DNA from: Halanaerobiaceae bacterium | GTDB taxonomy: Bacteria; Bacillota; Halanaerobiia; Halanaerobiales; Halarsenatibacteraceae | Assembly (NCBI GenBank): GCA_003553225.1 | Contig: PWDW01000190.1 | Location: forward strand, 1 to 64,000 | Length of the DNA stretch: 64,000 nt | Direction of reading: 5' to 3' | In this document: positions 1-64,000 of the stretch, piece by piece | How the letters are laid out: each line of letters begins with the position of its first letter | Numbering within the stretch: the first letter of the stretch is position 1 | The notes under the pieces: generated by a model | Databases searched by the model: none | What the model saw: only the letters and a program-made list of their open reading frames with translations | What the model was told of the DNA's origin: nothing | Made by a program: the position numbers and the translations under genes

Positions 1-13
1 AAAAAAAATATGT

Positions 14-19
14 TATAAT
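14..19 (+). promoter_or_regulatory. -10 box of tRNA-Leu promoter
   Basis: TATAAT lies 12 bases before the mature tRNA 5' end, which is the right place for a sigma-A -10 element. The -35 element would fall off the left edge of the window, so the promoter is incomplete here. Confidence 0.5.
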
Positions 20-31
20 TATCTATGCTGT

Positions 32-118
32 GCCGAGGTGGTGGAACTGGCAGACACGCAGCGTTGAGGGCGCTGTGGGTTTTTACCTGTGCGGGTTCGA
101 ATCCCGCCCTCGGCACCA
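32..118 (+). tRNA. tRNA-Leu (anticodon GAG)
   Basis: An 87-base class II tRNA with the CCA end encoded. The acceptor arm GCCGAGG pairs with CCTCGGC, followed by ACCA. The anticodon arm CAGCG-TTGAGGG-CGCTG places GAG in the loop, which reads CUC/CUU leucine codons. A long variable arm follows (TGGGT...ACCTG type), and the T arm carries GGTTCGAATCC. The D arm has the expected TGGTGGAACTGGCAGACACG pattern of bacterial leucine tRNAs. Confidence 0.97.
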
Positions 119-181
119 TTTATATGTATATGGTGTTGGATTGTGATAGATTGTATTACATAACAGTAAATTGCATAGATT

Positions 182-220
182 AACCGGAAGCGAAGGCTTC
201 CGGTTTTGTTATGTTTTTTT
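182..220 (+). terminator. Rho-independent terminator after tRNA-Leu
   Basis: A 10-bp stem (AACCGGAAGC / GCTTCCGGTT, GAAG loop) is followed by a T-rich tract ending in seven Ts. It sits about 65 bases downstream of the tRNA on the same strand and probably ends its transcript. Confidence 0.8.
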
Positions 221-284
221 ATTCTGTTGTAAATTCTTGGGTGGGGGTAAAAAGATAAAATAGCTATACTTAAAAAATATCTAT

Positions 285-1235
285 TTAATCTTCCATAATA
301 GCTGCTATTTTTTCCAGATCTCTTTCTGATAACTCTACTTTTACTGCTCCAACATTCTCTTCAACCTGTTCTGGCTTACTGGCCCCAATTAAAGCACTGG
401 TAATTCCCGGCTGATGTAAAATCCAGGCTAAAGCCAGTTGGGCCATGGTTATATCTAAATCCCGGGCAACTTCAATTAATTTTTCCACTTTATCCAAATT
501 TTCATCTGTCAGCATATTTTTTATAAAATCCTGTGTCTTAGGATCAGCAGCTCTACTTCCTTCAGGTAAAGGCTCTCCTTTTCTATATTTACCTGTTAAC
601 AGTCCCTGAGCTAGAGGGGAAAAAACAATTAATCCCATACCATTATCTCTGATAACAGGTACAATCGATTCTTCTATATATCTATCAAATAAATTATAAA
701 CTGGTTGATTTACCACCATATGACTTAAAAGAAATTCATCCTGGACTCTTAGACCTTCAACAATTTGAGCGGCAGTCCATTCACTTACACCAATATAAAG
801 AACTTTACCCTGTCTTAAAAGATCTTCGAATGTTCTCAGAGTTTCCTCCAAAGGTACATTCGGATCAAATCTGTGTGCATAATATATATCAACATAATCA
901 TGATTTAACCTTTTTAAACTCTGATGTATTTGTTCATAAATATGTTTTCTTGATAAACCTTTATCATTGGGGCCTTCTCCCATAGACCCGAATACCTTAG
1001 TTGCCAGAACATATGAATCTCTGGGATATTCATTTAAAGCCTCTCCTACTATTTTTTCAGCTTCTCCTTTAGCATATACATTAGCGGTATCAAACGAATT
1101 TATACCAAGGTCATAAGCTTTATGTATAGTTCTAATAGCTCTATCTTTTTCTACGGAATTACCATAAGTTAACCAGCTGCCCAGACTTATTTCACTAACT
1201 TTTACTCCCGCTTTCCCCAGTTTTCTATATTTCAT
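285..1235 (-). CDS. Aldo/keto reductase, Kv-beta/YghZ-like
   Basis: A 316-residue NADPH-dependent aldo/keto reductase. The N-terminus MKYRKLGKAGVKVSEISLGS, the FDTANVYAKGEAE segment (Asp and Tyr of the catalytic tetrad), ATKVFG (Lys) and YAHRFD are typical of the subfamily related to voltage-gated K-channel beta subunits and YghZ, which reduce aldehydes and methylglyoxal. The C-terminal block SALIGASKPEQVEENVGA is the usual cofactor-binding part. Length is normal. AAGGAGGTTTT precedes the ATG. The next gene on this strand is a decayed oxidoreductase, so the gene may stand alone. True substrate cannot be told from sequence. Confidence 0.9.
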   Translation of the reverse strand: MKYRKLGKAGVKVSEISLGSWLTYGNSVEKDRAIRTIHKAYDLGINSFDTANVYAKGEAEKIVGEALNEYPRDSYVLATKVFGSMGEGPNDKGLSRKHIYEQIHQSLKRLNHDYVDIYYAHRFDPNVPLEETLRTFEDLLRQGKVLYIGVSEWTAAQIVEGLRVQDEFLLSHMVVNQPVYNLFDRYIEESIVPVIRDNGMGLIVFSPLAQGLLTGKYRKGEPLPEGSRAADPKTQDFIKNMLTDENLDKVEKLIEVARDLDITMAQLALAWILHQPGITSALIGASKPEQVEENVGAVKVELSERDLEKIAAIMED

Positions 1236-1434
1236 TAATAAAACCTCCTTCTATTCTTTGTATTTATATAAGATTAGTAGTTTTAATTATAGTTTAAAAA
1301 TACGTAGATATATGTTAACTAGTTTACTATTGTTTATTTTTTTAAAATTATATTATCTAAAACCTGGAATTCATTTTCAATCTTCTTTAAATATATTACT
1401 CCCTGGTTAATAAATAATAAATCATATAATCATT

Positions 1435-2069
1435 TTATATTGATATATGTTTTCCGGTTTGAATAGATTTATATACAGCTTCTGTAATTTCCATGTATTT
1501 TAAACCATCTTTAAAAGTTGTTAATTTCACTTTTTCTTTTCCTCTAATTGCATTTATAAATTCTTGTTCAACTCTCCATTCATCTTCAAACTCAGGGGGT
1601 ATAACAATTTCTTCTAATGAATTTTCATCTTTTGTACCACCATAAAGTTTATTATCACTATACTTTAAAGTTGCTTTACTGCCAAATAAAGAAATACCTG
1701 ATTGACCAGAAAATCCTGAAACCTCTGAAATATTAAAAAAACCTGAGCCCCACAAACCATATCAACTATTATATTTATATGATCTGGAATTTTTATCGCT
1801 TTTTCTTTACCCTTTTCATCTTTTCGCATTTTAACAAATGTTTTTGACATAGCTGTTACTTTTTTTGCTTCCCCGACCCATCTTAAAAGCGTTTCATACC
1901 AGATTCCCATACTCATAACATTTAAACCACTTAAATCTGAATCCTGACGCCATTTTAAATTTTTATTATAATCTATAAAAGAACCACTATCTCTAATTTC
2001 TATAGTAATTTTTTATGTTTAAAACTAAAAACCCAGCTCTTCACCAACAAGAATCACTTTAATCCTCAC
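1435..2069 (-). pseudogene. Decayed Gfo/Idh/MocA-type oxidoreductase
   Basis: Reading the minus strand, one frame gives VRIKVILVGEELGF, then three stops (TAG, TAA, TAA) within about 15 bases, then KITIEIRDSGSFIDYNKNL onward to IPDHINIIVDMVCGAQ. From about 1755 the homology-like reading moves to another frame (GSGFFNISEVSGFSGQSG to the C-terminus ending TGKHISI), at a run of seven Ts. The MSMGIWYETLLRWVG and FNISEVSGFSG blocks look like the C-terminal domain of sugar-linked Gfo/Idh/MocA dehydrogenases. The Rossmann N-terminal part is mostly deleted. Just upstream (about 2070-2130), a short frame ending in ELAQFFAGSMGED overlaps the GTG start, possibly the tail of a lost operon partner. The family call is from pattern memory. 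Confidence 0.7.
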
Positions 2070-2155
2070 CCATACTGCCGGCAAAAAATTGTGCCAGTTC
2101 CTCAACAGTTACCCAGCAAGTTGTTATTTATCCTTTGGAAAACACAAAAAATATT

Positions 2156-3385
2156 TTAAATAAATATGTCCTTAATTTCTTTATCTTCCCCTTTTTCTAA
2201 AGTAAAACTGACATCTTTATCTCCACAACTAATCAGATATTCACCTAAAAATCCAGTGAATTCTATTTGTCCTGCTTTATCTGTGCTAAGTATGGTTTCT
2301 TCGGTCCACCACTTTCCTTTTATTAATTTTAAAAGTTCTTTATAAACCGGCTTGGGAGTCATGTCTTCACGTATTAAACCGGAAGGAGCATTCAGCCACT
2401 GTCCATCAAGTAGATCCCACCAGGTTATACCTGTGACCAGGGGATGGGCAAAAAGAGTTTTATAAAATTCAACTGCTTCTCTGGCCTGGCGTTTTTCTCC
2501 CTGTTCTGTACTCGGCCATTCTTCCGCCTGATAATCATTAAGATCATCATAATGTTCAGGCATGAGTTCTCCCGAAACAAGGGAAGTTTCACTAAACTGA
2601 AGGGGAATATCAAATCTGGAAAAACGCTCTAACACTGATTGTGTTTTTTCTAACCCCCAGTAACCTTGATGCATATGAGATTGAATACCAATAACATCAA
2701 TTTCAATTCCAGCTTCTAAACAACCTTCAATTAAAATATCATAAGCAGAAGAAACATCAAAATCATTAATAATTAAAGTAGCTCCAGTGTCGACAGATCG
2801 GGCAGCTTCAAATAGCTTTTTGATTGTTTTAATTCTACCTATTTCTTTACATACACGAGTAAGTCCATTATCATATTTATCAAATACTGGCATAATAACT
2901 GCTTCATTAATTACATCCCACATATCTACCAAACCTTCGAAATCTTCAACCTCTCGGTGGATCCTTTTGATTTGTGCATCAAGAATTTCTTCATTACTCA
3001 TATCTAATAACCAATCAGGGGCCAGGGTGTGCCAGCATAAGGGATGACCTTTAACCATAAGATTATGTTCCTTACAAAATCGGGCCGTGTTAAGCAGCTC
3101 CTGGGTACGAGGATTACCTTTCGCTGGTTCAAATTGACCCCAATAAAAGGGAAGGGTTACAAAATTCAATAAATTTAAGAAATTATCGATATATTTTTGA
3201 GTTTTCTCTTTTTCAGCACCATTTAGCTCCTCATTAGCATAGGGAATCATTTCAAATCCGTTACAGCCAAATAGAAACTGATGATCTGTTTGTTTAATAG
3301 TTAATTTTTGATTCTTTAATGGTGTTTTATCTTCTCCAAAAACTTTAATAACAGCAGTTGTCTTTCGGTGTTCATAATTATCCAT
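2156..3385 (-). CDS. GH10 endo-1,4-beta-xylanase, cytoplasmic
   Basis: A 409-residue glycoside hydrolase family 10 protein, which cleaves internal beta-1,4 links of xylan or xylo-oligosaccharides with retention. The family blocks are in order: KGHPLCWHT (residues 112-120), WDVINEAV with the acid/base Glu161, INDFD (207-210), IGIQSHMH (233-239), and FSETS with the probable nucleophile Glu266. ITWWDLLDGQWL closes the barrel. There is no signal peptide or carbohydrate-binding module, so it probably acts inside the cell on imported xylo-oligosaccharides. After the barrel (about 355-409) there is a short beta-rich tail; the first 40 residues also look beta-rich. The flanking sugar-dehydrogenase remnant suggests a once larger xylan locus. 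Confidence 0.9.
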   Translation of the reverse strand: MDNYEHRKTTAVIKVFGEDKTPLKNQKLTIKQTDHQFLFGCNGFEMIPYANEELNGAEKEKTQKYIDNFLNLLNFVTLPFYWGQFEPAKGNPRTQELLNTARFCKEHNLMVKGHPLCWHTLAPDWLLDMSNEEILDAQIKRIHREVEDFEGLVDMWDVINEAVIMPVFDKYDNGLTRVCKEIGRIKTIKKLFEAARSVDTGATLIINDFDVSSAYDILIEGCLEAGIEIDVIGIQSHMHQGYWGLEKTQSVLERFSRFDIPLQFSETSLVSGELMPEHYDDLNDYQAEEWPSTEQGEKRQAREAVEFYKTLFAHPLVTGITWWDLLDGQWLNAPSGLIREDMTPKPVYKELLKLIKGKWWTEETILSTDKAGQIEFTGFLGEYLISCGDKDVSFTLEKGEDKEIKDIFI

Positions 3386-3571
3386 TCTTTTATGCCCCTC
3401 TCTGTTTTAAATTCTTGAATCTTACAGATTAATTAGTCAACATTAGCAGGATTACATGTTAATAATACTATAAAAATTATTTTTTGTCATTACCTACCAC
3501 ATTAATTATACACGAACCTAATTCTCGTTTCATATAATAATAGTTTAAAGGGCTGGTTAGTTCTGGTTATA

Positions 3572-4561
3572 TCAGAAACTTTCAGCGCCCCGTTGTTGAG
3601 CAAAAGATATAAGCTTTTTTATTATCTGCTTACTACTCATATTTTCTTTTTCAGCCTGTTTAGGATATATACTATAATAGGGGGATAAGCCGGGCAGGGG
3701 ATTTATTTCAATAAAAGCTGGATCTCCTTGAGGATCCATCTTAAAATCAACCCGGGCCAGATCACGGCACTCCAGTGCTTCAAAAATAGCAAGTGAAGCA
3801 TTTATCATCATGTTTTTTACTTTGCTGGAGATATCAACCGGACATTTAATAATTTTATCATGCTGCTCTTTATACTCATATGAATAAAAATCAAATTCTC
3901 CACCTCCGGTTAGTATTTCAGCCACTGGAAATACCCGGGGTTTATCATTGCCTAACAAAGATACTGTAAATTCCCGGCCGGGCATGAATTCTTCTACCAG
4001 AACAGATTCTTGATAACGGGTAATTGTTTTTTGAATTTCCTGTTCTAATTCTTCTTTATTTTCTGTACAGGCCGTTTTTTCAATCCCTATACTGGAACCC
4101 TCATTATTGGGTTTCACAAAAAGGGGGAAATCTAAATCATATTCTGCCAGCAGGGCCGGTAAATTTTCCACAGACTTTATTTTAAAAAAACCAGGTGTAG
4201 CTATCCCCAGAGATTGAACTATTTGTTTGGTCATCGCTTTATCCAGTGAAGCTGCCAGGGCCAGTCCATCTGAACCAGTGTAGGGTATATTTAAAATTTC
4301 ACATATATTTGGAACAAAAGATTCCCGATTTCTGCTGCCCCAGCTTTCTGTAATATTAAAGACAACATCAGGTTTATGTTTTTTAAAATCTAAGAAAATA
4401 TCCTTATGCCAGGGTAATCTTATAACCTCTCCCATTTCTTCAAGAACACCAGCCATCCAGTTTATGGTCTGTTCACTCTCATATTCTGCCGTGTTTTCAT
4501 CTCTTTTTTGATATAAAGGATGGTTCTCGGCAATATCAAAACAAAATCCTATTTTGGTCAT
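3572..4561 (-). CDS. D-alanine-D-alanine ligase-like ATP-grasp protein
   Basis: A 329-residue ATP-grasp ligase of the Ddl type. Visible motifs are the nucleotide-binding NNEGSSIGIEK segment (about 152-162), VEEFMPGREFTVSLLG, and the Mg-binding ARVDF...FIEINPLPGLSP region near the C-terminus. The N-terminal third is divergent from canonical Ddl, so the substrate may be a different amino acid or peptide. There is no neighbouring mur gene, and a peptidoglycan role is therefore an inference only. A promoter-like element lies at 4762-4792, with a small possible reading frame in between. Confidence 0.75.
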   Translation of the reverse strand: MTKIGFCFDIAENHPLYQKRDENTAEYESEQTINWMAGVLEEMGEVIRLPWHKDIFLDFKKHKPDVVFNITESWGSRNRESFVPNICEILNIPYTGSDGLALAASLDKAMTKQIVQSLGIATPGFFKIKSVENLPALLAEYDLDFPLFVKPNNEGSSIGIEKTACTENKEELEQEIQKTITRYQESVLVEEFMPGREFTVSLLGNDKPRVFPVAEILTGGGEFDFYSYEYKEQHDKIIKCPVDISSKVKNMMINASLAIFEALECRDLARVDFKMDPQGDPAFIEINPLPGLSPYYSIYPKQAEKENMSSKQIIKKLISFAQQRGAESF

Positions 4562-4614
4562 TTTTTATCTCTCCCGTCTGGTCAAAAATAGTTACTGTGC
4601 TGTGGTTTTCAAAA

Positions 4615-4713
4615 TCACAGCTGATCTTTTACCAGCCGTGATGTGAGCTTTTTTTCTTTCCGGACAATAAACTGTTCATATTCTTCACTCAAACTTCTGA
4701 AATTCTCATACAA
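4615..4713 (-). CDS. Possible 32-codon small ORF in the ligase leader
   Basis: A TTG-initiated frame preceded by AAGGATGG. Its product would begin LYENFRSLSEEYEQF and end RLVKDQL, very charged and likely helical. It lies between the promoter-like element at 4762-4792 and the ATP-grasp gene, so it would be translated from the same leader. It could equally be a remnant of a longer gene or chance. No family is recognised. Confidence 0.3.
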   Translation of the reverse strand: MYENFRSLSEEYEQFIVRKEKKLTSRLVKDQL

Positions 4714-4761
4714 AAACCATCCTTATATATAAAATTTATCATATAAGTAATATACAGGTCT

Positions 4762-4792
4762 ATTATAACACTTAAAGTTAACTTCAAGTCAA
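4762..4792 (-). promoter_or_regulatory. Probable sigma-A promoter for the ATP-grasp gene
   Basis: On the minus strand TTGACT and TATAAT are separated by 19 bases. The -10 is perfect and the spacing is long but tolerable. It sits right after the terminator hairpin of the preceding operon, as expected for a new transcription unit. Confidence 0.5.
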
Positions 4793-4825
4793 ATCAAAAA
4801 ATGAACCGGCAGTCTAAACTGCCGG
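4793..4825 (-). terminator. Terminator of the RnfD-like operon
   Basis: An 8-bp stem CCGGCAGT/ACTGCCGG with a 4-base loop is followed on the minus strand by TTCATTTTTTG. It lies 50 bases beyond the stop of the 70-residue membrane protein gene. Confidence 0.75.
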
Positions 4826-4874
4826 CGGGAAGTTTATTAAATTTTTATTTTGTACAAAAATTATTGTTTTACAC

Positions 4875-5087
4875 TCACATCATACCTGAAACTCCAAGTA
4901 CCAGCACCATATATATAACACCTATCACCACTGAAAATTTAACTGCCTTTTTTTTAGCCTGCTGCTGTTCAGTATCGGCAGCATCATCACCGGTAAACTC
5001 CCCCAGCTTAATTTTATACCACAACAGTCCTGCAGCTACCATCAATACAATCAGGGAAATAATTCGAAATAATGATTCATCAGCCAT
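4875..5087 (-). CDS. Small two-helix membrane protein
   Basis: A 70-residue protein with two hydrophobic segments (about 7-24 and 51-69) joined by a charged loop rich in Asp, Gln and Lys. The N-terminal segment is RIISLIVLMVAAGLLWYKI. A GGGGGTGAT ribosome binding site precedes the ATG. It follows the RnfD-like gene by 160 bases and shares its terminator, so the two probably form one unit. No family is recognised. A role as an accessory subunit of the RnfD-like protein is an inference from context. Confidence 0.65.
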   Translation of the reverse strand: MADESLFRIISLIVLMVAAGLLWYKIKLGEFTGDDAADTEQQQAKKKAVKFSVVIGVIYMVLVLGVSGMM

Positions 5088-5247
5088 CTTTAAATCACCC
5101 CCGAATTTATTTTTGTGAATAGTACAGCTGATTATTTATCACGACCAATAATACCTTATATAGGTCTTATTAAAAATTGATACTCTCCATATAAACTGCT
5201 GGATTTTCCATTTATAAATAAAGCCGGACTGCTGCCCAATTCTTATT

Positions 5248-6087
5248 TTAGCCTGCTTTTAATTTATCATCCAGTAAAGGTACAAATATATTCATGATTA
5301 AAATACCAAAGGCCATACCTGCTGCCAGCCAGCCCCAGAACCTCATAATCATTACTATCAATCCTACTCCAATTCCGAATACAATCTGAGCTCTGGGAAA
5401 ACGTGGAGAAGTCATGGGGTCAGTGGCATAGAAAAAGGCCCCAATCATTATACTCCCCGTAAACATATGGAAAAGGGGATTATGGCCCATCAACAGGGCA
5501 AAAACGGTTACAGTTATTAGAATACTTACCGGAATCCGCCAGCGGGCGTATTTCTTATAAATTATGTATATCCCACCCAATAAAATCAAAAGGGCGGAAA
5601 GCTCGCCCATACTTCCGGGCAGCAGACCCAAAAAGGCATCTCCCAGAGCAATTGTTTCTCCTGTTTCCCAAAAATTGGTCAGAGGAGTTGCCGTACTAAC
5701 CATATCTACTCTGGTCTGCCAGGGGGAAAGAGCATTCGGAAAGGCAAATATCAAAAACAATCTACCCAGCAAAGCCGGATTAAATAAATTCTGGCCAAAA
5801 CCACCAAAAAGCTGTTTTCCCACAACCACCCCAAAAGCCACCGAAATTGCTGCAGCATATACCGGAGTACTGGGGGAAAGAGTAAATGAAAATAACAAAC
5901 CGGTAACAACTACACTTAAATTTTTCACCTGGATATTCTGTCCGGCTATTTTTTGATAAACAGCCTCAGCCAGAACAGCAGCCAGTATAGAGGAAACTAT
6001 CAAAATCAGAGCCGACCACCTGTAACTATATAAAGCATATATGGTTACCGGTGTTAAAGCAAACAAAACTCCTTTCATCATTTTCAT
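5248..6087 (-). CDS. Stand-alone RnfD/NqrB-like flavinylated membrane subunit
   Basis: A 279-residue polytopic membrane protein of the RnfD/NqrB family, the subunit that carries covalent FMN in ion-pumping Rnf and Nqr complexes. KQLFGGFGQNLFNPALLGR (91-109) is the family signature. DMVSTATPL (128-136) is the flavinylation motif; by analogy with RnfD, ApbE would attach FMN to Thr134. YATDPMTSPR (about 220-229) is also conserved. No other rnf/nqr gene is in the window, so this is an orphan subunit rather than part of a complete Rnf complex. Its promoter overlaps a Fur-like operator at 6139-6153. It may take part in iron-linked or extracytoplasmic electron transfer. Confidence 0.85.
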   Translation of the reverse strand: MKMMKGVLFALTPVTIYALYSYRWSALILIVSSILAAVLAEAVYQKIAGQNIQVKNLSVVVTGLLFSFTLSPSTPVYAAAISVAFGVVVGKQLFGGFGQNLFNPALLGRLFLIFAFPNALSPWQTRVDMVSTATPLTNFWETGETIALGDAFLGLLPGSMGELSALLILLGGIYIIYKKYARWRIPVSILITVTVFALLMGHNPLFHMFTGSIMIGAFFYATDPMTSPRFPRAQIVFGIGVGLIVMIMRFWGWLAAGMAFGILIMNIFVPLLDDKLKAG

Positions 6088-6125
6088 AAGCCTATCTCTC
6101 CTTTCATCATTAAAATCTTAAAATT

Positions 6126-6154
6126 ATTTTAACACAGATAATAATAATTATCAA
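6126..6154 (-). promoter_or_regulatory. Sigma-A promoter overlapped by a Fur-like operator
   Basis: On the minus strand TTGATA (6149-6154) and TAAAAT (6126-6131) are spaced 17 bases. The 15-mer TGATAATTATTATTA (6139-6153) matches the 7-1-7 Fur box TGATAAT-N-ATTATCA at 13 of 14 defined positions and covers the -35 and part of the spacer. That arrangement fits repression of the RnfD-like gene by an iron-loaded Fur-family repressor. AT-richness makes chance similarity possible. Confidence 0.55.
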
Positions 6155-6210
6155 TTATTAGTATTCTCATTATTATTTTACATTTTTTTTTCAAAAACAG
6201 CTTTCTGCTT

Positions 6211-7644
6211 TTACTCACCGGAAAAGAGATTAAAAACATATGATTCTACCTGTCCCGAAGTCTCATTAACAAGTTCTATTTTCTTATGGGAAAAATAACG
6301 TACTACAAAGGTCTCCACCCCCTGACCAATGGTAAAAGATAAAGCTCCCACTACAGCGGGAGATAAGGCCATTATCCAGGGCAAAAATAGAACAATAACA
6401 AATATAACTGCAAACACAGCGGCAGCATTTAGACCTTTAGCCACACCAATCGCTTTTGTCTCCCGATTATTCATTAAAAGACCCCAGTAAGACTCCCGCA
6501 GAGCCTGAAATAGGGGATAAGGGCTAAAGGCTAAAAGAACCCAGTTACCCGTAGAGGCTATCTCTTCAGAAACCCCCATTACATACAGTAAAATCCAGTA
6601 TCCCAGAGGAGTAATAAAAAGGAAAAAAAGTATTACCGAAGAAGAAAGCCCCACCAGAAAACAAAATTTTCTTGTTTTTCGCCATTTATTCTTTACATTT
6701 TGTTTCACATATACTAAAGATACATTATTTAAATAACCAACAGGACTGGCAATGACCCGCATAACTCCAAAAGCAACCCCATATACTGCCAGGGCCCGGG
6801 TCGGATTAACCGGGCTGCGGGCAATACCACTTTGAACAATAGGATTAATTGTTGAATTAAGAAATCTCATTAAAGCCAGGGGCAGAAAAAAAGATGTTAA
6901 TTCCCAAAAATCAATTGTCTTCCTTTTAACTTCAGGGAATTTAGGCAGCTTTTCTGCTGCCTTACCGGGGGAAGAAAAAAGCCAGATAACCCCGAGAAGA
7001 ATCATAACTCCCTCAATGCCAATACCACCCGTCCAGGCCAAAGCTCCGGCCACAATTCCCGGCATAAAATCCCCCCAGGCCGCAATTCCCAAAAAAGAGA
7101 CCACTATCACCAGGCGAACTGCTGTAGCCGCTGAAGAAATTTTGGTCCTCTTGTGGCTGACAATCAAACCGCGATTTATGTTGCGCAGAGTTTCAACCAG
7201 GGGTAAAAAGCAGGTAATGCGCATTGCCATATAGGCAAATTCAATAGCCCGGGGATCATCAAGGCCAATGATATTGCGCAAAAACCAGCCCCCGATCCTC
7301 GTATAACCCAGCAGAAAAAGCAGCACAAAAAACAAACCACAGACAGTCCATATAAATTTAGAAGATTTGTAAAAACTTTTCCTGTCATCGACCTGGGAGA
7401 TAATAATCTGCATAAACATAAATGTGGGAGCCTTAACCGCATTTGTAACACCCTTAACCACTGTAAAAACTGCAATACTTAATTCAGGATAAGGCAGCCG
7501 GGCAATTGTTGCATTCATCAGTGAATGGGTGGTGGTTATAAATAGAGGAGTTACGGCCAGGGGAAGAAAAAATTTCAATAGTTCCCTGAAGCTAAGACCC
7601 TCATCGGATCCGGGGTTCTTCTCTTGTGTTTCTTTTGCGGACAT
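6211..7644 (-). CDS. MATE/MOP-superfamily membrane exporter (paralogue 1)
   Basis: A 477-residue integral membrane protein with about twelve hydrophobic segments arranged as two halves, each opening with a similar motif (FFLPLAVTPLFITTTHSLMN at 29-48; SFFLPLALMRFLNSTINP in the second half). This layout fits the MATE/MOP transporter superfamily. It resembles the protein at 56715-58112 (shared TTHS.NA...LP.PE start and AL.E.YWGLLM/F.WGVLM block), so the window has two paralogues. GCAGGAGGC precedes the ATG. Substrate is unknown. It lies upstream of the RnfD-like gene on the same strand, but the latter has its own promoter. Confidence 0.75.
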   Translation of the reverse strand: MSAKETQEKNPGSDEGLSFRELLKFFLPLAVTPLFITTTHSLMNATIARLPYPELSIAVFTVVKGVTNAVKAPTFMFMQIIISQVDDRKSFYKSSKFIWTVCGLFFVLLFLLGYTRIGGWFLRNIIGLDDPRAIEFAYMAMRITCFLPLVETLRNINRGLIVSHKRTKISSAATAVRLVIVVSFLGIAAWGDFMPGIVAGALAWTGGIGIEGVMILLGVIWLFSSPGKAAEKLPKFPEVKRKTIDFWELTSFFLPLALMRFLNSTINPIVQSGIARSPVNPTRALAVYGVAFGVMRVIASPVGYLNNVSLVYVKQNVKNKWRKTRKFCFLVGLSSSVILFFLFITPLGYWILLYVMGVSEEIASTGNWVLLAFSPYPLFQALRESYWGLLMNNRETKAIGVAKGLNAAAVFAVIFVIVLFLPWIMALSPAVVGALSFTIGQGVETFVVRYFSHKKIELVNETSGQVESYVFNLFSGE

Positions 7645-7996
7645 TTTTATGCCTCCTGACTGGTAAGGGATGCGGCAAATATTTATCTACAGACATCTGA
7701 ATAATTTCAGCAGTTTTTTATTTATTTAAAATGAATTATACAACAGGAATATACATAGTTCAACCGGCAGAATAATCTGCCGGTGATTATTTAATAATTT
7801 TATTAAATCAATATATTATTTTTTTATTATACATCACATCGGCCAAGCATTTAGCAAAAACTCAGCTGAATTATTAGTATCAACATCTTCAGCAAATCAA
7901 TAATTATAGTAGCTCCACATTTCCTTACCTTAAAGTCTCCTCGAGATCAGCACCTATATCTGTATCCATACTTTCTTTTTATTTATTTTTTTCTCC
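7645..7996. other. Intergenic stretch, no gene
   Basis: No credible reading frame. It holds a hairpin (ACCGGCAG 7763-7770 / CTGCCGGT 7777-7784) that could end the minus-strand epimerase transcript, although its T tract is poor. A 14-codon frame near 7925-7975 on the minus strand (MDTDIGADLEETLR) may be debris. Confidence 0.5.
7763..7784 (-). terminator. Weak hairpin downstream of the epimerase
   Basis: An 8-bp stem with a 6-base loop; its stem sequence is close to that of the terminator at 4806-4825. The minus-strand 3' flank TGAACTATG is not T-rich, so termination is uncertain. Confidence 0.35.
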
Positions 7997-8659
7997 TCAT
8001 CCTAATATATCTCTCATTTTTTTTATTCCTTCCAAAATTTCTAAGTCTTTTTTGAAAATACTTGAACTTCCTGCTACAAAAACATTAGCCCCCCGGGAGT
8101 GCATTTTATGTAAATTTGAAAAACTTACATTTCCATCAACCTGAATATCAATTTCTGGTTTATTATCCTCTACCATTTTCTTTGCACTTTCAATTTTTTT
8201 TAAAGTAGAGGGCACAAGTTTTTGACCTGCAAATCCTGGATTTACGGTCATTATTAATATTAAATCCAGATCATCTACTATATATTCAATGTTTTTTATC
8301 GAAGTAGCCGGGTTCAAGGCAACACCTGCCTCTAAATTATATTTTTTAATCTGCTGAATAACCCGGTGCAGATGCCTGGTAGATTCCTCATGAACAACAA
8401 TCAGATCTGCTCCCGCTTTTGCAAATTTATCAATATATCTTCCAGGCCTTTCAATCATTAAATGCACATCAAATTTTAAATCTGTTATTTCACGAGCTGC
8501 TTTCATGAAATCCTGATTCATTGAATAATTGGGAACAAAATTTCCATCCATTATATCCCAGTGTAAATATTCTATACCGGCTTTATCCAGTAATTGAATA
8601 TCTTTCTCTAAATTTAATAAGTCCGAACACATTACAGATGCAGATATCTTATACTCCAT
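7997..8659 (-). CDS. rpe: Ribulose-phosphate 3-epimerase family
   Basis: A (beta/alpha)8 epimerase of the ribulose-phosphate 3-epimerase family (interconverts ribulose 5-phosphate and xylulose 5-phosphate; some members act on allulose 6-phosphate). HWDIMDGNFVPN (metal ligands His and Asp), DVHLMI, VHEES, MTVNPGFAGQ and DIQVDGNVS are all present. The ATG at 8659 is chosen because GGGGTG lies 9 bases before it; a GTG four codons earlier has no ribosome binding site. The gene is more AT-rich than its neighbours. It has no pentose pathway neighbour, and the divergent family details mean the exact sugar phosphate is uncertain. Confidence 0.85.
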   Translation of the reverse strand: MEYKISASVMCSDLLNLEKDIQLLDKAGIEYLHWDIMDGNFVPNYSMNQDFMKAAREITDLKFDVHLMIERPGRYIDKFAKAGADLIVVHEESTRHLHRVIQQIKKYNLEAGVALNPATSIKNIEYIVDDLDLILIMTVNPGFAGQKLVPSTLKKIESAKKMVEDNKPEIDIQVDGNVSFSNLHKMHSRGANVFVAGSSSIFKKDLEILEGIKKMRDILG

Positions 8660-8748
8660 TAATTTTTTCACCCCATGATTTAATTTTATCTAAACTGGCC
8701 AAAGAAAACTCCCTCTAAACTACGTATTAGGTGAAGAGGTTCACAAAA

Positions 8749-10059
8749 TTAATAACTTGTATTATCTTTAAAATCAAACTCCTGGCCTTCAACCACCGCC
8801 CGCCCCCGGGCTAACATCTTCTTGTAAATTTCTCCGGGCACCAGTGAACCACCTGTAGCCCAGCAGAGATGAACTGTTTTTTCATTACTGCCCCGGACTA
8901 AAAAAGGAGGCAGCAGACTCGCCGCTGCTGAAGGCTCAACCTTATGCCCTTCACTCTCCCCCAGATGATAAAGCATCCGGAAAAATTCTTCATCCCTAAA
9001 AGTAAATATCCCATCAACCAGATCCTTCATTAACCGGGAAACAAACCGGGAAGGACGACCTACAGCCAGACCATCTGCTTCAGTTATATTATCAATCCCA
9101 AAATCAGAGACATGAACTTCACTGTACCGCCCGGTTAATATTCCCAGAAGCATAGAACAGGATGAAACAGGTTCTATTAAATAACACCTTACCTGATCTT
9201 TAAAAATGTGTTTCAGCCCAAAAGTAAGACCTCCAGGACTGCCTCCCACCCCACAGGGTAGATAAACACACAGGGGATGGTCCTGATCTATTAGAACCCT
9301 GTTTCTCTCCAGCTGTTTTTGCAGCCGCAGCACGGCCGTGCTGTAACCTAAAAATAATTTTTCCGATTGTTCATCATCCACAAAATAAGCATTAAGCTGA
9401 TTTCGGCTCTGCCTGCGGGCCCCGGTCACCGCCTCACTGAAATCACCTTTATATTCAATAATATTAGCCCCCCTGTTCTGCAGTAAGTCTTTTTTCCACT
9501 GTTTGGCATCCCGGGACATATGAACATCAACAGCAAAACCGAGGGCCCGGCCCATAATACCCACACTCAAACCCAGATTACCGCTGGAAGCCACCACCAG
9601 CTTATAATCGGAATACAGATCCTGGAATCTTTTTTTCTTAATTATACTGTAATCACTTCCCTTACTGAGAAAACCATGCTTAAAGGCCAGTTCTTCAGCC
9701 CGACACAGCACTTCATATATTCCCCCCCGGGCTTTAATCGAGCCGGCCACCGGCAGGTGGCTGTCACACTTCAAAAAGAGCCGGCCCTTCATTTTCAAAC
9801 CATAATGTTCCTTAACCTCTCTTTTAAATACAGATATTTCCTTTAATGGAGATTCAATGATACCATCATCTGTCTTTGGAAATAGCTTTTCAATCAGGGG
9901 AGCAAATCTTTGCAGTCTTTTTTCTGCCTCCAGGATATCATTAAATCCCAGCTCAAAATCGGCCAGAACATTTCCCGCACTTTTTTTTGCAGTATTTTCC
10001 CAGATTACCGGTTCCTTATTGACAGCTTTGTGCATTATTCCTTTCTTTTCTTTTTTCAT
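8749..10059 (-). CDS. dsdA: D-serine dehydratase
   Basis: A 436-residue PLP enzyme converting D-serine to pyruvate and ammonia. GSIKARGGIYEV holds the PLP lysine, ASSGNLGLSVGIMGRALGF the phosphate/ring-binding loop, YLPCGVGGSPGG the glycine loop, and GIDNITEADGLAVGRPS and WATGGSLVP complete the DsdA pattern. The IIES...SHLP order at the N-terminal side also matches DsdA rather than threonine dehydratase. Length fits the family. There is no adjacent dsdX or dsdC. It would detoxify or use D-serine in the cytoplasm. Confidence 0.95.
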   Translation of the reverse strand: MKKEKKGIMHKAVNKEPVIWENTAKKSAGNVLADFELGFNDILEAEKRLQRFAPLIEKLFPKTDDGIIESPLKEISVFKREVKEHYGLKMKGRLFLKCDSHLPVAGSIKARGGIYEVLCRAEELAFKHGFLSKGSDYSIIKKKRFQDLYSDYKLVVASSGNLGLSVGIMGRALGFAVDVHMSRDAKQWKKDLLQNRGANIIEYKGDFSEAVTGARRQSRNQLNAYFVDDEQSEKLFLGYSTAVLRLQKQLERNRVLIDQDHPLCVYLPCGVGGSPGGLTFGLKHIFKDQVRCYLIEPVSSCSMLLGILTGRYSEVHVSDFGIDNITEADGLAVGRPSRFVSRLMKDLVDGIFTFRDEEFFRMLYHLGESEGHKVEPSAAASLLPPFLVRGSNEKTVHLCWATGGSLVPGEIYKKMLARGRAVVEGQEFDFKDNTSY

Positions 10060-10126
10060 AGCAGGCTCCTTTTCACATATTATCTTCTTTCAATCATACC
10101 TTTTCTGATACTGTACAGAACTTAAT

Positions 10127-10738
10127 TTACGGGCGGGACTGTGACTTAAGCTTAATTCTTTTTTCATATTTTTTAAGCCTGTGAATTAAATACAAACCCC
10201 ATAACACCAGGGCCACAGGATAAATAAAACTACCATAATTTTCATTAATATAGCTAAAAGTGAGATAGTAAACTGAAAAAATTCCCAGCAGACCGGCAGG
10301 AAAAGTAAGTATTTCCTCCACTCTGGTCTCTTTTAGATCCAGACTATCATATTTGCTGTAAGATGAAGGCTGAAGAGTCAATATACCGCTGTCCTCATCC
10401 CCTCCTGCTTCTTCTCCAAATACCGCTCCTCCTCCGGAGATAACAAACAGCAAAAACAAAAGAAAAGTCCACCGCAGGTCAAAAATAAAGGTTACATAAA
10501 ACAATATACCGTAAATAAAAAATCCGATCCCCAGCAGTAGGCCAACTTTTCTCTGCAGAGCCGGAAGCTGATAATGTACAAGATAGACGACCACAAACCC
10601 CAGCCCCACAGCAATTATAATAAAAGGCCAGATATATCTCCAGAAGGTAAAACTAATCTCTCCTGTACCCGTAAGCAGACCCATTAACCCGATCAACACA
10701 ACTCCATATCCAATTATTTTTCCCTGACGAAAATTCAT
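10127..10738 (-). CDS. Membrane protein, about six helices, unknown
   Basis: About 203 residues with six hydrophobic segments: four in the first half, a charged loop with EEAGGDEDSG, then two more, and a basic C-terminus. The ATG at 10738 follows the stop of the MutS-like gene by 6 bases; a TTG two codons earlier is the alternative start. The tight spacing indicates translational coupling with that ATPase gene. The layout resembles small envelope-stress membrane proteins of the LiaI/LiaF type, but no motif supports a firm family. Confidence 0.7.
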   Translation of the reverse strand: MNFRQGKIIGYGVVLIGLMGLLTGTGEISFTFWRYIWPFIIIAVGLGFVVVYLVHYQLPALQRKVGLLLGIGFFIYGILFYVTFIFDLRWTFLLFLLFVISGGGAVFGEEAGGDEDSGILTLQPSSYSKYDSLDLKETRVEEILTFPAGLLGIFSVYYLTFSYINENYGSFIYPVALVLWGLYLIHRLKKYEKRIKLKSQSRP

Positions 10739-10744
10739 ATCCAA

Positions 10745-12424
10745 TCACCAGTCCAGATCCTCTATTGGTAGGTCATACTCCTCAGCTGGACCGTCAATTA
10801 CACCTCTTTTTTTTAAAACAGCAACCATATCCTCAAAATTAACTCCCAGCTTATCGGCCACATCCCGGGCATAACTCAATCCCGGAGGTGAACCGGGTTT
10901 AATTTCAAAAGTCCTCTCTGAAGTATCGGGGTCCATACCGGCCACCAGGCTTACTATCTTTGCTTCACCCGGAACCTTACTGTTCATCTCTTTAAGATTT
11001 TCAGCAAGTTTATGAAAATGGGTGGCAAATATAACTCGGGCCCCCATAACCTTAAAAACCATCAGAGTTTCCCGGGCTATATACAGAGCTTCCTGAGGAC
11101 TGGTGCTGGCCAGAGACTCATTTAAAAGAATTAAACTGTTTTCATCGGCACTGTTTATAATTTTCTTAAGCCGATCACACTCTTCCCCCAGCCGGCCCAG
11201 ATTGGAGGCCAGCTTTTCTTCAGCCGGAAAATGAGTATAGATACCACTCACCGGACTAATTTCAGCTTCAGAACCGGGAACATAAACTCCCAGCTGAAAC
11301 AGAACCTGGGTTATACCTGCCGCCTGGGTAAAAGTAGTCTTCCCTCCCTGATTGGGACCGGTGAGCACAAAAATCCTGCCCTCTTCTCCAAATTCCAGAT
11401 CATTTTTAACTATGTCAATCTCACCCTGTTCCTTTTTTTGCTCAAAGGCCAGATTAATATTATAGGTATCCCGGATAACCCCTTTTTTCTGATCCTCACC
11501 TATCACTTCCGGTTTACAGACCGGTAGACCCAGCTTTTCAATATGTTTCACCAATCTGAGTAAACTTAAATAAAACAGCAGCCCTGATCTCAGTTCCATC
11601 AAAAATCGGGTATTAACATTTATATATTTCTCAATAGTGGGCACAATTGCTCGAATCGATGATTTCATGGTCTCCTCAATTTTATCTAAAATTTTCTTAT
11701 TGAAGGCCTCACTTTTTCTGTCTCCTGATGCCAGGGAGGCCAGACCCTTAAATTCATCTTCATCAAATTTCAGCAGCTTATCGAAAAAAGTGCTGGTGGT
11801 ATAGGGCTCTTCATTGATGGAAACCAGAACCGCCTCCCGGGGATTCAGCTGGGCATCCAGATTAATACCAATAGTAATACTTCTTAAACTTTCAATCTTT
11901 TTTCTCATTCCGGGCAGCTCATCTTTTAAAGATTGATACTCCCTGTGGCCAGAGATTTCTTCAATTTTATTTCTCAATTTCCTGATTCCCGAAGACTGCA
12001 GAGGCTCTGATAGCTTCCGAAAAGTCTGCTCCAGTTTTTCAATACACTCCACATAAATTTCCAGCTCATTTATTCGGTGGACAATATTTTTCAGACGGGA
12101 CTCGTATTTTTTTTGAGAATCCCGTATATTTCGTAAATTTAATACAAGGGATAATATTTCCTCAAAAGCTTGCACCAGCTCTTCACAGTTCATAAGATCC
12201 TCAAGAATATTCAGCCGGTACTGAATAACCTCTTCTTCTGAGGTACACTTATTCATAATACTCCGGAATATCTTATTAAAATCTGCTCTGCGTCCCAGCC
12301 TGATATCCGGGGTTCTGAAAATTTTCTTTAAATCGAGATCCTCGATTACTTCCTCAGAAAATTCAATTTGCTCTCTTTCTTTTCCCTCCGGCCATATCAG
12401 GTCTATTTTATCTTTACCTGACAA
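10745..12424 (-). CDS. MutS-family ATPase, lacking mismatch-recognition domain
   Basis: A 559-residue protein whose C-terminal part is the MutS ATPase: Walker A GPNQGGKTT (356-364), Walker B LILLNES (431-437), and FATHFHKL (467-474). The first 330 residues are helical, like the MutS core/lever domains; the N-terminal mismatch-binding domain is absent, as is a C-terminal Smr nuclease, so it is neither MutS1 nor a full MutS2. Such short MutS-like ATPases have poorly known roles. The Walker B ends in NES where DEP/DE is common, keeping the catalytic Glu. It is coupled to the downstream membrane protein. Confidence 0.85.
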   Translation of the reverse strand: MSGKDKIDLIWPEGKEREQIEFSEEVIEDLDLKKIFRTPDIRLGRRADFNKIFRSIMNKCTSEEEVIQYRLNILEDLMNCEELVQAFEEILSLVLNLRNIRDSQKKYESRLKNIVHRINELEIYVECIEKLEQTFRKLSEPLQSSGIRKLRNKIEEISGHREYQSLKDELPGMRKKIESLRSITIGINLDAQLNPREAVLVSINEEPYTTSTFFDKLLKFDEDEFKGLASLASGDRKSEAFNKKILDKIEETMKSSIRAIVPTIEKYINVNTRFLMELRSGLLFYLSLLRLVKHIEKLGLPVCKPEVIGEDQKKGVIRDTYNINLAFEQKKEQGEIDIVKNDLEFGEEGRIFVLTGPNQGGKTTFTQAAGITQVLFQLGVYVPGSEAEISPVSGIYTHFPAEEKLASNLGRLGEECDRLKKIINSADENSLILLNESLASTSPQEALYIARETLMVFKVMGARVIFATHFHKLAENLKEMNSKVPGEAKIVSLVAGMDPDTSERTFEIKPGSPPGLSYARDVADKLGVNFEDMVAVLKKRGVIDGPAEEYDLPIEDLDW

Positions 12425-12793
12425 AGAGAAAACCCCCTTTTTTTATTTCGTAAAGTTCTTTTTTGCTATTTTAAAAAAACAGATATTATAATCACGGCTT
12501 ATAGTTAAATCTTAACACATCCTGTTTAACAATCAAGCACAATTAATCATTAAGACTCATTTTAATTTCTGTATTGTTTTTTTAAAGAACCATCATTAAA
12601 AACTCATCAATATAATACCTGCAAAAATTGCTGCTGATTAAATGTGTGTTTTTTTATAAATCTTCAACTCAATTAGAGGAATAAAATTAAATTTCTTTAA
12701 TACTATACAATAGAATCAATTTAGAAACAATTCAAACCTGAAAATACTGGATAATTACTGGATATATCATAAACTGGAAGAGAGGTAATTACA
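12425..12793. other. AT-rich divergent spacer
   Basis: A 370-base region between divergent genes with no credible ORF. It presumably holds both promoters; TATAAT-like boxes occur near 12487 (minus direction) and AT-rich tracts near 12700 (plus direction), but no convincing -35/-10 pair could be fixed. Confidence 0.4.
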
Positions 12794-13336
12794 TTGATCC
12801 TGTACCTTATTTCATTTATCGGTCTCTTGCTTGTGATAATTGGCGGCCTGGCCTTTATTAAGGGTGAATTAAAAATTCTTAATATTAACAGCAGAAAAAA
12901 GGCCAAATTAATTTTAATCTTTGGTCTGCTGCTTTTACCCTCCTTTTATTATGCTGATCAGGCTCTGGAAGTCCACTTTTCTGAAAATATTATCCGGGAT
13001 AATGAAAATATCATAATCCGGGGAGAAACCAGTCTCCAGGATGGTACTATTTTGACATATCAAATATCAAACCAGCAGCAGGAACAGCACTCTTCAATCC
13101 AGGGGGAAATTGAAGTTTCTGAGGGTGAATTTGCAGATGAAATAAATATATCTCCGATAATAAATGGCGAGATCACAGTGACTCTCAAATTTAATCCCAC
13201 CCATCAGCCGGAAAATCTCAGGGAAGAATATGGTCCTGAGGGCAGAAATTTGGCCGGTGATGTAGAGCTGATTGAGCCGGAGACAGAAAAAGATACCGCT
13301 TATTTTGGTATTGAAATAATTCAATCATTTCAATAA
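12794..13336 (+). CDS. Membrane-anchored protein with external beta-rich domain
   Basis: A 180-residue protein that begins at TTG after GAGAGGTAATTACA. Two hydrophobic segments (about 3-23 and 38-54) precede a polar, acidic, beta-rich domain (about 58-180) with alternating hydrophobic residues, as in immunoglobulin-like folds. The acidic surface fits an extracytoplasmic domain of a halophile or marine organism. It is a single-gene unit between two minus-strand genes. No family is recognised. Confidence 0.65.
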   Translation: MILYLISFIGLLLVIIGGLAFIKGELKILNINSRKKAKLILIFGLLLLPSFYYADQALEVHFSENIIRDNENIIIRGETSLQDGTILTYQISNQQQEQHSSIQGEIEVSEGEFADEINISPIINGEITVTLKFNPTHQPENLREEYGPEGRNLAGDVELIEPETEKDTAYFGIEIIQSFQ

Positions 13337-13515
13337 CCATTGGGCCCCTCTCTCTGCCCTCACCCATATGTTTTATTAATTTCATATTCTGCTCATCTTT
13401 GATCCGGCCTTCACTTAATCAGCTGCTCTATCTATGTCCTCCTGCTGTTTTAACAGTTCCGAGAACCTTTTTCCAATTTTATCGGAACATATTTGACCAC
13501 TTACAGCAGAAAATA

Positions 13516-15126
13516 TTAAAAACCGGCAATACAGCCGTCAGTTCGAGGTTCTGTGCCTCCAGCATACACCCCACTATCCTGATCCTTCCATATTATCTGT
13601 CCGCGACCAAAGGACAGTGAATCCAGGGCTATCTCAATATCATGACCTCTCCGGGCCAGCTGTTGAGCAGTTGAGGTCGGAAAATCGGGTTCAACTTTAA
13701 CTTTTCGGTCTTCCAGCCACTGCCAGCGGGGGGCATCCAGAGCCGCCTGAGGATTTAACTGAAAATCAATTGTATTCATAATAACCTGCAGATGACCCTG
13801 GGGCTGCATAAAGCCCCCCATAACCCCAAAGGGACCAACAGCCCTATCATTTTTTGTTAAAAAGCCGGGAATTATGGTGTGATAGGGCCTGGCACCAGGT
13901 TTTATACAGTTATCGTGTTTCGGATCCAGGGTAAAATTATGACCTCGATTCTGAAGGGCAATACCGGTTTCTGGGACCACCAGTCCGGATCCAAAGCCCA
14001 TATAATTACTCTGTATAAAGGAGACCATATTCCCATAACGATCAGCTGCTGCCAGATATACAGTACCACCCCGGGAAGGTTGACCCGGTTCCGGACTACC
14101 GGCAGTCCCGGTAATTAAGTTCCTCCTTTGGGCTCCATACTCATCAGATAAAAACTTCTGGGGCCGGATACTCATCATTTCTCTATCTGTTATATGCTTT
14201 TTACCATCAGCAAAAGCCAGTTTTATTGCTTCCAGCTGCTTATGGCAGCTATCCACATGATTATTAACTTCAAAATCAAACCCTTTTAAAATATTCAGAG
14301 CAATTAAGGCCACCAGCCCCTGACCATTGGGCGGCAGCTCCCATACATCATAGCCCCGGTAGTTAATTTTCAATGGAGTCACCCATTCTGGATTAAAATC
14401 AGCCAGATCTTCATATGTCAGAAACCCTCTCTGCTGCTGTATGAAATCTGAAATTTTTTCTGCAGTTTTCCCCCTGTAAAAACTATCTGCTCCAGTTTCC
14501 GCAATGGCACTCAGAGTTTCTGCCTGGTGGGGAGATTTCCATATCTCTCCGGGCTGTGGAGCCCTACCCCGGGGGGCAAAAATATCAAACCAGGGTTTGA
14601 ATTGTTCACCATTTAATACTTTTCTGTATTTATCATAAGCAATCTCCCAGCAGCGTGCAGTAGTAGGGGCCACAGGATAACCTTCCCGGGCATACTTAAT
14701 TGCCGGCTTTAAAACCTCGGCCAGTGACAGTTCACCAAATCTAGCCGACAGCTTACTCCAGGAAGCAGGAGCACCGGGTACCGTTACCGGAAGGGCCCCA
14801 TAACGGGGCATACTATCATATCCTTTTTCTTTTATTTTTTCAGCAGAAATATTAGCCGGAGCCGGACCACTGGAATTCAGACCATAAAGCTGATTCTGAT
14901 ACCAGACCAGAGCAAAAGAGTCGGAACCAATTCCATTGGAAGTGGGTTCCAGAACAGTTAAAGCAGCAGCGGCACCAACAGCAGCATCGACAGCATTGCC
15001 ACCTTTTCTTAAAATCTCCACTCCCAGCTGACTCACCAGAGGCTGAGAAGAACAGACCATTCCGTTTTGTGCAAAAACAGTTTGACGCCGAGAACTGTAA
15101 GGATAATTTATATAATCAAATTCCAT
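13516..15126 (-). CDS. ggt: Gamma-glutamyltransferase family protein
   Basis: A 536-residue Ntn-hydrolase proenzyme. It transfers or hydrolyses gamma-glutamyl groups of glutathione-like compounds. KGGNAVDAAVG (41-51) and SGPAPA typify the large subunit; SRGGTVYLAAAD contains the probable autoprocessing nucleophile Thr355, which would start a small subunit of about 180 residues. GFGSGLVVPETGIALQNRG and MGGFMQPQGH follow. There is no signal peptide, so it is likely cytoplasmic, like YwrD-type members. It stands as a single gene on its strand. Confidence 0.9.
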   Translation of the reverse strand: MEFDYINYPYSSRRQTVFAQNGMVCSSQPLVSQLGVEILRKGGNAVDAAVGAAAALTVLEPTSNGIGSDSFALVWYQNQLYGLNSSGPAPANISAEKIKEKGYDSMPRYGALPVTVPGAPASWSKLSARFGELSLAEVLKPAIKYAREGYPVAPTTARCWEIAYDKYRKVLNGEQFKPWFDIFAPRGRAPQPGEIWKSPHQAETLSAIAETGADSFYRGKTAEKISDFIQQQRGFLTYEDLADFNPEWVTPLKINYRGYDVWELPPNGQGLVALIALNILKGFDFEVNNHVDSCHKQLEAIKLAFADGKKHITDREMMSIRPQKFLSDEYGAQRRNLITGTAGSPEPGQPSRGGTVYLAAADRYGNMVSFIQSNYMGFGSGLVVPETGIALQNRGHNFTLDPKHDNCIKPGARPYHTIIPGFLTKNDRAVGPFGVMGGFMQPQGHLQVIMNTIDFQLNPQAALDAPRWQWLEDRKVKVEPDFPTSTAQQLARRGHDIEIALDSLSFGRGQIIWKDQDSGVYAGGTEPRTDGCIAGF

Positions 15127-15304
15127 ATGAATGTCACCTTCTTTTTTATATTTATTTAACTTAAGCAGCTCCGTATTTCTTGAAAAAAATACAGCCGTAT
15201 AATAACATTAATATAACATTGATTTTTCCGGAACTAATAAACATTTATTAATCCGAAATTAAACAACAGCAATAGAAATAAGGAAAAGAAATGAGGTCCT
15301 GACC

Positions 15305-16447
15305 ATTAAATTTAAACTATATTACTTTTCATTTTATATGTTTCCGGCGGTTTTAACATATTTGAACATATATCTGGAAGGAATAGGAATTTCACCCACC
15401 CGTATTGGGCTTATGAACTCGACAGCCCGGGCACTTTCTATTCTTGTTTTACCGGTCTGGGGCATGTTGGCCGACTTTTTTGGAGCCAACAAAAAAGTTT
15501 TAATGCTGGCCCTGGGTGGTACCATGGTTTTTATGCTGTCCTTTTTGTTTGCGGAAAATTTTATTATCATATTTATTTTATACATATTTTACATTCTTTT
15601 CTGGAGTCCGGGTGCTTCTCTCTCTGACTCACTTACTCTAAACTATCTTGATGACAAATCAGACGAATACGGAAAATACAGGGTCTGGGGTTCAGCCGGC
15701 TATATGATTGCCGTAACTCCTTTTGGCTTTATTATTGAAAACACTCAGGCCCAAATTTTATTTTTTCTAGCAGCCATAACCCTGGCTTCTACCTTTATAA
15801 TTGCTTCCCGGCTGCCCGGTTCCAGCAGAACAATAAAAGTGGCCAGCCTCTCTGATTTTAAAATACTGCTTAGAAACAAAAAACTTTTTTCTTTTCTTAT
15901 TCTGGTCTTTCTTTTACGGGCTCCCCTCAGTGCCAATTTCATATACTTCCCCATATTTTTTAAAGAAGCCGGAGGTGGTGAGACCCTGCTGGGAATTGCT
16001 ATGGTGATCTCTTCGGGCAGGGAAATTTTGTTTTTCCAGAAATCAGATCGTTTTTTTGAACTTCTGTCTGTCAAGAGAATATTCAGCCTGACAGCCGCAT
16101 TTTTTTGTCTGCGCTGGCTTATAATTGGTCTTTTCCCTATCCCCTCTGTACTTGTTCTGTCACAGCTTTTACACGGAATCTCTTTTGGCCTGTTCCATGT
16201 AACTACCGTTTATTATATTTCACATCTGGTGGGCAAAACTTTTGAAGCCACAGGACAAAACCTTTATGCCTCTACAATTAGTATTGCAACCGTGGCCAGC
16301 AGTTTAAGTGGAGGGCTGATCTATGATCAGCTGGGTGGTAGTAATATGTATTTTATTGGTGCTGTGATCTCTTTGCTGGCCGGGCTGGGCTGCTATTTTA
16401 AATTTTTTATTACAGAAAAAGTACCCGACTCCCGGGTGAAAAAATGA
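15305..16447 (+). CDS. MFS transporter (nucleoside-symporter-like), non-ATG start
   Basis: A 12-helix major facilitator, about 380 residues. SARALSILVLPVWGMLADFFG (loop 2-3 signature) and YLDDKSDEYGKYRVWGSAGY match the MFS_1_like group that includes nucleoside:proton symporters. The ATG at 15338 would cut through helix 1. Reading upstream in frame gives IKFKLYYFSFYMFPAVLTYL, a complete helix 1, and an ATT codon at 15305 lies 7 bases after GAGGT. An ATG at 15291 after AAGGAAAAGAA is in another frame and stops after three codons. So either ATT initiates or a frameshift separates a proper start from the gene. Substrate unknown. Confidence 0.75.
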   Translation: MKFKLYYFSFYMFPAVLTYLNIYLEGIGISPTRIGLMNSTARALSILVLPVWGMLADFFGANKKVLMLALGGTMVFMLSFLFAENFIIIFILYIFYILFWSPGASLSDSLTLNYLDDKSDEYGKYRVWGSAGYMIAVTPFGFIIENTQAQILFFLAAITLASTFIIASRLPGSSRTIKVASLSDFKILLRNKKLFSFLILVFLLRAPLSANFIYFPIFFKEAGGGETLLGIAMVISSGREILFFQKSDRFFELLSVKRIFSLTAAFFCLRWLIIGLFPIPSVLVLSQLLHGISFGLFHVTTVYYISHLVGKTFEATGQNLYASTISIATVASSLSGGLIYDQLGGSNMYFIGAVISLLAGLGCYFKFFITEKVPDSRVKK

Positions 16448-16577
16448 TTACTGCTCTAAAACTATATTATACAGCAGGGAAACAAAACTGTATCTATAAC
16501 TTTAATTTATCAAAATTAAGTAACTATAATGAGGACATTTGTCCGGTCTTTAACAGTACAAATAGTCCACATAAGCA

Positions 16578-16652
16578 ATCATTACATTTGTCCTCCCCAT
16601 ATTTTTGATTCAAAAAGTATAGAATTGAGCAGGGGAGAACAAATGTAATGAT
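16578..16652. repeat. Long inverted-repeat hairpin (family C, copy 1)
   Basis: Arms of 21 bases (16578-16598 and 16632-16652) match at 20 positions around a 33-base loop. The outer part of the arm, ATTACATTTGTCC, recurs at 32092-32154. A nearby GGACATTTGTCC palindrome lies at about 16533-16544. It sits upstream of the M18 aminopeptidase gene. It is not followed by a T tract, so it is not a simple terminator. Confidence 0.7.
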
Positions 16653-16722
16653 AGTAATTATGCTATTTTAAAAAAATAAATTTTCATTTGCTCAAATAAT
16701 AAAAAAATGGGAGGTTCTATAA

Positions 16723-18027
16723 ATGCAAAAAGAAGCAGAAAAATTTGTTAACTTTATCAACAGGAGTCCTTCTCCCTATCATGCAGCAGCCGCCGCAGCC
16801 AGAACTTTAAGTGAACATAATTTTCAAGAATTAAAACCTGGTCAGGACTGGCAGCTGGAACGGGGAGAAAAATACTACACTGTAAAAAACGGGTCCACCC
16901 TGATTGCCTGGACTTTGGGAGAGAAGATAAGAAAAAAAAGTGGATTCAGAATTATTGGAGCCCATACCGACAGCCCCGGATTTAAAGTAAAACCCAATCC
17001 TGAAATGATAGAAAGTGACAGTTATTTAAAACTTAACACCGAGCCCTATGGAGGTGTGGTGCTGCGCACCTGGCTGGACCGACCACTATCCCTGGCGGGA
17101 AGAGTATTCCTGAAGGGAGACAGTCCCCTGCAAACCAGATCTAAACTGGTAAATATAAAACAACCTCTGCTTATTATCCCTGGCCTGGCAATTCATTTAA
17201 ACCGGGAGGTCAATAAAGGCCAGAAACTGGACAAACAGGAGCATATGCTGCCTCTGATGGCCCTTGTTGATAAAAACACAGAAAGGGGAAACTTTCTAGA
17301 AAAATATCTGGCCTCCAGACTTGACCTGTCTTCTGAAGATATCATTGATTTTGATCTCTTTTTATATGCCAGTGAAGAAAGCAAGATAATGGGGGCCCAC
17401 AATGAATTTATTTCTTCCGGCAGAATGGATGATCAGGCCATGGCCCATGCCGCTCTAAGAGGTTTAATAAATTCCAGAGCCGAAGATTCTGTAAACGTAA
17501 TCTGCCTTTTTGACAGTGAAGAAATAGGCAGCCATACCAGTCAGGGAGCGGCTTCACCCTTTCTGAAAAGAATTTTGACCAGAATCCACAGTAATCTTTC
17601 CGGATCCACTTCCGATTTTCACCAAAGACTGGACAGTTCTTTCCTCATCTCAGCTGATATGGCCCATGGACACCATCCCAATAAGACCGATGATTCCGAT
17701 CCCACCAACCGTCCTATCCTAAATAAAGGTCCGGCTATAAAAAGTGCCCCGGGCGGTTATATTACTGAAGGAGAAACAAGCTCTGTATACAAAGAAATCT
17801 GCCGTACAGCCGGAATTCCCTGCCAGACATATACCAACAGGTCGGGCAAAAAAAGCGGCCGTACGATAGGACCTATTTTAGCAGGTCAGCTGGACATCAG
17901 GGCCGTTGATGTAGGTAATCCACTGCTGGCCATGCATTCTGTACGGGAGCTGGGAGGAGTTCAGGACCACCATTATATTATTCAATCTTTTAAGCAGTTT
18001 TTTTCCCTGCCCCAAAAAAATTGCTAA
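16723..18027 (+). CDS. apeB: M18 family aspartyl-type aminopeptidase
   Basis: A 434-residue zinc aminopeptidase of family M18, which removes N-terminal (often acidic) residues from peptides in the cytoplasm. GAHTDSPGFKVKP holds the first metal-binding His and Asp; SGRMDDQAMAHAAL the bridging Asp; DSEEIGSHTSQGA the catalytic and metal Glu; SADMAHGHHPN the later ligand region; and a final His in GVQDHHY. GGGAGG precedes the ATG. Length fits the family. A terminator shared with the converging FMN-binding gene follows. Confidence 0.93.
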   Translation: MQKEAEKFVNFINRSPSPYHAAAAAARTLSEHNFQELKPGQDWQLERGEKYYTVKNGSTLIAWTLGEKIRKKSGFRIIGAHTDSPGFKVKPNPEMIESDSYLKLNTEPYGGVVLRTWLDRPLSLAGRVFLKGDSPLQTRSKLVNIKQPLLIIPGLAIHLNREVNKGQKLDKQEHMLPLMALVDKNTERGNFLEKYLASRLDLSSEDIIDFDLFLYASEESKIMGAHNEFISSGRMDDQAMAHAALRGLINSRAEDSVNVICLFDSEEIGSHTSQGAASPFLKRILTRIHSNLSGSTSDFHQRLDSSFLISADMAHGHHPNKTDDSDPTNRPILNKGPAIKSAPGGYITEGETSSVYKEICRTAGIPCQTYTNRSGKKSGRTIGPILAGQLDIRAVDVGNPLLAMHSVRELGGVQDHHYIIQSFKQFFSLPQKNC

Positions 18028-18062
18028 AATGATAAAAATATAAAATTCACTTCAATTAGTTA

Positions 18063-18105
18063 AGGCCACAGTTCCGTGTTTCCCCTTCGGTACTGTGGCC
18101 CTTTA
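18063..18105 (+). terminator. Terminator between converging genes
   Basis: GGCCACAGT pairs with ACTGTGGCC around a 19-base partly paired loop, followed by CTTTAT on the plus strand. Its position between converging genes suggests use in one or both directions. Confidence 0.65.
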
Positions 18106-18137
18106 TGCTGAATATTGCTTTTTATGTTACAAATTCT

Positions 18138-18806
18138 TTACTGCATACCAGCTTTACCTAAAGCCCTGATTACAGCCTGAATCCATTTTTCAGCACTTCC
18201 GGTTGCACCGGTATAAATGTCTACATCATAATCATTGGCTTCTTCAAACCAGCCGGGCATAACTTCTTTAGCTTCGTGGAATTCATCCCAGTCATAATCT
18301 TCATCTTTATATTCATCACCGGCAACTTCTTCCAGGCGAACATCAGTTATACTTCCCTCTTCAACAGTAACCCAGGCAATACCATAATTGCCTCTCTCAT
18401 CAACATCGGATTTACCCATAAAAGTACCATCAAAGCTGGTTACTCCTTCTGCTTTATCAAGAGCCATTTTTACGGCTTCCATTGCACTATCAGAAGTACC
18501 TGTTGCTCCACTGTAGGCATCAACTTCATGTGAATTTGCTTCCTTAAATCTCTCGGGAAGTTCTCTCATGGCTTCGTGAAACTCATCCAGTGGATATTCT
18601 TCTCCTTTGGGCTGAGCCAGATCATTAAATTCAATCAATTCTACATCAATGATCTCACCATCATCTAAAATGACCCGGGCTTCAGTATAGCCACGGGCAT
18701 CAGCTTCAGAAAAACCAATAAACAAACCACTCTGTGCGGTTGCCGTACTAACGGCAAATCCCATAACCAGCATTATCGAAAGAAAAACAAACAGCAATTT
18801 TTTCAT
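18138..18806 (-). CDS. Secreted protein with two FMN-binding domains
   Basis: A 222-residue exported protein. After a signal peptide (KKLLFVFLSIMLVMGFAVST, cleavage probably near AQSG) come two tandem FMN_bind domains. Each carries an ApbE-type flavinylation motif: DAYSGATGTS and DIYTGATGSA; FMN would be bound through phosphoester to the Thr of each. The two halves repeat each other (EADARGYTEA / DVDERGNYGIA; LDEFHEAMRELPERF / WDEFHEAKEVMPGWF). The start is the inner ATG at 18806 with GGGGGG before it; a start 14 codons earlier would lie at or before the transcription start predicted from the promoter at 18852-18880. It probably carries electrons outside the membrane. Confidence 0.9.
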   Translation of the reverse strand: MKKLLFVFLSIMLVMGFAVSTATAQSGLFIGFSEADARGYTEARVILDDGEIIDVELIEFNDLAQPKGEEYPLDEFHEAMRELPERFKEANSHEVDAYSGATGTSDSAMEAVKMALDKAEGVTSFDGTFMGKSDVDERGNYGIAWVTVEEGSITDVRLEEVAGDEYKDEDYDWDEFHEAKEVMPGWFEEANDYDVDIYTGATGSAEKWIQAVIRALGKAGMQ

Positions 18807-18851
18807 AAATATCCCCCCAAAACAAGTTTTTTTTAAATAATTACTCATAAA

Positions 18852-18880
18852 ATTATATTATTTTTTTAAGCAGATGTCAA
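18852..18880 (-). promoter_or_regulatory. Perfect-consensus sigma-A promoter for the FMN-binding protein
   Basis: On the minus strand TTGACA (18875-18880), a 17-base spacer containing A7, and TATAAT (18852-18857) match the consensus exactly. Transcription would start near 18845, leaving a leader of about 40 bases. High constitutive expression is expected unless a regulator acts. Confidence 0.8.
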
Positions 18881-18928
18881 GGAAATATGAAAATCTCCAG
18901 TAAAGTAATCAATTTATTAGGTTTTTGA

Positions 18929-21900
18929 TCAGGAATTAACCTGAACAGCCGGTGAGGGTACTTCATCCAATTTTTCAACTTCTCTATTCTTTTTCTGTTC
19001 AAAATTATCAAAAGCAGCTGAAAGAAACAATTTAATACGGTTAATCTGGTTAACCTGACTGGCTCCCGGATCATAATCTATCGGCTTCAGGTTAACATCC
19101 TGATAATAATCTCTAATTTTTTTAATCATACCCTTGCCCACCACATGATTGGGTAAACATCCAAAAGGCTGCAGCACAAGAACATTCCGCACCCCACTTT
19201 CAATCAACTCCACCATCTCTCCGGTCAGAAACCAGCCTTCACCGGTCTGATTGCCCAGGGAAAGATGATTTTGAGCTCCCCGGGCAATCTCATATATGGA
19301 ATGGGGCGGCCGAAAGTGCTCACTATTGGCCAGTGCTCTGCGCATACTGCGGCGGTATATAAATTCTGCTCCTTTGATACCAATTTTACTTAACAGCATT
19401 TCCCAAAAACTGCCGGACAGTTTTTTATATTTTACCTGTAAATTGTAGGTTGAATAAAGAATAAAATCCAGCAGACCGGGCATAACTGCTTCAGCACCTT
19501 CTTTTTCCAGAAAATCGACCAGATGATTATTGGCATCTGGATGAAATTTAACCAGTATCTCACCCACAATCCCCACTCTGGGTTTTACTAAGTCTTCTTT
19601 TAAAGCCAGATTATCAAATTCTTTTACCACCTGGTATATATTGTGGTTAAAATCCCGGTATCCCCCCTCAGTCAATGTTTGCTGACATTTTTTTACCCAT
19701 TTATGGTACAGCCTATCCACTGAACCCGGGTTTTTTTCATAGGGTCGGGTTCTGTATAATACCTTCATCAATACATCACCAAAAATAGTAGCTTTCATCA
19801 TATCATCAAGCAGAGAAATAGTAATATTAAAACCGGGATTTTCATCCAGACCTTTGGGGTTAAGTGATATAATAGGAATATGATCCATACCAGCTTCCTT
19901 CAAGGCCCGGCGGAGAAAAGCAATATAATTTGTTGCCCTGCATCCACCTCCGGTCTGACTGATCATAAGGGAAGTACTGTCCAGATCATACTCTCCTGAT
20001 TTTAGTGCTTTCATCAGCTGCCCGACAACCATTATTGAGGGATAACAGGCATCATTATTTACATACTTAAGACCGATATCAACATCTTCTTTATCAACAG
20101 CAGGAAGAATCTCCATATTATAACCGCCATTTCTGAAAGCTGTTTCCAAAAACTGAAAGTGAATCGGTGACATCTGAGGGGCGAGTATGGTGTCCTTTTT
20201 CTTTCTCTTTTTGGTAAATAGATCCCGGGGATAGATATTTGTTTGCTCCTCAACCTGTTCGCTTTTGTCTTCTTTACGGGACCTTTCTTCCATTGCCGCC
20301 AGTAAAGATCTAATCCGGATTCTGGCAGCTCCCAGGTTGCTTATTTCATCTATTCTGAGCATGGTATACAGTTCCTGTCTTTTTTCCATAATTTCTTCAA
20401 CCTGTTCCATGGTAACCGCATCCAGACCACAACCAAATGAATTTAATTGAACCAGCTCCAGTTTATCATGCCGGGCTGTAAATTCTGCTGCCCGGTACAT
20501 ACGGGAGTGATAAACCCACTGGTCCACAACCCGCAGGGGCCTTTCAATCGAGCCCCGGCTGCTCACAGCATCTTCAGAAAGTACAGGAAGGCCCAGAGTT
20601 TCGATCAATTCCGGTATACCATGATTTACCTCCGGATCCATGTGGTAAGGACGCCCGGCCAGAACAATACCCGGCCTGTCTTTTGTTTCAATATAATTTA
20701 GAATTTCCTGTCCTTTGTTCTGTACATCTTTACGATAATTTTCAAATTCTTTCTCTGCCTTATATACTGCTTCGGCTATTTCTGTACGTGATACACCCCG
20801 GCCAGCAAACACATCCTCGAGCCGGTTTATGAGTCTTTTTTGGTTATCAAAAGGCAGAAAAGGACTAATCATTTCTATATTCTCTTCTTTTAGAATATCC
20901 ATATTGGCTTTTATGGTTTCCGGATATGAAGTTACAATAGGACAGTTAAAATTATTATTGGCCTCACTATCCTCTATTCGATTATAGGCTATACTGGGAT
21001 AAAAAATTCTGTCCACCTTTTTATTTTCCACCAGATCAGTTATATGGCCGTGCACCAGTTTTGCCGGGTAGCATACCAGTTCAGAGGGTATAGTTTCCAG
21101 ACCCAGCTCATAAATTTCCTGATCCGATTCTGAAGAAAGTACCACTCGATAGCCCAGTTCGGTAAAAAAGGTATGCCAGAAAGGATAATCCTCATACATA
21201 TTCAAAACCCGGGGAATTCCTATCTGGCCTCTGCTTGCTTCAGCTTCGGGAAGTGAACTGTAATCAAAAAGACGTTGATTTTTATATCTGAAAATATTGG
21301 GCACCATCTCCTTTTTCTGCACCCCGACAGCCTTTTCACAGCGGTTGCCGGAAATAAAAGTACGGTCTCCGGTAAATTTCTTTATGGTCAGCCGGCAGTT
21401 GTTTCCACATTTTCCACACCGGGTATGAGTGGTTTCCATCTCAAAATTCTCCAGCTGCTGTTTTTCCAGTACCGCAGATTCTTCTGCCTCTATCTCCTCG
21501 CATCTTTCTCTGGCCAGAAGAGCAGCACCAAAAGCACCCATCAAACCCGCAATATCAGGTCTGATGATTTCCTGATCGGTAATTTTCTCCAGAGCCCTTA
21601 AAACAGCATCATTATAGAAAGTTCCCCCCTGAACCACTATATTAGCCCCCAGCTTTTCTCTGCTGTTATACCCAATCACTTTGTAGAGAGCATTTTTTAT
21701 CACCGACAGAGCCAGACCTGCAGAAATATTTTCAACACTGGCTCCTTTTTTCTGTGCTTCTTTTACTTTAGAGTTCATAAACACCGTACATCTGGTACCC
21801 AGATCCAGAGGATTATCACCCTGAACCGCAAGATCGGCAAACTCCTCAACATCATACTCAAGAGAATGGGCAAATGTTTCGATAAAAGATCCACATCCTG

Positions 21901-23239
21901 AAGAACAGGCTTCATTAAGCATTACTGAATCAATAATTCCGTTTTCTATTTCCAGACATTTCATGTCCTGGCCACCAATATCCAGTATGAAATCAACCTC
22001 AGGTGAAAAAAAACTGGCTCCGGTGTAGTGGGCAACAGTTTCTACTTCTCCAATATCTATCTGCAGGGCATTTTGAATCAGTTTTTCCCCATAACCGGTG
22101 ACCGCTGAAGCGGCTATTGAAGTATCAGAATTCATTTTTGTGTAGAGATCCAGCAGGGCCTCAATAGTGGTATTGAGTGGATCTCCCTGATTACCGCTGT
22201 AATAGGAATATAATAATTCCCCCTGTTGCCCGATAAGAACAAGCTTGGTGGTGGTGGAACCGGCATCTATACCCAGAAAAGTCTCCCCTTTATACTGTTT
22301 TAGATCACCTTTTTTAACTTCAGCCCGGGAATGACGATTCTGAAACTCCCGGTATTCCTGCCCTCCGGAGAATAAGGCCTCCAGTCCCTCCTCCGGGGTA
22401 ATCTCTTCTGCTGAAAGCTCCTGCAGATCACACATCAGGCCGGTAAAAGTAGTCCGTTTCCGTTCCTTTTTTTCAAGGGCTGCTCCCAGAGCCACATAAA
22501 AATGTGCATCTTCCGGGGCATATATTTCGTCTGGCTGTAAATTTAGAGTCTCAATAAATCTCTGACGAAGTTCTGGTAAAAAATGAAGTGGACCTCCCAA
22601 AAAGGCAATATTTCCTCTGATGGGACGGCCCTGGGCCAGGCCGCTTAAAGTTTGATTAACAACAGCCTGAAAAATAGAAAGTGCAATATCCTCCCGGTCG
22701 GCTCCATCATTTAAAAGAGACTGTACATCCGATTTTGCAAATACACCACAGCGGGAAGCAATGGACAGAATATTCTCACCCCGGCCGGCCATTTCATCAA
22801 GCCCGGAGGCATCAGTTTCTAAAAGAGATGCCATTTGATCAATAAAAGCCCCGGTTCCTCCGGCACAGGCGGCATTCATCCTCTGTTCCACCGAATCACC
22901 AAAATAAGTAATTTTGGCATCCTCTCCTCCCAGCTCAATGGCTACATCAACTCCCGGTATTTGCTCCTGAACTGCATTACTGCAGGAGACAACCTCCTGG
23001 AGAAAAGGAATATCCAGCTTTTCAGCAATACCAAGTCCTCCGGAACCGGTAATTGTTACCGAAATCCGGGAGTCCTGCAGAATATCTGCTGCTCCGGCCA
23101 GCATTTCTTTTACGGTATTTCTGACATCAGAAAAATGCCGGCTGTATTTTTTATATAATATTTGCTGATGTGTATTTAGGACAATTATTTTTACAGTAGT
23201 AGATCCCACATCCAGACCTACTGATAATTGCTCTTCCAT
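18929..23239 (-). CDS. Giant BadF/HgdC-type CoA-dehydratase activase fusion
   Basis: A 1436-residue protein. Two ASKHA-type activase domains are in tandem: LDVGSTTVK (9-17), ELGGEDAK (102-109), Cys125 and Cys164 in the first; GIDAGSTTTK (323-332), DIGGQDMK (420-427), CSSGCG (445-450) and Cys484 in the second. A cysteine cluster CGKCGNNC (608-615) with Cys634 follows, then a DUF2229-like region and a C-terminal part resembling HgdB-type double-cubane proteins (SFGCGLDAVT, QTGGGCRATNY, NNDACYPS). In the short forms, ATP hydrolysis drives low-potential electron transfer to 2-hydroxyacyl-CoA dehydratase. No dehydratase subunits or CoA-transferase lie nearby, so the partner and reaction are unknown. 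The TatT-like gene is just upstream (about 60 bases). Confidence 0.88.
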   Translation of the reverse strand: MEEQLSVGLDVGSTTVKIIVLNTHQQILYKKYSRHFSDVRNTVKEMLAGAADILQDSRISVTITGSGGLGIAEKLDIPFLQEVVSCSNAVQEQIPGVDVAIELGGEDAKITYFGDSVEQRMNAACAGGTGAFIDQMASLLETDASGLDEMAGRGENILSIASRCGVFAKSDVQSLLNDGADREDIALSIFQAVVNQTLSGLAQGRPIRGNIAFLGGPLHFLPELRQRFIETLNLQPDEIYAPEDAHFYVALGAALEKKERKRTTFTGLMCDLQELSAEEITPEEGLEALFSGGQEYREFQNRHSRAEVKKGDLKQYKGETFLGIDAGSTTTKLVLIGQQGELLYSYYSGNQGDPLNTTIEALLDLYTKMNSDTSIAASAVTGYGEKLIQNALQIDIGEVETVAHYTGASFFSPEVDFILDIGGQDMKCLEIENGIIDSVMLNEACSSGCGSFIETFAHSLEYDVEEFADLAVQGDNPLDLGTRCTVFMNSKVKEAQKKGASVENISAGLALSVIKNALYKVIGYNSREKLGANIVVQGGTFYNDAVLRALEKITDQEIIRPDIAGLMGAFGAALLARERCEEIEAEESAVLEKQQLENFEMETTHTRCGKCGNNCRLTIKKFTGDRTFISGNRCEKAVGVQKKEMVPNIFRYKNQRLFDYSSLPEAEASRGQIGIPRVLNMYEDYPFWHTFFTELGYRVVLSSESDQEIYELGLETIPSELVCYPAKLVHGHITDLVENKKVDRIFYPSIAYNRIEDSEANNNFNCPIVTSYPETIKANMDILKEENIEMISPFLPFDNQKRLINRLEDVFAGRGVSRTEIAEAVYKAEKEFENYRKDVQNKGQEILNYIETKDRPGIVLAGRPYHMDPEVNHGIPELIETLGLPVLSEDAVSSRGSIERPLRVVDQWVYHSRMYRAAEFTARHDKLELVQLNSFGCGLDAVTMEQVEEIMEKRQELYTMLRIDEISNLGAARIRIRSLLAAMEERSRKEDKSEQVEEQTNIYPRDLFTKKRKKKDTILAPQMSPIHFQFLETAFRNGGYNMEILPAVDKEDVDIGLKYVNNDACYPSIMVVGQLMKALKSGEYDLDSTSLMISQTGGGCRATNYIAFLRRALKEAGMDHIPIISLNPKGLDENPGFNITISLLDDMMKATIFGDVLMKVLYRTRPYEKNPGSVDRLYHKWVKKCQQTLTEGGYRDFNHNIYQVVKEFDNLALKEDLVKPRVGIVGEILVKFHPDANNHLVDFLEKEGAEAVMPGLLDFILYSTYNLQVKYKKLSGSFWEMLLSKIGIKGAEFIYRRSMRRALANSEHFRPPHSIYEIARGAQNHLSLGNQTGEGWFLTGEMVELIESGVRNVLVLQPFGCLPNHVVGKGMIKKIRDYYQDVNLKPIDYDPGASQVNQINRIKLFLSAAFDNFEQKKNREVEKLDEVPSPAVQVNS

Positions 23240-23298
23240 AACAGCCCTCCTGTGTATTGTGTTGAAATATCTTCTAAAAAAATTTTAAAAATAGCAGA

Positions 23299-24108
23299 TT
23301 AAAAATTATTTTCAAGCTCCTGTTCTGCTTTTTTCTGAAAATCTTCTAAGGTCTGGGGGCCATAATAAAACTCACCCCGGGCTCCTTCTGGCATATTTAC
23401 TATTTTTCTAAGTACCCGGCCGGCCTGTTCACTTCGGTTTAGGCTGATGTATTTTTTATACAATTTCCACAAATATTCAACATTCTCGGGATCCAGATCC
23501 ACCGATTTTCTGCGGTGATAAAGTGCTTTATTCATGTCACCGATACTAATCGGCCATCCCGGAGCAGCCTTGTAGAGTCGGGCCAGTACATCGTGGATCG
23601 GAGCAAATTCAGGCTCTTCCTGTAGAGCTTTTTCCAGCTTGCTTTTCATGGGCCTGATTTTTCTTAAGCTATTAAAAACACCCTGCAGCTGACCCATTTC
23701 TCCCATAAAAGAAGCTTCCCAGAAATAGCTTCTACCTTCCTTATCATTTAATTTTCGCATCTTTAAAGCCAAATCAATTCCCTTCTGGTATATCCCCAGA
23801 GGGTTCTGGTGAAATTCTCCCAGCTTAATAAGAACAGTGGCCGCCGCATCATAGGCATCCGGATCTTCTTCATACTTTTCAACCAGAAGTTCAGCCTGGG
23901 CTACCAAATCATCAATGATTTTTGCTCTATCCTTTTCATTTTGTTCATAAAAAGAATACAGCTCTTTTTCCAGATTCTTCATATCTTCCTGAAGACACTC
24001 CTTGCCAAAAACAGCATCCGGCTGTATAAAGGAGTGCACAGCAGAAATGATTAAAATTGTTATCATCCAGCATAATATAACCTTTAAAGAACACCTGTTC
24101 TTAAACAT
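23299..24108 (-). CDS. TatT-like TPR protein with signal/anchor
   Basis: A 269-residue protein with an N-terminal hydrophobic segment (about 8-27) and then helical TPR-like repeats. The blocks KSKLEKALQEEPEFAPIHDV, LARLYKAAPGWPISIGDMNKA and SVDLDPENVEYL match the pattern of the TatT (T component) family described with some TRAP transporters. No TRAP dctPQM genes are nearby, so its role is more likely as an extracytoplasmic scaffold. It is 60 bases upstream of the giant activase gene on the same strand and may be cotranscribed. Confidence 0.7.
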   Translation of the reverse strand: MFKNRCSLKVILCWMITILIISAVHSFIQPDAVFGKECLQEDMKNLEKELYSFYEQNEKDRAKIIDDLVAQAELLVEKYEEDPDAYDAAATVLIKLGEFHQNPLGIYQKGIDLALKMRKLNDKEGRSYFWEASFMGEMGQLQGVFNSLRKIRPMKSKLEKALQEEPEFAPIHDVLARLYKAAPGWPISIGDMNKALYHRRKSVDLDPENVEYLWKLYKKYISLNRSEQAGRVLRKIVNMPEGARGEFYYGPQTLEDFQKKAEQELENNF

Positions 24109-24378
24109 ATTTTATCAATCCACCATACCTCCTGAACTATTTTAGTAAAAAATATTAATAAACACCAACTTGATTAATCAGCAAATAACAGGGCAAAGAT
24201 ATCATCAATACAACCCTCAGCAGCCCTTTACAGGATGGTTAATTGAGTTTTGCTTTTTTCAATCGGGGTACAGATGTGAGAATAAAGCCTGCGAGTTTAC
24301 AGATAGGATTACAGCTTGAAAAAAAACTGTATAACTGTGTATTTAGTTGTGTACTTAATAATATAATATATGGTGGCC

Positions 24379-24475
24379 CTGCAAAAAGTCAATTTTATTT
24401 AATTTAAGAAATAATATTACTGTCATGACAGCAATCATAAATTTGCAGATCTTCAAATAACACTTTATACTGGAT
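24379..24475 (+). repeat. Palindrome-centred intergenic repeat (family B, copy 1)
   Basis: This copy begins CTGCAAAAAGTCAATTTTA and contains the palindrome CTGTCATGACAG at about 24420-24431, then GCAATCATAAATT. It closely matches 32300-32392 and, inverted, 47402-47478. The 474-base gap 24109-24582 that contains it has no credible gene; a further small inverted repeat (ATATATGATTTCATATATGATT) lies at about 24480-24501. Confidence 0.75.
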
Positions 24476-24582
24476 GATCATATATGATTTCATATATGAT
24501 TAATATATGCAAAATAATCAACCTCTTTTACTGAAATAAAAGCATCTTAAACAGAACAGTGTTTCTTTAGGTGACAGGCCCT

Positions 24583-26379
24583 TCACTCAACAAATAAAGG
24601 AATAAACCGCTGATTATTTACATCCACCAGTCCGCGATCGGTCATCTTAACTTCAGGGATAACCGCCAGGGTCAGGGTGCTGATTTTTAACAGAGGGTGT
24701 TTATCTTTTATACCCATTGTCCGCAGCTCCTGTTTGACATTTTTCACCTGGGGAACAACATAATTGATTGATTTATCGGACATCAATCCGGCCACCGGAA
24801 GCTCCAGCAGAGCCTCAAGCTGGCCGTTCCGGGCACAGGCGATACCACCACCGGATGAAATTACAGCTTCGGCAGCCAGAACCGCATCTTCAGGATTGAC
24901 AGCAGCTACCGTCAGATTGTGGCAGTCATGGGATACAGTACTGGCTACAGCACCATTTTTTAGGCCAAAATTGGCTATAAAACCCCGGGCCCGGTTATCA
25001 TTGCCCGGATAACGGTTAAACACGGAGAGCAGATTCAAATTTTTCTGAGCTGTGTAGTCCAGAAAACCTTTTTTTTGTGTTATTTCCCGGGTCTGTAGTT
25101 CGGTAATCAGAGTATCTTTCTTTGGATAATTAATAACATGAACCTTAAATTCTTTTCGGTCAGCAGGAGCTTCAACTTTAAAATCATCAGCTTTTAGTTT
25201 ATCCAGAAAAATAGTATTCTTCTTTTCTATTTTAGAACTCCTGGTAGAAAACTTATCCTTCAGTTCTCCTTTTTCTGCAGCCAGCTGGCCCCGGAAAAAA
25301 ACATATTCTGCCTCTGGAGCCTCAATTGATTCAGAAAGCATCAGATCGGCAGTGAAACCGGGAGCCAGTGCTCCCAGGTTCCTGAGGCCTACTCTTCGAG
25401 CAGACTGATAGCTGGCAGCTTTAATAGCCTTCAGGGGCTGCATCCCCTCATCAATTGCTCTGCGAACAACATGGTCCATCTGCCCTTCTTCCAGCAGATC
25501 ATCCGGCTCCCGATCATCGGTACAGAGGGTAAAGTTAAGTGGTAATTTCCCCTGTTTAAGACCGGGAATAAGCCGGGCCAGATCCTGACTGATCGAGCTT
25601 TCACGGGCATCAACTGTCATTCCTGCTCTCAGCTTTTCCCACATTTCGTCAGCTTCTGTAATTTCATGATCACTCTCCGGGCCAGCACACAGATAAGCAG
25701 AAAGTTTTCGACCCGACAGGCCTGGTGAATGACCCTGAATGAAAACATCTTTCTGGAGAGCAATATCAAGTATTGACCTCATCCTTTCACTGCCAAAAAT
25801 TACACCGGGATAATCCATAACCTCGGCCAGACCCAGCACCCTGTCTTTCTGGAGAAGTGTTTTAATCTCATCTCTGCCAAAATAAGCACCACTCTGTTCA
25901 AAATCCGGGGCTGAAGGGATACAGGAGGGGGCCAGCACAAACTGATTCATAGGCAGATCTATGCTTTTTTCAAGCATATACTCTACACCCTCCATCCCCA
26001 GTACATTAGCAATTTCATGAGGATCAGTAATTACTGTGGTTGTCCCCCGTGGTAGAACTGATTCAGCAAAATTATCAGGTGTCATTAAGCTGCTTTCTAT
26101 ATGTACATGGCTGTCAATCAAACCCGGAAGAGCATACAATTGATGGCCGTCAAAAATATCGGTCTCCTTATGGGCTCCAGCAGCCATTTCGGAGCTGTTC
26201 TTTTTCTTTTTTCTGGTTTCCACATGAGCAATAAACCCCTCAAATATACCAATATCTGCCGGATATATTTCTTCGGTAAGAACATTTACCAGCTGAATAT
26301 TAGTTATCAGAAGATCCAGGGGCCTTTCACCCAGGGCCGCCTCAATTAATTTTCTTCTATTCCCAGGTTTAATTCTCAT
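24583..26379 (-). CDS. ade: Adenine deaminase
   Basis: A 598-residue amidohydrolase that turns adenine into hypoxanthine and ammonia in purine salvage. GLIDSHVHIESSLMTP holds the metal-binding HxH; PRGTTTVITDPHEIANVLG, QGHSPGLSG, LCTDDREP and the late SHDCHNLTVAAVNPEDA blocks are those of bacterial Ade. The ATG at 26379 is chosen because AAAGGAAG lies just before it; an earlier ATG adds 13 residues without a good site. It is transcribed away from the nitroreductase gene. An HPRT-like gene near 56 kb could in principle use its product. Confidence 0.95.
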   Translation of the reverse strand: MRIKPGNRRKLIEAALGERPLDLLITNIQLVNVLTEEIYPADIGIFEGFIAHVETRKKKKNSSEMAAGAHKETDIFDGHQLYALPGLIDSHVHIESSLMTPDNFAESVLPRGTTTVITDPHEIANVLGMEGVEYMLEKSIDLPMNQFVLAPSCIPSAPDFEQSGAYFGRDEIKTLLQKDRVLGLAEVMDYPGVIFGSERMRSILDIALQKDVFIQGHSPGLSGRKLSAYLCAGPESDHEITEADEMWEKLRAGMTVDARESSISQDLARLIPGLKQGKLPLNFTLCTDDREPDDLLEEGQMDHVVRRAIDEGMQPLKAIKAASYQSARRVGLRNLGALAPGFTADLMLSESIEAPEAEYVFFRGQLAAEKGELKDKFSTRSSKIEKKNTIFLDKLKADDFKVEAPADRKEFKVHVINYPKKDTLITELQTREITQKKGFLDYTAQKNLNLLSVFNRYPGNDNRARGFIANFGLKNGAVASTVSHDCHNLTVAAVNPEDAVLAAEAVISSGGGIACARNGQLEALLELPVAGLMSDKSINYVVPQVKNVKQELRTMGIKDKHPLLKISTLTLAVIPEVKMTDRGLVDVNNQRFIPLFVE

Positions 26380-26434
26380 ATAATTATCTTCCTTTCTTTT
26401 TGCGGTTTGTGTTTTCAAAAATAATTATATTTTT

Positions 26435-26464
26435 TTGATTTAGGAGGACACCTTCCTGTATAAT
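26435..26464 (+). promoter_or_regulatory. Probable promoter of the nitroreductase gene
   Basis: TTGATT and TATAAT are separated by 18 bases. The spacer contains AGGAGGACACCTTCCT, a partial dyad (10 of 16 positions symmetric) that could be an operator. The leader would be about 80 bases. Confidence 0.5.
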
Positions 26465-26553
26465 ATAAGAAAACAAAATATTATTTTTTACCACTATATT
26501 TATTACCAATTTAATCTGGTGAAATTTAAAATAATGTTTAAAGGAGAATCTAT

Positions 26554-27351
26554 ATGCAGTTTCCCTATCAAAGATGGTATAAAGCATTACAGGTTAGAAC
26601 ATCAAGACGAAAATTCACGGACAGGACACTTGAAAAAAATAAACTGGAAAATCTTAGAGGCACAGCAGAAAAACTAAATGAACATTTTTCCGGCAGCAGA
26701 ATAATTGTTTTAGAACATGGTTTTGATGAAATCCGCCAGAATTTTGTCGGATCCTATGGAATTGTTTCTGGGGCTGACAGCTATGCCGTTATTATGGGGA
26801 AAACCCGGGAAGAAAATTTTCAGGTACAGAGCGGGCAGGCCGGAGAGGCCTTTATTCTGGAAGCAACAGCTCTGGATATTGACACCTGCTGGCTGGGAGG
26901 TTTTTTTGAACCCCAGAAAGTAAAACAGGACATAAATCTCGCCGAAAATGAAAAAATTCTGGCCGTAACTCCACTTGGTTATGCCCGAGATCGAACATCT
27001 ATAACCGAAAAAATACTGTCCAAAATTCTAAAAAGTAAAGATCGTAAACCTCTTCAGGAACTCTGTCTGGGGGATTCACTGGAGCAGGCCAAAGTCTGGA
27101 TGAAAACCGCGTTTGAAGCAGCCAGACTGGCCCCCTCCACGGCCAACCTCCAGCCCTGGAAATTTGCCGTAGAAGATAATGGAATCACTGTTTTGTCAAC
27201 CGAAGATAAAGAACGTCATGGGGCATCACCTTATCTGGACTGTGGAGTTGCCTTAATGCATCTGATTATAGGAGCCGGCACAGAAGACATTGAAGTTACA
27301 GTAAAATATCTTGAACCCCCCAGGGTGGCCTATATAGAACCTGCTGATTAA
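26554..27351 (+). CDS. Nitroreductase-like flavoprotein (TM1586 type)
   Basis: A 265-residue protein with the nitroreductase start RTSRRKFTDRTLE (FMN phosphate-binding Arg/Ser) and two similar halves, typical of the TM1586-like group in which both halves of the FMN-binding dimer are fused. ALDIDTCWLGGFF and ARLAPSTANLQPWKF are the diagnostic blocks of half one and half two. The substrate is unknown; relatives reduce quinones or nitro compounds with NAD(P)H. It overlaps the converging aldo/keto reductase by 4 bases at their stops. Confidence 0.8.
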   Translation: MQFPYQRWYKALQVRTSRRKFTDRTLEKNKLENLRGTAEKLNEHFSGSRIIVLEHGFDEIRQNFVGSYGIVSGADSYAVIMGKTREENFQVQSGQAGEAFILEATALDIDTCWLGGFFEPQKVKQDINLAENEKILAVTPLGYARDRTSITEKILSKILKSKDRKPLQELCLGDSLEQAKVWMKTAFEAARLAPSTANLQPWKFAVEDNGITVLSTEDKERHGASPYLDCGVALMHLIIGAGTEDIEVTVKYLEPPRVAYIEPAD

Positions 27352-28130
27352 TGATTTTGTTCTCTGGTATCAAGGAATTTTTTTACTTCTGCTGGAAGTT
27401 CCCAGCCGAATATATCCATATTTTCTTTTATATGTTCTTTAGAAGTGGCTTTGGGAATAGCAATTACATCTTTATCAATTATCCATTTTAATGTCAGCTG
27501 TACCACACTGTGATCATATTTCTCACTTAACCGGGCCAGTTCTTGGTCATCAAAAATTCCCCCCCGGGCCAGAGGACTGTAGGCTGTAACTGAAATATCA
27601 TTCTTTTGACATAAATTCATCAATTCTTTCGGATAATGATAAGGATGAAACTTAATCTGATTATTCACAACATCTACGGAACTCTCTGCAAAAACTTCGT
27701 CCAGATGCTCTTTCATAAAATTACTGACCCCTATGTTCTTAACCAGACCACGTTCTTTGAGTTCCTGCATGGCCTCCAGGGTTTCGGCAGCCGGAACTTC
27801 TTCTACAGGCCAGTGAATTAACAGCAGGTCAATATAATCAACAGCAAGCTCTTCTAAAAATTGCTCTCCGGAAGCAATAACATCATCATATTCATGGCTG
27901 TCATTCCAGACCTTGGTGGTGAGAAAAATATCCTCACGATCCACACCTGAATCCTTAATCCCCCGGGCCACCTGCCTGTGATTACCATATATCTTTGCAG
28001 TATCAATATGTCTGTACCCGAGATCAAGAGCAGTTCTTACACCCTTTATACAGTCATCACCTTTTAACTCCCAGGTACCCAGACCCAAAAGAGGCATCAA
28101 ATCTCCTGAACTTAATTCTATTGATTTCAT
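27348..28130 (-). CDS. Aldo/keto reductase, AKR5-like
   Basis: A 260-residue cytosolic NADPH-dependent reductase related to 2,5-diketo-gluconate and methylglyoxal reductases. The tetrad is visible in DLGYRHIDTAKIYGNH (Asp, Tyr), TKVWN (Lys) and LLIHWP (His). KNIGVSNF, VTAYSPLARGG and VIAIPKATSKEHIKEN (2'-phosphate binding) follow. It belongs to a different subfamily from the reductase at 285-1235. GGGAGAATT precedes the ATG. Confidence 0.92.
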   Translation of the reverse strand: MKSIELSSGDLMPLLGLGTWELKGDDCIKGVRTALDLGYRHIDTAKIYGNHRQVARGIKDSGVDREDIFLTTKVWNDSHEYDDVIASGEQFLEELAVDYIDLLLIHWPVEEVPAAETLEAMQELKERGLVKNIGVSNFMKEHLDEVFAESSVDVVNNQIKFHPYHYPKELMNLCQKNDISVTAYSPLARGGIFDDQELARLSEKYDHSVVQLTLKWIIDKDVIAIPKATSKEHIKENMDIFGWELPAEVKKFLDTREQNH

Positions 28131-28265
28131 AATTCTCCCTCCATTTAATTAAAGATATGGTTGTAAGTTAAAGTTACTGAAAAGATTATTTTTATTAAAA
28201 AGAATATTTTTTATTTAGAACTGCTATCATTTTAAAGCAGTTTATATAAAAATGCTGTAAAGGAT

Positions 28266-29300
28266 TTACATATCGTTGTTTGCATTGTCTGCTGTTTCAG
28301 TTTTTGTAGCCTGAGGTAAAGGGGTCTGGTCAAACATTTCTTTAATGCCTCCCAGAGAACCCATGATTCCACTGACTTCATAGGGTAAGTAAACAACCTT
28401 ATCACTGTCTTTATCAGCCATATTATGAAAAGTTTCGATATATTTCTGGGCAATCAGATACTGAGCGGGGTCTCCTCCCTGCTGTGAAACTGCCGAACCT
28501 ATACTCTCCACAGCTTTAGCTTCTCCCCGCGCTTCCTTTTCCCGGGCCTTTTGACTGGCTTCTGCCAGCAGAATACGAGCTTCTTTTTCTCCCCGGGCTT
28601 CATTAATTGCTGCCTCCCGCACCCCTTCAGATTTGAGAATATCAGATTTTTTCTGTCCTTCTGCTTTTAAAATAGCAGCTCTGCGGTCTCTTTCCGCCCT
28701 CATCTGTTTTTCCATAGCCTCTTTTATATCTTCCGGAGGAATAATGTCTTTTAGTTCTACCCGATTAATCTTAACCCCCCATTTATCTGCTGCTTCATCA
28801 AGAATACTGGCCAGAGTTGAGTTAATATCATCCCGGGAGGTAAGTGTCTTATCCAGTTCCATCTCTCCAATCACATTGCGAAGTGTGGTCTGAGTCAATT
28901 TCTTGATAGCTTCCGGCAAATTCGAAATTTCATAGACAGCATGCTGGGGATCTGTGACCTGAAAATAAAGCATGGCATCAATTTTAATGGCCACATTATC
29001 CTCGGTAATCACATTCTGCTGGGGAAAATCATAAACCGTCTCCCTCAGGTCAATCCTTTCAATCGTTTCTCTTTTGACGACCCGTTCTCCCTCTTCATCT
29101 TCGGTTACAAACTCCCAGTGAATTTTCTGGGGCCTTTCAAAAATAGGCCAAATAATGTTAATCCCCGGCTCCAGAATTCGGTTAAATCTGCCCAGCCTTT
29201 CTATCACCATAGCCTCAGCCTGATTTACTATAATTAATCCTTTTATCAAATAAATAAGAAATCCCAGCACGATTAATCCGATTATAATCCACAGTTCCAT
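28266..29300 (-). CDS. SPFH/Band-7 membrane protein, QmcA/stomatin-like
   Basis: A 344-residue protein with one N-terminal transmembrane helix (about 3-27), an SPFH domain (QAEAMVIERLGRF... to RVELKDIIPPEDI), and a long coiled-coil rich in Ala, Glu, Arg and Lys (about 190-270). This is the QmcA/slipin layout, which makes large membrane-bound assemblies. A NfeD-like partner usually adjoins such genes but none is here. AAAGGAGG precedes the ATG. Confidence 0.9.
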   Translation of the reverse strand: MELWIIIGLIVLGFLIYLIKGLIIVNQAEAMVIERLGRFNRILEPGINIIWPIFERPQKIHWEFVTEDEEGERVVKRETIERIDLRETVYDFPQQNVITEDNVAIKIDAMLYFQVTDPQHAVYEISNLPEAIKKLTQTTLRNVIGEMELDKTLTSRDDINSTLASILDEAADKWGVKINRVELKDIIPPEDIKEAMEKQMRAERDRRAAILKAEGQKKSDILKSEGVREAAINEARGEKEARILLAEASQKAREKEARGEAKAVESIGSAVSQQGGDPAQYLIAQKYIETFHNMADKDSDKVVYLPYEVSGIMGSLGGIKEMFDQTPLPQATKTETADNANNDM

Positions 29301-29403
29301 TTACCGAACCTCCTTTTACATATGTACTACTAATAATAATTCAATAAAAAGGCTTCTTCTTCCTGCTTTTTTAAAAATATATAATCTACTGTAAGTAAAT
29401 AAT

Positions 29404-29430
29404 CCGGCCCCCTCAGCAGAAAAAGGCCGG
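29404..29430 (-). terminator. Candidate terminator after the peroxiredoxin gene
   Basis: CCGGCC and GGCCGG can pair around a 15-base loop. On the minus strand ATTATTTAC follows, a weak T tract. It lies 130 bases beyond the peroxiredoxin stop; the plus direction has a better T tract (AATTTTT) but no gene. Confidence 0.4.
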
Positions 29431-29557
29431 AATTTTTACCTGTAATTATTTTATTGTTAAGTTTCTATACTATTTTATTTTAAAGTTTCTATACTGCTGC
29501 AGAACTGCTGCAGACCATCTGGGGCTCGATTCTGTAAAATGATTTCAGCCCTAATTT

Positions 29558-30022
29558 TCACAAACCCTTAATTTCCGAAATTATTTCTTCCATATCGGGT
29601 AATTCTCCAATATCGTATATTTTTTTGTATAAAATATCTCCCTGTTTATTCAAAATGATATTGGCTCTTTCGGAAATACCATCCTGCTTACGGAAAATAT
29701 TAATTTTCTGGGCCAGATCGCCATGGGGCCAAAAATCAGAAACAAGCCTGGTGTTCTCTAAACCGAGCTCTTCGGCCCAGGCTTTTTTAGTTGGTACCGG
29801 ATCAACACTTATTCCGAAGGCCACAGTATCCAGTTCTCTAAATGCTTTGTAATTTCTTTCCAGAGATTTCATCTGAGATGCACAGGTACCGGTCCAGGCC
29901 AGGGGATGAAAGGAGAGTAAGATGTAGTTTCCATCCACTTCAGAAAGCTTAATTTGCTTATCTTCATGGGTGGTCAAAACAGTGTCCTCAGTATTTACAT
30001 ATTTGCTTTTACTATCTCTCAT
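29558..30022 (-). CDS. Peroxiredoxin (AhpC/TSA-BCP type)
   Basis: A 154-residue thiol peroxidase. FHPLAWTGTCASQMKSLE holds the peroxidatic Cys in the Pxx(x)TxxC pattern; this Cys is the only one in the protein, so it is a one-Cys type with no visible resolving Cys. The ATG at 30022 has AAGAGGTG before it, and is preferred to the GTG three codons earlier. It removes peroxides in the cytoplasm. A possible promoter lies 340 bases upstream. Confidence 0.88.
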   Translation of the reverse strand: MRDSKSKYVNTEDTVLTTHEDKQIKLSEVDGNYILLSFHPLAWTGTCASQMKSLERNYKAFRELDTVAFGISVDPVPTKKAWAEELGLENTRLVSDFWPHGDLAQKINIFRKQDGISERANIILNKQGDILYKKIYDIGELPDMEEIISEIKGL

Positions 30023-30031
30023 TTTTATCAC

Positions 30032-30357
30032 CTCTTAATTTTCAAATAGTTAAATAACCTGTAATGCTGAATTAATTTAGACTTTTCAATGTTTTAAATT
30101 GTCATGTTCTCATAATAATGTAGGACCTCAAACCAGCTATGGATTCAAATTATGTGGGAGAATTGACGCTTTTTCAAAAATTTCATTTATACAGCTCACC
30201 TATATTTACTGTTTTAAGCAGTATATTAACTACCATCAGGTTATTTATTAATTTTATCCTTTTAAAACTTATTATTTTTTATCATTTTTTATTCATTTTT
30301 TATAATTCATTATTATACTGGACATTACACCAACAACAATTAATAATTATTATTAAA
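30032..30357. other. AT-rich leader or spacer without a gene
   Basis: About 330 bases of very AT-rich sequence between the promoter at 30358-30386 and the peroxiredoxin start. A plus-strand frame across it encodes only low-complexity Phe/Ile/Leu and is not credible. If the promoter is used, this is a long untranslated leader. Confidence 0.4.
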
Positions 30358-30386
30358 ATAATATCATTCCTGAGCATTTTTGTCAA
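30358..30386 (-). promoter_or_regulatory. Sigma-A-like promoter after the csp terminator
   Basis: On the minus strand TTGACA (30381-30386), a 17-base spacer, and TATTAT (30358-30363). It begins 9 bases past the terminator of the cold-shock gene and would transcribe towards the peroxiredoxin gene. Confidence 0.55.
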
Positions 30387-30394
30387 GTATAGTT

Positions 30395-30428
30395 CAAAAA
30401 CAAACCCCGCTCCTTTAAGGAAACGGGG
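30395..30428 (-). terminator. Terminator of the cold-shock gene
   Basis: CCCCG...CGGGG hairpin with an inner TCCTT/AAGGA stem, followed on the minus strand by TTTGTTTTTG. It lies about 40 bases past the csp stop. Confidence 0.8.
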
Positions 30429-30466
30429 ATTTATTGCATATATGATATTATACAATATTTTTTTGC

Positions 30467-30670
30467 CTAAACACTAACTACGTTTTCTGCCTGTTCTCCT
30501 TTGTCACCTTCAACTATCTCAAATTCTACTTCATCACCTTCGGAAAGGCTTTTGAAACCATCTTCCTGAATTGACGAAAAGTGTACAAATACATCGTCGC
30601 CATCTTCTCTTTCAATGAAACCATAACCTTTTTGGTCATCAAACCATTTTACTGTTCCTGTGTAGATCAT
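30467..30670 (-). CDS. csp: Cold-shock protein, CspA family
   Basis: A 67-residue single cold-shock domain that binds RNA and single-stranded DNA. The RNP1 motif KGYGFIE and RNP2 motif DVFVHF are present, as is the usual MxTGTVKWF start. The protein is strongly acidic. AGGAGG precedes the ATG; a promoter and a 60-base leader lie upstream and a terminator downstream, so it is a single-gene unit. Confidence 0.97.
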
Positions 30671-30737
30671 TATAATTTATTCCTCCTAGATTTTTTAACA
30701 TGAGCAAGTAAAACCTGTATTTATGCTCACTGGACAT

Positions 30738-30766
30738 AGTATGTCATACTTTCATTACTTTGTCAA
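30738..30766 (-). promoter_or_regulatory. Promoter of the cold-shock gene
   Basis: On the minus strand TTGACA (30761-30766), a 17-base spacer, and CATACT (30738-30743). Transcription would start near 30731, giving a leader of about 60 bases. Confidence 0.65.
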
Positions 30767-30872
30767 GGATAAAATTTTATTTTTTTCATTTTTGTGCTTT
30801 TTGGGTTCTGATAATGACTGTTTTTTTAAAAAAACCAATAGACCGTTCTATCTGCTATTTTAAAAAACAGTC

Positions 30873-30901
30873 AAAAAAAGCCCCCACCTAACTCCGGGGG
30901 C
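30873..30901 (-). terminator. Terminator of the SurA-like gene
   Basis: GCCCCC pairs with GGGGGC around a 10-base loop; on the minus strand eight bases, nearly all Ts, follow. It lies about 90 bases past the SurA-like gene's stop. The 320 bases 30671-30992 hold only this terminator and the csp promoter. Confidence 0.8.
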
Positions 30902-30992
30902 CCTGGTTTGTTCTTTGTTTTAATTGGACTTAACTGTACTTAATTGGAATGTACTTGAAAATATTAAATCCAAACTTGATATTTAGGGCAGC

Positions 30993-31727
30993 TTAAAATC
31001 CAAACGGCATTCCGGCTGCTGAATCATCTATATCTCTGAGAACTTCTTCATGTATTACGATCTCAGCATCTTCTTTTAAATCTGCCAGATAATTTTCAAA
31101 ATCCTCTCTCTGCTGCAGCTGCTGCTGCTGAAGAGCCTCCTGATCCAGTTCTTCATCAGTTTCTCCCAGAACATGCTCTTCAAGCAGGATTTCAACCTTA
31201 AGATCAGCATCACGCAGAATCAGTTCCTTCAGATCATCACTGGTTTGAATATCTTCATCAGGAATATTCTGATTTATCTGCTGCAGAAATTCTTCCTCAG
31301 ACAGGCCCTGCTGCTCACGCTGCATTTCCAGCTGTTCTTCAATCTGAGCATAATATTCATCTTCCTGTTCTTCGGTAACAACAATACCTTCCTCATCGGC
31401 TTTCTGTCTCAAAAGCTCCATGGGTATTAATTCTTCTTCCAGAAGTTCTCTGCGATATTCAAAAAGAAATTCCCGTCCAGCTTCCGACTGCAGCAAAAAA
31501 CCGGCAAATTGTGGATTCATCTGCTGGAGCTGCATTACTAACTGCTGAACTCCGGCTCTCTGTTCAAGTTCCTGTAATGTTATCTCCACAGTATTTACCT
31601 CAGCCACCGGCTGGTTCATATCCGGGGCACCCATTCCAAAATCCATCTGCCCCATAACAGAAGCAGAAATCAATAAAAAAGCCGCAGTAAACAGTGCTAA
31701 ATACTTAAATTTCATAAATAAAATCAT
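30993..31727 (-). CDS. Exported SurA_N-like chaperone domain protein
   Basis: A 244-residue protein with a signal peptide (FKYLALFTAAFLLISASVMG) and then a helical, Gln/Glu-rich domain. The order PVAEVNTVEITLQELEQR, EFLFEYRRELLEEELI, LLRQKADEEGIVVTEEQ matches the N-terminal SurA/PrsA chaperone domain; there is no rotamase (parvulin) domain. The long glutamine-rich stretches (residues about 128-150 and 195-207) are unusual. The ATG at 31727 is kept, but one four codons on is possible. It probably binds exported unfolded proteins. Confidence 0.75.
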   Translation of the reverse strand: MILFMKFKYLALFTAAFLLISASVMGQMDFGMGAPDMNQPVAEVNTVEITLQELEQRAGVQQLVMQLQQMNPQFAGFLLQSEAGREFLFEYRRELLEEELIPMELLRQKADEEGIVVTEEQEDEYYAQIEEQLEMQREQQGLSEEEFLQQINQNIPDEDIQTSDDLKELILRDADLKVEILLEEHVLGETDEELDQEALQQQQLQQREDFENYLADLKEDAEIVIHEEVLRDIDDSAAGMPFGF

Positions 31728-32091
31728 TTCCCCTTTCTATAATTAACATTTTTTGGCCTTCTATATCTTATTTTAACAATAATTTGTGATGAAATTGTGA
31801 TAAATTAATTATAATTACATTTGAATAATCTTAAAAAAAATTAAAAACAAAACAGATTTTAAACTCTCTATCAACCTCCTTATTGCTGCCGGGCTCATTT
31901 TTACCTGTTCTTTTAGCAGGAATAATTTAATCTTTTTTTGCAGCCCAAAAGAACCCATTTTTTATCTCCGTAAAATCCACATTTTAATTATACCTTTAAT
32001 AGGCTTCTATTACAAGCATTTTTCGGAGATATTATAAAATTAATCTGCTATTTCTATTATATTGGGAATATTTTATGTATTTGGGATTAGA

Positions 32092-32154
32092 ACATTTGTC
32101 CACCCCACTCCAATATTACATTTTATGTTGAAAATACAGGAGAAGGACAAATGT
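32092..32154. repeat. Inverted-repeat hairpin (family C, copy 2)
   Basis: ACATTTGTCC (32092-32101) pairs with GGACAAATGT (32145-32154) around a 43-base loop. The arm sequence and overall size resemble 16578-16652, pointing to a repeated element. Confidence 0.6.
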
Positions 32155-32299
32155 AAAAATATTTACTAATGGAATAATACTTAATAAGAACCATTTATAC
32201 TTCTGTAAAGCGGTAAAATGTCTTCCTTACATATTTTTTAATTATTTGAACAAGCAAATTCCTGATGTTTAAAATTAATTTTAATATAAATATAGTTGC

Positions 32300-32392
32300 A
32301 CTGCAAGAAGTCAATTTTAGTTAATTTAAGAAAAATTACTGTCATGACAGCAATAATAAATTGTCAAATCTTAAAATAATATTTTTTCAGGA
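32300..32392 (+). repeat. Palindrome-centred intergenic repeat (family B, copy 2)
   Basis: It begins CTGCAAGAAGTCAATTTTAG and contains CTGTCATGACAG followed by CAATAATAAATT and a CTTAAAATAATA tail. It matches 24379-24475 over most of its length with a few small indels. Confidence 0.75.
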
Positions 32393-32632
32393 TAACCAAA
32401 TATATCATTTCAGAACAAATATACCTGTATAAACTTGAATAAAAATAAATTATTCGATAATATTATATTGGAAAACACTATTTATACAGCTTCAGTGTTA
32501 AGTTTTGATTTATATTGTTTTGCTTTGTACTATTTAATTTGTTATATTTTTTTGCTGACTGTTATGACTGTTAACTATAATTCTGTTAATTATCTTTGAA
32601 AAAATATCCAGTACATAAGGGGAGGAAACAGC

Positions 32633-33835
32633 ATGAATGAAGATATTGAAAAAGCAAAAGAAAAATTCGGACTGCTCTTAGAAGGTCAGCTAAAAAGAAT
32701 CACCAGCATGAAGGCTCAGGGGGACTATATTGATTATAATGAACTAAAACCTATAATCATAGGAATTGTAGGAGGTGATGGTATAGGGCCCACCATCACT
32801 TCTAATGCTCAGGAAGTACTGGAATTTCTCTTACAGGAAGAAATAAGCTCGGGTAAGGTTAAATTTAAGGAAATCGAAGGCTTGACCATTGAAAATAGAG
32901 CTCAGGAATTGAAAGCTATTCCCGAAGACATACTGCAGGAATTAAAAAAATGTCATGTAATTTTAAAAGGACCAACCACCACCCCCCGGGAAGGAGATAA
33001 ATGGCCCAATATTGAAAGTGCCAATGTAGCCATGAGAAAAGAGCTCGACCTTTTTGCCAATGTAAGACCTGTGGAGGTTCCTGAAGAAAACATAAACTGG
33101 ACCTTTTTTAGAGAAAATACAGAAGGAGCCTATGCTCTGGGCAGTGAAGGTATAAATGTGAATGATGACCTGGCGGTAGATTTTAAAGTAACCACAACAG
33201 AAGGCGCCTACCGTATTATAAAAGCCGCCTTTGAATATGCGGACAAAAATGACCTAAAAAGATTAACAGTAGTAACCAAGGCCAATGTAGTTAAAACTAC
33301 TGACGGAAAATTTCTTAATATTGCTCGTGAAGTGGCTGCCGATTATCCGGATATAGAATGGGATGACTGGTATATCGACATCATGACCGCTAAACTGGTG
33401 GATCCCAAACGCAGAAGTGAATTTGAAGTGTTTGTTCTGCCCAACCTTTATGGTGATATACTCACAGATGAGGCTGCTGAATTTCAGGGAGGTGTGGGAA
33501 CTGCCGGGAGTGCCAATATAGGAAAAAAACATGCCATGTTTGAAGCAATCCACGGTTCAGCCCCCCGAATGGTAGAAGAAGGCAGGGCCAAATATGCAGA
33601 CCCCAGCAGCATAACCCGGGCCGGCGCTATGCTGCTCAACCACATTAATTATCCCGGGCAGGCAGAAAAACTAAAAATGGCTCTTGATATTTGCGGTCAG
33701 TATGAGCAAAAAATGAAAGTTACAGGTCGGGATACAGGAGTAACCGGTGAAGAATTTGCCCATTATATCATGGAAACACTCCAGACAGAAAACCTGGCCG
33801 AAAAATACAAAAAACTAAAAAACAAACAGAAATAA
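32633..33835 (+). CDS. icd: Isocitrate dehydrogenase (isocitrate/isopropylmalate family)
   Basis: A 400-residue beta-decarboxylating dehydrogenase. GDGIGPTI is the family's opening motif. SANVAMRKELDLFANVRPV carries the SxNxxxR substrate-binding pattern of isocitrate dehydrogenases rather than the LLxLR pattern of isopropylmalate dehydrogenases; FRENTEGAY, the catalytic Lys in KANVVKTTDG, and NLYGDILTDEAAEFQGGVG metal-binding Asps follow. AIHGSAPRM is the adenine-side motif. The cofactor (NAD or NADP) cannot be fixed by eye. The first 40 residues are an extra helical N-terminus. No leu or gltA/acn genes adjoin. GGGGAGG precedes the ATG. Confidence 0.88.
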   Translation: MNEDIEKAKEKFGLLLEGQLKRITSMKAQGDYIDYNELKPIIIGIVGGDGIGPTITSNAQEVLEFLLQEEISSGKVKFKEIEGLTIENRAQELKAIPEDILQELKKCHVILKGPTTTPREGDKWPNIESANVAMRKELDLFANVRPVEVPEENINWTFFRENTEGAYALGSEGINVNDDLAVDFKVTTTEGAYRIIKAAFEYADKNDLKRLTVVTKANVVKTTDGKFLNIAREVAADYPDIEWDDWYIDIMTAKLVDPKRRSEFEVFVLPNLYGDILTDEAAEFQGGVGTAGSANIGKKHAMFEAIHGSAPRMVEEGRAKYADPSSITRAGAMLLNHINYPGQAEKLKMALDICGQYEQKMKVTGRDTGVTGEEFAHYIMETLQTENLAEKYKKLKNKQK

Positions 33836-33840
33836 TATAA

Positions 33841-34566
33841 CTAATACAATCGAAATTCAGCATTTAAAGAAACATTGATTTCAATATTCTGGGGACTAAT
33901 TGGTGGGGGAGTGGCCGCTGCATCCATGGTTTCCATTCTAAATTCTGTTGGCCTAAAATAACCACGGTCCTCTATATTTAAAGTTATCATCTGGACTTCA
34001 TCGAGGTCCAGATTTTCTTTTATAAAGCCGGCCTTACTTTTAAGACCTAAAAGGGCCTCGGCCAGAACTTCATCCTGGGCAGCACTTTCATCTGACAGCA
34101 TATAGTTCAGGGAAGTAATTCTGTTTGCTCCGGCATTAAAAGAAAGCTCAATTAAGCGGCCAACTTCCTCCAGGACATCTGTTTTCAGGGCAATATTATT
34201 GCTTACCTGATAATAAACCACCCGCTGGCCTTCTTCTTCCCGGGTCCGGGGTGTTACCCTAAAAGAAGTAGTTTCCAGAGAAATAATATTCTCTTCTTCA
34301 AGAGATTCCATTATCTGCTTCATCTTTTGATTATTATTTTCAAAAGCGGCCTCTCTATCGGTATCTTCTGTTTCCACTCCCACAACCAGTCGGGCCCGGT
34401 CCGGATCAAATTCTTTTTGGTGTTCATAACCGAGAGTCAGCCTTAAACCTTCCTGTTCTGCCGGCTGTAGTTCACCTGTAGTTCCCGGGAGCCCGGCTGC
34501 AGCAATAATCCCAATTAAAATAAAAAGCAGCATTAATACCAGGAAAAATATCCCTCTTTTATTCAT
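33841..34566 (-). CDS. SIMPL (DUF541) domain exported protein
   Basis: A 241-residue protein from the ATG at 34566 (GAGAGGTGGAAAAC before it). One N-terminal hydrophobic segment (about 5-25) acts as signal or anchor. The rest fits the SIMPL domain: an RLVVGVETEDTD strand early, repeated ENNNQKMKQIMESLEEEN helix, and an LIELSFNAGANRITSLNY block. Known members form oligomeric envelope proteins of unclear function. It converges with the isocitrate dehydrogenase gene with 5 bases between stops. Confidence 0.8.
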   Translation of the reverse strand: MNKRGIFFLVLMLLFILIGIIAAAGLPGTTGELQPAEQEGLRLTLGYEHQKEFDPDRARLVVGVETEDTDREAAFENNNQKMKQIMESLEEENIISLETTSFRVTPRTREEEGQRVVYYQVSNNIALKTDVLEEVGRLIELSFNAGANRITSLNYMLSDESAAQDEVLAEALLGLKSKAGFIKENLDLDEVQMITLNIEDRGYFRPTEFRMETMDAAATPPPISPQNIEINVSLNAEFRLY

Positions 34567-34604
34567 GTTTTCCACCTCTCTTTTATATTTTACCAAACTT
34601 CTAT

Positions 34605-34870
34605 AAATTTATAGTTCTCCTCCCCGGCCGCTGGAAGATTTAAAAAAATGGCACTATAAGCTGAAATAGATATTTTGCTGTCCTTCCGTTTAATACACAC
34701 AGGACTGTTCAGAATTAGCACTCAAAATTAGCACATATAACATTTCAATGGGCTCTCTTTTCACTTAATCTTCATCTGGCATAACCCAATATTGATTCAG
34801 AGGAGGAATATCACCCCTCATTTCCAGGGAGATGAGGGAGAAAAGACGAAAACCAAAATTGTGGAAATGC
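34605..34870 (+). repeat. Dispersed intergenic repeat (family A, diverged copy)
   Basis: It aligns by eye to 35565-35760: TTCTCCTCCCCGGCCGCTGG against TTCTCCTCCATAACCGTTGG, then ATATTTTGCTGTCCTTCCGT against ACATTTTGCTGCCCCTCATT, and later GGGAGAAAAGACGAAAACC against GAGAAAGAAGACTAATAACG. It fills nearly all the gap between the SIMPL and DJ-1 genes. Confidence 0.65.
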
Positions 34871-34880
34871 TTCCCATATA

Positions 34881-35435
34881 TTAATATTCTCTTACCATCA
34901 TCTTTTCTTTTAAATTATTCACTTCAGCGACCGGTATAAATTCTTCCAGAATTTTAAAGCTGAATTCCAAAGCAACTCCCGGACCCCGGGCTGTAATAAT
35001 ATTACCATCTTTAACAACCCTTTTCTCCTTATAATTACAGGAGGGCATTTGAGCCTCAAAACCAGGATAACTGGTAGCCTTTTTCCCTTTCAGAATACCT
35101 GCTTTTTCTAAAACAATAGGAGCTGCACAGTTAGCGGCCAGCAGACCTCCTGCATTATTTACACTGTTAATTAAATTCAGCAGTATCTTATTTCGCCTTA
35201 AATTGTCCGCTCCCGGCATACCACCCGGAAGCACAATACCCTTAAGCTCACCAGCAGAAATATCTTTGATACTTTTTTCAGCCTTAAATATAATCTCCTT
35301 TGAACCTCTAACTTCAGAATCATCTCCCAGATAACAGGTGACCACCTCTAAATCAGCTCTCCTAAAGATATCTATTGGGGTCACGGCCTCAATTTCTTCC
35401 AGTCCATCAGCAAGAGGTACCATGATCTGTTTCAT
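34881..35435 (-). CDS. DJ-1/PfpI family protein
   Basis: A 184-residue protein from the ATG at 35435 (GGGAGG before it). PLADGLEEIEAVTPIDIFRRA has the conserved Glu that contacts the reactive Cys; LLAANCAAPIVLEKAG holds the nucleophile elbow Cys; KKATSYPGFEAQM and ITARGPGVALEFSFKILE complete the ThiJ/YajL pattern. Family members act as glyoxalase/chaperone-type stress proteins; the exact activity is debated. Confidence 0.9.
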   Translation of the reverse strand: MKQIMVPLADGLEEIEAVTPIDIFRRADLEVVTCYLGDDSEVRGSKEIIFKAEKSIKDISAGELKGIVLPGGMPGADNLRRNKILLNLINSVNNAGGLLAANCAAPIVLEKAGILKGKKATSYPGFEAQMPSCNYKEKRVVKDGNIITARGPGVALEFSFKILEEFIPVAEVNNLKEKMMVREY

Positions 35436-35564
35436 TTTTTTCCCTCCCTTTATTTTGGCAGTTTTCATTTATGATTATGCTGAAAAAAGTCTCTTCTCCA
35501 AAACCCACGATTAAAGTTCATATTGGCTGGATTATCAGAGCTTTTTATCACTCACATTACTAAT

Positions 35565-35930
35565 TTTTATAATTCTCCTCCATAACCGTTGGTAGATTTA
35601 AGTATATGTTGCTGTCAGCTGATATGAACATTTTGCTGCCCCTCATTTTATTCACATGGTTGGTCCAGCATTAGCGCATCGAGCGAGTCAAAGGACTCCA
35701 TCCTCGCATTGAGAGAAAGAAGACTAATAACGAAATTTCTGTTTCACCTTCCGCTCGTCACGACTGCGACTCGCTCCCGGTACTAGGACCTGAGGACCAT
35801 CGGAACTAAGTTAAATTTAGTTTCTTCTTGACCGAAAGAGAAGATGGAAATTAGTCCCTTTCTTAAATACAGCAACAGAAACCTGTTTCCTTACTTTTCA
35901 CCAGTGGAAGTGGATATAATCCGCTTTCTC
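35565..35930 (+). repeat. Dispersed intergenic repeat (family A, fullest copy)
   Basis: A roughly 360-base element holding both parts seen elsewhere. Its left part matches 34605-34870 and 59020-59085; its right part (GTTTCACCTTCCGCTCGTCA through GAGAAGATGGAAATTAGTCC to CACCAGTGGAAGTGG) matches, inverted, 56497-56720 and 47482-47528. The middle (about 35750-35815) is more GC-rich and can form local hairpins. No open frame is shared by copies, so it looks non-coding. It accounts for most of the 600-base gap 35436-36036. Confidence 0.8.
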
Positions 35931-36036
35931 TCTATTGCATTTAAAAAGGCCAATAATATACCTCAAACATAAGGAATTATAAATGATTATTAACAATAAA
36001 CAGAATAAAGAGAAAAAAACTGCAGTTGAGTTATCC

Positions 36037-36630
36037 TTACCTGACGATTTTCTGCCAGTATGCATATACTTTGTTTTTTAGCTCCTCTCTGCTGCCGCAG
36101 TTTCTTATAACCACATCAGCCTGAACCTTTTTTTCTTCCAGCGGCATTTGTGTATCTATACGGCTGCAGGCTTCAGCCCGGGAAAGATTATCTCTTCTGA
36201 CCAGCCTTTCTATCTGAGTCTCTCGATCACAGTAAACCACCCATATCTGGTCCATCATATTCTCCATACCCACCTCAAAAAGAAGTGGGGCCTCAACCAC
36301 AATCACCTCTTTTTTTCTCTCATCCTGCAGTTCACCAATTTTTTCTTTAATCTTTTTTATAATCAGGGGATGGGTTATCTCTTCCAGCTGTTTTCGCTTT
36401 TTTTTATCTGAAAAAATAATTTCACCCAGCCGGCTGCGGTCGATTTTCTGCTCCTCAGTTAAGATATCTTCTCCAAACTGTTCCCAAACCTTCCGGTAAG
36501 CCTCCTGACCGGGGGCCATGATTTCCCGGGACACCTGATCGGCACTGATAACTCTGGCCCCCAGCTCTTTAAGATAACAGGCTGCCGTTGTTTTTCCTGA
36601 TGCAATACCACCGGTCAATCCAATAATCAA
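36037..36630 (-). CDS. coaE: Dephospho-CoA kinase
   Basis: A 197-residue P-loop kinase that makes CoA from dephospho-CoA and ATP. GLTGGIASGKTTA is the P loop; ISADQVSREIM, ITHPLII, VEAPLLFE and VYCDRETQIERL are the conserved family blocks. The gene is the last of a block read in the order rseC, polA, mutM, coaE; the polA-mutM-coaE order is common in Firmicutes. Confidence 0.96.
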   Translation of the reverse strand: MIIGLTGGIASGKTTAACYLKELGARVISADQVSREIMAPGQEAYRKVWEQFGEDILTEEQKIDRSRLGEIIFSDKKKRKQLEEITHPLIIKKIKEKIGELQDERKKEVIVVEAPLLFEVGMENMMDQIWVVYCDRETQIERLVRRDNLSRAEACSRIDTQMPLEEKKVQADVVIRNCGSREELKNKVYAYWQKIVR

Positions 36631-36658
36631 AATAATCCCCCTTAATTTTTTGGTTCCT

Positions 36659-37483
36659 TTACTGCTGACAAACAGGACAGTAATGGGTAGCCCGTCCTCC
36701 TATTTTTTCCTTTATTATATCTGAGCTGCAGGCAGGACAGGATTCTCCACCCTTTTGATATACCTGTAATTTTTCCTGAAAACTACCCTGTTCACCATCA
36801 CAATTTACATAATCAGATACTGTAGTCCCACAAAATTTAATACCCCTCTGCAGAACCTCCTGTATAGCATAGTAAAGTTTTTTTATTTCAGTTTCTGATA
36901 GAGAATCAGCCTTTCTGTCGGGAGCTATTCCCGCTTCAAAAAGAATTTCATCAGTATATATATTTCCCAGACCGGCAATAAACTCCTGTTTCATCAGCAG
37001 GGGTTTGAGCTGACCTCTTCTATTGGCCAACAATTTAATAAATTTATCCAGAGTAAAATCAGACTCCAGAGGTTCAGGACCCAGCTGGACCAGGTTCCCG
37101 GCCTGCGTCCGGCTGGATTCATCAACCAGATATACCCGGCCAAACTTGCGTACATTATTAAATCGCAAATCTCGACCATCATCAAATCTGAAAATGACGT
37201 GAGTGTGTTTGGCAATTTCTTCCTTTCGATCTTTAATAAGCAGTTTACCGGTCATACGCAGATGAATAACCAGTTCCACTGCTCCGGTAAGTTTAATTAT
37301 AATAAACTTTCCTCTTCTTTTTAACCCCTCGATAATGAGATCTTCTGACCGTGATTTAAAAAGTTCGGGCTTCGGATAACCAACAATTTTGTTTTCCTGT
37401 ATTTCAGTTTCAATTATTCGGGCTCCCAGGATTCTGTCTTCCAGGCCGCGAACAACTGTTTCCACTTCGGGTAGTTCCGGCAT
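36659..37483 (-). CDS. mutM: Formamidopyrimidine-DNA glycosylase
   Basis: A 274-residue base-excision repair glycosylase/lyase for 8-oxoguanine and formamidopyrimidines. PELPEVETVVRGL gives the catalytic Pro after Met removal and the catalytic Glu; HLRMTGKL, the GLGNIYTDEILF helix-two-turn-helix and the C-terminal zinc finger (CPAC...CPVC) are all intact. GAGGTGGAG precedes the ATG. It follows polA by about 70 bases. Confidence 0.97.
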   Translation of the reverse strand: MPELPEVETVVRGLEDRILGARIIETEIQENKIVGYPKPELFKSRSEDLIIEGLKRRGKFIIIKLTGAVELVIHLRMTGKLLIKDRKEEIAKHTHVIFRFDDGRDLRFNNVRKFGRVYLVDESSRTQAGNLVQLGPEPLESDFTLDKFIKLLANRRGQLKPLLMKQEFIAGLGNIYTDEILFEAGIAPDRKADSLSETEIKKLYYAIQEVLQRGIKFCGTTVSDYVNCDGEQGSFQEKLQVYQKGGESCPACSSDIIKEKIGGRATHYCPVCQQ

Positions 37484-37552
37484 ATATTCTCCACCTCATA
37501 TGAAATTATATTTTTATCATGAATATTATCATAAATTTTTTTAAAACAGCAA

Positions 37553-40162
37553 TCAAATCTTATATTCGTGTTTATCACGTAAATTGGTTCCTGTCTCCAG
37601 ATCAACTACCAGAGGGACACTGAGTTCAACAGCTGCTTCCATATTTTCTTTAACCAGCCGGGCAGCAGAAGCCAGCTCTGCTTCGGGTACTTCCAGAACC
37701 AGTTCATCATGTATCTGCAGCAGCATCCGGGCTTTTAAATCAGTTTTTTTAAATGCTTCATAAACATCGATCATAGCTATTTTCATAATATCCGCCGCAC
37801 TACCCTGAATAGGGGTGTTTATTGCCGTTCTTTTGGCAAATGAGCGGCGGTGATAATTGCTGCTGTTAATTTCTGGAATATAACGTCGGCGGTTAAAAAT
37901 AGTAGTCACATATCCTTCTTTTTCCGCCCGGTCTACAATATCATCCATATATTTTTTTACCCCGGTGAATCTTTCAAAATATCGATTTATATACTCTTCG
38001 GCCTCCTGATTTGAGATATCAAGATCATCGGCCAGTCCATAGGCACTCATCCCATAGGCAATTCCAAAATTTATCACTTTCGCTTCTCGACGCATATCGG
38101 ATGTAACTTCACCGGGTTCAACCCCAAACACCTTACTGGCAGTTTCATTATGGATATCATGGCCCTTTTTAAAAGCTTCCTGAAGAGCTTCATCTTCACT
38201 GATATCGGCCAGTACTCTCAGCTCAACCTGAGAATAATCGGCGGCCAAAAGAACCCAATCCTCATTATTCGGGATAAAAGCTTTCCTGATTTCCCGACCT
38301 TCTTCTGTTCTGATAGGTATATTCTGCAGATTGGGATTGGTACTGCTCAATCTTCCGGTAGCCGTCACCATCTGATTAAAACTGGTATGAATTCTTTCTG
38401 TATCAGGATCAACCATCTCCGGCAGAGGATCTACATAGGTTGATTTAAATTTTGACCACTGCCGATAATCAATGATCAGGGGTACAATCTCATGTTTATC
38501 CTCAAGCTCTTCCAGCACATCAATACTAGTTGAATAACCGGTTTTGGTTTCTTTAATAACCGGTAGACCAAGTTTTTCAAAAAGTATCTCACCCAGCTGC
38601 TGAAAAGAGTTAATATTAAATTCTTCTCCGGCCAGTTCATGTACCTTCTCTGTAATAGTGGCCAGCTTTTGCTCATATTTACAGGATAATTTGTTTAAAA
38701 AATCAACATCCACCCGAACTCCATTGATCTCCATTTCAGCCAGAACATTTATTAAGGGAAGTTCAATATTATGATAAAGTTCCAGCAGCTCTTTTTCATC
38801 CAGTTCTTTCTGCATTTCCTGGCTGATCTGAAATAAATTTATTAGCATAAAGGCTGTTTTTTGTTTTTCATTTAAATCATCAAGAGCCACATTCAGTCTC
38901 TGTTCAAAAAGTTTTTCCCGGGAAGGAAGATTTTCTGAAGGATGCAGCAGATAATAGGCCAGAAGGGGATCAAATTCCAGTTTCGCAAGCTCGCTATTCT
39001 TTCTTTTAAAGTATATAGCCGTATTTTTGGCATTTAATAAATATAGTTTCAGATCCTGTTCTTTAACCAGGCCGGCAATTTCATCCAGATAATCCTGATC
39101 GGCACTTAACAGATATACACTCCCCTTTTTGTCGGCCAGCATAATATACTCTGCCCGGGAAAAAACAGGTTCCTGCTGGTCTTCAAGTCCAACCATAAGG
39201 GCCAGACTCTCTGTTTTTTCAAAAATAGAAATTAAATTCTGCAGTTCTTTTAACTCATTGATCCGGGTGATATTAATTTCTTCAGCAGATATTTCCTCCT
39301 GATCTTTGAATCTTTCCAGAAGACTTCCAAACTCCAGTTCTTCAAATAACTCAACCACTTCTTTTTGGTTTGGTTCTTCCCGGCGGCAGTCTTGCAGGTC
39401 TATCTCCAGGGGGATATCCACCAGTATTTGACCCAGATTCTTACTCATCCGGGCCTGCTCTGAATATTTTCTCAGATTCTCCCTGCGTTTTTCACCTGAA
39501 ATCTGATCAATATTATCCAGCACCTGTTCGATATCGGGATACTCCTGCAGTAATTTTCTGGCAGTCACCTTCCCTATACCCGGCACCCCGGGGATATCAT
39601 CAGAACTATCACCCATTAAACCTTTCATATCGGGTATCTGATCCGGTTTCAGTTCAAATTCTTCCTCCACCTGCCGGGGGTCGTATTCCTGGAGATCGGT
39701 AATCCCCTTTTTGGTATACAGGACATTAACCTTATCTGTAACCAGCTGCACCGTATCCCGGTCACCGGATACAATTTTCACCATAAAATCTTTTTTTTCA
39801 GCCTCCCGGGCCAGAGTACCGATCACATCATCGGCCTCATAGCCTTCTACTGAAAAAATTGGTATATTAAGTGCGGCCAGAACTTCTTTAATTTTTCCAA
39901 TCTGAGGTTTTAGATCCTCAGGCATTTCTTTTCGGGTTGATTTATAATCTTCATATTTATCATGCCGGAAAGTGGGCTCTTCCAGATCAAAGGCCACCGC
40001 AATGTATTCCGGGTCTTCTTCATCAAGAAGTTTAAAAAGCATTCTGCAGAAACCAAAAACAGAATTTGTCGGCTCACCTTTTGAATTGGTAAGAGGGGGT
40101 AAAGCATAGAAAGCACGGTGGGCCAGACTATGACCATCAAGAAGAAAAATTCTATCACTCAA
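37553..40162 (-). CDS. polA: DNA polymerase I, proofreading site lost
   Basis: About 869 residues. The 5'-nuclease domain comes first (FLLDGHSLAHRAFYALPPL; GDRDTVQLV; KGLMGDSSDDIPGVPGIG). The middle 3'-5' exonuclease-like domain lacks the DxE and later Asp residues: the strand reads SLALMVGLEDQQ. The polymerase domain keeps motif A DYSQVELRVLA, motif B RREAKVINFGIAYG and motif C QIHDELVLEV. It is therefore like Bst or Taq enzymes, without proofreading. The TTG at 40162 is preferred because GGGAG lies 9 bases before it. It overlaps the rseC-like gene by 8 bases. Confidence 0.97.
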   Translation of the reverse strand: MSDRIFLLDGHSLAHRAFYALPPLTNSKGEPTNSVFGFCRMLFKLLDEEDPEYIAVAFDLEEPTFRHDKYEDYKSTRKEMPEDLKPQIGKIKEVLAALNIPIFSVEGYEADDVIGTLAREAEKKDFMVKIVSGDRDTVQLVTDKVNVLYTKKGITDLQEYDPRQVEEEFELKPDQIPDMKGLMGDSSDDIPGVPGIGKVTARKLLQEYPDIEQVLDNIDQISGEKRRENLRKYSEQARMSKNLGQILVDIPLEIDLQDCRREEPNQKEVVELFEELEFGSLLERFKDQEEISAEEINITRINELKELQNLISIFEKTESLALMVGLEDQQEPVFSRAEYIMLADKKGSVYLLSADQDYLDEIAGLVKEQDLKLYLLNAKNTAIYFKRKNSELAKLEFDPLLAYYLLHPSENLPSREKLFEQRLNVALDDLNEKQKTAFMLINLFQISQEMQKELDEKELLELYHNIELPLINVLAEMEINGVRVDVDFLNKLSCKYEQKLATITEKVHELAGEEFNINSFQQLGEILFEKLGLPVIKETKTGYSTSIDVLEELEDKHEIVPLIIDYRQWSKFKSTYVDPLPEMVDPDTERIHTSFNQMVTATGRLSSTNPNLQNIPIRTEEGREIRKAFIPNNEDWVLLAADYSQVELRVLADISEDEALQEAFKKGHDIHNETASKVFGVEPGEVTSDMRREAKVINFGIAYGMSAYGLADDLDISNQEAEEYINRYFERFTGVKKYMDDIVDRAEKEGYVTTIFNRRRYIPEINSSNYHRRSFAKRTAINTPIQGSAADIMKIAMIDVYEAFKKTDLKARMLLQIHDELVLEVPEAELASAARLVKENMEAAVELSVPLVVDLETGTNLRDKHEYKI

Positions 40163-40622
40163 TATTGTCAACTCCCTTTTTTCTGCTAATAATATTTTTT
40201 ATCCGGGGACTAAACTCATCTTCATCTACCAGGCGATTATTGATAAATCTAATAACTAAAAATCCCAGACCCAGTCCCAGACCAGAACCCAGTACACCCC
40301 ATAATTCAGTACCATAAAGGGCTTCCAGTAAAAAATAACCGGAAAACATAGTCAGCAGAGGCAAAACATAGACCAAAAATGCGGATAAAACCAATTTTTT
40401 TTCTCCCATCTCCAGCACAATTTCCTGTCCGGGGTGGAAAGAAAAATTTTCAGCCTGTTCTTCTTTTTGCTGGTCTTTATTTATCTGTACATATTCTTCC
40501 TCCTTTTCTGAATCCAGGGCCAGCCCACAATTTTTATCACAGCTGCTGCATGCCGAATGACGTTCAATCCTGACCAGCAGGTGATCTTTATTATTTTCTA
40601 CAATAACCCCTTTTTCTTCCAT
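40155..40622 (-). CDS. RseC/MucC-like membrane protein
   Basis: A 155-residue protein of the SoxR-reducing/RseC family. The N-terminus VRIERHSACSSCDKNCGLA has the Cys cluster (CSSCDKNC), followed by a GQEIVLEMGEKKL beta stretch and two transmembrane helices (about 78-95 and 104-124). It may serve with Rnf-type electron transfer or redox sensing; this fits the other flavin/electron-transfer genes here, but the link is inference. It is translationally coupled to polA. Confidence 0.85.
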   Translation of the reverse strand: MEEKGVIVENNKDHLLVRIERHSACSSCDKNCGLALDSEKEEEYVQINKDQQKEEQAENFSFHPGQEIVLEMGEKKLVLSAFLVYVLPLLTMFSGYFLLEALYGTELWGVLGSGLGLGLGFLVIRFINNRLVDEDEFSPRIKNIISRKKGVDNIE

Positions 40623-40869
40623 CTTCTCACCCCAAAATCCTGATTATTAAAATCTTATATACAAACTTTTTCTTTATTTTTCTAGATAAATATGATAATA
40701 TAACTGAAAGATAAAGAATTAAATACAGAATACAAAACAGGATATAATAGATAGGATATAATAGAATATAATTACAGTTATATTTATTAGCTTATATATT
40801 TATTAGCTTAAAATTATTATATAAAACTTTGCCCATATAATCAATAAAATCCAGAGGAGGAACAACTTA

Positions 40870-41892
40870 ATGGGAAGTGTTAAAGATTTAATAACAATTG
40901 AAGAACCACAAGAAAAAGAAGCCGGTAAAGGAAGGTTTGTTTTTTCAGACCGTTATTCAGTTTTTGACTGGGGAGAAATGCCCGATCATATCCCCCATAA
41001 AGGAGCAGCCCTGTGTTTAATGACAGCTTTCTTTTTTGAAAAACTGGAAAACCAGGGGCTTAAAACTCATTACCGTGGTCTTGTTGAAAACGATGAAGTA
41101 AAAAAAATTGATGAGCTGCAGGCACCATCCGGAATTATGGAAGTACAGCTGGTTAATGTCCTGGAACCGGAATACAAAAATGGTACCTATGATTATTCAA
41201 TCTATGACGGCAGTCAGAAAAACTGTTTAATCCCTTTAGAAATAATTTACCGTAATACACTACCGGAAAATTCAAGTTTTCGCCGCCGGGCTGAAAATGG
41301 TGAAATAGACATTAAGGACTATGGGCTCCAGGAATTACCGGAACCGGGAGTAACCCTGGATGAGCCTATTTTTGATGTATCCACCAAACTGGAAGCCTCT
41401 GACCGCTACATAAGCTGGCAGGAAGCTCGCGAAATCGCCGGTCTGACTCAAGAAGAATACACCACAATACAAAATACATTAAACAAAGTTAACCAGACAA
41501 TTACCCGGGAGGTAAAAAAAGCCGGACTCCAAAACCTGGATGGAAAAATTGAACTGGCTTTTGATAAAAACAGAAATATCATGGTTGTAGATGCCGTAGG
41601 CACCCCCGATGAATGCCGCTTTTCTTATGAAGGGTTTAGTATCAGTAAAGAAGCTGTACGTAAATATTACCGGGGCACAGAATGGCAAAAAGAAGCAGAA
41701 CAGGCCAAAAAAACCGGTGAAGCTGAATGGAAAAAACAGGTCAGTACAAAACCGGATTCCCTGCCGGAAAAAGTACTGCAGCTGGCATCAGATATTTACA
41801 AAGAATGTGCCAATCAGGTAACCGGCCGGGAATGGTTTGCGGACACTCCCTCTTTTTTAGAATTAAAAAAACAGTATAAGAAATTAGTCTAA
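40870..41892 (+). CDS. purC: SAICAR synthase-like protein, long form
   Basis: A 340-residue member of the phosphoribosylaminoimidazole-succinocarboxamide synthase family. GKGRFVFSDRYSVFDWGEMPDHIPHKG and the RNTLPENSSFRRR and EASDRYIS blocks, with AFDKNRNIMVVDAVGTPDECRF (metal-binding Asp), follow the PurC order. It is about 100 residues longer than the usual bacterial enzyme, chiefly in the C-terminal half. It stands apart from any pur operon. GAGGAGGAACAACTT precedes the ATG, and no purine riboswitch was recognised upstream. Confidence 0.85.
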   Translation: MGSVKDLITIEEPQEKEAGKGRFVFSDRYSVFDWGEMPDHIPHKGAALCLMTAFFFEKLENQGLKTHYRGLVENDEVKKIDELQAPSGIMEVQLVNVLEPEYKNGTYDYSIYDGSQKNCLIPLEIIYRNTLPENSSFRRRAENGEIDIKDYGLQELPEPGVTLDEPIFDVSTKLEASDRYISWQEAREIAGLTQEEYTTIQNTLNKVNQTITREVKKAGLQNLDGKIELAFDKNRNIMVVDAVGTPDECRFSYEGFSISKEAVRKYYRGTEWQKEAEQAKKTGEAEWKKQVSTKPDSLPEKVLQLASDIYKECANQVTGREWFADTPSFLELKKQYKKLV

Positions 41893-41898
41893 AGCTTC

Positions 41899-41949
41899 AG
41901 GGGCCCTTTCCCGTTATTGTAAACTATCGGGGAGGACCCCTTCTTTTTA
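41899..41949 (+). terminator. Terminator after the purC-like gene
   Basis: GGGG and the CTTTCCCG segment pair with CGGGGAGGA and CCCC around an AT loop, followed by TTCTTTTTAA. It lies just past the purC-like stop between converging genes. Confidence 0.75.
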
Positions 41950-41961
41950 ATCATCTCAACA

Positions 41962-42948
41962 TTAGGCTGCATTAATACTGCCATTAACCGTTTCCAGTTT
42001 ACAGTTCAGCTGCTCGGGGCCAGCTTTAACTTTGTTTTCAACAATAAAGTGTTTTTCAGCTCTTTCTATCGTTTTTTGGCTGTACTCGGGATTATCTAAA
42101 CCCACACTAATACGGCCCAGCCGGGTCTGCATATCCAGTCTGGATGAAATTTTATCAGGTACACTTATTTTTATACTCCCATTTTTGGAACTTAAATCGA
42201 TTTCCCCGGATTGATCATTCTCCGCTATACATTTTATACTCCCATTTTTTGTGGTTCCTTTTATTCTTTCCGCCCGACCCCGGAAAAATATTGAACCGTT
42301 TTTGGTCTCTAATTCGTGCTGAGTACCTGATATGTCGGAAAGATTTATACTTCCATTTTTGGTTGTTAACTGACTTTTCAGAATGGAAATCTGTTTAATA
42401 TTTAAAGAACCATTTTTGCTATTTAAAAATAAATTATACTTTCCGTTTTCCGGTATGAATAAATTGATGGTTCCTGATTTAATTTCCTCGCGGCCTGAAA
42501 AAGAGAGCAGCCCTTTACTTCCATCAAAACTTAAAGCATCAGCAAAATATTCTTCAGCTTCACTTTGTTCTTCAGTGTCGATTCTTAGTTCAGCTCTGCA
42601 GATGATATTTTCCTTTTTATGCCCGGTTATATTTATACCTATATTTTTGATTTCCATCTCAATATTCATAGCTTCCAGATCATACCCACCCTCAATTTCT
42701 CTTTCCAGCAGATATTTACTGCCCTTATTGCCTATTGAACTGTTGGACATAAAATTATTAACCAGAGTAGAAATGGTACTGCCCAGACTGGAAAAATCAA
42801 GATGGAGAGAATCAGCATCTGAATGAACACTGTTTTCTTCTGCTTTATTTTCTGATTGATCAAGAGCTGAGAGTAGACTTTCAGCTTCCCCGGAACTTAT
42901 TTTATTATCCCGAACCATTTGTTTGATTTTTTCCCGTTCTTTTTGCAC
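41962..42948 (-). CDS. DUF4097-type beta-helix repeat protein (YvlB-like)
   Basis: A 328-residue protein from a GTG start (GGAGGAAATTAAA before it). Residues about 1-35 form a SHOCT-like helical segment (IKQMVRDNKISSGEAESLLSAL). The C-terminal two thirds is a beta-repeat: K/KNGSI or KNGSL recurs about every 20 residues (SKNGSL, TKNGSI, TKNGSI, TKNGSI, SKNGSI, then VNGSI), as in DUF4097 right-handed beta-solenoids. There is no signal peptide or membrane helix, so it is probably cytoplasmic. It is the last gene of a three-gene operon. Confidence 0.85.
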   Translation of the reverse strand: MQKEREKIKQMVRDNKISSGEAESLLSALDQSENKAEENSVHSDADSLHLDFSSLGSTISTLVNNFMSNSSIGNKGSKYLLEREIEGGYDLEAMNIEMEIKNIGINITGHKKENIICRAELRIDTEEQSEAEEYFADALSFDGSKGLLSFSGREEIKSGTINLFIPENGKYNLFLNSKNGSLNIKQISILKSQLTTKNGSINLSDISGTQHELETKNGSIFFRGRAERIKGTTKNGSIKCIAENDQSGEIDLSSKNGSIKISVPDKISSRLDMQTRLGRISVGLDNPEYSQKTIERAEKHFIVENKVKAGPEQLNCKLETVNGSINAA

Positions 42949-42971
42949 TTTAATTTCCTCCTTTTGAATAT

Positions 42972-43337
42972 TTACTCCACTTTGATAATTACTCTGTCTT
43001 CACCATCTTCTATTCGAACCAGTTCTCCGGCTTCTTCCAGTTCATCAATTGAAGACAGCAGCTGATCCAGGTCAATATCTTCCTTTATTAAAGTTTCTTT
43101 GGCTGAAGAGGGAATAAATTTGAGTAAGCCCCGGGCCAGCCCCAGTGGTAAGGTAATATTGACCTTTTCACTTTCATCTTCACTAACCAGAATTTTGAGG
43201 GATTTTTTCTTTCTACCCCCGGAAACCTGGGGTTTGACTTCTCCCTCACCCAGTGATTTTAATAACTCTTCAGCCTCCTCGGTGTTAATTTTTCCCTGTT
43301 CCAGCATTTCCAGAATCCTCATTCTCTCTTCACTCAT
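42972..43337 (-). CDS. SHOCT-like/YvlB N-terminal domain protein
   Basis: A 121-residue acidic protein. MRILEMLEQGKINTEEAEELLKSL is a SHOCT-like element, the same type that begins the next gene. The rest has VNITLPLGLARGLLKFIP and LDQLLSSIDELEEAGELVRI, as in short companions of DUF2089 operons. AGAGGAGG precedes the ATG. Its role is unknown; shared SHOCT-like ends suggest the operon's products oligomerise together. Confidence 0.8.
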   Translation of the reverse strand: MSEERMRILEMLEQGKINTEEAEELLKSLGEGEVKPQVSGGRKKKSLKILVSEDESEKVNITLPLGLARGLLKFIPSSAKETLIKEDIDLDQLLSSIDELEEAGELVRIEDGEDRVIIKVE

Positions 43338-43350
43338 TTTTGCTCCTCCT

Positions 43351-43728
43351 CTATAAATTTTTTAGTTCTTCTGCTGCTTGTTGGGGATCAATTTCTCCTT
43401 TTTCCAGCCTATCCAGGAGATTATTTCTTTTTTCATCTCTTTCTCTTCTGGACATTCCGGGCTGTTCAAAACCCAGACTAGAGATCAGGTTATCAAGTTT
43501 ACTGCGTACTGTGGGATAAGACATGTCCAGTTCTTTCTCCACTTCTTTTATACTGCCCCGGGAACCGATAAAAATCTTTAAAAATTCCAGCTGGTCGGGG
43601 GTTAACTGAAACAAATCATCCAGTTCAAAATCTCCTCTGATTTCGGTGCCACATCTTCTGCATTCCATACCGGTTACTTTTAGCTGACCCGAACAGGCGG
43701 GACACTTTTGTGGTATCTTCTGGCTCAT
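43351..43728 (-). CDS. DUF2089 zinc-ribbon/HTH regulator
   Basis: A 125-residue protein. An N-terminal zinc ribbon (CPAC...CRRC, residues 9-27) is followed by a helix-turn-helix region (QLEFLKIFIGSRGSIKEVEKE, then LDMSYPTVRSKLDNLI) and a SHOCT-like tail. It is the first gene of the operon and could be its autoregulator. AAAGGAGGAG precedes the ATG. Confidence 0.88.
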   Translation of the reverse strand: MSQKIPQKCPACSGQLKVTGMECRRCGTEIRGDFELDDLFQLTPDQLEFLKIFIGSRGSIKEVEKELDMSYPTVRSKLDNLISSLGFEQPGMSRRERDEKRNNLLDRLEKGEIDPQQAAEELKNL

Positions 43729-43752
43729 TGTGGTCTCCTCCTTTCATTTCAA

Positions 43753-43781
43753 ATTATATACTCTTTCTTTAATATTGTCAA
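43753..43781 (-). promoter_or_regulatory. Perfect-consensus promoter of the DUF2089 operon
   Basis: On the minus strand TTGACA (43776-43781), 17 bases, TATAAT (43753-43758), an exact sigma-A match. The start would be near 43746, leaving a leader of about 18 bases that contains little beyond the ribosome binding site. Confidence 0.85.
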
Positions 43782-43863
43782 GTACTTTTTTAATTATTTT
43801 TATTTTTTAGCTCATTTTATTATATTTTTTAATATTTATATTAATTTTATTTATTTTATGAGG

Positions 43864-43905
43864 CAAAAAAAATAACCCCATCCTCCATACTGCTCCAGAC
43901 GGGGT
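43864..43905 (-). terminator. Terminator of the threonine synthase gene
   Basis: On the minus strand ACCCCGTC pairs (one mismatch) with GATGGGGT, followed by TATTTTTTTTGCC. It lies about 75 bases past the thrC stop. Confidence 0.75.
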
Positions 43906-43981
43906 CTTTATTTATCTATTTGGCTGAAAATTAAATATCAAAATCCCAAAATCAGATCTCATAAACCTACCATATATTAAC

Positions 43982-45475
43982 TTACAGTCGGAGTATTTCC
44001 TTTATCTGCCCTTTTATGCCCTCAACACTGCAGCTGCGGTCATGTCTTATTTTCTCTGTCTCCAGCCCCTGTAAGCCGGGGTGTATTGAAGACCCGGTTT
44101 TGTGGGCCAGTTTTTTTAAAATAGCAAATTCGTCTTTTGTTTTTAGCTCTCCTTCCAGAGCTTCCATTACCGCCGGACTGAACTTGAAAGGACTGGCTGT
44201 AGAATCAATTATAACCGGGGTCCGGTCACCACTTTTTGCTCTGTATTTTTGATAAGATTTGATACCCACCGCTGTGTGGGGATCTACAATATAATTATAT
44301 TTTTGATATATGTGGTGGATTGTTTTTTTGGTTTCCGGTTCCCGGGAGCAGACTCCGGCCATTATTTTGTTTATCTCCGTGAGATGTTTTTGATCAATTT
44401 CAAATTTGCCGGTCCTGAGTAACCTGTTATACCACTCATTTATCAGTTCACTTTGGTGGTCTGTAATTTCAAACAAAAAACGCTCCAGATTGGAGGAGAT
44501 TAAAATATCCATTGAAGGACTGATCGTTTTTTTAAACTTTCGGTCAGTATCATAAAGACCGGACTGCATAAAATCGGTCAGGATATTATTATCATTAGAA
44601 GCACAGATAAACTTCTTTACCGGAAGGCCCATGCGGTAAGCATAATAACCGGCCAGAATGTTTCCGAAATTACCGGTGGGAACTGTTATATTCACCAAAG
44701 CTCCTGGTTCAATTTCTTCTCTTCGGCACAGTTCAGCATAGGAGTAAAAATAATATACTATCTGGGGGGCCAGACGGCCCCAGTTTATTGAATTGGCCGA
44801 AGAAAACTCAAAACCCGACTGCTGGAGCTGTTCTTTAAATTCTTTATCGGCAAATATATTTTTAATCTGAGTCTGACAGTTATCAAAGTTCCCTTCCACC
44901 CCCACCACAGCTGTATTTTCACCGGAGGTGGTAATCATCTGTCTTTTTTGTACTTTACTCACTCCCTGTTCGGGATAAAAAACAATTATTTTTATACCCT
45001 CTACATCCCGAAAACCCTCCAGGGCAGCTTTCCCGGTATCTCCCGAAGTCGCGGTCAGTATAACCAGTTCGTTTTTTACATCAAGTTTTTTTAATGCTTT
45101 TTTCAGCAGGTGAGGCATCAGCTGAAGAGCCACATCTTTAAAAGCGGCCGTGGGGCCATGCCACAGCTCCAGAATATACTGTCCGGAGGTCAGCTTATGC
45201 AGGGGGGCAATTTCCGGGTTGTCAAAATTTGTGGAGTTATAGGCCCGGGCCAGAGCTCCTTTGATTTCTCCTTCACTGAAATCGGTGAGATACTCCTGGA
45301 GAATTAAAAATGCCGTCTCCCTGTAGGAACTGCCGACCATATGATCCAAATCCTCGCAGCTAAGTTCAGGAATCTTTTCGGGGACAAACAGGCCACCACT
45401 GGGCACCATCCCCAGTCTGATAGCTTCGGCAAAAGGCACCGGCCTGTAATTGTCACGGGTGCTGATATATTTCAT
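43982..45475 (-). CDS. thrC: Threonine synthase
   Basis: A 497-residue PLP enzyme that makes threonine from O-phosphohomoserine. MKYISTRDNYRPV and AIRLGMVPSGGLFVPE open the family pattern; HGPTAAFKDVALQLMP has the PLP lysine; LTATSGDTGKAALEGF binds phosphate; SSANSINWGRLAPQIVYYF and VPTGNFGNILAGYYA follow. It is the longer, class I (E. coli-like) type. No hom or thrB gene is adjacent. Confidence 0.95.
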   Translation of the reverse strand: MKYISTRDNYRPVPFAEAIRLGMVPSGGLFVPEKIPELSCEDLDHMVGSSYRETAFLILQEYLTDFSEGEIKGALARAYNSTNFDNPEIAPLHKLTSGQYILELWHGPTAAFKDVALQLMPHLLKKALKKLDVKNELVILTATSGDTGKAALEGFRDVEGIKIIVFYPEQGVSKVQKRQMITTSGENTAVVGVEGNFDNCQTQIKNIFADKEFKEQLQQSGFEFSSANSINWGRLAPQIVYYFYSYAELCRREEIEPGALVNITVPTGNFGNILAGYYAYRMGLPVKKFICASNDNNILTDFMQSGLYDTDRKFKKTISPSMDILISSNLERFLFEITDHQSELINEWYNRLLRTGKFEIDQKHLTEINKIMAGVCSREPETKKTIHHIYQKYNYIVDPHTAVGIKSYQKYRAKSGDRTPVIIDSTASPFKFSPAVMEALEGELKTKDEFAILKKLAHKTGSSIHPGLQGLETEKIRHDRSCSVEGIKGQIKEILRL

Positions 45476-45651
45476 TTACCTTCTCACACTCCTCATAAAA
45501 TAAATTTATCCTGTAGAGATATTCAAAAATAGGGATATTAAATAAAATTATACAAATAACAGATACTTCCTCTTAAAAGAAAGTTGAAAACATGATTTCA
45601 TAAATATTTTATTTATTATATCAGAATTCTGCTGTTATTTAAAATATTATA

Positions 45652-45690
45652 TAAAAAAATACCACCTTCCTGATTTTAAAGGAAGATGGC
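45652..45690 (-). terminator. Terminator of the ABC binding-protein gene
   Basis: GCCATCTTCC pairs with GGAAGGTGGT (one mismatch) around an AT-rich loop, followed on the minus strand by ATTTTTTTAT. It lies about 90 bases past the stop at 45777. Confidence 0.8.
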
Positions 45691-45776
45691 ATTCTTTTTT
45701 ATTTAATACCGTTATTTTTTAGGCAAACATCGTTTTTGTATTTATATTGTGTACATCTCAAATCACATTTTTGCTT

Positions 45777-47108
45777 TTACTGGCCAAAATATTCATCCAG
45801 CAGAGCCTGTATGGAACTGGCATGGGCATTCAATGTGGGAGCAATATCTTCACCTTCCCACAGTATAGTGGAAATAGCGGCTCCAAAAGGAGTGTCCCCA
45901 TCCCAGTATTCACCGGTAACAGGCACAATAGCTGCTACACTTTCCGCAGAGAAATTTTCTTCTCCCATGAGATAGGTTTCATAGGCTGTTCTGTCCGGGG
46001 CATTAGCGGTTCTGGTTTCTTCCCGGCCTTCCAGATGTTCCTCAAGAGGATAAAGGAAATTATGCAGGGCCACTAGTCCTTCCGGATCCCGGGCACTGGC
46101 CGGAATATAAACTGAATCCATGCCGGTGGTCGGGAAGCGGTAATCAGCGGCATCCGGGCCTTTGGGGAAAGGAACTACACTCCACTCAAATTCCAGCTGT
46201 TCCATATCATCTCCAGCCTGCCATATTTGAATGGGGGCCATGGCTATATTACCATCAATCCAGTCCAGCCTCTGCCAGGTATCTCCGATAATCCCGAGAT
46301 CTGTGTCCCATTCCACATATTTTTCCACTGCCCGAATTGCTTTTTCATCATTGTGCATCACAAATTGGAATCTACCCTCTTCATCCTGAGTTATAATTGT
46401 ACCATCATTGGCAATAACCATATCCACCGGACCACCTAAATAACCCAGACCCCACTGGTCTATTTCATCATCACCGGTGGTATCTCTGGTAGCTTCAATG
46501 GCAATATCTTCTACAGCACTCCAGGTCAGCTCATCCTGCTCCCAGAGCTCATCCAGAGGGGTTAAACCTTCTCTATCAAAAAGTTCTTTATTCCAGGCCA
46601 TAAATCTTATATTATCATAGTGATCATTACCCAGACCAAAAGCATATATTTCTCCCCTGATTGAAAGCTCGTCAAACATAATTTGTAAATCCATAGGCAT
46701 GGCTTCATAATATGCTTCTGGCAGAATCCGGTTAACCGGATAAAAAGCTCCTTCAGCGGCCAGATCCCAGTACTGAGCATGACCGGTGGGTACAAACCAG
46801 ATATCATAAGCGGCATCTCCACCCATCAAACGACTCATGGCCATATTAACCAGGTCATCACCCCAGGGAACTTCCAGAAAATTAATTTCTCCAATATTGA
46901 ATTTTTCTTTGGCCTCATCCAGCCGCCCGGCATAATCTCCCCCTTCTTCAAAAGCTTCAAAAGGATTATACCAGCACATATAGGTTATATCCTGACCACC
47001 AAAATCAACATCTCCCAGATCTGTAACAGGATCAAAGGCCATCCCTACTCCTGAAGCCAGAATCAGCACCAGTAAAGATACTGTTAAAATGGTAAGTTTT
47101 GTTTTCAA
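45777..47108 (-). CDS. ABC transporter extracellular solute-binding protein
   Basis: A 443-residue family-1 (carbohydrate type) binding protein. It starts at a TTG 9 bases after AGGAGG. The signal peptide LTILTVSLLVLILASGVGMA is followed by a mature part with the DIWFVPTGHAQYWDLAAEGAF and ELFDREGLTPLDELW blocks of this family. There is no lipobox Cys, so it is probably released or held by other means. It lies 454 bases downstream of the permease genes, separated by two intergenic repeats; it may be cotranscribed or have its own promoter. Confidence 0.88.
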   Translation of the reverse strand: MKTKLTILTVSLLVLILASGVGMAFDPVTDLGDVDFGGQDITYMCWYNPFEAFEEGGDYAGRLDEAKEKFNIGEINFLEVPWGDDLVNMAMSRLMGGDAAYDIWFVPTGHAQYWDLAAEGAFYPVNRILPEAYYEAMPMDLQIMFDELSIRGEIYAFGLGNDHYDNIRFMAWNKELFDREGLTPLDELWEQDELTWSAVEDIAIEATRDTTGDDEIDQWGLGYLGGPVDMVIANDGTIITQDEEGRFQFVMHNDEKAIRAVEKYVEWDTDLGIIGDTWQRLDWIDGNIAMAPIQIWQAGDDMEQLEFEWSVVPFPKGPDAADYRFPTTGMDSVYIPASARDPEGLVALHNFLYPLEEHLEGREETRTANAPDRTAYETYLMGEENFSAESVAAIVPVTGEYWDGDTPFGAAISTILWEGEDIAPTLNAHASSIQALLDEYFGQ

Positions 47109-47401
47109 ATAAATCTACCTCCTGTTTAAATTTGTTTTTGGTGTTGCTGAATCAAAACACAAGCTTTATTAATATTGGCACTATTTTTTAAGCCCCTGCA
47201 GCACCCCCTTCTAAATCATATTTTTCTTTTTATATAAAAAGGTATGGCACCTTTTTAACGTTATAAAACTTGATAGATGGAACCAGATAACAAGAAGATC
47301 TTCAGCTAATTTAAAAAATAGCTCAACTTTCGAAGTTAAAAAAATAACATATCACTGATTAAATTGGGCTATAATGAATTTTTCATAATAAATTGGTGGC
47401 T

Positions 47402-47478
47402 GACCTGCAGAAAGTATTATTTTTAAGATTTTTTAATTTATGATTGCAATTATGACAGTACTGTTATTTCAGAAATTA
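47402..47478 (-). repeat. Palindrome-centred intergenic repeat (family B, inverted copy)
   Basis: Read on the minus strand, TTTAATTTCTGAAATAACAG then TACTGTCAT, GCAATCATAAATT and CTTAAAAATAATAC match the 24379-24475 and 32300-32392 copies; the palindrome core is degraded here (CTGTCATAATTG). It directly abuts a family A fragment. Confidence 0.65.
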
Positions 47479-47481
47479 AAT

Positions 47482-47528
47482 GGATCATTTCCACTTCTGT
47501 TGGTGAAAAATAATGATATTGGTTGTTG
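47482..47528 (-). repeat. Dispersed intergenic repeat (family A, short inverted fragment)
   Basis: GATCATTTCCACTTCTGTTG and GTGAAAAATAATGATATTGG match the outer edge of the copy at 56497-56545 in the same orientation. The gap 47109-47562 also holds an AT-rich hairpin at about 47237-47255 (AAAAAGGT/ACCTTTTT); no gene is seen. Confidence 0.7.
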
Positions 47529-47562
47529 TTTAAAAGCACAGCTCTTATCGGCTCAGGTAGTA

Positions 47563-48543
47563 CTAACCAACCATTCCGGTCCGTTCAACACTTTCAATAA
47601 AGTATCTCTGCATAAAGGCATACAAGAACAGCAGGGGGGCAATGAAAAATAAACTCCCTGTATTATTAATCAGAGAAGCATACTGGCCTCCCAGCTGATC
47701 ATGATCACCCTCCAGAGCTTTCAGGGCCAGACCATCCAGAGCCTGGGTTAAAAAACCACCTCTGCCCCCAATAAACAGATTCATAAAAAAGTAATCATTC
47801 CAGGTCCAGACAAAAGAAAACAAAAATACAATTATCATTCCCGGTACAGCCCCGGGCAGCATTATTCGGAAGAATGCACGATAAGGACCCGCACCATCAA
47901 CATAGGCCGCTTCTTCCAGGCTCCGGGGCATACCCTTAAAAAACTGCCGCATTATATATATGAAAAGACCATTGCGTAAACCGGTGGCTGTAATCGAAGT
48001 CAATACATAAGGCCAGTAGGTGCCCAGCAGATTAATCCCTTCTTCACCCAGCAGACCATATAAATTAAAAAATCTAAAGTTTAAATATAAAGGAATCATA
48101 AACAGCTGGGGAGGTACAATTAAAGTAAAAATTACCAGACCAAAAAGCAGGGAATTACCTTTGAATTTGAAGCGGGCCAGCCCATAACCCACCATAGTAC
48201 AGGCTGTAAGCTGCAGTAAGCTGACCATAATACTTAATACAAATGAATTAAAAAGAGTAGTGGGATAATTCATATGATCCCAGACAGTTCTGTAATGTTC
48301 CAGGGTAAACTGGCGGGGAATCCAGACCACAGTCTGATCAAAAAGATCAGGCTCAGTCATAAAAGATGAAGCAATCTTGGTCAAAAGAGGCTGTAATATT
48401 ATATAAGCAGCACCAATTATAAATAGGGCTCTAATCAAACTAATCAGCAGTTTAACAGGCTTTTTTTTGATTCTATATTTAAAGAAACGTCTGATTTTTT
48501 CTAATTTTGTTTTATCAATTGCCGTTCTTTCAGTACTATCCAT
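47563..48543 (-). CDS. Carbohydrate ABC permease (MalG-like)
   Basis: A 326-residue inner-membrane permease with an extended cytoplasmic N-terminus (about 40 residues, basic) and six helices. EEAAYVDGAGPYRAFFRIMLP is the EAA loop that docks the ATPase; the run IPLYLNFRFF and WTWNDYFF are typical of MalG-type sugar permeases. GGGAGG precedes the ATG. It would pair with the next permease. No ATPase gene is in the operon. Confidence 0.92.
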   Translation of the reverse strand: MDSTERTAIDKTKLEKIRRFFKYRIKKKPVKLLISLIRALFIIGAAYIILQPLLTKIASSFMTEPDLFDQTVVWIPRQFTLEHYRTVWDHMNYPTTLFNSFVLSIMVSLLQLTACTMVGYGLARFKFKGNSLLFGLVIFTLIVPPQLFMIPLYLNFRFFNLYGLLGEEGINLLGTYWPYVLTSITATGLRNGLFIYIMRQFFKGMPRSLEEAAYVDGAGPYRAFFRIMLPGAVPGMIIVFLFSFVWTWNDYFFMNLFIGGRGGFLTQALDGLALKALEGDHDQLGGQYASLINNTGSLFFIAPLLFLYAFMQRYFIESVERTGMVG

Positions 48544-48555
48544 TATACTCCTCCC

Positions 48556-49479
48556 TTATTCATGGTAAAAAACCCAACCGGAAAGCAGCTTAAAAACAAC
48601 CCCCAGTATAATTAATATAGATATAAAATACAGCATTGACATAGCCATGGAGACTCCAAAACCGGCCCCCCCAAAGGCTGTAGAGCGGATCAGCTGAACC
48701 AGTTCATTGTCGGCAGCAGTGAAGGAATCTACAACAGTGTACACAATATTGGTCAGTATCAGAGGGCTGAGCATGGGAAAAGTAATCATCCAGAAATTTT
48801 CCCAGGGGGTAGCCCCCTCCACTTCTGCCGCCTCATAGATAGACCGGGGAATAGACTGCAGGCCGGCCAGAAAAACTATTATTTGAATACCGGATGATCT
48901 GATGATCTGAGGTATTCTTTCCACACTATCCAGCACAAATTCAATAAATTCATCAGGCATACGGGCCTGTAAAAACAAATTCCGCAGAGCTGCACCACTA
49001 AATATATATTCAGCCTGCTGACCCTGCCGGACCGCCTGAGTCATATAATCCATCTCCTCCATGCGCAGCACAATACCGGCTGCCATAATAACCGGGAGAA
49101 AAAATATCACTCTTGCCATAGACTGGCCGCGGAATTTTTGATTTAAAATAATTGCCGTAAAAAAACTAAAAGCAAGAATTAGAGGGAGATCTACCAACAT
49201 CTGTCTTACTGTATCAAAAAACATGGTAATAAAGTTGGGATGCACAAAGAATATATAGGCATAATTTCTGAATCCTTCATAATGCAGTATAAATCCTTCA
49301 GAAACCAGTTCCAGAGAGCTCAAACTAAAATAAACCGCCTGAATAAAAGGAACCAGGAAAAATAACAAAAATCCGATTATAAAAGGCATACAAAAAACAT
49401 ATGCAGCAATGGTATACTCCTGTCTGACATTTAAATTGAATATATCTTTTAAATTAAATATATCTTTAATTTTTTTCAT
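48556..49479 (-). CDS. Carbohydrate ABC permease (MalF-like)
   Basis: A 307-residue permease with six helices and the EAA loop IYEAAEVEGATPWENFWMITFP. An extra periplasm-side insertion (about 128-195, AEYIFSGAALRNLF region) separates helices 3 and 4. The start codon overlaps the end of the DUF5696-like gene by 4 bases, showing translational coupling. Confidence 0.9.
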   Translation of the reverse strand: MKKIKDIFNLKDIFNLNVRQEYTIAAYVFCMPFIIGFLLFFLVPFIQAVYFSLSSLELVSEGFILHYEGFRNYAYIFFVHPNFITMFFDTVRQMLVDLPLILAFSFFTAIILNQKFRGQSMARVIFFLPVIMAAGIVLRMEEMDYMTQAVRQGQQAEYIFSGAALRNLFLQARMPDEFIEFVLDSVERIPQIIRSSGIQIIVFLAGLQSIPRSIYEAAEVEGATPWENFWMITFPMLSPLILTNIVYTVVDSFTAADNELVQLIRSTAFGGAGFGVSMAMSMLYFISILIILGVVFKLLSGWVFYHE

Positions 49480-52208
49480 TCCGCCCCTCCTTCTCTTACC
49501 AGATAGCTGCCGGCAGAAATTTCTTCACCCTTGTATTCTACCTTATTTGAACTGTAATTTACTATGATCTCTCTGCCGTTTTGAAAACCGGTTAAATAAA
49601 CATTATCCTGAATTTTTTTATGCTCTACAATAGGTAAATGGTGAACTTTTTGTAAAACATCATTTAAGCTGTGATAATAATCAGCAGCATTTTCGATCCA
49701 TTCCCCATAATGCAGACTGTGGTATTCACTAAAAGGAGTGTGTTTTACTGTATCAGAGGGTTCATATATCCATTTAAAATAGGGCAAAGCTCCCGTTTCC
49801 AGGATTTTCAGGAAATTGTCCTCTCTTGCTGTTAGATTGATCGGCTGTCCGGAATAATTATAATATCCGTGCAGTACTATCTGCATAAAAGGTATACCCC
49901 GGTCAATAATATTATGAGGTGTCTTCTGCAGCGGCATATCGGTTAATATATTGCTGAAGGGCAGAGTATAGGCATTGGCTCCTTTAAGCATAAGATTAAG
50001 ATCATAACTGCCTGTCAGTTCCCTGAGGTGTTCAACAATAAGTTCCTCTGATGAGGGCCGGTCTATTAAACGGTCTGTCCTATATCTGTAATCAGAATTT
50101 AAATGCTGGCCAATATGTCGTAAGGCCAGATTCTCTATTTCCAGACTTTCATAACCGGACATAAAGTCTTCTCCTGTTTGTTCCAATCTGCCCGGGGAAA
50201 GAATATGTTTCCGGTCCCCGGATTCCACCTGATAGTTAGCCATATTATATTCACTAACATAGGCTGTTCTGCGGTTTATAAAGCGGGCCCCGTCTCTGCG
50301 GGCCCTAAATCCATCAAAAAGTTTATTATTATATAAATACTGAAATCCTATTTCCGGATAAAAAGGTATATTATGATTTCTTAAATAACTTTCTAGAGCT
50401 ATCAGTTCCTCCCGGGTGCCCACTGCCGATTCAAGATTATAATTACCGGGAAAATTGTGCTCTGTACCTCCTTTAAACCAGCCTGTATATTTTAAAATGA
50501 TATTTTCTATCTCCCGGTGCAGAAGTTGGTCAACAATCTCTGTAGTTTGATTATAAGTTGTTAGACTCTCTACTACTCTCAGGGGCACACCCAGCACCCG
50601 TCCTCGTTTATGAATACTGCCCAGTATTTCCAGCATAAAAGGGATATTATCAACAGGTTCCAGCTGTTCAATCTGACCTCTATTTTCAAGATAATCCTGA
50701 TAGGTATGGGCCATTCCTACATAATCAGCTTCACTTTCATCTAAAAAGTGGTAACGTATGCTGATATCTCCTTTATAGCTTCGGGACTGATAAACATTCA
50801 TAAATCTCTGTTCATGATCCTCCAGATGTCCGCTTAAAGAAACCTGGGCCTGAGGAATGGTATTAAAGGAGGCATTTACAGTATTATAGGAATTGGTTCT
50901 TCCTGATATATCAGCCTCAATTCTCCCTATTGCAGCCCCTTCTTCAATTACTGCAAGCCAGGCCTGCTGTTCATTGGTCAATCCGAAAACCGGTAAATGG
51001 AGGTCATTTTGGTGGGATCTCATCTCTTCTCTGGGCCTGCTGGACAATTCTCTTCCATACAGGTCCTGGCTGTAGGCCGGACTGCCCGTCTTTTCATTAT
51101 TTAAATATATCAAAGCTCCCGAGCCATCGGGTACAAACATATACCCCTGTTCCGTTTTATCGGCAGCCCCAAAGTTCTCCAGAACCCTGATTCTGACAAG
51201 GGGCATAGTGGAACGCAGACCATCCCGGTCAGGATCAAGTGCATCTATCGGATAATTAATCTCGTCTGCAGGAATACTAACTACAAGAGTGTCCCTCTCC
51301 AGCCTGTATTCCAGGGGAATATCAAAAACTCGAATACTTCTTTGTGGGGGATTTAAATTATTGGCCAAATGATCTTCTATTACATCCCAGGGTGTATATT
51401 CTGCCTTCTGTAAAACATCAATTAAATCCTCCAAATCCCAGCTTGCCAGACGATCCCTCAATATATAACCCTGTTCTTCAGAAAAATGAATAATATCCTC
51501 ACCTGTTACATCCTCAAATTCACTGTACTCCTCCCTGTTGTCTACTATTCGAGTGAAAAGATTATTGAAAAAACGCTGACGGTCCCGCTCTGAAAGCTCC
51601 TCTTCAGTAACCATGGTATAATCCCCAAAAACTTCTTCTTTATCAACACCATATACATCAAATCTTTCATAATCCTCCGGTTTTTCCACAAGCTTGACGG
51701 AATAGTACATACTGCTGACCAATTCCCGGTCTCCTTCTTCTATTTTCTGCAGTATTTTTTCTTCCATCCGGGACTGGCTGATCATAATCGGTATATACTG
51801 TTCCTCCTGCCAGATTGCACCCAGCTGATAATCTATTCTAACCCCATTTTCCAGTCTCTGGATATCAAACTGATCAATTAGTATACTATCAGTATAATTG
51901 TTCATAAACCGCTGTCTGTCCCCGGGGGTATAAAAACTAATTTGCAGCTGGGAACTAAGACGATCTCTGGTTCGACCCCGGGCTATCGTCTCCTGCTCCT
52001 CACGGCCGGGGGGGTTGGAATACCATATCCGGTCAGTTTCTTTACAGTACACAGCAATCTCGGTGGTCTGGTAATCCATATACAGCTGCAGATGCCGGTT
52101 TTCATGTACCAGATCAAAAGATTCCAGCGGCTCTGCCAGGACAGAACCGACCTGAAAAAGTACAATGAAAACAAGAAATATTACAGTCATAGTTTTTGCT
52201 TTGAACAT
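49476..52208 (-). CDS. Large exported DUF5696-like protein
   Basis: A 910-residue protein with a signal peptide (MTVIFLVFIVLFQVGSVLAE) and no later membrane segment. The N-terminal half is beta-rich (strands around 34-145, 290-490: IYLNNEKTGSPAYSQDLYGRE) and the second half looks like a TIM-barrel (ILKYTGWFKGGTEHNFPG, IPFYPEIGFQYLYN, NILTDMPLQKTPHN, YFKWIYEPSDT). From memory this fits the DUF5696 family found with sugar ABC permeases in Firmicutes, and suggests an uncharacterised glycosidase or glycan-binding protein. Catalytic residues cannot be assigned. AGGAGG precedes the ATG. Confidence 0.7.
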   Translation of the reverse strand: MFKAKTMTVIFLVFIVLFQVGSVLAEPLESFDLVHENRHLQLYMDYQTTEIAVYCKETDRIWYSNPPGREEQETIARGRTRDRLSSQLQISFYTPGDRQRFMNNYTDSILIDQFDIQRLENGVRIDYQLGAIWQEEQYIPIMISQSRMEEKILQKIEEGDRELVSSMYYSVKLVEKPEDYERFDVYGVDKEEVFGDYTMVTEEELSERDRQRFFNNLFTRIVDNREEYSEFEDVTGEDIIHFSEEQGYILRDRLASWDLEDLIDVLQKAEYTPWDVIEDHLANNLNPPQRSIRVFDIPLEYRLERDTLVVSIPADEINYPIDALDPDRDGLRSTMPLVRIRVLENFGAADKTEQGYMFVPDGSGALIYLNNEKTGSPAYSQDLYGRELSSRPREEMRSHQNDLHLPVFGLTNEQQAWLAVIEEGAAIGRIEADISGRTNSYNTVNASFNTIPQAQVSLSGHLEDHEQRFMNVYQSRSYKGDISIRYHFLDESEADYVGMAHTYQDYLENRGQIEQLEPVDNIPFMLEILGSIHKRGRVLGVPLRVVESLTTYNQTTEIVDQLLHREIENIILKYTGWFKGGTEHNFPGNYNLESAVGTREELIALESYLRNHNIPFYPEIGFQYLYNNKLFDGFRARRDGARFINRRTAYVSEYNMANYQVESGDRKHILSPGRLEQTGEDFMSGYESLEIENLALRHIGQHLNSDYRYRTDRLIDRPSSEELIVEHLRELTGSYDLNLMLKGANAYTLPFSNILTDMPLQKTPHNIIDRGIPFMQIVLHGYYNYSGQPINLTAREDNFLKILETGALPYFKWIYEPSDTVKHTPFSEYHSLHYGEWIENAADYYHSLNDVLQKVHHLPIVEHKKIQDNVYLTGFQNGREIIVNYSSNKVEYKGEEISAGSYLVREGGAE

Positions 52209-52219
52209 ATTTTGTCCTC

Positions 52220-54430
52220 CTATATTCTATATACAATCTCCATATATATATCACTGAAAAAACCAAAAACCTGTTCCACCAGATTGAAAAACAATAAACC
52301 AATAAACATGGTTAATGTTATGCCCAGAATTATTGCTCCCGTAACCAAAAGCATTTTTGTGGCTGTATATTCGTGGATGGTTAAAGTTCCAAAAAACAAA
52401 AGAATGAAAGCCCAGACTGCTGACATTACCAGAATAAAAAGATAAAACATATGCTCTTCACCGGTCAAATAATTGCTGATAACTGTCAGGGGAATATTAA
52501 TAAAAGCCACAGGAATTAAGGAATAAGCTGTTGTTATATAAATTTCAGTAAAAGTGCCTTTACCCTCCATCAGGGTGGTTAAGGACCAGCTGACCACACA
52601 CCATAAAAAGAAGGGGATAAGTACACTGGCAATCTCCACCAGGGTATTTAACTCTGTCAGGTCCCGGGGATTAAAGATGAAACCGGTATACTGTCTCATA
52701 AAGATAAAGGTTATAATTACGATAATTAAATGGAAAGTGGCAGCAGCAATACTCTTTGGTTTTTCATGTTTAAGATTCCAGAAACCCCCTACCGGATGAA
52801 AAATTACCTGAAATCCATAGAAAAAGAGATCAACTGTTTTTTTGAGTGCATCATATATTAAACTTACAACAGTGATTTTTTCGGATTCATTATTATTTCG
52901 GTTCCCAAATCTATTTTCTAATTTTTGGTTAATTTTTTCCAGATATCCCAGAACCGGGGCCCGAAATTTAATTATCAAAAATAACAATACAGCAATAATT
53001 AACAGCAGCAATCCAATTAATGTTATATTCTCCTCTATTACTTCTTTACGATAATGAACAAAGGCCCGGGAATAATCCAGTCTGTTTTCACCCCGGCGGA
53101 AATTATTCATAGCGGCTTCAAAATTATCCTGAAATAATTCTCCTCTACCAATACCGGTATAGGCCAAATCATAATTGGCATTCAAACGCAGTACTTCCCG
53201 CCAGATGTCAACGGATCTCTGGTAGGAGCCACTATGATAATAATCCAGGGCCTGGTGGATCTTCCGGGCATATTCTGTAGGTTTAAAAACCGTAATCCTA
53301 TTTGTCTGGCCATCCAGTACTGCCAGTTTTTCCCCCTGAGCTTCAACCGCCCGTGGGTAACGGAAACCGCCTTTGAGATGACCATCATAACCAAATACAT
53401 AAAGTAAATTTCCTCTTCTATCATAGGTGAAAACTCTACCTCTTCTGCGATCAAGTACACTATACATTTCATTTTCCCTTACGGTAATATCCACAAATAC
53501 AGAGCCGGGAATCACATACTCCCCCGCTGCATCCATTAAAGTAGATCCATAATCACCACGGGGAGGAGTAAAACCCTCTCTTAATAAGATATCCCGTCCG
53601 GCTGTATTCAGCTTTCTGATAAAATGTTCTTCCCCAATTGTCCCCGTAGCCACTGTTGTAAACACAAAACCTTCCCTGTCAACATCCAGATTACTGAATT
53701 CTGTGGGTAAAAACAGGGCCAGACGTTCTCTGCGCTCCTGAGGTGAATAACGCCTCCATATATATTCAAAAAGATCCACCGTAACCGAAGGTGCTCCAAA
53801 AAATCCTACAAATTCACCTCTGATATCAAACTCCATAATTCCTTCATAAACCTCATCTGCAACTACAAAAATCCTGTTTCTCCTGTCAACTGCAATTTTG
53901 GAGGGGCGAAAACGAAAATCGGTAAAATCTACATCTCCCACCTGACCTTCGGGAGAATGGATTATATTCTTTAAGTTAAGCTCCTGATCCAGGATTACTA
54001 TCCGCCCATTATCCCGGTCTGTAATATATAAATCACCGGCCGGATTGGTATAAATTCCCCGGGGATTATTAAAAAAATCTTCTTCTCCTCTGTTAGTAAA
54101 ACTATCTATGATTCTTTTTACCGTCCAGTCCGGATTTAGCTCAATAATCCGGTTATTACCACTATCTACAATGTAAATATTTTGATTATAACTGCTGATG
54201 TGTAAATCTCTTGGCTCTGATAAAGAGCCCGCTCCCAGATCTTTACCGGTTATTATCTGGTCCGGGTAATAAGCCTGGGGGGCTGAAACCGGTTCTTCCC
54301 AAAAATCATATATATAACTGGGATATGGTATATCCAGATTTTCGGAATCCAGAGTACTGCCCTGTATATCTAAAGAAAATATAAATAAAAGAAAGAATAT
54401 TAAAAAAAGAAAATAAAAACTTTTTTTCAT
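52220..54430 (-). CDS. NHL-repeat/Yip1 membrane protein
   Basis: A 736-residue protein, first of the operon. An N-terminal signal/anchor (SFYFLFLIFFLLFIFSLDIQ) is followed by NHL-type beta-propeller blades (about 60-390; for example LSEPRDLHISSYNQNIYIVD, FNNPRGIYTNPAGDLYITDR), a TPR-like pair (about 395-450), a membrane helix (about 470-490), and a C-terminal Yip1-like domain with five helices (about 530-730). The ribosome binding site is weak. A propeller sensor outside plus a multi-helix membrane domain suggests a scaffold for the transporter; its function is unknown. Confidence 0.78.
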   Translation of the reverse strand: MKKSFYFLFLIFFLLFIFSLDIQGSTLDSENLDIPYPSYIYDFWEEPVSAPQAYYPDQIITGKDLGAGSLSEPRDLHISSYNQNIYIVDSGNNRIIELNPDWTVKRIIDSFTNRGEEDFFNNPRGIYTNPAGDLYITDRDNGRIVILDQELNLKNIIHSPEGQVGDVDFTDFRFRPSKIAVDRRNRIFVVADEVYEGIMEFDIRGEFVGFFGAPSVTVDLFEYIWRRYSPQERRERLALFLPTEFSNLDVDREGFVFTTVATGTIGEEHFIRKLNTAGRDILLREGFTPPRGDYGSTLMDAAGEYVIPGSVFVDITVRENEMYSVLDRRRGRVFTYDRRGNLLYVFGYDGHLKGGFRYPRAVEAQGEKLAVLDGQTNRITVFKPTEYARKIHQALDYYHSGSYQRSVDIWREVLRLNANYDLAYTGIGRGELFQDNFEAAMNNFRRGENRLDYSRAFVHYRKEVIEENITLIGLLLLIIAVLLFLIIKFRAPVLGYLEKINQKLENRFGNRNNNESEKITVVSLIYDALKKTVDLFFYGFQVIFHPVGGFWNLKHEKPKSIAAATFHLIIVIITFIFMRQYTGFIFNPRDLTELNTLVEIASVLIPFFLWCVVSWSLTTLMEGKGTFTEIYITTAYSLIPVAFINIPLTVISNYLTGEEHMFYLFILVMSAVWAFILLFFGTLTIHEYTATKMLLVTGAIILGITLTMFIGLLFFNLVEQVFGFFSDIYMEIVYRI

Positions 54431-54690
54431 AATAAAATCAAATAACAGATTTCCTCATATAATCCGAACCAGAAAATCCGCTATCTGTATCTCCTTTCCT
54501 GCCGTATATTTTTGAGTTTTAATAAAATATATAATATTTCTTAATACATATAAATATGTTTTTGTTTTTTAAATTGCCAATCTTATTATTAATATAATAT
54601 TACGAAAAAACAAATAAAAATCCTTATTAGGATTAAAAATCATAAGGTTTATATGTTTTGGGAATAGTCAATTGGAATTTTTATACTAAT
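54431..54690 (-). other. Long leader of the ABC operon
   Basis: About 255 AT-rich bases between the predicted transcription start (near 54685) and the first gene. No credible ORF and no recognised riboswitch. Stacked AT palindromes near 54540-54660 could fold. Confidence 0.45.
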
Positions 54691-54719
54691 ATTATACACT
54701 TAAACAGACCAATTGTCAA
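54691..54719 (-). promoter_or_regulatory. Perfect-consensus promoter of the NHL-Yip1/DUF5696/ABC operon
   Basis: On the minus strand TTGACA (54714-54719), 17 bases, TATAAT (54691-54696), an exact sigma-A match. It gives a leader of about 255 bases before the first gene. Confidence 0.75.
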
Positions 54720-54805
54720 TAGATTTCGCCGAAAAAGTAACAATAAAATAACAATTCTAATTCAATATCAAACAGCTAAGCTGAATGTATAAAAAAAATG
54801 ATTCG

Positions 54806-54831
54806 GCCCTGTCCTTATTCAAGGACAGGGC
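54806..54831 (-). terminator. Orphan terminator-like hairpin
   Basis: GCCCTGTCCTT pairs perfectly with AAGGACAGGGC around a 4-base loop. Read on the minus strand, a T8 run follows 7 bases after the stem. No minus-strand gene ends here; only about 130 bases separate it from the plus-strand gene at 54966. It may end an antisense or small transcript, or protect the operon promoter below it. Confidence 0.55.
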
Positions 54832-54965
54832 TGGCTCGATTAAAATTCGGTAATTGAAAAGTTAAAAACACAATAAAAGTATTGATAATAGAGGAATTAA
54901 ACTGTAGATATAGAATTAATAAAATAAGAAGTTATGCCGTATAAAAAATTAAGGAGGAATCAAAT

Positions 54966-55907
54966 TTGTTCATTATTACTGTATCACGTCAGACGGCCAG
55001 TGGAGGAGATGAAGTAGCTGAATTGCTGGCCGAAAAACTGGGGGTAGAATTAATCTCCCGGGAATATGTAATCAACAACTGGCTGCCGGAAGTAACCAAT
55101 AAACACCAGCTTCATATGTTAAAGGAAAGCCCAAAATTTTATAATAAACAGTCCCAGACCGGAGAAACCTTTGCTGAATATATTGAAAACAGACTGAAAG
55201 AGAAAACAGCAGAAGATTCATTTATAATTCTGGGGCTTGGTTCACAGATAATTTTTGCCACCACACCTGCCGCCCTTCATGTCCGCATTATTGCCTCTGA
55301 AAAAAGCAGAATCCAAAAACTGCAGAAAAATTATGGTCTGCAAAAAGAACAGGCCGAACGCAGTCTGGAGCTCAGTGACCGCAAACACAGAAAATATGTC
55401 TGGAGAATATATGAACAGGACTGGTCAGAACCACATCTTTATCACCTGTGTGTAAATATGGATGGCTTTGCTGTTGAAGAAGCGGTAAATCAGATTATTT
55501 ATCTTCAGGAACAGCATAAAAACCGGCCGGGATCCCGGCCTTTAAAACAAACAGGGACCGAACAGGAAACCGAAGATGAAGATAAAAATGAAAACAACCG
55601 TGTATTTGCCCATCCCAGTGAGAAAGAATTTGCCCAAATACTAAATATGCATAACATTGAATGGGAATTTGAACCCACAGAATTTCCTCTGGAATGGGAT
55701 GCAGAGGGAAATATCTCCCTGGGTTTTAGACCTGACTTTTATCTTACCCAGCACGACACGTATATTGAATTAACAACCCTGAAACAGGAGTATGTAACTG
55801 AAAAAAATAAAAAAGTCCGGCTTTTACAAAAACTATATCCGGAAGTAAATATTAAAATAGTATACAAAAAAGATTTTCAGTCAATAATTGAACGTTTTGG
55901 AGTCTAG
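54966..55907 (+). CDS. Cytidylate kinase-like protein fused to a PD-(D/E)XK-like domain
   Basis: A 313-residue protein from a TTG start (AAGGAGGAATCAAA before it). Residues 1-185 look like the cytidylate-kinase-like P-loop family: ITVSRQTASGGDEVAELLAE (with SGG in place of the usual GSGG loop), GLGSQIIF, and an ELSDRKHRKYV lid-like Arg/Lys segment. A charged linker (187-211) leads to a domain (215-313) with PSEKEF (219-221), RPDFYL (Asp257) and YIELTTLK (Glu268), the arrangement of a PD-(D/E)XK nuclease fold, although the third residue is Thr270 or Lys273. It lies 30 bases before the HPRT-like gene. This fusion suggests nucleotide sensing linked to nucleic-acid cutting; the function is unknown. 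Confidence 0.75.
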   Translation: MFIITVSRQTASGGDEVAELLAEKLGVELISREYVINNWLPEVTNKHQLHMLKESPKFYNKQSQTGETFAEYIENRLKEKTAEDSFIILGLGSQIIFATTPAALHVRIIASEKSRIQKLQKNYGLQKEQAERSLELSDRKHRKYVWRIYEQDWSEPHLYHLCVNMDGFAVEEAVNQIIYLQEQHKNRPGSRPLKQTGTEQETEDEDKNENNRVFAHPSEKEFAQILNMHNIEWEFEPTEFPLEWDAEGNISLGFRPDFYLTQHDTYIELTTLKQEYVTEKNKKVRLLQKLYPEVNIKIVYKKDFQSIIERFGV

Positions 55908-55937
55908 TTTTTAAAAAAAATACCGGGGAATGATATT

Positions 55938-56471
55938 ATGAATACTGATAAAATAGGTAAAATAATTCTCTCCCAAAAACAAATTGCAGAAAAAATAAAA
56001 AAAATGGCAGCCAGAATAGAGGATGATTACCAGGAAAAAAATCCGATAATGGTCAGTATTTTAAAAAGTTCTATTTACTTTTTGTCTGATCTAACACGAG
56101 AAATGTCAATTTCTTTAAATATTGATTTTTTGGGTATAGAACGATATGCAGCAGCAGATAATAGAGGACAAATCCATCTGGAAAAAAACCTTGAACTAAG
56201 TATTGATGGTCGTCATGTCATAATAGTAGATGCCATAATCAATACCGGATTAACACACAGTTATTTAATAAAAAATCTGCAGCCCCGCAGTCCGGCCAGC
56301 CTGAAAATATGTACTTTAATTGAAAATACAGAAAAAAGGCTGGTAAACCTTCCCATCTCCTACCGGGGGTTTACTTTCACAGACCCCGATATCTTTGTAA
56401 TCGGTTATGGACTTGATTATGAAGAAAATTACCGGCATCTGCCATATATTGCTGAATTTAATAAAGATTAA
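55938..56471 (+). CDS. HPRT-like phosphoribosyltransferase with altered PRPP loop
   Basis: A 177-residue type I phosphoribosyltransferase. IMVSILKSSIYFLSDLTREM, DFLGIERYA, RGFTFTDPDIFVIGYGLDY and YRHLPYIAEF follow the HPRT pattern for purine base salvage. The PRPP loop reads VDAIINTGLT (97-106), where HPRT has (E/D)DIIDTG: Asp99 is Ala and the general-base Asp is Asn102. Activity is thus doubtful or shifted. It is 30 bases after the kinase/nuclease gene, so the two likely form one operon. GGGGAATGATATT precedes the ATG. Confidence 0.8.
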   Translation: MNTDKIGKIILSQKQIAEKIKKMAARIEDDYQEKNPIMVSILKSSIYFLSDLTREMSISLNIDFLGIERYAAADNRGQIHLEKNLELSIDGRHVIIVDAIINTGLTHSYLIKNLQPRSPASLKICTLIENTEKRLVNLPISYRGFTFTDPDIFVIGYGLDYEENYRHLPYIAEFNKD

Positions 56472-56496
56472 ATTGGGACCATCCATTAATAATTTT

Positions 56497-56720
56497 TGAT
56501 CATTTCCACTCTCGCTGGTGAAAAATAATGATATATGCTGCTCTTGTTTTATTCAAGAAAAGGGCTAATTCCCATCTTATCTTTCGGCCAAGAATAAATT
56601 AAATTTAACTCAGTTCCGACATTCCGACAGTCTCCGGGTCCTGGCATCTGGAGTGAGCAGCAATCGTGACGAGCGGAAGGTAAAACAGAAATTTTGTTAT
56701 TTGTCTTCTTTCCCTCATCC
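56497..56720 (-). repeat. Dispersed intergenic repeat (family A, inverted copy)
   Basis: Read on the minus strand, CCTTCCGCTCGTCACGATTG, CGGAACTGAGTTAAATTTAA, GGCCGAAAGATAAGATGGGA and CACCAGCGAGAGTGGAAATG match 35745-35915 of the fullest copy. It fills the gap after the HPRT-like gene and runs up to the stop of the MATE-like gene. It has a chance frame of 77 codons not shared by the other copy. Confidence 0.8.
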
Positions 56721-58112
56721 GGATAAGATTTTAAGCCTGTGCACCGAGCGGGAGAGGTAAAGAACCTCCATGCCCTCGGCAATAATAATGGCCAGAGCTC
56801 CTATAATGGCAGGATTAGCAGGACCAATCATTAATAATATAATTATGACCGTAATTAAGGCAATAATATTGGCCACTTTACCCATACTGACAGAACCGGT
56901 TTGCCCTTCCTTCATGAGGACTCCCCAGTAAAACTGCCTGAGCATAATTATGGGGGGCATAAAAATCATTAATCGGAGCACATCCCGGGCCAGTAAAGCT
57001 ATACTTTCTGTGACTCCAATTAGATCCTTCATGATATGAAAACCAAGTGAGGTATAGGAAACTATCAGCATAATCAAAAATATAACAATACCCAGATAAA
57101 GCCCGAATTTTTTTAATGATTTTGTTTTTTCAGGAGTATTATCAAAATAATTTATAACCTGCTGGTGAAACATAAAAGTGGGACTTAAAATCAAAATTCC
57201 CAGATTCCAGGCCACAGTATAAGCAGAAATAGCAATTTCTGGACTTACACTCCGGGCCAGACCCATGTTAACAATCGGGGCCATAGCCATATGAATTAAT
57301 GAGGTAATGACCAGGGGCCAGAAAAATCGAAATATATACATATGAGTTATTGGATTTTGAGAAGACTTTTTGGGGCTTCTGTTTTCTGAAGATAAAGCAG
57401 CTGCATCCAGTTTACCGGGAATATCTTTTTCCGACAGCTTTACTCCCAAAAAGATAACAACTCCTTCCATACCTACAGCCGTAAAAAACATAAGTCCGGC
57501 AAAAACCGCCCCGGGCAAAAAACTCAACCTCTCAACTAAAAGCACCAGTACAAAAACATAAACCATCCGGCAAAAGGTTGCAGCTGTAAACAGGGGAGTC
57601 TTGTTCAGCAGAACTGCAATTCCCTGCATGAAGTTCCGCAGGGCAGCCACCGCCGGAAAAAATGCAAAAATACTTAAAATAATAACTGCTTCTCGATGAA
57701 CCTGACCCTCCACCCCTATTATATTAGATAAAATCCAGTCCGCCAGATCGGTAAAGGCGACCAGAGACAGAATACCAATCGAAATTAATGTGAGCACAAC
57801 AAAAAAACGGCGTACCGTAAAATAACTCTGTGAATTGCTGACCAGAGTACTTACCGCCTGGCGGATCATCATGATTGGACTCTCAAATATATGCATCACA
57901 CTTTTTGCTACGGCAAAAGCAGCCAGAAAGATTTCTGGTTCTGGCAGTCTTGAAAGAGCTGCATTGAAAAAGGAATGAGTGGTCATCATCAAAACTGAAG
58001 TCGCCGCCATTGGTATATAGAATAAAAGCTGGGTTTTTAAAGAAATTCCCCGGCTGTTTTGGTATGATAACAGGCCTGATATAAACCGTAGTTTGCTAAA
58101 AATTGTATTCAC
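56715..58112 (-). CDS. MATE/MOP-superfamily membrane exporter (paralogue 2)
   Basis: A 465-residue protein with about twelve membrane segments in two similar halves. MTTHSFFNAALSRLPEPEIF and LRQFYWGVLMKEGQTGSVSMG match the corresponding parts of the protein at 6211-7644. The gene's end abuts a family A repeat, which may supply the last codons or stop. It starts 15 bases after the stop of the thioredoxin reductase-like gene, so the two are probably cotranscribed. Substrate unknown. Confidence 0.75.
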   Translation of the reverse strand: MNTIFSKLRFISGLLSYQNSRGISLKTQLLFYIPMAATSVLMMTTHSFFNAALSRLPEPEIFLAAFAVAKSVMHIFESPIMMIRQAVSTLVSNSQSYFTVRRFFVVLTLISIGILSLVAFTDLADWILSNIIGVEGQVHREAVIILSIFAFFPAVAALRNFMQGIAVLLNKTPLFTAATFCRMVYVFVLVLLVERLSFLPGAVFAGLMFFTAVGMEGVVIFLGVKLSEKDIPGKLDAAALSSENRSPKKSSQNPITHMYIFRFFWPLVITSLIHMAMAPIVNMGLARSVSPEIAISAYTVAWNLGILILSPTFMFHQQVINYFDNTPEKTKSLKKFGLYLGIVIFLIMLIVSYTSLGFHIMKDLIGVTESIALLARDVLRLMIFMPPIIMLRQFYWGVLMKEGQTGSVSMGKVANIIALITVIIILLMIGPANPAIIGALAIIIAEGMEVLYLSRSVHRLKILSG

Positions 58113-58127
58113 CTTCCATAAATCAGC

Positions 58128-59000
58128 TTATCTTTTTTTCTGTATATAAGAAGCAGCACTTAAGGCTGCAATCTGTCCTTCTCCAGCTGCTTTCCCAATC
58201 TGATAGGGAAAACCGGTACAGTCACCGGCGGCAAAAACACCTTCTTTGCTGGTGGCCATACTTCTATTTACCTTTAGGTGATCATCTTCAGTCTCCAGTC
58301 CACTCATCAGCTTATCCGGGGGTGTAACCCTGCGGAAAACAAATACTCCTTCAACTTCAATCATACTATCATCCTCAAATTTTAGGCCCTCAACTTTATT
58401 TTCCCCTGTCACCCGGACCGGTTCTTTATCAATTATCTCCACTTTTTTTACAATATTATCATCAAGCTCCCGGTCGGTCACAATATATACCTGTTCGGCA
58501 ATATCACTCAAGTAGATTATATCTTCAACCCCTTCATCTGTATGCACCAGGCCAGCCACAGTTTTGCCACGATAAAGCGGGCCATCACAGGTAGCACAGT
58601 AGCTTACTCCCTGGCCCACCAGTTCCTCTTCACCGGGTAAAGTCTGCTCATTACTGACTCCCACAGCAAGTATCAATGAATGGGCCGTAATCGTCTCATC
58701 ACCCATTAACAAAGAAAATCTGTCACCCTGATCATAGATATTATCCACTCTTTGTTCACGATAATCGATATCCAGCTTTTGTATGTGATTGAAAAATTTA
58801 TCGGATAGCTCTTTTCCTGATATATTTACATAGCCCAGATAGTTGTTAATTTCTGGAGCCTGCAGCAGCTTCGGACTCCGGGGATCCGAGCCCAGAATAA
58901 CAAAATCAAGGTTACGGGCCGCGGCATTAACCGCTGCTGAAAGCCCGGCCGGACCGGCACCAACAATAACCAGATCATATACTTTTTCCTGGTTGGCCAT
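58128..59000 (-). CDS. Thioredoxin reductase-like flavoprotein
   Basis: A 290-residue FAD/NAD(P)-binding pyridine nucleotide-disulphide oxidoreductase. GAGPAGLSAAVNAAARN binds FAD; YCATCDGPLY carries the redox CxxC; FAAGDCTGFPYQIGKAAGEG is the C-terminal FAD block. The NAD(P)-binding GxGxxA motif between them is poorly formed (VAGLVHTDEGVEDI), so electrons may come from ferredoxin or another donor, as in some anaerobic enzymes. GGAGGAAAAATT precedes the ATG. Confidence 0.87.
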   Translation of the reverse strand: MANQEKVYDLVIVGAGPAGLSAAVNAAARNLDFVILGSDPRSPKLLQAPEINNYLGYVNISGKELSDKFFNHIQKLDIDYREQRVDNIYDQGDRFSLLMGDETITAHSLILAVGVSNEQTLPGEEELVGQGVSYCATCDGPLYRGKTVAGLVHTDEGVEDIIYLSDIAEQVYIVTDRELDDNIVKKVEIIDKEPVRVTGENKVEGLKFEDDSMIEVEGVFVFRRVTPPDKLMSGLETEDDHLKVNRSMATSKEGVFAAGDCTGFPYQIGKAAGEGQIAALSAASYIQKKR

Positions 59001-59019
59001 AATTTTTCCTCCTTCTTTT

Positions 59020-59085
59020 ATGTTTATTGGTATCTACTTCATAACTGTTGATAAGATTTCAGTATATGCTGCTGTACGCTGATAT
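59020..59085 (+). repeat. Dispersed intergenic repeat (family A, left-part fragment)
   Basis: ATAACTGTTGATAAGATTTC, AGTATATGCTGCTGTACGCT and GATATACACATT match 35582-35633 of the fullest copy in the same orientation. It lies just upstream of the thioredoxin reductase-like gene start. Confidence 0.7.
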
Positions 59086-59239
59086 ACACATTAATATTAA
59101 TTTATATATCATAGAACAAAATAACAGTTAACCAATTAACAAAATCACTAATATAATAAAATTTATTTAACCTATAATTTTAATGTAATTTTAATTTTGT
59201 TTTAACTGGTGTTTAATAGTCATATGCTATACTTTAGAT

Positions 59240-59373
59240 ACAGTAAAAAGAAAGAAATATGTTATTAAAGGTTACCCCCTTTAATATATACTGTACCCTA
59301 ACAATTTACATTTTAATTCCCCACTTATTGAAATATCCCCGGTCCCCCTTTAACAGCCGGGGATATTTTTTTG
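59240..59373 (+). ncRNA. Candidate small RNA of about 135 bases
   Basis: A TATACT -10 box at 59228-59233 and a strong plus-strand terminator (AATATCCCCGG 59332-59342 / CCGGGGATATT 59357-59367, then T7) delimit a plus-strand transcript with no credible ORF; no plus-strand gene precedes the terminator. The -35 element is weak. No known RNA family is recognised. The 465-base gap 59001-59466 holds this, the family A fragment and the opp terminator. Confidence 0.4.
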
Positions 59374-59410
59374 TTTTCTTAAAATACTCTATAATAAAAC
59401 AAACTCCAAT

Positions 59411-59437
59411 AATAAACCGGCCCTGAGGGCCGGTTTT
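59411..59437 (-). terminator. Terminator of the Opp-type operon
   Basis: AACCGGCCC pairs with GGGCCGGTT around TGA. On the minus strand TTATTATTGG follows; in the plus direction TTTTGCTTA follows. It lies 30 bases past the last gene of the ABC operon. Confidence 0.7.
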
Positions 59438-59466
59438 GCTTATTCACTGCCAGTGGTCATAAAATC

Positions 59467-59736
59467 TTATTCACTGCCATTGGTCATATAAAATGGAGAA
59501 TACTCCTCATTTTCTTTGCCTGTTGAGTACTGTTCTCCCTCTTTCTTTTTAATCTGGAAAATATTAAAGGCAACTAAAAATCCAACAAACAGACCCATGA
59601 TGGCCAGGGCATAGGTTATGATCACCAGCAAAAAACTGGGAGTAATTACATCCAGAACCATCAGAAAGGACAGAATCCAGCTGACACTTACAGCAGCACC
59701 AGAAATGATTATATGACGTGCATAACTACGAATCAT
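59467..59736 (-). CDS. Small membrane protein at the end of the Opp operon
   Basis: An 89-residue protein from the ATG at 59736 (GAGGGGGAGGG upstream). Two hydrophobic segments (about 9-28 and 33-56) are followed by a polar tail rich in Lys, Glu, Ser and Tyr. It overlaps the end of the ATPase gene by 11 bases, so it is a true operon member. No family is recognised. It may be a transporter accessory peptide. Confidence 0.65.
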   Translation of the reverse strand: MIRSYARHIIISGAAVSVSWILSFLMVLDVITPSFLLVIITYALAIMGLFVGFLVAFNIFQIKKKEGEQYSTGKENEEYSPFYMTNGSE

Positions 59737-60739
59737 CGGGAATACCCTCCCCCTCTTGTCGGTATAACCAGCAGGCCACCTGATGACCTTCCATACCGCA
59801 ACCAAAATCAGGTGGGATTTCTTCATCACATAAGCCATCTATTTTATACTTACAGCGGGGATGAAAACGGCAGCCTTCAGGTGGATTCAGCAGACTTGGT
59901 GGCTCCCCGGAAGGTACCTCCTTGTAGGTGTCAACATTTTCGGCATCGGGTTCTGATATTGCATGCAGCAGAGCAATAGAATAGGGATGGGCCGGATTAT
60001 CCAGCAGATCTCCTACCGGGGACCTCTCCACAATTTTACCACCATACATAACCATTATCCGTTTCGAAAAATAACGGACTGTTGACAGGTCATGGGTAAT
60101 ATACATTACCGAAAGATCTCTTTCATGCTGTATTTTCTGCAGTAATTCAAGAATCTCAATTCTAACAGAGGCATCAAGCATAGACACCGGCTCATCGGCA
60201 ATCAACAGATCAGGATCCAGAACCAGGGCCCGGGCGATAACCGTCCTCTGCTGCTGTCCCCCACTAAGCATGTGGGGAAATTTACTCAAGAAATCATCAA
60301 CCGGAGTCAGCTTCAGCTCCTCCATGGTCTCTTTAATCCTCTGTATTCTCTCCTCAGAATCTTTGATACCATTTATCTTCATTGGTTCTTCGAGTATTTT
60401 TTTCAGGGTCATAAAAGGTGGTAGGGCTCCATAGGGATCCTGCTGGACATAGCCAACTTTTGCCCGGTACCAGTCCATCTGTTCTTCATCACTGCTGTCC
60501 AGAACGGTACCCGCAAAATTTATATGCCCTTCCCGGGGATTATACAGTCCCAGAATTGTTTTGGCCAGACTGCTCTTGCCGCATCCACTCTCACCAACCA
60601 GAGAAATCGCTTCTCCTTTTTCTATGGTAAAACTAACATTATCAACAGCCCTCACATTCCCTACAGTCACAAAACCATATTTTTTTAATTCAAACCAGGT
60701 ATGAAGGTTCTCTATTTCCAGTAAATTTTTCGCAGCCAT
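59726..60739 (-). CDS. Opp/Dpp-type ABC ATPase (OppF-like)
   Basis: A 337-residue cytoplasmic ATPase. GESGCGKSS (Walker A), LSGGQQQRT (signature), LLIADEPVSMLD (Walker B) and the switch His in YITHDLS are intact. The C-terminal CRFHPRC...C...CWLY region is the oligopeptide-transporter tail with clustered Cys. It pairs with the next ATPase to energise the transporter. Confidence 0.95.
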   Translation of the reverse strand: MAAKNLLEIENLHTWFELKKYGFVTVGNVRAVDNVSFTIEKGEAISLVGESGCGKSSLAKTILGLYNPREGHINFAGTVLDSSDEEQMDWYRAKVGYVQQDPYGALPPFMTLKKILEEPMKINGIKDSEERIQRIKETMEELKLTPVDDFLSKFPHMLSGGQQQRTVIARALVLDPDLLIADEPVSMLDASVRIEILELLQKIQHERDLSVMYITHDLSTVRYFSKRIMVMYGGKIVERSPVGDLLDNPAHPYSIALLHAISEPDAENVDTYKEVPSGEPPSLLNPPEGCRFHPRCKYKIDGLCDEEIPPDFGCGMEGHQVACWLYRQEGEGIPDDS

Positions 60740-60754
60740 TAGTATAATAGCACC

Positions 60755-61717
60755 TCACTTATATAGCCAGCACTTGACATGCCAGTCATCTTCAACTTCA
60801 AACAAAGGGGGCTCCTGGGAACACTTTTCAAATCTCTTGTGGCATCTTTCAGCAAAATAACATCCTTCAGGTAGATTCAGCAGACTGGGAGGTTGACCGG
60901 GAATATAATCCAGATCCTTATCCACATCAAGTCGGGGTACACTGGACATTAATTTAATAGAATAGGGATGCAGGGGATCACCAAAAAAGTTTCTGGCATC
61001 CGTATATTCTACAATCTGTCCCGCATACATTACCGCAGCCCGGTCTGCAATCTCACTGGAAGTTCCAATATCATGGGTTATCAAAATAAAACTGATTCCC
61101 AGTTCTTCTTTAATCCTCTTCAGTACATTCATAATATTAGCCTGGGTCAGCATGTCCAGTGCAGAAGTGGGTTCATCCAGAATCACTATATCAGGTTCAG
61201 TGACCAGAGACATAGCTATGCTAACCCTCTGTTTCATTCCTCCACTTAGTTCAAAAGGATAGCGCTGCAAAAAGTCAGTGGGTACACCCACTCTTCTAAA
61301 TGATTTAACCACCCTGTCTTTGGCCTGCTCCTTATTATCTACCATATCATGTACTAAAAGTGGTTCCGCTACCTGATCCTGTACTTTAATTACCGGATTC
61401 AGAGAGTTCATTGCCGCCTGGGGAACCAGGGCCAATCTATTCCAGCGAATATCATGGCGAAATTTTTCATCACTCAGGCTCATAAGATCTTCACTATTCA
61501 AAAAGACATGTCCCTCATATTTTTCTGTGTTTCGGGGTAATAATCTCAAGATGGCATTGCCCAGGGAACTTTTACCACAGCCGGATTCACCTACTACAAC
61601 CATACTCTCCCCCCGGGGGAGCCCAAAACTTACCTTGTCTACTGCTCTAACAGTTCCTTCACTGGTTGAAAAAAATAATTCTATATCTTCTATATCAAGA
61701 TATTTCCTTTCCTCCAT
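60755..61717 (-). CDS. Opp/Dpp-type ABC ATPase (OppD-like)
   Basis: A 320-residue ATPase. GESGCGKSSLG, LSGGMKQRVS, IVILDEPTSALD and LITHDIG give the nucleotide-binding motifs; HPYSIKLMSSVPRLD and the CYFAERC...CWLYK tail complete the OppD pattern. It is tightly spaced with its neighbours (1 base from the permease gene, 15 bases to the next ATPase). Confidence 0.95.
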   Translation of the reverse strand: MEERKYLDIEDIELFFSTSEGTVRAVDKVSFGLPRGESMVVVGESGCGKSSLGNAILRLLPRNTEKYEGHVFLNSEDLMSLSDEKFRHDIRWNRLALVPQAAMNSLNPVIKVQDQVAEPLLVHDMVDNKEQAKDRVVKSFRRVGVPTDFLQRYPFELSGGMKQRVSIAMSLVTEPDIVILDEPTSALDMLTQANIMNVLKRIKEELGISFILITHDIGTSSEIADRAAVMYAGQIVEYTDARNFFGDPLHPYSIKLMSSVPRLDVDKDLDYIPGQPPSLLNLPEGCYFAERCHKRFEKCSQEPPLFEVEDDWHVKCWLYK

Positions 61718-61718
61718 C

Positions 61719-63053
61719 TTATAACCTCCTCAGGCGGGGGTTGAATATTCTATCAAGAGCATACCCGGTCATGGCAAAACTTAAACCGGTCAGCATCAGC
61801 AGAACTGCCGGCTGCAGAACCCAGTAAAAATGCCCCATATAAAGAGCTCCCTGATTAAGAGCATCATTCATCATTTTACCCCAGGTGGGCAGTACCGGAT
61901 CACCCAGACCCAGCATTGCCAGGCTTGCCTCCAGAAAAACATAAACGGGAATTGCGGTAATAAAGGTGGGTACCAGAGTAGGAATAATTTTGGGGATTAA
62001 ATAGAAAAATATAACCCTGATATTGCTGGCCCCATAGGCTTCAGCGGCTTCAATGAAATCTGCATTTCGAGCCTGTAAAAACATGGCCCGATAGGTTTTT
62101 ACAGCAGAGCTGAAAACCCCTTTTAAAATAACAACCACCAGAATAACCCATAAACTTCGGGAAAAGAACATACCCACCATCACCAGAATAGGCAGCAGAG
62201 GAATCACCAGATTAATTTCAGTTAGCCTCTGAACCAGTGAATCAACCTTTCCTCCATACCAGACCCCAATAGCAGCCACTATAAAGGTAGAAACAGTAGC
62301 TCCAATTGCAGCCAGAACTCCAAACATCAGGGCAATTGGAATCCCCCAGAGCAGAGAAACAATCAGTTCTCTGCGCCGATGGTCGGTACCGGCAATCCCA
62401 TGAACCTCTCCATAAAGAACTGCTTCTGCCTCCACAATATCCTCTTCATTAAATGTATAACCACTAATAAGTATTTTATATTCACCTTTATTAACCTGCT
62501 GTTCCTGATCAGGAATTCCAAAAAGTCCCTGCCTTACAATCTGGTCCGGAAAGGCCCTTCTAACATTGTCATCTCTTTCAAAGCGGAAATTACGGCTCTG
62601 ACCTACTGAAAACTCCCTGCTTTGAAATTCTCGGCCATCCGGAGTTATCCAGGTAATTGAGGCAGAAGGACTGTTATTTACAAATTCACTTTCCATGAAA
62701 ATATTAATTTCTTTGGGAAATCCATCAAACTGATAATCAAAAGGTAGTTCTATTTCAAAACGCTGCAGACCATTTAAATCTTCAACAATTTGCATTCCTT
62801 CTTTTTCCGTAGAATCAATATTTAAAGTTCGTGATTTATCATCTGATGTAAACCAGTCCACCCATACCGGGCGGGCATTGGCAGGGGTTTTCTCCCAGAC
62901 TCGCCCTCCCCGCCACAGACGAATTGCTTCATCATAGGGTATATTAATTACAGTTATTATAGAAGTTAAAATAAATATTGATATTAAAATTATTCCCACT
63001 ATGGCAGAGGGATACTGTTTAAGCTCATTTAGTCTTCTCTTAAAAAACCTCAT
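61719..63053 (-). CDS. Opp/Dpp-type ABC permease (OppC-like) with a large extracellular insert
   Basis: A 444-residue permease, about 140 longer than usual OppC. After the first membrane helix (about 17-37) there is an extra extracytoplasmic domain (about 45-215) rich in beta strands with sandwich-like spacing (RFEIELPFDYQFDGFPKEIN, ITWITPDGREFQSREF). The five further helices and the EAAEAYGASNIRVIFFYLIP (EAA) loop are standard. The insert may bind substrate or the binding protein. It overlaps the OppB-like gene by 4 bases. Confidence 0.9.
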   Translation of the reverse strand: MRFFKRRLNELKQYPSAIVGIILISIFILTSIITVINIPYDEAIRLWRGGRVWEKTPANARPVWVDWFTSDDKSRTLNIDSTEKEGMQIVEDLNGLQRFEIELPFDYQFDGFPKEINIFMESEFVNNSPSASITWITPDGREFQSREFSVGQSRNFRFERDDNVRRAFPDQIVRQGLFGIPDQEQQVNKGEYKILISGYTFNEEDIVEAEAVLYGEVHGIAGTDHRRRELIVSLLWGIPIALMFGVLAAIGATVSTFIVAAIGVWYGGKVDSLVQRLTEINLVIPLLPILVMVGMFFSRSLWVILVVVILKGVFSSAVKTYRAMFLQARNADFIEAAEAYGASNIRVIFFYLIPKIIPTLVPTFITAIPVYVFLEASLAMLGLGDPVLPTWGKMMNDALNQGALYMGHFYWVLQPAVLLMLTGLSFAMTGYALDRIFNPRLRRL

Positions 63054-64000
63054 GCTTTACCTCCTTCTGAACCCTGGCCTACTTTAACCCGGGGATCTAA
63101 AATTGCATAAATTATATCAAGAAAAAATACCGTAAAGGCCAGTAAATAAGCAAATATAACCTGAGCTCCTACAATAACCGGAACATCATACAAACCTATT
63201 GCTTCAAAAAGCATGCGCCCCAGTCCCGGCCAGTTAAAAACTCTCTCCAGCACTATAGAGCCCATCCAGCGAAAAATTAAAGCCATGGCAAAACTGGTAA
63301 TGATAGGCGGCAGAGTAGGCCGCAGTATATATTTTAATTCAATATTTCTTCTGGAAAGGCCTTTTGCCTTGGCCATTTCTACATAATCTTCCTGGGAATA
63401 TATAAGAAAAAAAGTGCGCCAGTTATATATCTGAATAAACACACCGGCAATCACCAGTGCTGTAACCGGTAATATTGCATGACGAAGAACACTTAAAGCA
63501 TAGGGGAGTGTTCCCTCCGGTGGTGGGGCCCCCACCATCCCGCCCCGGGGCAGTATGCCCGCTACGGTAGAAAATATCAATATCAGAAAAACACCATAAA
63601 ACCAGCTGGGAGCGGCTGAGGTCGGAGCCAGGGTCACAATTGCCCGGTCCAGTTTACTTCCATACCTTCGGGATAAAAATAATGCCACAAACAGGGCAAT
63701 AAAAAATAAAATAAAAAACGATGTGATCATTAACAGCAGAGTTGGTGGCAAACGCTCCAGGATAATACGTCTTACTCTTCTTGAACCCGTATCACTGGTT
63801 AATTGTTCGGCCCGCCCTAAATCCAGAGTTAGAGCATCTCTTAAATACACAAAACTCCTTAAAATAAAGGGCTGATCCAGACCCAGTCTTCTTTCCTCTC
63901 TTTCTCGCAGCTGGCGTTCAAATTCTCTTCTTTCTTCTGCCGGCATATCACCCAGCTGATCCTGCATGGCCATCAACTGCATAGAAACATTATAACTTAT
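63050..64000 (-). CDS. Opp/Dpp-type ABC permease (OppB-like), cut by window edge
   Basis: The reading frame stays open to the right edge, so the first helix is off the window. The visible 316 codons start in the external loop between helices 1 and 2 (AEERREFERQLREREERRLG is charged and helical) and continue with five helices. DYVEMAKAKGLSRRNIELKY is the EAA loop. The loop is longer and more charged than in typical OppB. The binding protein gene is probably upstream, outside the window. Confidence 0.9.
   Translation of the reverse strand: MSYNVSMQLMAMQDQLGDMPAEERREFERQLREREERRLGLDQPFILRSFVYLRDALTLDLGRAEQLTSDTGSRRVRRIILERLPPTLLLMITSFFILFFIALFVALFLSRRYGSKLDRAIVTLAPTSAAPSWFYGVFLILIFSTVAGILPRGGMVGAPPPEGTLPYALSVLRHAILPVTALVIAGVFIQIYNWRTFFLIYSQEDYVEMAKAKGLSRRNIELKYILRPTLPPIITSFAMALIFRWMGSIVLERVFNWPGLGRMLFEAIGLYDVPVIVGAQVIFAYLLAFTVFFLDIIYAILDPRVKVGQGSEGGKA

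Follow-up and report, generated by a model that had tools for sequence, protein, structure and literature searches.

A PD-(D/E)XK-like domain paired with a second HPRT paralogue: a possible new nucleotide-linked system

The locus and the domains of the fusion protein

The window, a stretch of 64,000 nucleotides from a Halanaerobiaceae bacterium, contains a pair of genes that is flanked by unrelated genes and stands alone. The first gene (54966..55907, + strand) encodes a kinase-like/PD-(D/E)XK-like fusion protein of 313 aa. Its start codon is TTG, located behind a strong AAGGAGG site; this ribosome-binding site (aaggagg) and its spacer were read directly from the sequence at 54949..54965 of the same strand. 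The second gene (55938..56471, +), encoding the 177-aa protein HPRT2, similar to hypoxanthine phosphoribosyltransferase (HPRT), is separated from the stop of the first by exactly 30 bases. The arrangement was described in the initial annotation with the right coordinates, and matches to Pfam and TIGR01203 bear out the families named there. A sigma-70 site with a 12/12 consensus match (TTGACA-17-TATAAT) is present on the opposite strand at 54691-54719; it faces an NHL-repeat/YIP1-like gene (52220-54430), away from the pair.

The fusion protein was modelled at full length by AlphaFold2 with a mean pLDDT of 89.6. Its residues 3-166 (54972..55463, +) match PF13189 Cytidylate_kin2 with an E-value of 1.9e-34 and a score of 119.8 bits against a Pfam cut-off of 28. 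The domain has a P-loop kinase fold with structural matches to 3fdi, 3hdt and CMP kinases (TM-score 0.89 to 3fdi_A, normalised by target); the nearest solved structures, 3fdi and 3hdt, are uncharacterised structural-genomics entries. Unlike those proteins, the window protein carries an additional C-terminal nuclease-like domain, and only a remnant of the P-loop, ASGGDEVA, is found in its N-terminal part. The lysine of the Walker A motif GxxGxGK[ST] was found in none of the 51 aligned kinase domains, its position being occupied by an invariant glycine (Gly14). Since this lysine is absent family-wide, kinase activity of the PF13189-like domain cannot be assumed. The kinase-like region (54966-55463) also shows a weak match (1.1e-5) to the viperin-associated kinase (pVip-kinase) of PADLOC, a hint that kinases of the PF13189 type may have nucleotide monophosphates as substrates in other systems.

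The segment 55464..55595 (+), delimited by AlphaFold2 confidence and secondary structure, comprises helix 170-185, with which the kinase-like fold ends, and a charged linker; model quality is poor at linker residues 196-204. The linker is followed by the PD-(D/E)XK domain, similar to T7 endonuclease I (55596..55904, +). Scanned singly, the window protein falls below the Pfam cut-off for the T7 endonuclease I family of PD-(D/E)XK Holliday-junction resolvases (PF05367), residues 211-302 giving only a weak Phage_endo_I match (E 0.009). A family profile built from 26 relatives and searched against the PDB gave its best match to T7 Endo I (3cae; E 1.5e-5), with further Endo I entries matching at 0.001-0.004. 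The fold search with the whole protein was dominated by kinase matches, and the domain was therefore folded and searched separately. Folded alone, it was predicted by AlphaFold2 (pLDDT 85.4) to have the element order alpha-beta-beta-beta(-beta)-alpha-beta-alpha, that of the PD-(D/E)XK core. The most probable Foldseek matches of the domain in the PDB are PD-(D/E)XK nucleases (probability 0.96-0.99) with modest E-values of 0.012-0.1, none better than 0.012; the best ones include the homing endonuclease I-Bth0305I, R2 endonuclease, Vsr, Bax1, PspGI and PvuRts1I. Assignment of the C-terminal domain to the PD-(D/E)XK class, already proposed in the initial annotation, is thus supported by sequence profile and predicted structure taken together, the structural E-values alone being weak; the structure prediction gave no non-nuclease fold.

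Three acidic residues of the domain, Glu219, Asp257 and Glu268, are invariant in 51-53 sequences from several phyla. They align with Glu20, Asp55 and Glu65, the acidic metal ligands of T7 Endo I; the following helix and the YP region align as well. Two of the active-site residues proposed earlier, Asp257 and Glu268, are therefore retained, but the third, Glu221, gives way to Glu219 as the equivalent of T7 Glu20: Glu221 is kept in about 90% of sequences and lost in Actinobacteria. Unlike T7 Endo I, no aligned member of the family has the ExK lysine two residues past Glu268 (the equivalent of T7 Lys67), and Thr270 is invariant at this position. Because of this substitution the domain may lack nuclease activity, and since the canonical catalytic lysine is missing family-wide, such activity cannot be assumed. 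The helix following Thr270 carries the invariant Lys280 and Lys283, which, together with the invariant acidic triad, suggests a kept active site in which the lysine may have been relocated. The domain also differs from T7 Endo I in its cellular setting and in its partners, PF13189 kinase-like and HPRT proteins to which it is fused or with which it is paired. Two distant PD-(D/E)XK relatives in the same class were recovered at loci L018 (G056:C3) and L019 (G024:C13); the L018 protein, resembling a homing endonuclease, retains the lysine (VEIKSEY), in contrast to the domain described here.

Pairing of the domain with a second HPRT paralogue

A search of 84,980 species genomes recovered 525 relatives of the domain, and the best 80 were kept. 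An HPRT gene on the same strand accompanies the domain in 76 of these 80 loci. Among the four apparent exceptions, L069 shows the start of an HPRT gene before an assembly gap and L080 runs to the end of its contig; L119 genuinely lacks a paired HPRT and is an exception, and L131, with no HPRT nearby, is likely another. The partner is therefore present in 77 of 79 testable loci among the best 80 of 525, a figure biased towards the closest relatives. In a separate sample of an actinobacterial group, the domain was found in 93 of 198 genomes. In the 30 best loci of this group, HPRT lies directly downstream of the domain in 18 and upstream in 10, separated from it by a DUF151 gene of nuclease type and in some cases also by a MerR gene; three of these 10 upstream genes became visible only once the loci were extended. 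The two loci cut by contig ends were left out, and in all 28 testable loci of the best 30 HPRT adjoins the domain or lies within a few genes of it.

A single protein of Thermomicrobium roseum, annotated as an ordinary hypoxanthine phosphoribosyltransferase, contains both the domain and HPRT. The Firmicutes version of the domain shares its polypeptide with the PF13189 kinase-like domain. The pair occurs in at least Bacillota, Actinomycetota and Thermomicrobiota, and one locus lies on a contig labelled Methylomirabilota. Its presence is patchy inside the order, and none of seven relatives from the window's own family has the module. Operonic in Actinobacteria and Firmicutes and fused in Thermomicrobium, the link between the domain and HPRT is real rather than due to chance. 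The initial annotation had suspected as much from other lineages, and the neighbourhood survey found adjacency to be the rule.

Another finding, which was not part of the earlier claims, is that the paired HPRT is a dedicated second paralogue. The window genome encodes a canonical hpt elsewhere (220 bits), and both a canonical and a paired HPRT are present in all 34 domain-bearing genomes tested. Among 299 genomes from the phylum, 27 of the 31 with the domain have at least two HPRTs, as against 11 of the 268 without it (Fisher p 1.7e-25, which overstates the evidence as the genomes are not independent; the 31 domain-bearing ones span 22 genera). The four domain-bearing genomes with fewer than two HPRTs are incomplete or contig-broken. 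A phylogeny of 87 HPRTs separates the canonical copies, united in a single supported clade (SH-aLRT 98), from the paired copies. Conserved across phyla and, wherever copies were counted, additional to the canonical hpt, the paired HPRT points to an overlooked core function in an enzyme considered fully understood, and the functional annotation of many genomes may be incomplete or wrong, as with the T. roseum fusion. Two genomes, G091 and G354, have three HPRTs each, and G091 also has two copies of the nuclease-like domain, so that whole modules may have been duplicated. In family f65 of the phylum (G119, G157, G190, G219, G291), which lacks the domain, there are two HPRTs with high and nearly equal scores; they apparently go back to a separate, unrelated duplication of the canonical hpt.

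HPRT2 of the window is homologous to canonical HPRT over its whole length and passes the curated TIGR01203 cut-off (155.8 versus 150). The GYGLDY region is retained, as is the phosphate-binding loop TGLT, present in nearly all relatives. The alterations noticed in the initial annotation are evident in loop III, which reads VDAIINTGLT in place of VEDIIDTGLT, and in the presence of asparagine at the positions of both the catalytic Asp137 and the purine-contacting Lys165 (human numbering). In human HPRT, Lys165 contacts O6 and N7 of the purine, Asp137 contacts N7, and Thr138, Gly139 and Thr141 contact the phosphate (PMC2228302). Few paired HPRTs are as strongly altered as the window copy. In the window genome and in Halanaerobium, the acidic pair of loop III is eroded, with DA or EN replacing ED, and this should weaken the ribose/PRPP contacts.

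The loss of residues in HPRT2 tracks the kinase fusion. Lys165 is kept in 21/21 canonical HPRTs, in 14/16 partners of the domain lacking the kinase (mostly actinobacterial), and in none of 78 kinase-linked pairs. For Asp137 the respective counts are 21/21, 15/16 and 18/78, the 60 replacements in kinase-linked pairs being Arg (42), Gly (15), Asn (2) and Lys (1). The Thr138/Gly139/Thr141 phosphate loop is conserved nearly everywhere. On the HPRT tree, the changes of Lys165 and Asp137 between kept and lost require three and two steps, respectively, indicating a few events fixed in large clades rather than many independent losses. As their catalytic residues are retained, the paired HPRTs of Actinobacteria are probably still active phosphoribosyltransferases.

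In Firmicutes, no neighbour beyond the pair itself is common to the lineages examined. In Actinobacteria, the pair belongs to a core chromosomal cluster of FHA, MerR, adenine phosphoribosyltransferase, DUF151 and glycine-cleavage genes, named by sequence reading and similarity between loci rather than by family search. The cluster presumably resembles the garA-ftsR region of Mycobacterium. Viral contigs, 2.9 million in number, yielded one distant relative of the domain, and a viral origin was rejected on this ground. No PADLOC defence system matches the domain pair. Near the pair in the window, Rfam searches revealed no riboswitch for purines, PRPP or (p)ppGpp; in 12 related loci they recovered unrelated elements and nothing else.

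Possible functions of the pair

All parts of the module come from known families, and in the window's version each of the three parts lacks residues that define catalysis in its family. The idea of a nucleotide-linked system put forward in the initial annotation stands, but not that of working kinase and nuclease activities, both canonical catalytic lysines being missing family-wide. The open-access literature searched on the pairing, PF13189 and the cytidylate kinase-like family yielded no account of such a module, and the near-obligate association of the domain with HPRT appears to be undescribed. If a function were shown, the pair could represent a new kind of system.

The module is best read as a housekeeping one, retained over long evolutionary times. 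Its key features are a T7-Endo-I-like PD-(D/E)XK domain almost always partnered by a dedicated second HPRT paralogue, and a kinase-linked HPRT in Firmicutes that no longer has the residue reading the 6-oxo group, in most cases lacks the catalytic aspartate as well, and keeps the TGLT loop. Loop III of HPRT binds PRPP and (p)ppGpp (PMC6783271), and PurR of Bacillus is a phosphoribosyltransferase fold turned into a regulator controlled by PRPP/(p)ppGpp (PMC8789054). By analogy with PurR, the most likely role of the paired HPRT in Firmicutes is that of a subunit that binds a ligand and thereby controls an output domain of nuclease-like type. The HPRT-like subunit would have been repurposed from an enzyme to bind PRPP, purine nucleotides or alarmones in a complex with the kinase/nuclease-like protein; the bound ligand would act as a switch on the PD-(D/E)XK-derived module, changing its state of nucleic-acid binding or cleavage, and nucleic-acid processing would thereby be tied to purine status. 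In Actinobacteria, the same partner would be served by an HPRT subunit that is probably still an active phosphoribosyltransferase. That the pair is a chromosomal regulatory module of this kind is our leading, tentatively held explanation. Its more specific form is doubtful: the pair would represent a widespread new class of cellular switch in Firmicutes and Actinobacteria, its pseudo-HPRT sensing PRPP, purine nucleotides or alarmones and thereby gating a PD-(D/E)XK-like effector on a kinase-like scaffold, so that purine status would be linked directly to RNA/DNA processing.

The likeness to PurR lies in the phosphoribosyltransferase fold, the kept phosphate loop, the presumed loss of catalysis and a partner domain of nucleic-acid-binding type. 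Unlike in PurR, whose partner domain is a winged helix, the PD-(D/E)XK-like partner here sits on a different polypeptide, and the phosphoribosyltransferase is of the HPRT type. Two observations weaken the analogy: in Halanaerobiales the acidic pair is eroded, and in Actinobacteria the catalytic residues are intact; since the actinobacterial members retain the full HPRT set, the ancestral role may not have been purely regulatory. The lack of a riboswitch near the pair, the missing module in the seven relatives from the window's family and Thr270 also count against a sensor-effector role. If the pair does act as sensor and effector, it would parallel PurR in the conversion of an enzyme into a regulator, with a nuclease fold as output.

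A salvage or repair pathway is a rather unlikely alternative. The PD-(D/E)XK domain would cleave damaged or unusual nucleic acid, HPRT2, its 6-oxo reading altered by the change of Lys165 to Asn, would use a different base, and the kinase-like domain would phosphorylate the resulting monophosphate. The three activities would form a logical chain, consistent with the fold relation of PF13189 to CMP kinases and its match to the PADLOC viperin-associated kinase, with the order HPRT-BFN (DUF151 nuclease)-domain in Actinobacteria, and with an actinobacterial HPRT2 that is catalytically intact by its residues and adjoins an adenine phosphoribosyltransferase in the L121/L104 clade. However, it would be odd for the members of a pathway to have lost catalytic residues in all three cases: the Walker A lysine (51/51) and the ExK lysine (all aligned members) are missing, and the catalytic aspartate of HPRT is replaced in most kinase-linked pairs.

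It is unlikely, too, that the nuclease-like domain is dead and serves as a protein-protein or allosteric module controlling or scaffolding the HPRT paralogue, with no nucleic acid involved. The invariant threonine at the position of the ExK lysine and the strict pairing with HPRT, fusion included, agree with this role, but against it stand an acidic metal-binding triad invariant in 53 sequences of several phyla and the invariant Lys280 and Lys283 on the next helix, which suggest a kept site.

Anti-phage defence, one of the roles considered in the initial annotation, or a toxin-antitoxin function, in which a nucleotide-sensing HPRT-like protein would act with a nuclease effector, is very improbable: the nuclease, kinase and phosphoribosyltransferase domains resemble those of defence effectors, the kinase-like domain weakly matches pVip-kinase and the distribution inside the order is patchy, but PADLOC recognises no system, viral relatives are essentially absent, the pair has a fixed housekeeping position in the core FHA-MerR-gcv cluster of Actinobacteria, and no common neighbour hints at a mobile island in Firmicutes. 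Inheritance of neighbours in an operon with no joint function, conceivable for the actinobacterial pair inside its larger conserved cluster, is the least credible explanation, given that the pairing persists in unrelated gene surroundings in Firmicutes, tolerates reversed or spaced order in some Actinobacteria, reaches fusion in T. roseum and is accompanied by HPRT2 residue loss that follows the kinase fusion.

In many Actinobacteria (loci L179-L181, L184, L185 and L188-L191, and also L174 and L176), the genes are arranged in the order FHA-MerR-HPRT-DUF151 (bifunctional nuclease)-MerR-PD-(D/E)XK domain-gcvPA. This order places two nuclease-type proteins and an HPRT in a core glycine-cleavage cluster.
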